A stretch of DNA of 33,386 bases from Poseidonibacter antarcticus (lineage in GTDB: Bacteria; Campylobacterota; Campylobacteria; Campylobacterales; Arcobacteraceae). The notes below the pieces were generated by a model. That model ran no database searches, was not told the origin of the DNA, and saw only the letters and a list, made by a program, of their open reading frames with translations. Below are positions 1 to 33,386 of this stretch, one piece after another (the stretch's first letter is position 1; the number at the start of each line of letters is the position of its first letter). The stretch is from NCBI RefSeq assembly GCF_003667345.1, contig NZ_RCWF01000018.1, forward strand, positions 1-33,386. Direction: 5' to 3'. The translations under genes were made by a program, and so were the position numbers.

Positions 1-75
1 TGGCTCCGGCACCTGGATTCGAACCAGGGACCAAATGATTAACAGTCATCTACTCTACCACTGAGCTATGCCGGA
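1..75 (-). tRNA. tRNA-Asn (anticodon GTT)
   Basis: A complete 75-nt cloverleaf can be folded on the minus strand. The acceptor stem is TCCGGCA/TGCCGGA with discriminator G and an encoded CCA at positions 1-3. The D arm is GCTC/GAGT, and the anticodon arm GATGA/TCATT has loop CTGTTAA, giving anticodon GTT at 43-41. The T arm CCTGG/CCAGG carries loop TTCGAAT. It lies downstream of hemE but has its own promoter (104-132), so it need not depend on read-through. It ends exactly at the window edge, so anything sharing the transcript further left is not visible. Confidence 0.97.
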
Positions 76-103
76 ATATGTATTCCTTAATTAATGGAGT
101 GGA

Positions 104-132
104 ATTATAGTAAAAAAGATATTCTTTGTCAA
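104..132 (-). promoter_or_regulatory. Consensus sigma-70 promoter for tRNA-Asn
   Basis: Read on the minus strand, a perfect TTGACA (132-127) and a perfect TATAAT (109-104) are separated by exactly 17 nt. The expected start near 97 leaves about 20 nt of leader before the tRNA 5' end at 75. The recognisable -35 stands out because other promoter candidates in this window have only a good -10, as is usual in Campylobacterota. A strong promoter suits a stable RNA gene. Confidence 0.85.
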
Positions 133-203
133 GTGTTTTTCCATTTTTTTATGAAATTTGTTAGATATATCTTTTTTCACTATTTTTTACTTGTTTTTTG
201 TAC

Positions 204-1241
204 TTATTTTTTAGAAACTCTTTGACATTCGCTTACAAAGTGTTTTGCATTTTCAACAGGAACATCAGGTAAAATTCCATGACCTAGGTTAAATATATGT
301 CCAGAACCTTGCATAGTTTCTTGAATTTTCTCTACACATTTTGTAGTTTCTTCTTTTGAATAAAGTCTACAAGGTTCCATATTCCCTTGAAGTACATATT
401 TATCACCTAGCTTAGCCTTAGCCATTGCTATTGGTGTTCCCCAATCAACTCCAAATACATCAAAGTTTCCATATACTCCATCCATATTAATAAATGATGA
501 TACACCTTTTGGAAACATAATAATTGGAACATTAGGATATTTAGATTTAATATAATCAGCTATTTCTATCATATATTTCCAAGAGAATTCATCATATTTA
601 TTAGGTTCAATTGCTGAAGCCCATGAATCAAAGATTTGAACAACATCTGCTCCTGCTTCAATTTGTTTAATCATATAGTATTTAACAACTTCTGTAACTT
701 TAGCTAAAATTTTATGTAATAATTTAGGATTAGAATACATCATTTTTTTACAAATGTTATATGTTTTAGTACCTTGACCTTCAATCATATAAGTTGCAAG
801 CGTCCAAGGGGCACCTGTAAATCCTATAAGAGCTTTATCTTCTGGAAGTTTCTGTTTTAAAAGTTTAATTGTTTCATACACATACGTTAATTTATCAGCA
901 GCTTCTTCACCACCTAAAAGAGCATCAACATCACATTCATTTACAATTGGATCTTTAAAGATTGGACCTTCACCTTTTACAAAGTCTAAATGCATTCCCA
1001 TTTCATTTGGTATTACTAAAATATCAGAGAATAAAATAGCAGCATCAACACCTACAATATCTAAAGGTTGAATACTAACTTCACAAGCTTTTTGGGGATT
1101 ATGACAAAGGTTTAAAAAATTTCCAGCTTCCGCTCGAACTTTCATATATTCTGGTAAATATCTACCAGCTTGTCTCATCATCCATACAGGAGTATATGGA
1201 GTTTCTTTTCTTAAACATGCATCTACAAATATTTTTGACAT
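204..1241 (-). CDS. hemE: Uroporphyrinogen decarboxylase
   Basis: The product decarboxylates the four acetate side chains of uroporphyrinogen III to give coproporphyrinogen III, a cytoplasmic step of haem synthesis. The 345-residue length is normal for the family. The N-terminal signature [10 protein letters not shown] (residues 23-32), the acidic catalytic segment FSDILV with Asp73, and the second signature [16 protein letters not shown] (140-155) are all present. The ATG at 1241 follows an AAGGTAG-type RBS, and the gene starts 14 nt after the UPF0114 membrane protein gene, as the fourth member of the gyrA-asd-UPF0114-hemE run. No convincing terminator hairpin follows its stop at 204; the next feature is the tRNA-Asn promoter. 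Confidence 0.97.
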
Positions 1242-1255
1242 TTTCTACCTTTTAT

Positions 1256-1789
1256 TTAATCTATAAGTTTCTTATTTTCATTTTTACCAACTTTTCCTAA
1301 AAAGAAAAGTCCAATTGCTAGTACCATTATAGACACTGCAAAATATAACATTTCTAAAGCACTATTATATGTCATATGTAATACTCTTTGAAAAAATCCT
1401 ACAACAAGTACCATAATAATTACTTTAGCAATTTTATCTTTTAATTGATCAAGAGAAGAAATAGCAAGTATATTATTTCCTGTCTCTTTATTCTCAGCTG
1501 CTTCTATTTTAGATATAAAAAGTTCATATATACCAAATGCAAAAATCAACATTACAATTGCAATAAGATATAAATCAACTGCACCAATTATTTGACTAAC
1601 AATAACTTCATGAAAATCTTCTGGATGTAAGCCGTTCATATATACATTAAATGTATACTTTAAGACTTCAAAAATATCAACTGATGCAACAATAAATAAA
1701 GTTATTGCACCAAGAAGTCCAAATATAACAGCTAAAAGAATAAATAATCTAGTCTGCCACATTGCACCTTCAAAAAGTCTTTCTATCAT
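1256..1789 (-). CDS. UPF0114 (YqhA-family) inner-membrane protein
   Basis: A 177-residue hydrophobic protein whose N-terminal pattern (a short amphipathic start, then a TM helix ending VASVDIF) and overall layout match the UPF0114/YqhA family. Four membrane segments can be placed at about residues 14-36, 67-92, 120-138 and 145-165, with a charged loop around residues 93-120. The family's biochemical role is not known to me with certainty and no transport motif is visible. Its ATG overlaps the asd stop by one base (TAATG), which implies translational coupling to asd. It sits between amino-acid and haem genes with no obvious pathway link. Confidence 0.85.
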   Translation of the reverse strand: MIERLFEGAMWQTRLFILLAVIFGLLGAITLFIVASVDIFEVLKYTFNVYMNGLHPEDFHEVIVSQIIGAVDLYLIAIVMLIFAFGIYELFISKIEAAENKETGNNILAISSLDQLKDKIAKVIIMVLVVGFFQRVLHMTYNSALEMLYFAVSIMVLAIGLFFLGKVGKNENKKLID

Positions 1790-2826
1790 TAAATATCGTT
1801 TTCCATTTCAATCCATTTAAGTGCAATTCTAACAGAGTTTGTAGCAGCTCCTACTCTAACTTGGTCAGCTACATTAAAATAGTGAACAACATTAGGTGAA
1901 TAAATATCTTTTCTAATTCTACCTACATAAGTAATATCAGTATCTGTTGCTATAATTGGCATTGGATAAGCGTTGTTTTCTAAATCATCAATAACTTCAA
2001 TATTTTCAAAGCTTTCTAAACAACTTCTTACTTCTTTTACATCAACTTCAACATCTTGATCAAATGTTACTGTAATTGATTCTGAATGAGATCTTAAAAC
2101 TGGAACTCTTACACAAGTAGCTGCTACTTGAATATTCTTTTTAAGAATTTTTTGAGTTTCATTTACCATTTTCATTTCTTCTTTAGTAAATCCATTATCT
2201 TGTGCTACATCTATTTGAGGAATTACATTTAAAGCAATTTGATGCGCAAATGCTTCTTTTTTAGCATCATCTAAATTAAAGGCAAAAAACGCTTGCATTT
2301 GTTTTACTAACTCTTCCATTCCAGCTTTTCCAGCTCCTGAAACAGCTTGATAAGTTGAAACATCAACTCTTTTAATTCCATATAATTCATCTAATGGTTT
2401 TAAAGATAATACCATTTGAATAGTTGAACAATTTGGGTTTGCAATGATTCCAGTTTCTTTCCATAAAGTAATATCTTCAGGATTAACCTCAGGTACAACT
2501 AAAGGAACATTAGGATCCATTCTAAAGTGACTTGTATTATCAATTACAACAGCACCTGCTTCAACTGCATATTTTGCAAATTTTTCAGAAATTGAACCAC
2601 CTGCTGAAAAGAATGCAATATCAACTTCATTTTCTTCAAAAGCTGTAGTTGTTAATTCTAAAACAGTATATTCTTTTCCAATATATTCTATTTTTGAACC
2701 AGCACTATTTGCACTAGCTAATGGCACAATATTTGCAACAGGGAAGTCATACGCTTCCATCACTCTAAAAAGTTCTTCTCCAACAGCACCAGTTGCTCCA
2801 ACTACTGCTACATTAAATTTTCTCAT
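1789..2826 (-). CDS. asd: Aspartate-semialdehyde dehydrogenase
   Basis: The enzyme reduces beta-aspartyl phosphate with NADPH to aspartate semialdehyde, the branch-point precursor for lysine, diaminopimelate, threonine and methionine. The 345-residue protein opens with a Rossmann motif VVGATGAVGEE (8-18). It carries the catalytic cysteine Cys133 in NPNCSTIQ and a C-terminal RSHSES segment with the expected active-site His. The ATG at 2826 abuts the gyrA stop codon with no spacer, and the stop overlaps the next ATG, so gyrA, asd and the UPF0114 gene are very probably cotranscribed. Nothing looks truncated or unusual. Confidence 0.97.
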   Translation of the reverse strand: MRKFNVAVVGATGAVGEELFRVMEAYDFPVANIVPLASANSAGSKIEYIGKEYTVLELTTTAFEENEVDIAFFSAGGSISEKFAKYAVEAGAVVIDNTSHFRMDPNVPLVVPEVNPEDITLWKETGIIANPNCSTIQMVLSLKPLDELYGIKRVDVSTYQAVSGAGKAGMEELVKQMQAFFAFNLDDAKKEAFAHQIALNVIPQIDVAQDNGFTKEEMKMVNETQKILKKNIQVAATCVRVPVLRSHSESITVTFDQDVEVDVKEVRSCLESFENIEVIDDLENNAYPMPIIATDTDITYVGRIRKDIYSPNVVHYFNVADQVRVGAATNSVRIALKWIEMENDI

Positions 2827-5442
2827 CTACTTATTTTCCTCATTATTTTCTTTATCATCTTCTCCACTAAGTAAAGAAGGAGATTCTTGTGTATTTGTTT
2901 CTGAATCAGACTCTAAAACAACCCCTTCAGGTTGTTCAAGTACTAAAATTTCACCATCTTCTGTATATCTTATTACATTTCCATTTTCATCAACTTCAAT
3001 ATCTTCAGCTTCTTTTGGACATTTTGCAATAGACACAACTTTATCATCTTTATCAACATTAACAATAATAACTCCAGAAGTATTTCTTCCAGCTTTTCTA
3101 ATTGTTTGCATATCAACTCTAATCATTTTACCAATAGAAGTAAGTGCCATTAAGTCTTGCGATTCATCAACTAAAACTTCACCAACAACATTACCTGTTC
3201 TATTAGATAATTTCATTGATATAACACCTGAACCTGCTCTATTTGTTAATCTATATTCAGAAACTGTTGTTCTTTTTCCAATACCTTTTTCAGATACAGG
3301 TAATAACTCTTGACTTTCATCAGAGATTACATCAGCATCAACTACAAAGTCAGTGTCATGTTTAAATTTAATACCTCTAACACCTCTTGTACTTCTACCT
3401 TGTTCTCTTGTTTTTTCAATCTCAAATCTAATACATTGACCTAAAGATGTAAATATCATTAAATATTTTGAAGATGCATCTGTAATTTTTGCTGTTACAA
3501 TTTCATCTTCTTCATCAAGAACAATAGCTCTTACACCATTTGATCTAATATTTGAAAACTCTGATAATGATGTTCTTTTTACAACACCATTTTTTGTAAA
3601 GAATGCTAAAGATTTAGACTCATCAAAATCGCTTGTGGGAATAATTTCCATAATTTTTTCATCAGGTCTTAAGTTGATTAAATTAACAACTGCTTTACCT
3701 TTTGCTGTTCTTGAACCTTCAGGTATTTTATATACTTTTAACCAGTATAATTGACCCATGTTAGTTACAAACATTAATGTATCATGAGTATTAGATACAA
3801 AGAATCTTTCTATGAAATCATCTTCATGAGTAGTAACTGCTGTTTTACCTTTACCACCACGTCTTTGTTTTTCATATGATTTAATTGGTACTCTTTTTAC
3901 ATAACCATTATGAGTAATTGTAACTACCATTGGCTCATTTGGAATTAAGTCTTCTATATCAATTTCATCATAAGAATCTTCAATATCAGTTCTTCTATCT
4001 GAAGAGAACTTTTCTTTAACTTCTTCAAGTTCTTCTTTGATAATTTCATTTAATCTATCTTCAGATTTTAGAATTTCTTCTAAATATTGAATTAATACCA
4101 TTAATTCTTGATACTCAGCTTCCAATTTATCTCTTTGAAGACCTGTTAATCTTCCTAATCTCATATCTAAAATAGCTTGAGATTGAATATGAGATAATGA
4201 GAACCTGTTCTGTAATTTTTCTCTTGCATCTGCATCATTTGACGATGATTTAATTATTTGAACAACTTCATCTATATTATCAAGTGCAATTTTTAGACCT
4301 TCTAAAATATGTGCTCTTGCTTTTGCTTTTTCAAGCTCAAAAATTGTTCTTCTAATAATTACAGTTTTTCTATGAGATAAGAAAATTGTCAATAATTGAG
4401 GCAAATTAAATACTTTTGGCTCTTTATTATGAACAGCTAAAAGAATAATTCCGAATGTATTTTCCATTGGAGTTGATTTATATAGATTGTTTAAAACAAT
4501 CTCACTCATAGAATCTTTTTTAAGTTCAATAACAACTCTAATACCATCTCTATCAGATTCATCTCTTACTTCTGAAATACCTTCGATTTGCTTATCTTTT
4601 GCTAAATTTGCAATTTGTTCAATTAATCTAGCTTTATTTACTTGATAAGGTAATTCATCAAGAATTATAATCTCTTTTTTACCTCTAGTTTCAATATGAT
4701 GCTTAGCTCTAATTCTTACACGACCTCGTCCTGTATTATATGCATCAATAATTCCACGCCGTCCAAAAATTGTTCCACCTGTTGGGAAATCTGGACCTTT
4801 AATAAAATACATTAATTCATCAGCAGTCGCTTCTGGATTATCCACCATATGTAAAACTGCTGATAATAACTCATTTGAATTATGAGGAGGAATTTTCGTA
4901 GCCATACCAACTGCAATACCTTCACTACCATTTAATAACAATGTGGGAAGTCTTGTAGGAAGCACAGAAGGTTCTTTCATCGTATCATCATAGTTTGGAG
5001 TAAAGTTAACAGTATCTTTATCAAGATCCTTCATAACTTCTTCAGCTACTTTAGTCATACGTGCTTCGGTATATCTCATTGCAGCAGCACTATCACCATC
5101 AACAGAACCGAAGTTCCCTTGTCCATCAATTAGTGGAAGTCTCATTGAGAAATCTTGTGCTAATCTAACTAAGGCATCATAAACAGAAGTATCACCATGT
5201 GGGTGATATTTACCAATAACATCTCCAACAATTCTTGCAGATTTTTTGTAAGATGATTTTGATGTAATATTTAAATCATGCATAGCAAATAATATTCTTC
5301 TATGAACGGGTTTTAATCCATCTCTAGCATCTGGTAATGCTCGTCCAATAATAACACTCATTGAGTAATCTAAATATGAAGCTTTAACAGAATCTTCAAT
5401 ATTTATATCAATAATATCTTGATTTTCGAAAAGGTTTTCCAT
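2827..5442 (-). CDS. gyrA: DNA gyrase subunit A
   Basis: GyrA is the breakage-reunion subunit of the A2B2 type II topoisomerase that introduces negative supercoils. The 871 residues cover a winged-helix/tower domain and a C-terminal beta-pinwheel. The catalytic Tyr124 lies in AAAMRYTEARM, and the GyrA-box QRRGGKG is near residue 530. The tail after about residue 820 is acidic and low in complexity. The quinolone-determining region reads HPHGDTSVYDALVRLAQ with Thr85 and Asp89, the unmutated state for this group. The ATG at 5442 follows AAAGG at 9-nt spacing. Upstream (5443-5534) there are only weak -10-like AT-rich hexamers, so the promoter could not be fixed. Confidence 0.98.
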   Translation of the reverse strand: MENLFENQDIIDINIEDSVKASYLDYSMSVIIGRALPDARDGLKPVHRRILFAMHDLNITSKSSYKKSARIVGDVIGKYHPHGDTSVYDALVRLAQDFSMRLPLIDGQGNFGSVDGDSAAAMRYTEARMTKVAEEVMKDLDKDTVNFTPNYDDTMKEPSVLPTRLPTLLLNGSEGIAVGMATKIPPHNSNELLSAVLHMVDNPEATADELMYFIKGPDFPTGGTIFGRRGIIDAYNTGRGRVRIRAKHHIETRGKKEIIILDELPYQVNKARLIEQIANLAKDKQIEGISEVRDESDRDGIRVVIELKKDSMSEIVLNNLYKSTPMENTFGIILLAVHNKEPKVFNLPQLLTIFLSHRKTVIIRRTIFELEKAKARAHILEGLKIALDNIDEVVQIIKSSSNDADAREKLQNRFSLSHIQSQAILDMRLGRLTGLQRDKLEAEYQELMVLIQYLEEILKSEDRLNEIIKEELEEVKEKFSSDRRTDIEDSYDEIDIEDLIPNEPMVVTITHNGYVKRVPIKSYEKQRRGGKGKTAVTTHEDDFIERFFVSNTHDTLMFVTNMGQLYWLKVYKIPEGSRTAKGKAVVNLINLRPDEKIMEIIPTSDFDESKSLAFFTKNGVVKRTSLSEFSNIRSNGVRAIVLDEEDEIVTAKITDASSKYLMIFTSLGQCIRFEIEKTREQGRSTRGVRGIKFKHDTDFVVDADVISDESQELLPVSEKGIGKRTTVSEYRLTNRAGSGVISMKLSNRTGNVVGEVLVDESQDLMALTSIGKMIRVDMQTIRKAGRNTSGVIIVNVDKDDKVVSIAKCPKEAEDIEVDENGNVIRYTEDGEILVLEQPEGVVLESDSETNTQESPSLLSGEDDKENNEENK

Positions 5443-5534
5443 GAAAAAAGGCCTTTGTTTTATAAAATTAAGTTATTTTATCTAAAAAGCGCTTAGCATA
5501 AGTTGTAAGAAGAAAATAGTGAGAGAGAATACAT

Positions 5535-5571
5535 AAAAAAAGGGGTTAAAGTTAAACTTCAACCCCTTTTT
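5535..5571 (-). terminator. Rho-independent terminator after the DUF465 gene
   Basis: An A-tract, a GGGGTT arm, a short loop and an AACCCC arm followed by T5 form a strong hairpin. One arm position is a G-U wobble when read as minus-strand RNA but an A-C mismatch as plus-strand RNA, and on the minus strand the hairpin is followed by seven T. It lies 11 nt beyond the stop of the DUF465 gene, so it ends that transcript and separates it from gyrA. Confidence 0.85.
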
Positions 5572-5582
5572 CATCAAGAAAA

Positions 5583-5798
5583 TTATTTAGAATTTTTGTA
5601 GTTAATAATCATATTATAAACTTCATCTTTTAACATCAGTTTTTCTTTCTTTTTAATATCAATTGCAGCTTCATCTACATTTGATTGTGTCAATTTAGCA
5701 ATTTCATTATCTAAATCATTATGTTTATCAAAAAGTTTATGGAAATGTGCGTCTTTTTCTTTTAATTCTGCAATTAATTCTCTATATTCGTGAAACAT
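5583..5798 (-). CDS. DUF465 / YdcH-family small coiled-coil protein
   Basis: A 71-residue, highly charged protein starting MFHEYRELIAELK, with alternating Lys/Glu heptads and a late MLKDEVYNMI segment, matches the DUF465 (YdcH-like) family. It is predicted to be helical and cytoplasmic, and I know no established function. A TATAAT at 5830-5835 lies in the 64-nt gap after argJ and an AGGATG-type RBS precedes the ATG, so it can be transcribed alone. A strong terminator follows. Confidence 0.85.
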   Translation of the reverse strand: MFHEYRELIAELKEKDAHFHKLFDKHNDLDNEIAKLTQSNVDEAAIDIKKKEKLMLKDEVYNMIINYKNSK

Positions 5799-5829
5799 TT
5801 TACATCCTATTTATTTATTTTGTTATTTT

Positions 5830-5835
5830 ATTATA
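5830..5835 (-). promoter_or_regulatory. Probable -10 box for the DUF465 gene
   Basis: Perfect TATAAT on the minus strand in the argJ-DUF465 gap. The segment about 17 nt upstream is AT-rich without a recognisable -35, as is common in Campylobacterota. The expected start is about 25 nt before the ATG at 5798. Confidence 0.5.
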
Positions 5836-5862
5836 CAGTTTTATATCTTAAAATAATTTATA

Positions 5863-7044
5863 TTATGAACGATAATCAGCATTGATTTCGACATATCTAT
5901 GACCTAAATCACATCCATATGCAGTAAAACTCGCATTACCTAATCCAATATCACAAATTATTTTATATTTATCATTTTTTAATACTTTTGATGCTTTTGC
6001 TTCTTGAATTTCATCAAAGCAAAGTTCACCTTTATTATAAACAATAACATCATTGTATGATATAACTAAAGTTTCTTCATCACAAGTTATTCTACTAGCA
6101 CCTATTGTTGAAGCAATTCTTCCAAAATTTGGATCTTCCCCAAAAAGTGCAGTTTTTACTAATAATGAATTTGATAAAGCTTTTGCAGCAATTTCTGCTT
6201 CTTCTACAGAAACTGCATTTATAACTTCAAATGCAACTGCTTTTTTAGCACCTTCACCATCTGCAACAACTAACATTGCAATATCATGCATTACTAATCG
6301 TAAAACTTCAAAAAATGCTTCTTTATTATAAGAATTTGATTTTTTATTTGCTAATAACATCACTGTATCATTTGTAGAAGTATCACCATCAACTGAAATT
6401 GCATTAAAAGTTGTTTTACTATTAACTTCTAAAGCTTCTTTCATATCTTCTACAGGTACATTTGCATCTGTACAAATAAAACATAACATAGTTGCAAGAT
6501 TTGGATTTATCATTCCCGCACCTTTTGCAACGGCTCCAATTTTAAATGAACTGCCATCTTCAAGTTTCACTTCATACATACAAGTTTTTTTATATGCATC
6601 TGTTGTCATTATTGCTTTTGATAAATTTTCACCATTTTTATGTGTTAAATCAAAAGATTTAGCACCATTTACAATTTTTTCAATGGGTAAAGGATTTCCA
6701 ATAACTCCTGTTGAACTCATTACGGGATTTACTAAATCAAAATCTAACTGTGAAAAAATAGTATCAATATCTTCAATACCCTTTTTACCAGTCAATGCAT
6801 TTGCATTTTTTGAATTAATTAAAACAAAATTTGTTTTAAAATCTTCTCCATATTGCAAAAAATGTTTTAAAGGTGCTGCTTGAAACTTATTACTAGTAAA
6901 AACTGCTTGAACATCACAAGGTTCATCCATGTAGATAAATCCTAAATCTTTATCTCCACTAGGTTTTAAACCTGCACTTATACCATCACAGTTAAAGCCA
7001 TCTATTTGATCTATGAAACCTTTTATAGGTAAAATTGTAAACAT
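5863..7044 (-). CDS. argJ: Bifunctional glutamate N-acetyltransferase / ornithine acetyltransferase
   Basis: ArgJ transfers the acetyl group from N-acetylornithine to glutamate, and in bifunctional forms also uses acetyl-CoA; this recycles acetyl groups in arginine synthesis. The 393-residue length fits. The oxyanion-hole stretch STGVIG (111-116) is present. The self-cleavage site NLATMLCF has Thr185 as the nucleophile after Ala184, and GDTSTNDT is also present, so an autoprocessing alpha/beta enzyme is expected. Whether it is mono- or bifunctional cannot be told from sequence alone. It begins 3 nt after the potassium-channel stop, so it is probably cotranscribed with the rpmB-channel genes. 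Confidence 0.96.
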   Translation of the reverse strand: MFTILPIKGFIDQIDGFNCDGISAGLKPSGDKDLGFIYMDEPCDVQAVFTSNKFQAAPLKHFLQYGEDFKTNFVLINSKNANALTGKKGIEDIDTIFSQLDFDLVNPVMSSTGVIGNPLPIEKIVNGAKSFDLTHKNGENLSKAIMTTDAYKKTCMYEVKLEDGSSFKIGAVAKGAGMINPNLATMLCFICTDANVPVEDMKEALEVNSKTTFNAISVDGDTSTNDTVMLLANKKSNSYNKEAFFEVLRLVMHDIAMLVVADGEGAKKAVAFEVINAVSVEEAEIAAKALSNSLLVKTALFGEDPNFGRIASTIGASRITCDEETLVISYNDVIVYNKGELCFDEIQEAKASKVLKNDKYKIICDIGLGNASFTAYGCDLGHRYVEINADYRS

Positions 7045-7047
7045 AAT

Positions 7048-8169
7048 TTATATATCCTCTGGTTTATTACTTAAATTAATAATTCTTTTAGATCTTGCAA
7101 TACCTTTTTGAGAACCAACTAGTAATAATTTTGATTTAGCATTGATTACTATTGTTCCTCTTGGCATTTGTATAAATCTACCTTTTTCTTCTGTTATTCC
7201 AATAACTGATACTTTTAATTTATCTCTTAATCGTAAATCTTTTACTTCTCTATTTACAACCCAAGAATTTTCATTTACATAAATCTCTTCCATATCAATT
7301 GGAGTATCTCTTTTATATAAGAACTCATCAAGAACATTTTCCATATCTGGTCTAATTGCCATTGCCGAAACTCTTTTTGCCATTAAAGCAGGAGTCGCAA
7401 CAACTTTATCAGCTCCTAACTTTTTAAGTCTAATCTTCTCATTTTGTGTTTCAGCATTAGAAATTATTAAAAAAGGTTTTCTTCCTAATTCTTTTTCATA
7501 TAATCTAACTGAAGCAATTAAAGTAATATTATCTGATATACTTTTTGATAAAGATATTGCACCTTTAGCAGAACTTAAATGAGATTTCAAAAATCCAAGT
7601 TCTTTATATGGCTCTTCCTTAACATAGTAAGGATAACCATTCTCTTTAGCTATGGCTTCAATATCATCACTTGGATCAACAACAACAAAAGGAATATGAT
7701 TGACCCTAAATTGTCTTGCTAATTGAGCTGTATATTCATTATGATAAAAAATAACAAAGTGTTTTCTTAATCTTGCAATTTTGTAAAGCATACTTCTTTC
7801 CTTATATAAATCAAATAATCGTCCTTTAATCATTACATTTATTAAAACAGCTGTAGAAAATGTAAAAATAGCAAAGCCAAAAATGATAAGTGTAATTGTA
7901 AAAAATCTTCCTGCTTGTGATATTTCAGCAACTTCACCAAAACCAACAGTTGTAAATGTTATTCCAGTTTGATAAATAGCATCTAAAATTGGGAAATCAT
8001 CAATAATTATATATCCAAGTGTTCCTATCATCATGATAACTTGGAGAAGTACAAGGGGTAACCTAAATGGTTTTAATTGAGCGTAAATTAATGGGTTGAG
8101 ATCATACTCAGGCTTGGCTGTACTAAATTTCCAGCCAAGAGCTTTTCTGACTTTTATAAAGATGCTCAT
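7048..8169 (-). CDS. Two-TM potassium channel with RCK (TrkA-N/TrkA-C) domains
   Basis: A 373-residue ion channel of MthK-like layout. The first membrane helix is at about residues 36-56. The pore helix and selectivity filter TVGFG are at 74-78, and the second helix at about 88-112. A cytoplasmic RCK/TrkA-N domain covers about 136-270 and a TrkA-C-like domain about 300-370. K+ conduction follows from the filter. The segment where RCK domains usually show a glycine-rich nucleotide loop reads VIFYHNEYTAQLARQF (139-154), with none of the expected glycines, so ligand gating may differ. The start codon lies inside a 10-bp inverted repeat that also spans the rpmB stop. It sits between rpmB and argJ, probably on one transcript. 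Confidence 0.9.
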   Translation of the reverse strand: MSIFIKVRKALGWKFSTAKPEYDLNPLIYAQLKPFRLPLVLLQVIMMIGTLGYIIIDDFPILDAIYQTGITFTTVGFGEVAEISQAGRFFTITLIIFGFAIFTFSTAVLINVMIKGRLFDLYKERSMLYKIARLRKHFVIFYHNEYTAQLARQFRVNHIPFVVVDPSDDIEAIAKENGYPYYVKEEPYKELGFLKSHLSSAKGAISLSKSISDNITLIASVRLYEKELGRKPFLIISNAETQNEKIRLKKLGADKVVATPALMAKRVSAMAIRPDMENVLDEFLYKRDTPIDMEEIYVNENSWVVNREVKDLRLRDKLKVSVIGITEEKGRFIQMPRGTIVINAKSKLLLVGSQKGIARSKRIINLSNKPEDI

Positions 8170-8197
8170 AAAAGCACTTTCAATAGCCTTTTATGAG
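8165..8197 (-). promoter_or_regulatory. Inverted repeat spanning rpmB stop and channel start codon
   Basis: CTCATAAAAG (8165-8174) and CTTTTATGAG (8188-8197) are perfect 10-bp arms with a 13-nt loop. In the minus-strand RNA the hairpin would bury both the rpmB stop codon region and the ATG of the potassium channel, plus an AAAAGG sequence that could serve as its RBS. There is no U-tract after it, so it is not a normal intrinsic terminator. A translational-control role is inference. Confidence 0.5.
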
Positions 8198-8379
8198 TGT
8201 TTTTTAAGAGTTCTTAGCTCTTTTGCAGAAATTTTAATTTTCTGAGTTGTTCCATCTTCTAATGTAACTCTAACTGTTCTTAAGTTAGGTAAAAATCTTT
8301 TCTTAGTTCTATTTTTAGCATGACTTACGTTGTTACCAACCATAGGTCCTTTTCCTGATATTGCACATCTTCTTGACAT
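8191..8379 (-). CDS. rpmB: 50S ribosomal protein L28
   Basis: A 62-residue basic protein with the L28 pattern: [21 protein letters not shown] at the start (Cys5, GKGP, N-V-SHA), then the NLR.VRV core and a basic C-terminus. It binds 23S rRNA in the large subunit. The strong AAGGAAG RBS sits just before the ATG. A TAAAAT at 8418-8413 in the 61-nt upstream gap is a possible -10 box but has no -35 partner. It is not next to rpmG, unlike in many bacteria; the gene before it encodes a glycosyltransferase-like protein and the one after it a potassium channel. Confidence 0.97.
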
Positions 8380-8440
8380 TTGTCTTCCTTCTATAGTGAA
8401 AAATATTGGCGTATTTTACCTTATTTATCTTAATGTTTAT

Positions 8441-9310
8441 TTAAATTGTATCTATTATAGTATTTAATTTATCCAAATTCTTAAATAATTCATATTTTTT
8501 TGCAATTTTTCTATTTTCTTTTTGGATATATTTCAAGTCTTCTTCTCTACTTAATAAGGCATCAACTTTATATGAAGTTGTTGAATCAGTAGGATTTTCC
8601 ATTGTAGCAAAAATATCAAGTAATTCACTTGAATAATTACTTATCGTGGTTAAAACAGCACATTTACAATACATTGCTTTTAAAATATTCGTTGCAAAAC
8701 TTTTATTATATGTTGGAAGAATAAATATATCTGCAGCTAAAAACAACTCATTTATATTTGAATAATTTTCAAGTAATAAAACTTCATTACCAAAGTTATA
8801 TTTTGATATAAGAAACTTAAGACTATTTATTTGATTTTTATCTGAAGATATAATTATCTGTTTATTCATTGAATTTAAAGATAATATAATATCAAAAAAC
8901 TCCTTAACTCCCGAAGTTTTTAAGTTTTTTGCAGTAAAAAATATGATTTTTGGTGTACTATCTATATCAAATTTTTTACAAATTTTTTCTTTGATTTCTT
9001 TTGGTTTTTTATAAATCATATTTATACTTGGATAAATAACTTCTATATTTTCTTTTGGAATATTTGTTTTATCAATAATTTCACTTCTTAATTGTTTTGA
9101 ATTTACAATAGTTTTCTTTGCATTTTTAATGTTTAAAATAGCTTCAGCATCTAAGTTTCCTGAATGAAAATATATATCTGCATACTCTTTTTTAAAAAAA
9201 GGTAATTTTTTTAAAAGTGATTGTCTTTTTAATGTAAAGACTCTTTCATCTTTTTGTAATTCTTTTATTAGGTTTGTTTTAGTTTTGAAATATATTGATG
9301 TTTTACTCAC
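8441..9310 (-). CDS. GT-B-fold glycosyltransferase-like protein (GT4-like), degenerate EX7E motif
   Basis: A 289-residue protein resembling the GT4/Glycos_transf_1 group: a donor-domain opening PKIIFFTAKNLKTSGVKEFF (about 120-139), then a C-terminal block aligned to the usual ESFG...E motif. Here that block reads KSFATNILK (203-211), so both glutamates are lysines. The protein is shorter than most GT4 enzymes (about 350), mainly in the N-terminal half. No membrane segment is visible. The start is GTG at 9310 after AAGAG; an overlapping CAT in another frame is not used. It lies just outside the glycan gene block and may act in the same envelope glycan, but the acceptor and sugar are unknown, and activity is uncertain. 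Confidence 0.7.
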   Translation of the reverse strand: MSKTSIYFKTKTNLIKELQKDERVFTLKRQSLLKKLPFFKKEYADIYFHSGNLDAEAILNIKNAKKTIVNSKQLRSEIIDKTNIPKENIEVIYPSINMIYKKPKEIKEKICKKFDIDSTPKIIFFTAKNLKTSGVKEFFDIILSLNSMNKQIIISSDKNQINSLKFLISKYNFGNEVLLLENYSNINELFLAADIFILPTYNKSFATNILKAMYCKCAVLTTISNYSSELLDIFATMENPTDSTTSYKVDALLSREEDLKYIQKENRKIAKKYELFKNLDKLNTIIDTI

Positions 9311-9410
9311 ATTTACTCTTTGTATTTATATTTAATCAAACAATATTTAATTTTCACTTATTTATCTCTTAATCAAATTAAAACTTTTTTAGTTAATAAT
9401 TTAAATCTAA

Positions 9411-9456
9411 AAGAATATTATCAGATGTTTTTTATTGTCTTTAGTGTAATATTCTT
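9411..9456. repeat. Inverted repeat in the divergent intergenic region
   Basis: AAGAATATTA (9411-9420) and TAATATTCTT (9447-9456) are perfect 10-bp arms separated by 26 nt, in the 171-nt gap between the divergent glycosyltransferase-like and ligase genes. They are very AT-rich, so chance is possible; an operator or 5' hairpin upstream of the ligase TTG is the alternative. No firm promoter could be assigned to either gene here. Confidence 0.35.
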
Positions 9457-9481
9457 CAAAACTATCATATAAAAGAGAAAC

Positions 9482-10720
9482 TTGATTACTTTCATAAAAA
9501 AAATTAGAAATCTACCTAGAATTGATTTAATAAATTATTTAATAGTATTATATGCTTTTACCCTAACTTTTCCCATTGAAATAAAAAGAATTGTTGTTAT
9601 ATTACTAATTGTGTTATGGATAACGGATAAAACTAAATATAGTTTTATCCTACCTAAAACAAATTTATTTTTATTTTTTGGAATATTTATAACTTACTCT
9701 CTATTATCTTATTTTTGGAGTGATTCAACATTACAAGAAGCCTTAAATTATATCAGAAGATATTGGTACTATTTACCAATTTTTATAATGTTTAAATATT
9801 TAAAAAAAGAGTACTTTGAATATACTCTAAGTTTTTTCATTTTTGGAATGTTAATTAGTGAAATTCTTTCTTATGGTAATTATTTTTCATTTTGGCAAAT
9901 AGGACTTGGGGAAGAAAATAATCCAACTGTTTTTATACATCACACCACTTACAGTGTTTTTCTTGCAATTGTTTCTATTTTTCTATTTATAAAAATCTTA
10001 AATGAAAGATTAAAAGTTAAACAAATAATTTATATATTATTTTTTATTACTATAACAATTAATTTATTAGTAAATAGTGGGAGAACAGGATATATTTCTT
10101 TCTTAGTAACATTTTTAATATTAAGTTTATATTTATTCAAAAAAAGGATCAAATATATTTTAATTACTATTTCATCTATAATATTTGTAATTTTTTTAGC
10201 ATATTCTTTAAGTCCAAATTTTAAACATAGAATTAACTTAATTAAAAATGATGTAAATAAAGTATTAACTGAGAATAATTACTCTACAGCAATTGGCGCA
10301 AGAATTGGATTATGGGTTATTTCAAAAAATACAATAATTGAAAATCCAATATTCGGAATAGGAATAGCAGGTAGTCAAAAAGTAAAAAATAATTATATTG
10401 ATACACAGTCAAAAAATGATTTTAGTTATATTAAAACTTTACATAGTTTTCATAATATTTATTTGGAAATATTAATTCAATATGGAATAGTTGGACTAAT
10501 ATTATTTTTTTTAATAATATATGAAATTTTTAAAATAAAAATAAAAAATACAGAAATATATTTATTAAAAAATATTACTCTATCAATTTATTTACTTGGT
10601 AGTTTTGTTGATATACTCTTTTATTTAAAAGATGCAATGCTATTTTTTACTTTTCTAATTGGTTTATTCTTAGCAAATTATAAAATAGAATATCAAAACA
10701 AATTAAGTAATATCAATTAA
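9482..10720 (+). CDS. O-antigen ligase / polymerase family membrane protein (Wzy_C-like)
   Basis: A 412-residue polytopic membrane protein with about ten hydrophobic segments. A long soluble loop before the last helices carries the family hallmark HSFHNIYLEILIQYG, starting at His321; NSGRTGYISF lies mid-protein. WaaL-type ligases join undecaprenyl-linked glycan to lipid A core in the periplasm, while Wzy polymerases share the fold, so either role is possible. Translation starts at TTG 9482: an in-frame TAA lies 12 nt upstream, only AAG, AGA and AAC intervene, and AAGAGA provides an RBS. It is the only plus-strand gene in the glycan region and its 3' end overlaps the convergent neighbour by 18 nt. 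Confidence 0.85.
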   Translation: MITFIKKIRNLPRIDLINYLIVLYAFTLTFPIEIKRIVVILLIVLWITDKTKYSFILPKTNLFLFFGIFITYSLLSYFWSDSTLQEALNYIRRYWYYLPIFIMFKYLKKEYFEYTLSFFIFGMLISEILSYGNYFSFWQIGLGEENNPTVFIHHTTYSVFLAIVSIFLFIKILNERLKVKQIIYILFFITITINLLVNSGRTGYISFLVTFLILSLYLFKKRIKYILITISSIIFVIFLAYSLSPNFKHRINLIKNDVNKVLTENNYSTAIGARIGLWVISKNTIIENPIFGIGIAGSQKVKNNYIDTQSKNDFSYIKTLHSFHNIYLEILIQYGIVGLILFFLIIYEIFKIKIKNTEIYLLKNITLSIYLLGSFVDILFYLKDAMLFFTFLIGLFLANYKIEYQNKLSNIN

Positions 10721-11689
10721 ACTAATATTTTTTTGTTTATAATTCTTATATAAATTTTTATATTCTAAAACCTGTTCTTTCTTTAATAACATTTCTGTAT
10801 CTATTTGTATAATATTTAAAAAATCAATATCATACAAATATCCTATTGTTTCTAAAGCAGTAGATCTAATAGAAATTAATCCATGAGGTTTTCTGCCATA
10901 TTGTAAAATAGCCAATTCTAATATTGTAGAAAACTTCTTAATTTTAAAATTAAATTTTTCTGATATTTTTAACAAATATTCTAAATCTTCATACCTATGA
11001 GGGATATACGTAATTTTATAATCACTATAATATTCAATAACATTTTTAATGATATTCTCAAAATATTGTTTTGAAATATAACTATCAATTAAATTTGAAC
11101 CTATAAAAAATATCTCTTTTTCTTCAGGTAAAGTATCTATAGATTCTTTAAAATTATTAAAGTTATTTTTTAAAATTACATTATTTAAGAAATAAGAATC
11201 CAAATTAAAAAATGTGAAAATTTTCAATTCAATTATAAAATCTAAGGATAGATTTATCCCTAATATTTTATTTCCTAGGGAATTCCTAAATTTATCTTTA
11301 TATTTATTATTTTTAATATTATTTGCTATTAAAAATGTTTCATTACCATCGTCAATTAATATATTATTTTTTGCATTTATTTGATTGATTGAATGTACAA
11401 TATAAGATGTAATCAAACCAAAAAAACAAAATTCAATTTTTTCATATCTCTTTAATATTTTATTTAAAATAAATGGGAAAAAAAGTTTATTAATAGTATC
11501 TAATTTGAAAAAATATATTTTAGTCCATAAATATTCTTTTAAAATCTCATTAAAAAGCTTTCTATCCACCTCATTTTTATATATACATATAACAATATTA
11601 GAACCTTTTCTATTAAATTCTTTAATTGCTTCTATGCAATTAAATAATTGGAAAGGTGTTCGTGCTAATGAAATAGAAACTTTACTCAT
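10703..11689 (-). CDS. Sialyltransferase-like GT-B protein (GT52/polysialyltransferase-type motifs)
   Basis: A 328-residue protein not identifiable with certainty. It starts with SLARTPFQLFNCIEAI, a beginning typical of GT52 and polysialyltransferase-like proteins. It keeps three landmarks in the right order: an acidic D-D-G motif (Asp113, Asp114, Gly115), a PHR with His231, and SIRSTALET with Ser276-Thr277. These correspond to the D/E-D/E-G, HP and SS/ST motifs of bacterial sialyltransferases. Those enzymes move sialic acid from CMP-Sia to a glycan, but no sialic acid synthesis gene lies in this window, so the donor may be another CMP-ulosonic acid. The ATG overlaps the preceding stop (ATGA). 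It is the last gene of the thirteen-gene run. Confidence 0.6.
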   Translation of the reverse strand: MSKVSISLARTPFQLFNCIEAIKEFNRKGSNIVICIYKNEVDRKLFNEILKEYLWTKIYFFKLDTINKLFFPFILNKILKRYEKIEFCFFGLITSYIVHSINQINAKNNILIDDGNETFLIANNIKNNKYKDKFRNSLGNKILGINLSLDFIIELKIFTFFNLDSYFLNNVILKNNFNNFKESIDTLPEEKEIFFIGSNLIDSYISKQYFENIIKNVIEYYSDYKITYIPHRYEDLEYLLKISEKFNFKIKKFSTILELAILQYGRKPHGLISIRSTALETIGYLYDIDFLNIIQIDTEMLLKKEQVLEYKNLYKNYKQKNISLIDIT

Positions 11690-12690
11690 TCGAAATTATT
11701 CCTTATAAAAGCTTTGAAATTTCCATTAATATTTATATTATTAAATTTAATTCTTTTTTCTTCTAAATCAAAATTATTTAATCTGATTATTTGTTTATTT
11801 ACTTCAAATTTCATTAATATATTTTTATAATTTTTATCTGATTTTGAATATTCATTTCCTATAGTATAAACTTTTTTTGACGAAGAAATTGCTTCACTTA
11901 TCATAGAAGAACTCTCTTCTGTTACAAATACAGATGTGCATAAACCTAAAAATGCTAATAATATCTTTTCTTCTTTTTTATTATATGCCACAAAATAAGA
12001 ATAATAATCTTTTAATTCTTTTTCTAATTTAGACTCTATATCTAAAGGTGTTCTTCTTGAAGTTGTAATAAGCCATTTAATTCTTTTTTCTTTAGAAGTT
12101 TTTTTTACAAAATTTATTAAGTTATCATAAAATTTATTATCATATTTATATCCAGCCCCATTACCACCTATTAATAATGTATAATATTTTTGATTACTAT
12201 CTAAATTAGTTAAGTCTATAAATTCTTCCGATTTTACTCTTAATTTCTCTTTCGTAACTACACTAGGTGCAACATCTAAAATAATTTGATTTTTATATCC
12301 TAAATCAATAACAGTTGTAATATATGTAAAGAGTTCTTCTTTTAGTCCTCTCAAAGCTCCATTTAGAATATTTTTACATTTATATATCTTTGAAAACCAA
12401 ACATTTAAATTTGATGTGTTTCCACCTGTTGAAATAATCAAATCTGGCTTATTTTTAGGAGTATCAAACTTTTTATAAAAAAAAGGAAGATATTTTATAC
12501 TATTTTCTGTAAAAAAATTAGGGAAAGTATTTAATAAAATTCTTAATATTTTCCTTTTTAGTTTTGATTTTATTTCAATTTCTATATATTCTATTTCTAA
12601 ATCTTCAAAAATATCTTTTAAATATAATATTAAACCTTCTGTTTGATTATAATGACCTGGTTTATCATCTTTTATTACTAATACTTTCAT
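11686..12690 (-). CDS. ELM1-family (PF06258-like) protein A
   Basis: A 334-residue cytoplasmic protein with the features of the bacterial 'mitochondrial fission ELM1' family. These are an N-terminal strand and loop VIKDDKPGHYNQTEG (5-19) with the hallmark KPGH, then LLIGGNGAGYKYD, ITTSRRTP and EESSSMISEA. The order suggests a GT-B-like fold, and bacterial members usually lie in lipid A/LPS gene sets, so a role as a glycosyltransferase is plausible but not shown. It is paralogous to the gene at 16888-17757, which shares KPGH, TTSRRT and S-M-SEA. The start overlaps the GT4 stop by one base (TAATG) and its stop overlaps the next start (ATGA). Confidence 0.8.
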   Translation of the reverse strand: MKVLVIKDDKPGHYNQTEGLILYLKDIFEDLEIEYIEIEIKSKLKRKILRILLNTFPNFFTENSIKYLPFFYKKFDTPKNKPDLIISTGGNTSNLNVWFSKIYKCKNILNGALRGLKEELFTYITTVIDLGYKNQIILDVAPSVVTKEKLRVKSEEFIDLTNLDSNQKYYTLLIGGNGAGYKYDNKFYDNLINFVKKTSKEKRIKWLITTSRRTPLDIESKLEKELKDYYSYFVAYNKKEEKILLAFLGLCTSVFVTEESSSMISEAISSSKKVYTIGNEYSKSDKNYKNILMKFEVNKQIIRLNNFDLEEKRIKFNNININGNFKAFIRNNFE

Positions 12691-13706
12691 TATTTTAAAA
12701 CTTTATTATATATATCAATTGTCTCATCTACCATATTTTCAATAGTAAATTTTTTTTCTGCATAATTAAATTTTTCTTGAAATTCTTTTAATACTTTTTC
12801 ATAATTATCTTTTACATATCCTATTTTAGTAGAAATTTCATTTGCATTTGAAAAAGGTACAATATATTTATTACCAAGAAGTTTAGGCATATCTGAAACT
12901 GGTGTTGAAATAAATGGTGTTTTACAGAACATAGTCTCAACAAAAGTATAGGGAAAACCTTCATTATCAGATGACATTACAAATAAAGAAGATGATGTAA
13001 CAATTTTTTTGACATCTGTATTTACTACATTACCTGTAAATGTTATTTTATTCTTTATATTTAATTTTTCTGCTTCTTTCTTAAGATTATTTTCTTCTTC
13101 TCCTGAACCAACTAAAATTAAATGTAAATCTAAATTTTTAATTGCCATTAAAATTAATTCAAATCTTTTCACCTTTGTTAATCGCGCAACACTACAGATT
13201 ATGAATTTGTTTTTTTCTATATTATATTTCTCGCAAAGATCTATTTTTAAATTTTCATTACTATTAAATTCAATTCCATTATAAATTACAACTTTATTCT
13301 TTGTTTTTAATTTTTTTCCAATATAATCAGAAACTGTAATTACAAAATCACTTTTTTCAAAAGATGACAAATTGTTTTTATAGTTATGTAGTGTTGAAAT
13401 AATCTTTGAGTTAATAAATGGTTTTAATTTTATTACCATTGATGTAGCTTTATTTGCTTGAGTATGAATAATATCAAAATTTTCTTTTTTTAATATTTTC
13501 AAAAGCTTAAATAGAATAAAAAAATTATTTCTACTTTTTGATAAATCAAGAGGGATAAAGTTTATATTTTCAAAGAATTTCTCAAAATCTTTATGTGCGA
13601 TAACTGTAACATTAAAACCTTTTTTTACTAATTGTTTTGATAATTCAATAGTATGTTTTTCTAATCCACCATCTTCATTTCCAGCAAGAACTTGACATAT
13701 TCTCAT
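12690..13706 (-). CDS. Glycosyltransferase family 4 protein
   Basis: A 338-residue GT-B enzyme. The acceptor domain begins MRICQVLAGNEDGGLEKHTIELS, where GGLEKH is the usual glycine-rich acceptor loop. The donor domain starts near residue 168 with FIICSVARLTKVKRFE. The EX7E motif is intact in NEGFPYTFVETMF, followed by PFISTPVSDMPKLL. It would transfer a sugar from a nucleotide donor to the growing envelope glycan on the cytoplasmic face; donor and acceptor cannot be told. Its ATG overlaps the deacetylase stop (ATGA), and its own stop overlaps the next start, so it is tightly coupled inside the operon. Confidence 0.88.
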   Translation of the reverse strand: MRICQVLAGNEDGGLEKHTIELSKQLVKKGFNVTVIAHKDFEKFFENINFIPLDLSKSRNNFFILFKLLKILKKENFDIIHTQANKATSMVIKLKPFINSKIISTLHNYKNNLSSFEKSDFVITVSDYIGKKLKTKNKVVIYNGIEFNSNENLKIDLCEKYNIEKNKFIICSVARLTKVKRFELILMAIKNLDLHLILVGSGEEENNLKKEAEKLNIKNKITFTGNVVNTDVKKIVTSSSLFVMSSDNEGFPYTFVETMFCKTPFISTPVSDMPKLLGNKYIVPFSNANEISTKIGYVKDNYEKVLKEFQEKFNYAEKKFTIENMVDETIDIYNKVLK

Positions 13707-14521
13707 TTATTTAATCCTCTCAATCCTCTTTTTAATTTAATTTTAAAAGCAAGAATATTATCTTTTCCACTAATAGTAATTCTATCAAGTTCAAATATGT
13801 TAGCTTTAGTTAAATTATTAATACCTTTTTTAGTAGTCACTGCATTTGTATAAAAGGAATCTTTGGTAATTTGAATATCTTCATTGTCATATAAACCAAA
13901 AGGATAACAAAAAGAATTACATTTTATTTTAAAATTTTCTTCTATTATTATTTTAGAATTATAAATTTCATTTTTCTTATCATTACTACTTAGTGTTGGC
14001 AAATTGTTATGTGTCATAGTATGAGAACCAATTTCAATCAATCCCGAATTTATAAGTTTAACAATTTGCTCATCTAATAACTTAGGTTCATTTTTCAATT
14101 CACCATTATTATTTTTCTTTTTTCGTTTTGATGACCATTCTCTATTATGTCTATGCACAACTAAATATATTGTAGCTTTAACATTATATTTTTCAAGAAT
14201 AGGAAAAGCATTAGTAAAATTATCTTCATACCCATCATCAAATGTAATAGCAACAGATTTATTAGGTAAAGAGCTTTTAGAGTTAATTAATTCACTCATA
14301 GTAAAAAAAGTCCAACCAGTATCTACTAAATATTTTATTTGTTTCTCAAATTCTATAGGATCAACTCTTAAACCATTAAATTTTGCACCCTTTTTATGTT
14401 TACTAATCATATGATACATAAGAATACGAGGATACTTTAAATTAACAGTTTTAGTCCACCATGCATATCTAAAAGAGTAATAAATAGCTAAAATAAATAA
14501 AAATATTAATAAATATTCCAA
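13703..14521 (-). CDS. Membrane-anchored polysaccharide deacetylase (NodB/CE4 domain)
   Basis: A 272-residue protein with one N-terminal hydrophobic segment (about 3-21), then a CE4 catalytic domain. Metal and catalytic residues are visible: AITFDDGYEDN with Asp95 and Asp96, and SHTMTHNNL with His167 and His171. CYPFG-like FCYPFGLYD follows. CE4 enzymes remove N- or O-acetyl groups from sugars, or formyl groups as in ArnD. Here the target is likely the glycan built by this locus. The start is TTG at 14521, one base after the preceding stop, and is supported by a strong GGAGGG RBS (14536-14531) 9 nt upstream. Without that start the anchor would be lost. Confidence 0.88.
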   Translation of the reverse strand: MEYLLIFLFILAIYYSFRYAWWTKTVNLKYPRILMYHMISKHKKGAKFNGLRVDPIEFEKQIKYLVDTGWTFFTMSELINSKSSLPNKSVAITFDDGYEDNFTNAFPILEKYNVKATIYLVVHRHNREWSSKRKKKNNNGELKNEPKLLDEQIVKLINSGLIEIGSHTMTHNNLPTLSSNDKKNEIYNSKIIIEENFKIKCNSFCYPFGLYDNEDIQITKDSFYTNAVTTKKGINNLTKANIFELDRITISGKDNILAFKIKLKRGLRGLNK

Positions 14522-14522
14522 A

Positions 14523-15608
14523 TTATAATACCCTCCTATAAACTTTTAAATTCAATTCTAACATATTCTCCAAAGAAAAATTATCAGATATATAAGTATA
14601 TCCATCAAAATTGAAATTTTTAGATTTTATAATATTATTTGCTAATTCTTTTTCATTTCCAACTTCAAAGAAAAAGCCGTTTTCATTTTCTTTTATAATA
14701 TCTTTTACACCACCATGATTAGTGGCAATTACAGGTGTATTCATTGCAATTGATTCAGCAACTGCACGTCCGAAACTTTCTGGTTTTTTTGAGCTACTAA
14801 CTACCACATTACTTAATGCATAAATTTCTGCTATTTTACTTTGACTTCCGGTAAAAATGATATTATCTTTTAAGTCTAATTCTATGATTAGTTTTTTTAG
14901 TGAGTTTAAATAATCTTCTTTATCACTTCTAACACCACCAACTATTAAAGCTTTTACATTTGGGATTATATTTTTAACAATTGATACTGCTTTTATAAAT
15001 GTTTCATAATCTTTTAATTGTGTAATTCTTCCTACACTTGAGATTATAAATTTATTTTCTAGATTATTTTCTTTTTTAAAATTTGATATAAAATCATTTG
15101 ATATATTTTTAGGGTTAAAAACATCCAAATCAATTCCTCTAGGAATTATAGTTATTTTATTTTCTGGTGTTTGGTAATGTTTTTGAATATACTCTTTAAT
15201 ACTTCCACTTACACAAATAACTGCATTAGCATTTTGCATTATTTTACTATAAAAACTAACAGAATTGAAACCATGAACAGTAGATACAACTTTTATATTT
15301 AGTTTTTTATTTGCAAAATAAACAAGCCAAGCTGGTACTCTACTTCTTACATGAATAATATCAGGATTAATCTGTTTCAAAATCTTTTTTAATTTGTTGA
15401 TTCTTGAAAATGATGTAAATATATTTTTACTACAAACATCAAATTTGATATGAGTTCCGCCATCAATATTTATTTGATTATCAAGTTTCCCGCCATTGCT
15501 AATAACATACGATTCAATTGCTTTTTTTACATATTCGCGATTTAGTTCAACAACACCACGTTCAACTCCACCTTCATTTAGCTCTGGAAGTAACTGTACA
15601 ATTCTCAT
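14523..15608 (-). CDS. Glycosyltransferase family 4 protein
   Basis: A 361-residue GT-B enzyme of normal GT4 length. The N-terminal acceptor loop is PELNEGGVERGVVELN, and the domain linker leads to KFIISSVGRITQLKDYETF (about 187-205). The donor block PESFGRAVAESIA has an intact EX7E, followed by PVIATNHGGVKDII. This resembles LPS core or O-unit transferases that act on a lipid-linked or lipid A acceptor, but the sugar specificity cannot be read. It starts 3 nt after the UDP-sugar dehydrogenase stop and ends one base before the TTG of the deacetylase, whose RBS lies within its last codons. Confidence 0.9.
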   Translation of the reverse strand: MRIVQLLPELNEGGVERGVVELNREYVKKAIESYVISNGGKLDNQINIDGGTHIKFDVCSKNIFTSFSRINKLKKILKQINPDIIHVRSRVPAWLVYFANKKLNIKVVSTVHGFNSVSFYSKIMQNANAVICVSGSIKEYIQKHYQTPENKITIIPRGIDLDVFNPKNISNDFISNFKKENNLENKFIISSVGRITQLKDYETFIKAVSIVKNIIPNVKALIVGGVRSDKEDYLNSLKKLIIELDLKDNIIFTGSQSKIAEIYALSNVVVSSSKKPESFGRAVAESIAMNTPVIATNHGGVKDIIKENENGFFFEVGNEKELANNIIKSKNFNFDGYTYISDNFSLENMLELNLKVYRRVL

Positions 15609-15611
15609 ATA

Positions 15612-16877
15612 TTATAGTTTCCAAGTAGGATTAGGAACTATTCCTTTTACATCTATAATAATTTTTTCATCATTAATGATATTTTCATATTCTTCTTGAC
15701 TTAATTCTTTAAATTTATTATGTCCAACAGCTACAACTATTGAATCATATTTTTTATTTGATTTAAATGGATTTTCAACAAAAGTATAATCATAATAGTC
15801 TTTATCTTTTTCATCAATCCATGGTTCATATACATCAATATTTGCACCATAGTCTTTTAGTTCTTTGATAATATCTACTACTTTTGTATTTCTAATATCA
15901 GGGCAATTTTCTTTAAAAGTTAATCCCATTACTAAAATATTTGCATCTTTTATTATTTTTCCATTTTTTATCATAAGTTTTATAGTTTTTTCTGCTATAA
16001 ATTTACCCATACCATTATTGATTTGTCTTGCACCTAAAATAAGATTTGGTTTATATCCTAATTCTTCTGATTTATAAGTAAGATAATATGGATCAACACC
16101 AATACAATGTCCACCTACTAAACCTGGTTTTAGTTTTATAAAATTCCATTTTGTTGCTGCAGCTTCTATTACATCATTTGTATTTATATTCATAACATCA
16201 AAGATTAATGCTAATTCATTTACTAATCCAATATTTACATCTCTTTGTGTATTTTCAATTACTTTTGCAGCTTCTGCTACTTTTATTGAGCTTGCTTTAT
16301 GAGTTCCTGCTGTTATTATACTTTTATATAAATCATCTACAATATCAGCAATTTTAGGTGTTGAACCTGATGTAATTTTAAGTATTTTTGTAACTGTATG
16401 TTCTTTATCACCTGGGTTTATTCTCTCAGGAGAATATCCACAGAAGAAATCTGTATTAAATTTCATTCCTGAAGTAATTTCAAGTTGAGGCACACATACT
16501 TCTTCTGTAACACCTGGATAAACTGTTGATTCATAAATTACAATATCATCTTTTTTAAGTACTTTACCAATAGTTTGAGAAGATTTAATCAAAGGTGTTA
16601 AATCAGGTCTATTTGAGTGGTCAATTGGAGTGGGAACTGTAACAATATAAATATTACAATCTTTTATATCTTCTATATTTGAAGAATAAATTAATTTATC
16701 TTTTACAGCAAGAAGTTGTTCTTTTTCTAATTCTAAAGTTCTATCGTAACCTTTAGATAATTCTTCAATTCTTGGTTGATTTATATCAAAACCTACAACA
16801 TCATATTTTGTTGCGAATGCTGCTGCTAAAGGTAAACCTACATATCCTAGACCTACTATACATATTTTATTATTCAT
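15612..16877 (-). CDS. UDP-sugar 6-dehydrogenase (TviB/WbpO-type)
   Basis: A 421-residue NAD-dependent enzyme that oxidises C6 of a UDP-hexose or UDP-N-acetylhexosamine twice to give the uronic acid. The NAD-binding loop is VGLGYVG (8-14). The N-terminus, with FDINQPRIEEL and YDRTLEL, resembles TviB/WbpO-type UDP-GlcNAc/GalNAc dehydrogenases more than Ugd. The catalytic Cys258 is in KPGLVGGHCIGVDPYYL, with GLTFKENCPDIRN in the C-terminal domain. It implies that an (N-acetyl)hexosaminuronic acid occurs in the glycan made here. It lies 10 nt after ELM1-family protein B. No partner epimerase is in the window, so the exact sugar is unresolved. Confidence 0.9.
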   Translation of the reverse strand: MNNKICIVGLGYVGLPLAAAFATKYDVVGFDINQPRIEELSKGYDRTLELEKEQLLAVKDKLIYSSNIEDIKDCNIYIVTVPTPIDHSNRPDLTPLIKSSQTIGKVLKKDDIVIYESTVYPGVTEEVCVPQLEITSGMKFNTDFFCGYSPERINPGDKEHTVTKILKITSGSTPKIADIVDDLYKSIITAGTHKASSIKVAEAAKVIENTQRDVNIGLVNELALIFDVMNINTNDVIEAAATKWNFIKLKPGLVGGHCIGVDPYYLTYKSEELGYKPNLILGARQINNGMGKFIAEKTIKLMIKNGKIIKDANILVMGLTFKENCPDIRNTKVVDIIKELKDYGANIDVYEPWIDEKDKDYYDYTFVENPFKSNKKYDSIVVAVGHNKFKELSQEEYENIINDEKIIIDVKGIVPNPTWKL

Positions 16878-16887
16878 TTAAAACCTT

Positions 16888-17757
16888 CTATATTTCAACT
16901 TTTTCTAGTAATTTACTAAAATCTAATTTTTTATCTATATTATTTACAATCTCAGCTAGTTTATGGAACTTTGTATCCGTTTTACTTGCTCTAAGATTAA
17001 TTATTGTAATTGGTGCATCTGTATTTGCTCTTGCTTCACTAAGCATTGATGTAGAATCAATTGTAATAAATAATTCTTCACATTTATCTATAAAATCTGG
17101 TATTGGATTTATTGAGGGAGTATCTGAATAAATTAATTTATAATCAAAATCATATTCATTTATTAAATCTTCTATTTGCTTAGATGTTCTTCTTGAAGTA
17201 GTAATATACTTTAAATAACCATCATAATTTTTACTTATTATATTTAATACATTTCTAATATTTTCCACATCCATTTTGAAAATACTATTATCCCCACCAA
17301 TGATTATACCTAGTGATTTTTCATTACTTTTAATTATACCTTTTGGCTTTGTGTATGATAAATTTAAAGGAAGGGAAATTATATTACCAAGTTTTGGAGC
17401 ATTGTCATGCTCTTGAGCTAAAATATAATAAAAATCTTTATAATTATAAGATTTAGGAAGCATTAATGCTATTGATTTTATATTATTTTTTTTAGAAATA
17501 AACTTATTAAAATAATAAGTTCCAGAACCAGTACTAACTACAGCATCGTAGAAGTCAAAATTATATTTTTTATATTCTTTAAATAATTCATCTGAATATT
17601 TTTGGAGTTTATCTAAAGCATATGTAAGTAATTTAAAAAATTTTGATTTAAATTTCACTTCTAATATATCGTAGCTTATTTTTTTTATCTTACAAAATGC
17701 AATTGATTGATTTAAGTGACCTGGTTTTCCATCACTAATTATTAAAATTCTTTTCAT
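16888..17757 (-). CDS. ELM1-family (PF06258-like) protein B
   Basis: A 289-residue paralogue of the ELM1-family protein at 11686-12690, with ILIISDGKPGHLNQS at its N-terminus, IIIGGDNSIFKMD, ITTSRRTS and IDSTSMLSEA. A longer reading frame opens at 17820, but I chose the ATG at 17757. It puts the KPGH motif at residues 11-14, as in the paralogue, and it follows an AGAGAG RBS. It also reduces overlap with the acyltransferase gene from 86 to 23 nt. The family is often found with LPS genes and looks GT-B-like; a sugar transfer role is inferred. It lies directly after the LpxL-family gene, suggesting action on lipid A or inner core. Confidence 0.8.
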   Translation of the reverse strand: MKRILIISDGKPGHLNQSIAFCKIKKISYDILEVKFKSKFFKLLTYALDKLQKYSDELFKEYKKYNFDFYDAVVSTGSGTYYFNKFISKKNNIKSIALMLPKSYNYKDFYYILAQEHDNAPKLGNIISLPLNLSYTKPKGIIKSNEKSLGIIIGGDNSIFKMDVENIRNVLNIISKNYDGYLKYITTSRRTSKQIEDLINEYDFDYKLIYSDTPSINPIPDFIDKCEELFITIDSTSMLSEARANTDAPITIINLRASKTDTKFHKLAEIVNNIDKKLDFSKLLEKVEI

Positions 17758-18640
17758 ATATCTCTCTATAATGACTCTTAAACCTTTTATGAGGCCAAAA
17801 CCATTGTTTTTTATCTTCAAGTATTATATCAGATATTGCATTAGCTTGAAGTTGAGATAACTCTTTTATATCATTTTCTTCATTTTCTGTTTTTATAGGT
17901 AATATAGGATTATAAACTTTTATTTTATATTTGTAATCATTTTTATTAAATATAGCAAGTGGAATAATAACAGCATCGAATTTTCTAGCAAGAATTGCAG
18001 AAGTTGATGCTTGATATGCTTTTTTTCCTAAAAAGTCTACTTGTGTACCTTCTCTTGAATTAATATTTTGATCAATGATTAAAGATATTGCTTCTTTTTT
18101 AATTAAGGCTTTTACAAGTTTTTTAACAGCACCTTTTCTAAATACTATTTTTGATCCTGATTTTTCTCTTGCTTTTACAATAAATTCATCAATTTCTTCA
18201 AAATTTGATTGTCTTGCTACCTGATGTAATTTTGCTACATTTTTATTAATATACGTACTAAGCATTTCCATATTACCAAAATGCGCCGAAATAAAAATAA
18301 TAGGTTTATTCTCAGAGATAACTTTTTCTACTATTTCTTTATTTTCAATTGATACTGTATTTAATAATTCTTCATCTGTAATATCTAAATTTTCTATAAG
18401 TGATTGAACCCATAACAACATATTAAAATATGAATATTTTTGAATTTCTTTTATCTCTTTTTCAGAAATTTTATCATTAAAAATAAATTTTAAATTTGTT
18501 TTTATAATTTTATTTGTTTTATTAGCAAATAAATAAGCAAGTGCTGATAGAAATCTAAAAAAACCTCGTCGTATAAATTTTGGAGATTTTCTTAAAATAA
18601 ATACCAAAGCTAAAAATATTTTATAAACAATCTTCTTCAT
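17735..18640 (-). CDS. lpxL: LpxL/HtrB-family lipid A acyltransferase
   Basis: A 301-residue inner-membrane-associated acyltransferase. The HX4D/E catalytic motif is SAHFGNMEML with His120 and Glu125. An N-terminal hydrophobic stretch (about 5-18) precedes a basic segment, and the C-terminus has the family's QWFWPHKRFKS. LpxL-type enzymes add a secondary acyl chain to Kdo2-lipid A. The choice between LpxL and LpxM type is not possible from sequence here; the symbol marks the family. It overlaps the ppx-like stop by one base (TAATG) and overlaps the start of ELM1-family gene B by 23 nt, which ties lipid A finishing to the glycan genes. Confidence 0.88.
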   Translation of the reverse strand: MKKIVYKIFLALVFILRKSPKFIRRGFFRFLSALAYLFANKTNKIIKTNLKFIFNDKISEKEIKEIQKYSYFNMLLWVQSLIENLDITDEELLNTVSIENKEIVEKVISENKPIIFISAHFGNMEMLSTYINKNVAKLHQVARQSNFEEIDEFIVKAREKSGSKIVFRKGAVKKLVKALIKKEAISLIIDQNINSREGTQVDFLGKKAYQASTSAILARKFDAVIIPLAIFNKNDYKYKIKVYNPILPIKTENEENDIKELSQLQANAISDIILEDKKQWFWPHKRFKSHYREIYEKNFNN

Positions 18641-20115
18641 TATAAAATACTTAGGTTAAACTCTTTTGGTAATTCTAATTTTTCAATATTTGAATTAATT
18701 AAAAAAGTATTATTTTCAAGTTCTAATGTTAATGAATTTGTATCTTCATCTAAAGTATAATTAATCTTTGGTCTAGATAAATCTAAATTTGTTAATATAT
18801 TTAAAGAAATCATAAAAGACAACCATCTCATAACTTCAATATCAGGAAGTAATTCTTCATAAATTAATATATCTTTTTTTGAAGGTAATGATTTTTTAGA
18901 AAACTTAATTATATGTGCGATTATAACTCTTGTTGTATGCATAAAATCATAAGATAAACCATTTAAAATAAAATCAAATGCATTATCATTTGATTTGTAA
19001 AAATTTAAAGTTGAACCAATTGAGTGAAGTTTAGAAGCAATTACCAAATACGTTTTATATTTATCTTCTAAATTATGAATAGGTTTTAATACTTCAAATA
19101 TTTTCGAAGCATTAATCCCCATATATGCACTTTGTTTAGGATCGATTTGAAATCTATCAAGTAATGATCTTACACTTACATTAAAATTAGAAGGAAATTT
19201 ACAATTTGAAGTTCTTAATAAATCACTTAAATAAACACCCTCGCGTACACCAGCACCCGATGTGATTACTTTTGAAATATTTAATTCATCTAAAATTGTT
19301 TTAAAAATAAATGTACCTTCTTTTATAGTATCAAATCTATCTTTTTTCACACCAAGTGATTTTAACTCATCATTATCTTTTGCGTTAATGATTTCATCTA
19401 AAAAACTCTCTTCATTTGAAACTTTATATTTATATCCATGTAAAATATCTAAAGGATATTCATTTCTTTGCATAATTATTTTTGAAATAGATCTAATACT
19501 TCCACCAATACCAACAATTGTATCAGGAATTTCTACATTATGTTCAAAAATCTTTCTTAAACTATCTATTATATATGCTCTTGCACCATCAATATCATTC
19601 TTATTAAAGAATAATTCTTTAATACGTACAGTACCAATATTTAAAGATATAGATTTTACAATATTTTTATCTTTTACAAAACAAAACTCTGTAGAACCAC
19701 CACCAATATCAACTGTTACAAAACTATCATCGTGAATAAGATTTAAAGCAGCAACGCCACCATAATATGCTTCTTTCTCTCCATCAATAACTTTTATACT
19801 TAAACCAAAATCTTTTTTTATTCTAGATAAAAATGATTTAGCATTAGGAGCATCTCTTAGGGCTGATGTAGCAACACAAATTACTTTTCTTGATTTTAGC
19901 GATTGGGATATATTTAAAAAAGATTTCATAGATTCATAAGCACGTTGCATAGGAATTTCTTGAAGGTTTCCGTTATTTTCGTAACAGCCTTCAGAAATTT
20001 TCACCCTACTTTTCGTTTCATTTATTAAATTAAATGCAAATCTACTACTTTTTTGTAAAACAACCATACGCATTGAGTTGGACCCAATATCTATAATAGT
20101 TGTGACTTTAGACAT
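18640..20115 (-). CDS. Ppx/GppA-family phosphatase
   Basis: A 491-residue member of the actin-like exopolyphosphatase/guanosine pentaphosphatase family. The first phosphate loop is DIGSNSMRM (9-17), the conserved ATSALRDAPN follows, and the second phosphate loop is VDIGGGSTEF (around 134-143). A helical HD-like C-terminal half starts near residue 310. It either shortens polyphosphate or converts pppGpp to ppGpp; the sequence alone does not separate these, so no symbol is given. The ATG overlaps the ferredoxin stop (TAATG) and its stop overlaps the acyltransferase start, placing a stringent-response or polyphosphate enzyme in an envelope operon. Confidence 0.9.
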   Translation of the reverse strand: MSKVTTIIDIGSNSMRMVVLQKSSRFAFNLINETKSRVKISEGCYENNGNLQEIPMQRAYESMKSFLNISQSLKSRKVICVATSALRDAPNAKSFLSRIKKDFGLSIKVIDGEKEAYYGGVAALNLIHDDSFVTVDIGGGSTEFCFVKDKNIVKSISLNIGTVRIKELFFNKNDIDGARAYIIDSLRKIFEHNVEIPDTIVGIGGSIRSISKIIMQRNEYPLDILHGYKYKVSNEESFLDEIINAKDNDELKSLGVKKDRFDTIKEGTFIFKTILDELNISKVITSGAGVREGVYLSDLLRTSNCKFPSNFNVSVRSLLDRFQIDPKQSAYMGINASKIFEVLKPIHNLEDKYKTYLVIASKLHSIGSTLNFYKSNDNAFDFILNGLSYDFMHTTRVIIAHIIKFSKKSLPSKKDILIYEELLPDIEVMRWLSFMISLNILTNLDLSRPKINYTLDEDTNSLTLELENNTFLINSNIEKLELPKEFNLSIL

Positions 20116-20369
20116 TAAACTTCTTCTTCTTCTAATTGTTTAAACTTAAACTTTAATTCTTCCATTGTTTCCTGATTATCTGGATCTATGATAATACAAT
20201 CAACTGGACAAACTTCTATACATGAAGGTTCTTCATAGTGACCAACACATTCTGTACATCTGTCAGAATCAATTAAGTATATTGGGTCACCCTCTTCAAT
20301 TGCATAGTTTGGGCACTCTTCTCTACATGCATCGCACGCGATACATTCATCAGTAATAATTAATGACAT
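20115..20369 (-). CDS. 2[4Fe-4S] ferredoxin, Allochromatium/YfhL type
   Basis: An 84-residue cytoplasmic electron carrier. Cluster I ligands are Cys9, Cys12, Cys15 and Cys19 (CX2CX2CX3C). Cluster II uses Cys38, Cys41, Cys50 and Cys54 with an 8-residue gap between the second and third cysteine, and an extra Cys58 follows. The widened CX2CX8CX3C spacing and C-terminal helix are typical of the low-potential Allochromatium vinosum/YfhL ferredoxins. The physiological partner is unknown. AGGAAAG lies 7 nt before the ATG and a TATAAT sits in the 46-nt gap upstream, so an internal promoter is possible. Confidence 0.95.
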   Translation of the reverse strand: MSLIITDECIACDACREECPNYAIEEGDPIYLIDSDRCTECVGHYEEPSCIEVCPVDCIIIDPDNQETMEELKFKFKQLEEEEV

Positions 20370-20389
20370 TTAACACTTTCCTACAATAA

Positions 20390-20395
20390 ATTATA
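20390..20395 (-). promoter_or_regulatory. Possible internal -10 box before the ferredoxin gene
   Basis: TATAAT on the minus strand in the 46-nt gap between the inositol-monophosphatase-family gene and the ferredoxin gene, the largest gap in the thirteen-gene run. No -35 is evident. A start near 20383 would leave a leader of about 14 nt containing the RBS. Confidence 0.4.
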
Positions 20396-20415
20396 TATCT
20401 TGGAGTTATAACCAA

Positions 20416-21165
20416 TTATTCTTTAATTATTTCTTTAATTTGATTGAATAACACTTTATTTTTAGATATAAGTACAAATTTATCTGTTTTGTATAGAAAT
20501 AGATCATTACAAATATATAATGAAGCTAAAATATCAAACTCTCTAATATTACCTGCTAATAAGACAAACGTATAGTTTCTTGCATTACATAAAGATATTG
20601 CAACAGCACCAGGAGATCTAAATTTAATATTCTGATGTCTTAATTCTGTACAAATTTTAGGATAAGCATATGCTCTTTCAAAAATACCAAACTTTTTATC
20701 ATTTGAAACTAATAAAGGATTTCTTGATTCTAAAAAAAACTCAAATTTTACTTTTTCGTCAAAAGCTTTATATGTTAAAACACCATTAGCTAGATTACAA
20801 ACAAAACCTGCAAGGATTTCTTCTTTATAAACTAAGGCAATAGAAGTTCCATAATAAGCTAAATTTGAAGAAAAATTATCACTTCCATCAAGAGGATCAA
20901 TTACTACATCAAATTTTTTGTTACTTGATAATCTTCCACATTCTTCTGAATAAATATTTCCAAATACTTCTAAATATTTAATAAATATTTTTTCTGCAAT
21001 CAAATCAATATTTAGAGTTTTATCTCCACCGTAACCAATTTTCTCTGTAAATTTTAAATCATTATTTGTAAGATTATTATTTATATAAAAGAAGAGTTCT
21101 CTGTTTGATAAAATCACAGCCTTTATAAAGGAGTCTTTATAAAGATCTGTAATTAAAGTATTCAT
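20416..21165 (-). CDS. Inositol-monophosphatase-family (SuhB/CysQ-like) phosphatase
   Basis: A 249-residue, Mg-dependent, Li-sensitive-type phosphatase. Metal ligands appear in IYSEECG (Glu74, Glu75) and DPLDGSDNF (90-98), the family signature. The C-terminal WDxAA motif is replaced by EFDILAS, which keeps the Asp but not the Trp. Possible substrates are inositol phosphate, fructose-1,6-bisphosphate, NADP or PAP (CysQ-type). Sulfite reductase elsewhere in the window makes a PAP role thinkable, but the sequence does not decide. Its ATG overlaps the gltD stop by one base (TAATG), implying coupling to glutamate synthase. Confidence 0.82.
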   Translation of the reverse strand: MNTLITDLYKDSFIKAVILSNRELFFYINNNLTNNDLKFTEKIGYGGDKTLNIDLIAEKIFIKYLEVFGNIYSEECGRLSSNKKFDVVIDPLDGSDNFSSNLAYYGTSIALVYKEEILAGFVCNLANGVLTYKAFDEKVKFEFFLESRNPLLVSNDKKFGIFERAYAYPKICTELRHQNIKFRSPGAVAISLCNARNYTFVLLAGNIREFDILASLYICNDLFLYKTDKFVLISKNKVLFNQIKEIIKE

Positions 21166-22538
21166 TAAATAAAAGTTTGAATAATTGCTCTTGCAGCATC
21201 TCTACCATCAGCAGCAGCAGTAACAGCTAGATGAGCACCTCTTTGACAATCTCCACCTGCATATACTTTTGCATTTGAAGTTTTAAATGAAGAAGTTTCT
21301 ATTCTACCCCAAGAGTTAGTATTAACATTTAATTCTTTTAAAAATGCTGGAACTTCTGGAGCAAAACCTAATGCCATAATAATAACATCAGCTTCTTCTA
21401 AATATTCACTTCCTTCATTAATTACAACTTTTTGTCTTCCTGAATTATCAGGTTCACTCATAGAAGTTGTAAGAAGTTCAACACCTAATGCTAAATCACC
21501 ATCTGTTTTAATAGATTTTGGACTAACATTAAATACAAATTCAACACCCTCTTCTTTTGAGTTTACAACTTCTTTTTTAGATCCAGGCATATTAGCTTCA
21601 TTTCTTCTATAAAGACATTTAACACTAGATGCTCCTTCTCTTACTGATGAACGAACACAATCCATTGCTGTATCACCACCACCTATTACAACAACTCTTT
21701 TATTTTTTACATCAATATAATCAATATTTGTATTTCCAAGATTTCTCTTTTGAATACCAGTTAAAAAGTTTATTGCTAAGTGTACATTTGAAGCTTTTTC
21801 ACCATCAATCCCTGCAAATCTACCTGCTGTTGCTCCTAAACCTAAGTAAATTGCATCAAACTCTTCTTCTAGTTCTTTTGAAGATTTATCTTTACCAATT
21901 TCACAATTTAAATGTAATTTCATTCCAGCTTCAATTAACCAATTGATTCTTCTATCAACTGTTGTTTTATCAAGTTTGAATCCAGGAATTCCATACATTA
22001 AAAGTCCACCAGCTCTATCAGCTCTTTCAAACATTTCTACTTGATAACCTTTTCTTAAAAGAAAAGTAGCTGCTGATATACCAGATGGTCCAGAACCAAT
22101 AACTGCTATCTTTTGATCTTTTTTCTTTGTAGCAAATTTAGGTTTCATACCTCTTGCAAATGCAGTTTCAGAAATATGAGTTTCTATTGCTCCAATAGAA
22201 ATAGCACCATGACCAGTATTTAAAGAACAAGCACCTTCACAAAGTACATCTTGAGGACAAATTCTTCCTAAAATTTCAGGGAAAGGAGAAGTCTCATTTG
22301 ATAAAGCAAATGCTAAATCTGGATTTTTTGTTGCTGTTTGTTTTAACCAAGCTGGAATATAATTTCCTAGTGGACATCCTGTATGACAGTATGGATCACC
22401 ACACTGCATACATCTATCTGCTTGTTCATTTGCTCTTTGTTTTCCAAATACTTGATATACTTCACCATAATCTTTCAATCTTTGAAGCACATCTCTTTTT
22501 TCAGGATTAATTCTTTCGAATTTTGTAAAATTTAACAT
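21165..22538 (-). CDS. gltD: Glutamate synthase (NADPH) small subunit
   Basis: The beta subunit feeds electrons from NADPH through FAD and Fe-S clusters to the large subunit for reductive transfer of glutamine amide nitrogen to 2-oxoglutarate. The 457-residue protein has N-terminal Fe-S cysteines Cys43, Cys46, Cys51 and Cys55 and a second set in ICPQDVLCEGACSLN. An FAD loop VIGSGPSGIS and an NAD(P)H loop VVIGGGDTAMD follow, with a C-terminal FAD segment VYAGGDC. The ATG is 3 nt after gltB, and the stop is coupled to the next gene. Length and motifs are normal. Confidence 0.97.
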   Translation of the reverse strand: MLNFTKFERINPEKRDVLQRLKDYGEVYQVFGKQRANEQADRCMQCGDPYCHTGCPLGNYIPAWLKQTATKNPDLAFALSNETSPFPEILGRICPQDVLCEGACSLNTGHGAISIGAIETHISETAFARGMKPKFATKKKDQKIAVIGSGPSGISAATFLLRKGYQVEMFERADRAGGLLMYGIPGFKLDKTTVDRRINWLIEAGMKLHLNCEIGKDKSSKELEEEFDAIYLGLGATAGRFAGIDGEKASNVHLAINFLTGIQKRNLGNTNIDYIDVKNKRVVVIGGGDTAMDCVRSSVREGASSVKCLYRRNEANMPGSKKEVVNSKEEGVEFVFNVSPKSIKTDGDLALGVELLTTSMSEPDNSGRQKVVINEGSEYLEEADVIIMALGFAPEVPAFLKELNVNTNSWGRIETSSFKTSNAKVYAGGDCQRGAHLAVTAAADGRDAARAIIQTFI

Positions 22539-22541
22539 ATT

Positions 22542-25500
22542 CTAATCTCCCTCATCTGGATCAAGTGGTAATACAGTCATATTCTTAGGTTTTACCATCC
22601 AGAAGTTTCTAATTTCTGATCTAAAGTTTTGTAATATTCTATCTGCTTCAATACTTTGTGTTTCATGAAGATAATCTAATAATAATCTTTTTAAATAAAG
22701 TCTTTCTCTTTCTGTATCATCAGTATCAATTCTTACAGCTTCAATTAACTCTTGATTCATTTTATCAACAAATGCTTTTTCAGCATCATAAACAAAACCT
22801 AATCCACCTGTCATTCCAGCTCCAAAGTTAATACCTGTGTTTCCTAAAATAACTACAATTCCACCTGTCATATATTCACAAGGATTATCTCCTGTACCTT
22901 CAACAACAGAAATACATCCTGAGTTTCGTACAGCGAATCTTTCACCTACAGAGGCTCTAATGTATAATTTACCACCAGTTGCTCCATAAAGACAAGTATT
23001 ACCAGCACCACCAAATTCTTGGCCTTGATGTTTAGGATTAATAATGATTTTACCACCATTCATTCCTTTACCAACGTAATCATTTGCAGCACCATCTAAG
23101 TGAAGTGTCATACCTTTAGAAATAAATGCACCAAAAGATTGACCAGCAATACCTTTTAAATTAATATTAATAGAATTGTCAGGTAACCCTTCATCACCAT
23201 AGAATCTTGCAATTTCACCAGAGATTAAAGCACCAAATGATCTATTTAAGTTAGATATTTCAGTATTCACTTTAATAGGTGAATTTGGATTTTCAATAGT
23301 TTTATGAACTTTTTTAAGTAATTCTTTTTCATATTTATTATCATCAAAAGGAGCATTTGTTTCTTTTTGACAAGTGTTAATACCATCAACTTTTCTTAAA
23401 ATATTTTGGAAGTCAAATTTCTTAGCAAAATCATCATCAATTACTTTTAATAATTCAGATCTTCCTACAATTTCTTCAATTGATGAATAACCTAATGATG
23501 CAAGAATACTTCTAACATCTTCTGCAATAAATGTGAAATAAGAAATAAGTCTTTCAACTGTTCCTTCAAAATATTCTCTTAAAGTTTCATCTTGAGTAGC
23601 AACTCCAACTGAACATTTATTAGTATGACAAATTCTTAAAATTTTACAACCAAGAAGTGTAAGAGCAGCTGTACCAAATGCATATGATTCAGCACCAAGC
23701 ATTGCAGCTTTTACAACATCAAGACCAGTTTTTAGACCACCATCAGTTTGTACATGAACGAACTCTCTTAAGTGGTTAGCTTTTAATGCATTGTGAGCTT
23801 CTGAAAGTCCCATTTCCCATGGATTACCTGCGTGTTTAAGTGAAGTTAATGGAGCAGCACCTGTTCCACCATCTCCACCTGAGATAATAATTTTATCAGC
23901 ATAAGCTTTTGCAACACCTGCAGCAATTGTTCCAACACCAATAGAAGATACAAGTTTAACTGTAATTTTAGCTAATGGATTGATTTGTTTTAAATCAAAA
24001 ATTAATTGAGCTAAATCTTCAATTGAATAAATATCGTGATGTGGTGGTGGTGAAATAAGTGTAACACCAGGAACTGTATGTCTAAGTGTTGCAATTAAAG
24101 GAGTTACTTTATGTCCAGGTAACTGACCACCTTCACCAGGTTTTGCACCTTGTGCAACTTTAATTTGTAATTCTTGTGCTGATCTTAAATATCCAGGTGT
24201 AACCCCAAATCTTCCTGATGCAACTTGTTTAATTTTAGAATTTTTTAATGTATTGAATCTTTTTGGATCTTCTCCACCCTCACCAGAGTTTGAAGTACCA
24301 CCAATTGTATTCATAGCTTGTGCTACTGCTTCATGAGCTTCAGGAGAAATAGAACCACATGACATTGCAGCACTTGAAAATCTTTTAAAGATTTCTTCTG
24401 TTGATTCTACTTCACTAATATCAATTGCTTCTTTATCAGAATTAAATTCAAGGAAATCTCTAATGAATTTTTTATCTCTTGTTTTAACAAGTTCTCTTAA
24501 ACTATCAAAATCTGATATATCTTCTTTTTTACTTGCATTTTTGTTATGCATTGCGTTAGTAGTAGCTGGACCATAATCATGATACTCACCACCATTTGAA
24601 TATTTATAAAAACCACCTAAATCAAGTGGGAACATATGATTTTCATCTACAAATGCATTCATATGAGATTTTTCAATTCTTTTTTCTATATCTTCATATG
24701 TCAATCCAGCTAAATCAGTATATGCACCTTCAAAACAATCATTTATAATTTCATCAGATAATCCAATAATATCAAATAAACCAGAGTTTCTATATGAAGC
24801 AATTGTACAAATACCCATTTTTGACATGATTTTTAATAAACCAGCATTAAGTGCTTTATGTGTATTTTTTAATATTCTTTGCATTTCATATTTAGATAAG
24901 TCTTTATTTTTATATAAAGCAACTGTTGTAGCATACATCATATAAGGATAAATTGCTGTTGCACCAAATGCAATTAATACAGCTGACATATGTGGATCGT
25001 AAACTTCTCCACTTACACAAATAATTGAAACAGAATGTCTAATTCCTTTAATCAATAATTGTTGATTAATATAACCTACAGCCATTGCCATTGGAATTAG
25101 TTTTGTTTTTTCACTAATATCTCTATCATCTAAAATTATAATAGAAACATCTTCTTCTTTTACAGCTTTGATAACTTTTTTAGATAATTGCTCTAGTGCA
25201 TCTTTTAAATCAGTTTTAAATGTAGTAGAAAAAGTTTTATTTTTATAATAACTATCATATCTTGGAGATTCGTTATATCCAAATGAATAAAGAATATCAT
25301 ATTTTTCTTTCATTAAAATAGGACTTGTTGTTTTTAATCTTTTAGCAAATTCTGGTTGCTCAGATAAAATATTATGAATTTGTCCAAATCCAGTTTCTAA
25401 AGACATAACAACTTTTTCTCTATATGGGTCAATTGGTGGATTTGTAACTTGTGCAAATTTTTGTTTAAAGAAATCTGTAAAGTTTCTATTAACATTTGAA

Positions 25501-26981
25501 AAACATGCTAATGGAGTATCATCACCCATTGAACCAACTGGTTCTTTTCCATCTTTAGCCATTGGTTCAATCATTTGATCAATTGCTTCATATGTAATAT
25601 TAAAATATTTTTGTTTCTTTTCTAAATCATCAAGGATATAATCACTTGTATTTAAGAATGAATCTTCAATATATTCTTGAATATAATCCATATCATCATT
25701 TAACCATTTAGAATAATATTGAGACGATTTTAAATAATCATTAATATCATCTTCTTTTAATATTTTTCCATGTTTAAGGTCAAGTGCAATCATTTGTCCT
25801 GATTGTAATCTTCCTCTTTCTAAAATATTATCTTCTTCAAGAGTTAACGTTCCATATTCTGATGTAATATATAATTTATCATCTTTTGTAATTACATATT
25901 TAGATGGTCTTAAACCATTTCTATCAATTAAACAACCAATATGTCGACCATCAGTTAAAGAAACAGCAGCTGGACCATCCCATGCTTCCATTGAAGTTGC
26001 AGTATATTCATAGAATGCTCTTAAATCTGCATCCATATGTGGTGCATTTTGCCAAGGAGCAGGAACTAATGAACGTGCAGTTTTAAAGAAATCAGCACCA
26101 TTAGCTAACATAAATTCAAACATATTATCTAATGAAGCAGAATCTGATGAACCAGTTTGTAAAATTGGTAATAATCTTTTTAATTCTTCATCAGAAAATA
26201 TTTCTGATTTTAACTGTTCTGATTTGATTTCAACATTAAATCTATTAGCTTCCACAGAGTTAATTTCACCGTTATGAGCAATAGCTCTAAAAGGTTGTGC
26301 TAGTTTCCATTTAGGTAATGTATTAGTTGAAAATCTTTGATGAAATAATGAAAATGAGATTTTAAAGTCTTCATCTCTTAAATCAACATAAAAATGCTTA
26401 ATATGCGTAGGCATAATAAGACCTTTATAAGCAATAACTTTAGATGAAAAAGTAGGAATATAAAAATCTTCTTTATCTAATAATTTATGCTCACACTCTT
26501 TTCTTGTTAAATAAAGCATTGCATCAAATCTCTTTGATGAAATTAAAGTATTTGGCACTACAAATACTTGAATTATATTTGGTAAAGAAGCTAAAGCTTG
26601 AGCTCCTAAAGCATCTGTATCAATAGGTACTGTTCTTTTTAATACAACTTTTAAGTCATTGCTTTCACATAACTCTTCAAATGTATCAATATCAGATAAA
26701 TCTTTTGCAAAAATCATAGCAACACCATAAGTTTCAGGTAAGTCAACACCCTCTTTAGTTGCTACTTTTCGCATAAAATAGTCAGGAATAGATAATAATA
26801 AACCAGAACCATCTCCAGTTTTACCATCTGCGGCCACTGCACCCCTGTGCATCATTCTTTCAAGTGAAGTTATTGCATCTTCTAAATTTTTATGACTTTG
26901 TCTGTTCTTCATATCAGCAACAAGACCAAAACCACAGTTATCTTTAAAAGAAGTTAGTAAGTCTAAATTACAACCCATCAT
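22542..26981 (-). CDS. gltB: Glutamate synthase (NADPH) large subunit
   Basis: The 1479-residue alpha subunit carries a class II (Ntn) glutaminase domain and an FMN-dependent synthase domain. The catalytic cysteine is Cys16 in DNCGFGLVAD, so a 15-residue propeptide must be removed. MHRGAVAADGKTGDGSG follows. The central and FMN domains come next, with GGEDPKRFN and ISGGDGGTGAAPLTS in the synthase barrel. The [3Fe-4S] ligands lie in CKILRICHTNKC (about 1110-1121), and the C-terminal glycine-rich beta-helix is complete. Two ATGs occur in tandem (26981, 26978); AAAGGA is 4 nt from the first and 7 nt from the second, so either may be used. Ammonia assimilation is the expected role. Confidence 0.97.
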   Translation of the reverse strand: MMGCNLDLLTSFKDNCGFGLVADMKNRQSHKNLEDAITSLERMMHRGAVAADGKTGDGSGLLLSIPDYFMRKVATKEGVDLPETYGVAMIFAKDLSDIDTFEELCESNDLKVVLKRTVPIDTDALGAQALASLPNIIQVFVVPNTLISSKRFDAMLYLTRKECEHKLLDKEDFYIPTFSSKVIAYKGLIMPTHIKHFYVDLRDEDFKISFSLFHQRFSTNTLPKWKLAQPFRAIAHNGEINSVEANRFNVEIKSEQLKSEIFSDEELKRLLPILQTGSSDSASLDNMFEFMLANGADFFKTARSLVPAPWQNAPHMDADLRAFYEYTATSMEAWDGPAAVSLTDGRHIGCLIDRNGLRPSKYVITKDDKLYITSEYGTLTLEEDNILERGRLQSGQMIALDLKHGKILKEDDINDYLKSSQYYSKWLNDDMDYIQEYIEDSFLNTSDYILDDLEKKQKYFNITYEAIDQMIEPMAKDGKEPVGSMGDDTPLACFSNVNRNFTDFFKQKFAQVTNPPIDPYREKVVMSLETGFGQIHNILSEQPEFAKRLKTTSPILMKEKYDILYSFGYNESPRYDSYYKNKTFSTTFKTDLKDALEQLSKKVIKAVKEEDVSIIILDDRDISEKTKLIPMAMAVGYINQQLLIKGIRHSVSIICVSGEVYDPHMSAVLIAFGATAIYPYMMYATTVALYKNKDLSKYEMQRILKNTHKALNAGLLKIMSKMGICTIASYRNSGLFDIIGLSDEIINDCFEGAYTDLAGLTYEDIEKRIEKSHMNAFVDENHMFPLDLGGFYKYSNGGEYHDYGPATTNAMHNKNASKKEDISDFDSLRELVKTRDKKFIRDFLEFNSDKEAIDISEVESTEEIFKRFSSAAMSCGSISPEAHEAVAQAMNTIGGTSNSGEGGEDPKRFNTLKNSKIKQVASGRFGVTPGYLRSAQELQIKVAQGAKPGEGGQLPGHKVTPLIATLRHTVPGVTLISPPPHHDIYSIEDLAQLIFDLKQINPLAKITVKLVSSIGVGTIAAGVAKAYADKIIISGGDGGTGAAPLTSLKHAGNPWEMGLSEAHNALKANHLREFVHVQTDGGLKTGLDVVKAAMLGAESYAFGTAALTLLGCKILRICHTNKCSVGVATQDETLREYFEGTVERLISYFTFIAEDVRSILASLGYSSIEEIVGRSELLKVIDDDFAKKFDFQNILRKVDGINTCQKETNAPFDDNKYEKELLKKVHKTIENPNSPIKVNTEISNLNRSFGALISGEIARFYGDEGLPDNSININLKGIAGQSFGAFISKGMTLHLDGAANDYVGKGMNGGKIIINPKHQGQEFGGAGNTCLYGATGGKLYIRASVGERFAVRNSGCISVVEGTGDNPCEYMTGGIVVILGNTGINFGAGMTGGLGFVYDAEKAFVDKMNQELIEAVRIDTDDTERERLYLKRLLLDYLHETQSIEADRILQNFRSEIRNFWMVKPKNMTVLPLDPDEGD

Positions 26982-27097
26982 TTTCCTTTATACATTAATT
27001 TTTATATATTCCATAGTAAAGTGCAATAATATACTTTAAATTTGTTTAAAATATGGTTAAAATCAATGTTTTACAAGCTTCCATTATTTACTTTTTT

Positions 27098-27118
27098 AGT
27101 ACTACTAAAGGTAGTACT
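27098..27118. promoter_or_regulatory. Dyad symmetry between gltB and dctP
   Basis: AGTACTAC and GTAGTACT are perfect 8-bp arms around TAAAG, near the centre of the 292-nt gap between the divergent gltB and dctP genes. A 21-bp dyad of this shape suits a dimeric repressor or activator site; a weak plus-strand hairpin with TTTT after it is the alternative. The rest of the gap holds the dctP -10 box and AT-rich sequence, with no convincing gene. Confidence 0.45.
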
Positions 27119-27236
27119 TTTATAAACTTATTTTTTTCTTTAATATTCTAATTAATATGAGTTTTCTAGATTATTTTAATACAAAAAAACTTTTATAATT
27201 TCATTAAAAATACATAATTGATACATAAGTTTAGAC

Positions 27237-27242
27237 TATAAT
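27237..27242 (+). promoter_or_regulatory. -10 box for dctPQM
   Basis: Perfect TATAAT, 31 nt before the dctP ATG. The upstream segment has no -35 at 16-18 nt, as expected for this group; a TTGATA lies only 13 nt upstream. No -24/-12 sigma-54 element was found. Confidence 0.6.
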
Positions 27243-27273
27243 TTTTTAATATCAAAATTAAGGAGATATAATT

Positions 27274-28269
27274 ATGAAAAAATTATTAATAGGAACTATC
27301 GCGGCAGCAGTGGTAGCAAGTTCATCTATGGCGGCAGATTATACGTTGAAATTTTCGCATGTTGTAAGTGCTAATACTCCAAAAGGTAAAGCAGCAGATT
27401 TCTTTGAAAAGAGATTAGAAGAATTATCAGCAGGTAGAATTGACGTTCAAGTATATCCATCATCACAGTTATACAAAGATAATGCAGTTTTAAAAGCATT
27501 GAGATTAAACTCTGTTCAAATGGCAGCACCATCTTTTTCTAAGTTTGGTAAAATTGTACCTCAATTAGCACTATTTGATTTACCATTTGTTTTTAGAGAT
27601 GCAAAGCATTTACATGATGTTCAAGATGGTGAGGTAGGAAAAGAGTTAAAAGATAAAGTAACTGCAAAAGGTATTGTTGCTTTAAATTACTGGGATAATG
27701 CATTTAAACAATTAACTTCAAATAAAAACCCATTATCTATGCCAGAAGATGCAAAAGGTCAAAAGTTTAGAATTATGTCTTCAAAAGTATTAGAAGCACA
27801 ATTTCATGCTGTAGGAGCAAATCCTCAAATGATGCCTTTCTCTGAAGTGTATTCAGGTTTACAACAAGGTGTAATTGATGCGGCTGAAAATCCAATATCA
27901 AATATTTATACTAAAAAATTCCATGAAGTACAAAAATACTTAACAATTTCTAACCATGGTTATTTAGGTTACTTAGTTGTAATGTCTAAAAAATTCTGGA
28001 ATTCATTACCTGCTGATTTACAAGCTAATGTAACTCAAGCTATGAATGAAGCAACTGAAAAAGAAAGAGAATATGCAGCGCAATTAAATGATTCTCAATT
28101 AGAATTAATTAAAGAATACGCTAAAAAAACTGGTAAACTTGAAATTAGCACATTAACTCCAGAACAAAGAGAAGCTTGGAGAAAAGCAGTTAGTAAAATT
28201 TACCCTGAGTTCTATTCTGATAGAAAAATCGGAAAAGATTTAATTGAGAAAACAATAGCGACTAAATAG
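27274..28269 (+). CDS. dctP: TRAP transporter solute-binding protein (DctP)
   Basis: The periplasmic receptor of a tripartite ATP-independent transporter. Its 331 residues begin with a Sec signal peptide (MKKLL, hydrophobic core, SSSMA cleaved after Ala20). The mature protein has the DctP layout: YTLKFSHVVSANTPKG at the start, a conserved substrate Arg in KFRIMSS, and the hinge segment QGVIDAAENPISN. The Arg clamps a carboxylate, so C4-dicarboxylates or related acids are expected, but the exact ligand cannot be read. The strong AAGGAGAT RBS suggests high expression. It heads the dctPQM operon; no two-component regulator gene is nearby. Confidence 0.93.
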   Translation: MKKLLIGTIAAAVVASSSMAADYTLKFSHVVSANTPKGKAADFFEKRLEELSAGRIDVQVYPSSQLYKDNAVLKALRLNSVQMAAPSFSKFGKIVPQLALFDLPFVFRDAKHLHDVQDGEVGKELKDKVTAKGIVALNYWDNAFKQLTSNKNPLSMPEDAKGQKFRIMSSKVLEAQFHAVGANPQMMPFSEVYSGLQQGVIDAAENPISNIYTKKFHEVQKYLTISNHGYLGYLVVMSKKFWNSLPADLQANVTQAMNEATEKEREYAAQLNDSQLELIKEYAKKTGKLEISTLTPEQREAWRKAVSKIYPEFYSDRKIGKDLIEKTIATK

Positions 28270-28271
28270 TT

Positions 28272-28892
28272 ATGTTTAATCTAATCAGTAAAACTATAGG
28301 TTTTATAAATCAATCAATAGCAGCATTCGGTATAACAGCCGGTGTTGCTGTTGCTTTTACTAATGTTGTTGCAAGATATGCTTTTGATGCGTCATTAGTA
28401 TGGGCAACAGAACTTACTATCTTTTTATTTTTATGGAGTGCTTTCTTTGGTGCTGCTTATTGTTTTAAAAAAGATGCACATATTGCAGTTACAATTCTTT
28501 TAGATGTAATGCCTTCGAAAATTGCAAAAATTATGCTTTTAATTTCACATACTGTAACTATAATATTTTTATTAGCAGTTGCATATTATGGAATTTTATA
28601 TATCACAGAAATTGTAATGCCATTCGATGAAAGAGCAATTGATTTATGGGATATGCCTATGTGGATTATATACTTAGTGATTCCTATTGCATTTTTCTTT
28701 TCAGCTTACAGAGTTGGTGAAAAAATTGTACAAATTATAAGAACACCACATAGTCAAGTAGTTGCAGAAAGCGAAGCTGAGCAAGTTTTAGCTGGAATGG
28801 GTGTTAGTTCAAAAGATAAAGACAATAAATCTGTTCAACATTTAAATGACATCGTTAAAGAAGTTGAAAAGAAAACAGGAGGAATGCTATGA
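28272..28892 (+). CDS. dctQ: TRAP transporter small membrane subunit (DctQ)
   Basis: A 206-residue inner-membrane protein with four hydrophobic segments (about 10-30, 47-68, 84-106, 128-150). The family features are WATELTIFLFLWSAFFGAA and KKDAHIAV. Together with DctM it forms the Na+-coupled transporter that takes substrate from DctP. The last 55 or so residues are a hydrophilic cytoplasmic tail rich in Lys, Asp and Glu, longer than in many DctQ proteins. It starts 2 nt after dctP and its end overlaps dctM by 4 nt (ATGA). Confidence 0.92.
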   Translation: MFNLISKTIGFINQSIAAFGITAGVAVAFTNVVARYAFDASLVWATELTIFLFLWSAFFGAAYCFKKDAHIAVTILLDVMPSKIAKIMLLISHTVTIIFLLAVAYYGILYITEIVMPFDERAIDLWDMPMWIIYLVIPIAFFFSAYRVGEKIVQIIRTPHSQVVAESEAEQVLAGMGVSSKDKDNKSVQHLNDIVKEVEKKTGGML

Positions 28893-30172
28893 GTGTAGCT
28901 TTATTATTTGGTATATTTTTATTCCTTGTACTTTTAGGAACTCCTATTGCAATTTGTTTAGGAGCTGCTACTTTTACAACAATGATGATATTCACAGATA
29001 TTTCTCCTATTGAAATTTCATCAATGATGTTTGAAAAAATCAATCATTATTCATTAATGGCAATTCCAATGTTTATTTTAGCTGGTAACTTACTTTCAAA
29101 AGGTAGTGCAGCTACTAGAATTATTGAGTTTGCAAAATCAATTGTTGGTCATCTTCCAGGTGGTTTACCAATTTCTGCAATTTTTGCATCTATTATTTTT
29201 GCAGCAGTTTCAGGAAGTTCTCCTGCTACTGTTGTTGCTATTGGTTCTATTATGTTTGGAGCAATTATTCAAGCTGGTTATCCCAAGAAATATGCTGTTG
29301 GTACAATTGCCACTGCTGGTTCTTTAGGTATTTTAATTCCACCTTCAATTGTTTTAATTGTATATGGAGTTACTGCTGAAGTTTCTATTGGTAGATTATT
29401 TATGGCAGGTGTTGTTCCTGGAATTATGCTTGGAATTATGATGATGGTTGTTACTTATATTGGTGCTAGAAGATTAGGTTTTAAAAGAACTGAACCTGCA
29501 CCATTTAAAGAAAGACTTGTAAAAATGAAGGATGCTTCATGGGGTCTTATGACAATTGTTATTGTTATTGGTGGTATTTACGGTGGAATATTTACACCAA
29601 CTGAAGCAGCAGCTGTTGCAGCCGTTTGGGCATTTGTAATCTCTGTATTTGTTTATAAAGATATTAAAATGTCAGAATTTTTTGATACAGCTTTAGATTC
29701 AGCAAAAACAACTGCAATGATTATGTTCATTATTGCAAATGCAATGCTATTTGCACACTTCTTAACAATTGAGAATATTCCACAAGGAATCACTGAAGCG
29801 TTAATTGAAGCAAATGTTGATAAATATATGTTCTTATTTATGGTAAATATTCTTTTAATTTTAGCTGGTTCATTTATGGAACCATCTGCAATTATTATGA
29901 TTATGGTTCCATTATTACTTCCTGTTGCTGTTGCACTTGGAATTGATCCTATTCATTTTGGTATTGTAATTACAATCAATATGGAACTAGGAATGGTTTC
30001 ACCACCTGTTGGACTTAACTTATTTGTAACTTCTGGACTTACAGGTATGAGTATAAAAGATGTTATAGTTGCAGCGTTCCCATGGACGATGACAATTTTA
30101 GCAGGATTATTACTTGTAACTTATATACCAGAAATTGCTCTTTGGTTACCAAATCTAATGTATGGTGGATGA
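28889..30172 (+). CDS. dctM: TRAP transporter large membrane subunit (DctM)
   Basis: A 427-residue polytopic protein of normal DctM length with about 11-12 TM segments arranged as two inverted repeats. Family marks include MAIPMFILAGNLLSKG, GGLPISAIFA, SGSSPATVVAIGSIM and the second-repeat equivalent ELGMVSPPVGLNLFV. These elements form the elevator-type transport domain with Na+ sites. Expression is coupled to dctQ through the ATGA overlap. A plus-strand terminator follows 24 nt after the stop, so the operon is dctPQM only. Confidence 0.95.
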   Translation: MSVALLFGIFLFLVLLGTPIAICLGAATFTTMMIFTDISPIEISSMMFEKINHYSLMAIPMFILAGNLLSKGSAATRIIEFAKSIVGHLPGGLPISAIFASIIFAAVSGSSPATVVAIGSIMFGAIIQAGYPKKYAVGTIATAGSLGILIPPSIVLIVYGVTAEVSIGRLFMAGVVPGIMLGIMMMVVTYIGARRLGFKRTEPAPFKERLVKMKDASWGLMTIVIVIGGIYGGIFTPTEAAAVAAVWAFVISVFVYKDIKMSEFFDTALDSAKTTAMIMFIIANAMLFAHFLTIENIPQGITEALIEANVDKYMFLFMVNILLILAGSFMEPSAIIMIMVPLLLPVAVALGIDPIHFGIVITINMELGMVSPPVGLNLFVTSGLTGMSIKDVIVAAFPWTMTILAGLLLVTYIPEIALWLPNLMYGG

Positions 30173-30195
30173 TACATCTATCTATTTAAAAAAAA

Positions 30196-30224
30196 GGTAA
30201 GAGTTTTTACTCTTGCCTTTTTTT
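30196..30224 (+). terminator. Rho-independent terminator of dctPQM
   Basis: GGTAAGAG and CTCTTGCC (one T-G wobble) form an 8-bp stem around TTTTTA and are followed by seven T. It lies just after dctM on the same strand. Confidence 0.85.
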
Positions 30225-30240
30225 ATTTCTAATCATTTTT

Positions 30241-30249
30241 TGATATACT
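30241..30249 (+). promoter_or_regulatory. Extended -10 promoter for the small lipoprotein gene
   Basis: TGATATACT fits the TGn-TATAAT extended -10 form, 17 nt past the dctM terminator T-tract and 29 nt before the next ATG. The T-rich stretch just upstream is typical for this group. Confidence 0.5.
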
Positions 30250-30278
30250 TACATAAAAATTCAAGGTACTAAATACAA

Positions 30279-30464
30279 ATGAAACTATCACAAATAATAT
30301 TTCTTTTTTTCTTTGCTATAAGCATTCAAGGTTGTATAGTAGGAAGTGTAGTTGCAGCTCCTTTTAAAGTAGCAGGGGCAGTAGTAAATGTGGTGACTCC
30401 AGATGTTGTTGGAGATACAATTGCTGGAACAGGTGATGTTCTTGACACGGTTATTCCATTTTGA
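30279..30464 (+). CDS. Small putative lipoprotein (DUF6726-like)
   Basis: A 61-residue protein with an N-terminal signal peptide (Lys, then FLFFFAIS) and a lipobox-like IQGC with Cys19, so it is probably lipid-anchored after cleavage. The mature part is a short repetitive Val/Ala/Gly/Asp sequence: VVAAPFKVAGAVVNVVTPD and then VVGDTIAGTGDVLDTVIPF. This resembles small DUF6726-type proteins of unknown function; I assign the family tentatively. It has its own extended -10 promoter, with AAGG about 13 nt before the ATG. Its stop codon overlaps a TTG start of the 39-residue membrane peptide. Confidence 0.7.
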   Translation: MKLSQIIFLFFFAISIQGCIVGSVVAAPFKVAGAVVNVVTPDVVGDTIAGTGDVLDTVIPF

Positions 30465-30580
30465 GTGATTTTATATCTGAGTTAATAGGTTTTGGAATAG
30501 TTACACTTGTAGTAATAATGCTAGCATACTTTACAGCTAAACTAGAAAAAAAGTTTAAAGATAAAAATAAAGAAGATTAA
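30461..30580 (+). CDS. 39-residue single-TM small protein, TTG start
   Basis: A short reading frame begins at TTG 30461, which overlaps the lipoprotein stop in a TTGA arrangement equal to the ATGA overlaps used elsewhere here. The product is MSDFISELIG at the start, one hydrophobic helix (about 8-24), then a strongly basic tail with KLEKKFKDKNKED. This is the layout of a small membrane peptide with a cytoplasmic charged C-terminus. No separate RBS is visible, so translation would rely on coupling to the lipoprotein gene. It overlaps the convergent glycerophosphodiesterase stop by 4 nt. Function is unknown; it is not recognisable as a toxin. Confidence 0.55.
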   Translation: MSDFISELIGFGIVTLVVIMLAYFTAKLEKKFKDKNKED

Positions 30581-31293
30581 AGTTTTTTAATTTTTATATT
30601 TTCAAAAATTATGTTATCTACTATTTCCATTGCTTTTCTTCTTTTTTTCTTGTTATTAATTGTCCATGAAATTATTGGAATTCTTAGCCATCTACAAAAA
30701 TTAGGAATAAAAGTATCTAATAATTTATAATCAAGTGAAATAAAATCTGGTCTTACCCTAAAAAATCGATATAAAAATGTTATTTTATAATATTTTATTT
30801 CCAACTTTTTAATATCTCCAAATATTAATCCTCTTGAAATAGAAGGATGATATTTTTTAAACCATTGGAGGATATGATAATTAAAAGAGCAAATTGAAAA
30901 CTCACCTTTATACTCTTCTAATTGTTTAACTACTAGCTCTTCAAATAATCCTATTTCTTCATGATTTTTTATTTCAATAAGTAAAGGTACCTTTCCTCTT
31001 ACTAATTTTAATACATCACTTAATGTTGGAATTGTTTCATTTGAGTTGAAAAGTTTTATGTTTTTAATTGCATCATAGTTTTGAGTTCTTATTTTTCTTC
31101 TATCTGCACATAGTCTTATTAAATTTTTATCATGAAAAACTATTACTTTTTCATCTTTTGTTAATCTTACATCTAATTCGATTGCATAATTATTATCTAT
31201 AGCTTTTTTAAAAGCATATAAAGAATTTTCAGGTATTTCAAAACCTTTATATAATCCTCTATGTGCAATAGGTTGATTTTTAATCCAATTCAT
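30577..31293 (-). CDS. Glycerophosphodiester phosphodiesterase family protein
   Basis: A 238-residue GDPD-fold enzyme that splits glycerophosphodiesters into glycerol-3-phosphate and an alcohol. Active-site residues are visible in IAHRGLYKGFEIPENS (His11, Arg12, Glu22), AIELDVRLTKD (Glu39, Asp41) and VFHDKNL (His54, Asp55). The length fits cytoplasmic UgpQ-type enzymes, and there is no signal peptide. A TATAAT at 31317-31312 lies 19 nt before the ATG, with a weak RBS, so it is probably a single-gene unit. The C-terminal segment is basic. It converges on the small lipoprotein/peptide pair. Confidence 0.9.
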   Translation of the reverse strand: MNWIKNQPIAHRGLYKGFEIPENSLYAFKKAIDNNYAIELDVRLTKDEKVIVFHDKNLIRLCADRRKIRTQNYDAIKNIKLFNSNETIPTLSDVLKLVRGKVPLLIEIKNHEEIGLFEELVVKQLEEYKGEFSICSFNYHILQWFKKYHPSISRGLIFGDIKKLEIKYYKITFLYRFFRVRPDFISLDYKLLDTFIPNFCRWLRIPIISWTINNKKKRRKAMEIVDNIIFENIKIKKL

Positions 31294-31311
31294 AATAAAT
31301 CTTTTTTATTA

Positions 31312-31317
31312 ATTATA
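31312..31317 (-). promoter_or_regulatory. Probable -10 box for the glycerophosphodiesterase gene
   Basis: TATAAT on the minus strand ending 19 nt before the ATG at 31293; no -35 partner is evident. Confidence 0.45.
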
Positions 31318-31320
31318 TAC

Positions 31321-31500
31321 TAGTTAGATTTCATTTTAATTACATGTATAATCAAAAAAAATTTGGAACATAAAGTAGTAAATTTTGATAAATACTCGAC
31401 AATTAAATACAAAACACCTTAAAAAACAACTTTCTAACAATTCTAAATAAAACTTAGATAAAGTTCCAAAACTTAAAATTTTTTATTTCTGAGTATGAAT
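31321..31500. other. Gene-free AT-rich stretch
   Basis: Part of the 391-nt gap 31294-31684. Apart from the -10 box at its left side, the remnant at 31501-31620 and the terminator at 31639-31677, I see no gene, strong repeat or RNA structure here. It probably represents eroded sequence of the adjacent remnant. Confidence 0.5.
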
Positions 31501-31620
31501 TTAGAGTACCGCTCCACCTTTATGTTGAATACATAGCCAATTATTTCCTCCAATACATGAAAGATAAAAATGATTCCTTGTTTTAATAAATGATAGTTCC
31601 TCATCAGTTAAGGTATTCAT
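31501..31620 (-). pseudogene. Truncated PNPOx-family (FMN-binding) protein, N-terminal remnant
   Basis: A 39-codon frame from ATG 31620 to TAA 31501 encodes LTDEELSFIKTRNHFYLS, a short spacer, then NNWLCIQHKGG. This follows the N-terminal pattern of pyridoxamine-phosphate-oxidase-like proteins (FI..RD.FYLAT, then GWPYVQHRGG). It stops three residues after the GG, where intact members continue with GFLKVLD and about 100-150 more residues. No continuation could be traced in the other minus-strand frames down to 31300, and no RBS precedes the ATG. I read it as a decayed gene. Identification rests on motif memory only. Confidence 0.5.
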
Positions 31621-31638
31621 ATTAATGTCTAATTAAAA

Positions 31639-31677
31639 AAATTACTATAAGTTTTGAAGTTTGACTTATAGTAATTT
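31639..31677 (-). terminator. Terminator of the nitrite/sulfite reductase gene
   Basis: AAATTACTATAAGT and ACTTATAGTAATTT are perfect 14-bp arms with an 11-nt loop. On the minus strand the hairpin runs into a T-tract. It begins 7 nt after the reductase stop at 31685. Confidence 0.75.
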
Positions 31678-31684
31678 AAAATAT

Positions 31685-33259
31685 TTATTTGGGTAGTTCA
31701 ATAACATTTAAATACTCTTTAAATGAAGTCTGTCCTAAATTATCTGAAGAATAAGAGTTAATTAACTCTCCTACAAAATCTACTAAATTATTTGCAGTAA
31801 CTTTTACACCTGTTTTATGTGCGAATCTACTTTCTTTTTCACCTTGTAGTTGTCCACCCAGAATTACATCATAACCTTCAACTCTATTTCCTTCTTTATC
31901 TCTTACTTTAGTTCCTATAAATCCAATATCAGAGATCTGAGGATGAGAACAAGCATTTCCACAACCTGATATTGCCATTGTTATGTTTTCATTAAAATCA
32001 GGAAATTTTTTTTCTAGTTCTCGAACAACAACTTTCGCATATTCTTTAGTTTCTGTAATACCAAATTTACAGAACTCTTTACCCGTGCAAGATTGAAGTC
32101 TCGCTCTAAAAGGGGAAGGAGAATAAGGATACCCTAATGCCTTAATTTCATCAGCTAAAGTTAGTGCATATTCATCTCTTACTCCATATATAATAAAATT
32201 CTGAGTTGGAGTAAGGGCTATACCTTTTACATGGTATTTATTACAAATATCACTTATTTGTTTGAAATCTTCTCCTGCAACTCTTCCTGAGTTTGTTGCA
32301 AAACCAATAAAAGATTCACCTTCTTGTTTTGCTTTATTAATTCCAAAATGATTTCTATTTTCAAAGGGAGTAATTTTAGGTTCTATTAATCCATCTTTAA
32401 GTCTATATCCTAATCTGTTTTCAATTTCTTTAATAAATTCTTCAAGCCCCCATTCATTAACTAAATGACGAACCCTTGCTTTATTTCTATTATCCCTATT
32501 ACCATGATCTCTAAATATTTCTGCACAAACTACAGCTACATCTTTTATTTGACATGCTTCAACATACTTTTTTGCTCTATATGCAATTTGTTTTGATTTA
32601 GATAGTCCACCAGCAAGTGTTAAATCAAATAATATTTCACCATTTTCATCTTTAAAAGCAGTAAAGGCTATATCTTGAACTTCATGATTAGCTGTATGTT
32701 TTCCACAACCAGAAATACCAACTTTATATTTTCTTGAAAAATTACAAAACCTATCATCATTTTTGTCAAAATAGGAATCAAGTTCTTTTACTAAATAGGA
32801 AGCATCAATTATTTCTTCAGGATCTATTCCTCCAATTGGAGATGTCATGATTGGTCTAGGTCCATCACCTGATGCCATTCTAGAAGTAAGACCTACTGAT
32901 TCTAATAGTTCTAAAATTTTAGGTATGTCCTTTATTTCAATATAATGAAATTGAATATTTTGTCTATTTGTAAAATCTACCAAACCTTTAGCATATTTTT
33001 GTCCTATTTTAGCTAAAACTTCTAATTGCTTTAAGTTTATTTTTGCATCTACAATTTTAATTCTCTTCATAAAATACTTTTTTTCTTCTAGCCCTTTTGA
33101 ATTAATATGAGGATACATACCATACCATTTTAACAATCCTATATAATCGTCACTTAAAGGTATACCCTCTAAAGCTTCTTTATATACATCATCGATTACT
33201 CTCAATGGATTTCTTGAAGCTTTTAATTTTTCTAATTCTGACAATTCTTTTTTAGACAT
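31685..33259 (-). CDS. Ferredoxin-type nitrite/sulfite reductase (siroheme, [4Fe-4S])
   Basis: A 524-residue single-chain reductase with the repeated ferredoxin-like and siroheme domains of the NirA/Sir family. The cluster and siroheme ligands are Cys391, Cys397, Cys433 and Cys437 (CX5C, then CX3C) in SCTGKEFC and SGCGNACSHP. MASGDGPRPIMTSP and VGISGCGKHTANHEV form the first repeat. Electrons come from a ferredoxin or similar donor, and six-electron reduction of nitrite to ammonia or sulfite to sulfide is expected; the sequence does not decide between them. The ATG follows a strong AGAGGAGAA RBS, 31 nt after an upstream partial ORF, and a terminator follows. Confidence 0.92.
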   Translation of the reverse strand: MSKKELSELEKLKASRNPLRVIDDVYKEALEGIPLSDDYIGLLKWYGMYPHINSKGLEEKKYFMKRIKIVDAKINLKQLEVLAKIGQKYAKGLVDFTNRQNIQFHYIEIKDIPKILELLESVGLTSRMASGDGPRPIMTSPIGGIDPEEIIDASYLVKELDSYFDKNDDRFCNFSRKYKVGISGCGKHTANHEVQDIAFTAFKDENGEILFDLTLAGGLSKSKQIAYRAKKYVEACQIKDVAVVCAEIFRDHGNRDNRNKARVRHLVNEWGLEEFIKEIENRLGYRLKDGLIEPKITPFENRNHFGINKAKQEGESFIGFATNSGRVAGEDFKQISDICNKYHVKGIALTPTQNFIIYGVRDEYALTLADEIKALGYPYSPSPFRARLQSCTGKEFCKFGITETKEYAKVVVRELEKKFPDFNENITMAISGCGNACSHPQISDIGFIGTKVRDKEGNRVEGYDVILGGQLQGEKESRFAHKTGVKVTANNLVDFVGELINSYSSDNLGQTSFKEYLNVIELPK

Positions 33260-33290
33260 AAGTTCTCCTCTATATCTTTAATCTTTTCAT

Positions 33291-33386
33291 TTAACCAACG
33301 AATATTTTAGCATCGTTAAAGAAACTAAAGTATAAAGTCACTATAGCTGAGACAACAAGTAAAATACCTATAATTTTGTCCATATC
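33291..33386 (-). CDS. C-terminus of an unidentified hydrophobic protein (partial) or 30-residue membrane peptide
   Basis: The minus-strand frame is open from the window edge to TAA at 33291 and encodes MDKIIGILLVVSAIVTLYF, then SFFNDAKIFVG. It is one membrane helix with a short polar end. The codon before the Met is GAT, so this may be an internal part of a longer membrane protein or a start at 33383; the edge prevents a decision. It lies 31 nt before the reductase start and probably shares its transcript. I do not recognise the family. Confidence 0.5.
   Translation of the reverse strand, partial: DMDKIIGILLVVSAIVTLYFSFFNDAKIFVG

Follow-up and report, generated by a model that had tools for sequence, protein, structure and literature searches.

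P0001, an open reading frame at the end of an LOS-biosynthesis row in Poseidonibacter, is best explained as an extra Kdo transferase of the LOS core that derives from sialyltransferases and uses CMP-Kdo as donor. We put the probability of this reading at roughly 65%; it rests on the donor inventory of the genomes that carry P0001 orthologs, on the LOS-core context of the gene, and on the precedent of the sialyltransferases Lst and LsgB. The first-pass annotation of this DNA had left the donor open among Neu5Ac, Pse, Leg, and Kdo; comparison across genomes points, by inference, to Kdo. The fold match, homology, conservation, LOS-locus context, and donor inventories described below were all computed directly.

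It seems to us an even bet that the sialyltransferase superfamily holds a dedicated Kdo-transferase branch, marked by Arg275, whose members move between Moraxellaceae and Arcobacteraceae along with LOS-core islands of the KdoT type and cap the core with one more Kdo, even in bacteria unable to make sialic-acid-like sugars. If true, i) a CMP-Kdo transferase branch would be rooted in sialyltransferases; ii) Arg275 would offer a residue for testing whether Kdo or a nine-carbon ulosonic acid is chosen as donor; iii) "sialyltransferase-like" genes in bacteria without sialic acids would become predicted Kdo transferases; and iv) an Acinetobacter-type core pathway (KdoT, Gna, Pda) would be suggested in Campylobacterota as well. 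A literature search of titles and abstract openings, with subscription journals mostly outside its scope, returned nothing on the P0001 enzyme or on Poseidonibacter LOS.

P0001 and its gene neighborhood

The window analyzed is the 33,386 nucleotides at positions 1-33,386 of contig NZ_RCWF01000018.1. It comes from a 2.9 Mb genome in 55 contigs (Arcobacteraceae, Campylobacterota). P0001 closes a row made up of a lipid A acyltransferase, an ELM1 protein, a nucleotide-sugar dehydrogenase, two GT4 enzymes, a deacetylase, and a second ELM1 protein:

8441..9310, minus strand: GT4-type glycosyltransferase, cluster flank
9482..10720, plus strand: O-antigen ligase family protein (Wzy_C); convergent with P0001, with which it shares 18 bp at the 3′ ends
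10703..11689, minus strand: P0001, ATG start, 328 aa; PF07388/GT38-GT52 superfamily GT-B transferase, predicted to transfer Kdo from CMP-Kdo to the LOS core; putative functional residues are Q14/N17, D113-D114-G115 in the base region, the HP-type His H231, E258 for ribose, the branch marker R275, and S276-T277 for phosphate
11686..12690, minus strand: ELM1-family (PF06258) protein with SRRT motif, KdoT paralogue, overlapping the P0001 start by 4 bp
12690..13706, minus strand: GT4-type glycosyltransferase
13703..14521, minus strand: polysaccharide deacetylase, sharing 49-54% identity with those of the compared Acinetobacter core loci
14523..15608, minus strand: GT4-type glycosyltransferase
15612..16877, minus strand: nucleotide-sugar dehydrogenase, TviB-like, above the TIGR03026 cut-off
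16888..17820, minus strand: ELM1-family protein with SRRT motif, true start probably internal
17735..18640, minus strand: lipid A lauroyl acyltransferase (LpxL/HtrB type), above an NCBIfam cut-off

The reading frame of P0001 had been given correctly, with no strand; it lies on the minus strand, starts with ATG, and encodes 328 residues. The dehydrogenase scores 537 bits against the UDP-GlcNAc 6-dehydrogenase (TviB) model, which has a cut-off of 592, and is thus TviB-like and by the same token Gna-like. The claim that the window holds no neu, pse, or leg gene stands: none is present among the 10 cluster ORFs searched against Pfam and NCBIfam, one further ORF searched against Pfam, or the remaining ORFs judged by translation.

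Fold and sequence relationships

An AlphaFold2 model built from P0001 and 50 relatives (pLDDT 95.1, pTM 0.91) shows a polysialyltransferase-type GT-B fold of the PF07388/GT38-like superfamily over its full length. In a VIA comparison with the PDB, 318 of the 328 residues align with polysialyltransferase 5wc6 (Z 21.0, 4.6 Å over the 318 aligned; Foldseek E 6.4e-10) and the companion entry 5wcn scores Z 20.8; the next entry is a Photobacterium sialyltransferase at Z 15.2. Foldseek likewise ranks 5wc6 and 5wcn first, followed by NST (GT52; ranks 3-5) and a Pasteurella sialyltransferase. The first-pass annotation had assigned P0001 to CMP-sugar transferases of the GT52/polysialyltransferase type, and this class claim is borne out by the GT38 and GT52 sialyltransferases among the best PDB matches and by chains of sequence matches that lead to PF07388 and GT52. 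We regard the fold and superfamily assignment as near certain.

By sequence, the same assignment is reached through relatives. As sole query, P0001 has no Pfam, PHROG, or PDB-sequence match at E 10 and none in NCBIfam at E 1, and its genome contains no PF07388 match. The profile search against GT52 and GT38 that had been suggested for P0001 accordingly gave a divided result: P0001 itself matches neither PF07388 (at E 10) nor the GT52 profile PF07922, whereas 4/14 and 13/51 aligned family members match PF07388 (the alpha-2,8-polysialyltransferase family; the rest, including P0001, do not) and 4/51 relatives match PF07922. One outlying relative, L055, which the family profile picked up at 1.3e-11, gives 7e-24 against NST, the LOS sialyltransferase of Neisseria. 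Family profile A5 matches NST at 3.4e-19, partly by construction since it includes the GT52-like rows L055 and L058; profiles A1, A3, and A4, and relative L023 as sole query, have no credible PDB sequence match. Judged from these PF07388 and GT52 matches of relatives and from the L055-NST match, the P0001 family is placed by transitive homology between GT38-like and GT52 enzymes. NCBIfam matches among members of profile A1 were scattered weak singles and were disregarded.

The landmark residues are all at the positions claimed for them: DDG at 113-115 (within ILIDDGNET), His231 of PHR, and Ser276-Thr277 of SIRST. That PHR stands where HP is usual is also correct, since relatives L055 and L057 read PHPRD at the PHRYE of P0001, which identifies His231 as the HP-motif histidine. 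All 78 aligned family members have Gly115 and Glu258, 76/78 have Asp113, and 77/78 have His231, so the landmarks are not chance. A chance ORF or chance motifs are in any case ruled out by 66-67% identical orthologs with synteny in three other genomes, by purifying selection, and by the invariance of the motifs.

Could P0001 have kept the fold and moved to a UDP- or CDP-linked sugar in place of any ulosonate? The sequence is distant from every enzyme of solved structure, UDP-sugar GT-B enzymes (UDP-GlcNAc 2-epimerases) score about Z 13-14 against the model, and genomes free of NeuB exist (see below). However, the residues of the putative CMP site have been retained (H231, E258, S276, and T277 or Ser), and the gap between polysialyltransferase and the next entry is almost 6 Z units; we consider such a change of donor class very improbable.

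Relatives and orthologs of P0001

P0001 relatives occur in 16/104 genomes of the same family (its own included), in 21/397 genomes drawn from the phylum (one, G285, looks spurious), and at 56 loci in the GTDB collection. NeuB is present in 29/30 genomes with family matches from the same-family and phylum searches, the exception being G001. Similarly, 40/55 GTDB loci with a family gene have an ORF for NeuB or a CMP-synthetase within the DNA fetched, in many cases immediately beside the gene. For this count locus L118 was left out for want of a family ORF, the fetched flanks vary in length, and the CMP-synthetase profile cannot separate KdsB from PseF-type enzymes. The wider family thus goes with ulosonate clusters; the branch of P0001 instead occupies LOS-core loci in lineages that range from Arcobacteraceae to Acinetobacter, mostly together with KdoT-like genes.

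Syntenic LOS loci with P0001 or an ortholog occur in four Arcobacteraceae genomes: that of P0001 itself (G000), G001 (66% identity, same syntenic locus), G030, and the same-genus Poseidonibacter lekithochrous A1R12 (G092, locus L066; 67% identity). Over the six ortholog pairs dN/dS (NG86) is 0.19-0.26, and the value of 0.23 for G001-G030 indicates that the G001 ortholog is kept.

In a maximum-likelihood tree of 72 rows, which is weakly supported at its deep forks and joins long branches to one another (L057, L109), the clade of P0001 groups with a mostly Moraxellaceae set (support 90/88). Loci of the branch next to that clade (L067, L068, L069) have genes nearby that share 79-84% identity with the PseI of the P0001 genome and run in opposite orientation to the family gene, which follows HldE/GmhA-like genes in the same orientation (names judged from translations). 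Within the clade, L071 and L078 adjoin Pse-type genes and L077 adjoins a NeuB. Given these surroundings, a Pse-type donor may be ancestral.

LOS-core context in Acinetobacter

A family relative is present in 7/175 Acinetobacter genomes. In six of the seven it lies beside aspS, with an LpxL-type gene between in 5/6, and ilvE is within the fetched stretch on the other side of the relative in 5/6 of these loci; the seventh relative (G617) adjoins NeuB- and PseF-like genes. A. gandensis illustrates the arrangement, the relative lying between ilvE and aspS together with an ELM1 gene, a GT4, a pyruvyltransferase, an LpxL-type gene, and a deacetylase. The interval ilvE-aspS is the published outer-core locus of Acinetobacter baumannii, and its shared gene gtrOC1 is of ELM1 type (PMC4172580, in part). 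The ELM1 gene beside ilvE in Acinetobacter is closer to 16888..17820 than to 11686..12690 (352 vs 64 bits). KdoT, an ELM1-family protein with an SRRT motif, is a CMP-Kdo transferase that adds the third core Kdo (PMC12856342, in part); its core pathway also includes Gna and a deacetylase (PMC10936431, in part). Among GTDB loci, ELM1 genes accompany 4/5 of the Arg275 branch vs 2/50 of the others.

The Arg275 branch

Arg275, which we chose post hoc from the alignment, stands next to Ser276-Thr277 in 13/78 members (13/82 after four more were added). The carriers are the four Arcobacteraceae orthologs, four Moraxellaceae GTDB loci, and five further Acinetobacter loci; no other member of the alignment has it, including G617 and the same-clade L071, L077, and L078. 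Twelve of the 13 carriers are in loci with LOS-core genes, and the fetched contig of the remaining one (L076) has no ELM1 or LpxL gene. Arg275 carriers form one clade in 24% of bootstrap trees and require three changes on the best tree; the data do not reject a single Arg275 clade (p-AU 0.40). Further marks of the branch are S198, Y233, and an acidic residue at 280.

CMP-ulosonate donors available to P0001 and its orthologs

A genome search for neuA-, pseF-, or legF-type genes had been proposed as a check on the first reading of P0001. It found PseF together with a full Pse pathway (PseB, PseC, PseF, PseG, and PseI on contig C8, all above NCBIfam cut-offs), and nothing NeuA- or LegF-like. PseI is the only NeuB-family match in the genome, and the CMP-transferase matches are PseF, KdsB, and two weak ones, of which the one scanned is MocA-like; the second match of MocA size is on C12. 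A PseF query gave a further weak match on C4 (E 0.01). With the Pse set and KdsB, CMP-Pse and CMP-Kdo are available in this genome, CMP-Neu5Ac and CMP-Leg not being evident. The combination which had been named as evidence against a sialyltransferase-like protein, KdsB as sole CMP-ulosonate synthetase and no CMP-binding GT-B match, is not what we find: the genome has PseF beside KdsB, and the model matches CMP-binding GT-B enzymes.

The four syntenic orthologs live with different pathways: Pse in G000, Pse (PseF 71%) and another in G030, a Kdn-type synthase and synthetase in G092, and none in G001, where NeuB is absent and the only PF02348 match is KdsB (single contig, 100% complete, 3% contamination). 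NeuB is also absent from three Moraxellaceae genomes, those of the isolates Alkanindiges illinoisensis DSM 15370 and Acinetobacter gandensis ANC 4275 and one MAG, the completeness figure applying to G001 only. These three show no CMP-ulosonate synthetase other than a KdsB-type one. In G001, A. illinoisensis, and A. gandensis, KdsB was confirmed by NCBIfam and the other PF02348 matches are GlmU or MocA-like; the check on the MAG covered only the MocA-like nature of its match, vs KdsB, GlmU, and MocA-like in the two isolates. CMP-Kdo is thus the only CMP-ulosonate donor common to the four syntenic orthologs and, on these searches, to all eight genomes of the branch.

NeuB is absent from 4/8 Arg275-bearing genomes vs 1/39 others (Fisher p 0.0018, a post hoc test that ignores relatedness; 0.0013 with a looser genome list). 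Dropped before counting were G285 (an ExbD-type-like match), G053 and G455 (fragments that lack position 275), G195 (gene in two pieces), and G458 and G475 (same assemblies as G092 and G426), all six of which have NeuB; the sole non-Arg275 genome without NeuB, the 0.9 Mb partial genome G477, was kept. Residue 275 of L093 and L111, which are outside the 78 rows, was checked afterwards. Absence of NeuB argues against Neu, Pse, Leg, and Kdn as donors, but not against a switch to a non-CMP donor.

Two other donor assignments have to be weighed here. P0001 might be an LOS-core pseudaminic acid transferase drawing CMP-Pse from the C8 cluster, as the complete PseB/PseC/PseF/PseG/PseI set, the 71% PseF of G030, and the relatives that sit beside Pse-type genes (among them L071 and L078 of the same clade) or near PseI orthologs (L067-L069) would allow. 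We think this quite unlikely: the G001 ortholog, kept in the same locus of a complete genome at dN/dS 0.23 to G030, has KdsB and no NeuB; the synthase and synthetase of G092 are Kdn-type; and Pse pathways often serve flagellin. Alternatively, P0001 could be promiscuous like Lst and accept any CMP-2-ulosonate, transferring Kdo where that is the only donor and a mixture of Pse or Kdn with Kdo elsewhere. Four orthologs with four different donor sets are what such an enzyme would tolerate, and Lst and LsgB can place KDO instead of Neu5Ac (PMC8092323, in part); the Arg275 branch, however, has conserved positions of its own (S198, Y233, R275, and acidic 280), which favors a settled donor, and makes promiscuity unlikely in our view.

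Proposed mechanism and comparison with known systems

We infer the activity, donor, acceptor, and linkage of P0001 as follows. P0001 would be a GT-B enzyme, inverting by analogy with the polysialyltransferase MhPST, that acts on the growing LOS core and transfers a CMP-linked 2-ulosonic acid onto LOS. The carboxylate of D113-D114-G115, held by Q14/N17, would activate the acceptor hydroxyl; H231 and S276/T277 would stabilize the leaving CMP; and E258 would hold the ribose. The donor would be CMP-Kdo made by KdsB, and P0001 would add a Kdo beyond those from WaaA and the KdoT-like ELM1 protein.

These residue roles are proposed by analogy with MhPST (GT38; 5wc6, 5wcn), the best fold match over nearly the whole chain, whose base E153 is kept in place by Q41 and Q44, with H291 and S339/T340 binding the phosphate and E323 the ribose (PMC5517516, in part). 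MhPST Q41/Q44, E152-E153, H291, E323, and S339/T340 correspond to P0001 Q14/N17, D113-D114, H231, E258, and S276/T277 in the same order and with similar spacing, order and spacing being the basis of the mapping onto 5wc6. The acidic pair with its Gly, the HP-type His, the ribose Glu, and the Ser/Thr phosphate pair are thus all present. Unlike MhPST, with which it is 17% identical, P0001 has HR (as does its family) instead of HP, no evident counterpart of R259, and no sialic acid pathway found in its genome; it lies in an LOS-core locus, for which reason it probably adds one residue and not a polymer.

WaaA (Aquifex, 2xci) is, like P0001, a GT-B enzyme, and a Kdo transferase (Foldseek rank 19, E 7.3e-5). 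A WaaA role for P0001 was rejected: the WaaA domain (PF04413, Glycos_transf_N) is absent, and the four ortholog genomes each encode one WaaA of their own. The beta-Kdo transferases GT99, GT107, and GT140 (WbbB, KpsC, KrkA) use Kdo donors, as predicted for P0001, but are retaining and have a nucleophilic Asp; the C-terminal domain of KrkA resembles GT38 5wcn (PMC12887879, in part). No GT99, GT107, or GT140 entry is among the 50 Foldseek and VIA matches listed, an absence that excludes nothing.

A. baumannii KdoT shares with P0001 the type of locus and the predicted donor, and the window holds two SRRT ELM1 proteins (PMC12856342, in part). P0001 nevertheless belongs to a different family, having no match to the ELM1 profile (PF06258), no SRRT, and a DDG/His/Ser-Thr site. 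The GT52 enzymes Lst/NST and LsgB (2yk4-2yk7) resemble P0001 in fold (Foldseek ranks 3-5), through the link via L055, and in having LOS as target (predicted for P0001), but differ in that P0001 has no direct sequence match to GT52. With CMP-KDO as donor, both LsgB and Lst put KDO on LOS where Neu5Ac would otherwise go; Neisseria meningitidis Lst adds KDO when CMP-Neu5Ac is not made, and CMP-Neu5Ac and CMP-KDO compete for it (PMC8092323, in part).

Genomic settings of the P0001 family

The Campylobacterota loci L067 (3-2268), L068, and L069 carry HldE/GmhA-like heptose genes (names assigned from translations), followed by a member of the branch next to the clade of P0001, the predicted CMP-Kdo transferase; this neighborhood is another LOS-core setting for the family. 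On contig C8 of the genome that encodes P0001, PseI is separated from the remaining Pse genes by an SDR reductase gene and one resembling acyl-CoA ligases (L035:7985-10038), possibly indicating a modified pseudaminic acid.

P. lekithochrous (L154:405-3994) has a Kdn-type pathway, in which a short NeuB is paired with a CMP-synthetase that carries, as a fusion, a Kdn-9-phosphatase-like domain (scoring 178.5 bits against a cut-off of 180); a similar pair adjoins a family member at the Aquimarina loci L119 and L120. Natural pathway fusions around the family are represented by long ORFs: one of 1045 aa that includes a P0001-family domain (L115:5812-8949), and CMP-synthetase ORFs that also match PseG (L091:7292-9001 and L096:2608-4248); a CMP-transferase domain occurs in several ORFs of about 770 aa as well.

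The LOS cluster and the Acinetobacter core locus

Features of the window:
11686-18640, LOS cluster
11686-12690, minus strand, ELM1-family (PF06258) protein
16888-17820, minus strand, ELM1-family (PF06258) protein

Both ELM1-family proteins contain the SRRT motif of KdoT, the A. baumannii core CMP-Kdo transferase; the published section on KdoT names Acinetobacter, with Rickettsia as a remoter example, and in that section Campylobacterota go unmentioned (PMC12856342). A P0001 homolog in an Acinetobacter core locus (L147:9574-10356) has 260 aa and lacks the N-terminal part, reflecting either a decayed gene or a wrong start. The window cluster resembles the Acinetobacter core locus in its Gna-like dehydrogenase, Pda-type deacetylase, ELM1, and LpxL, and this likeness suggests that a core island passed between phyla.
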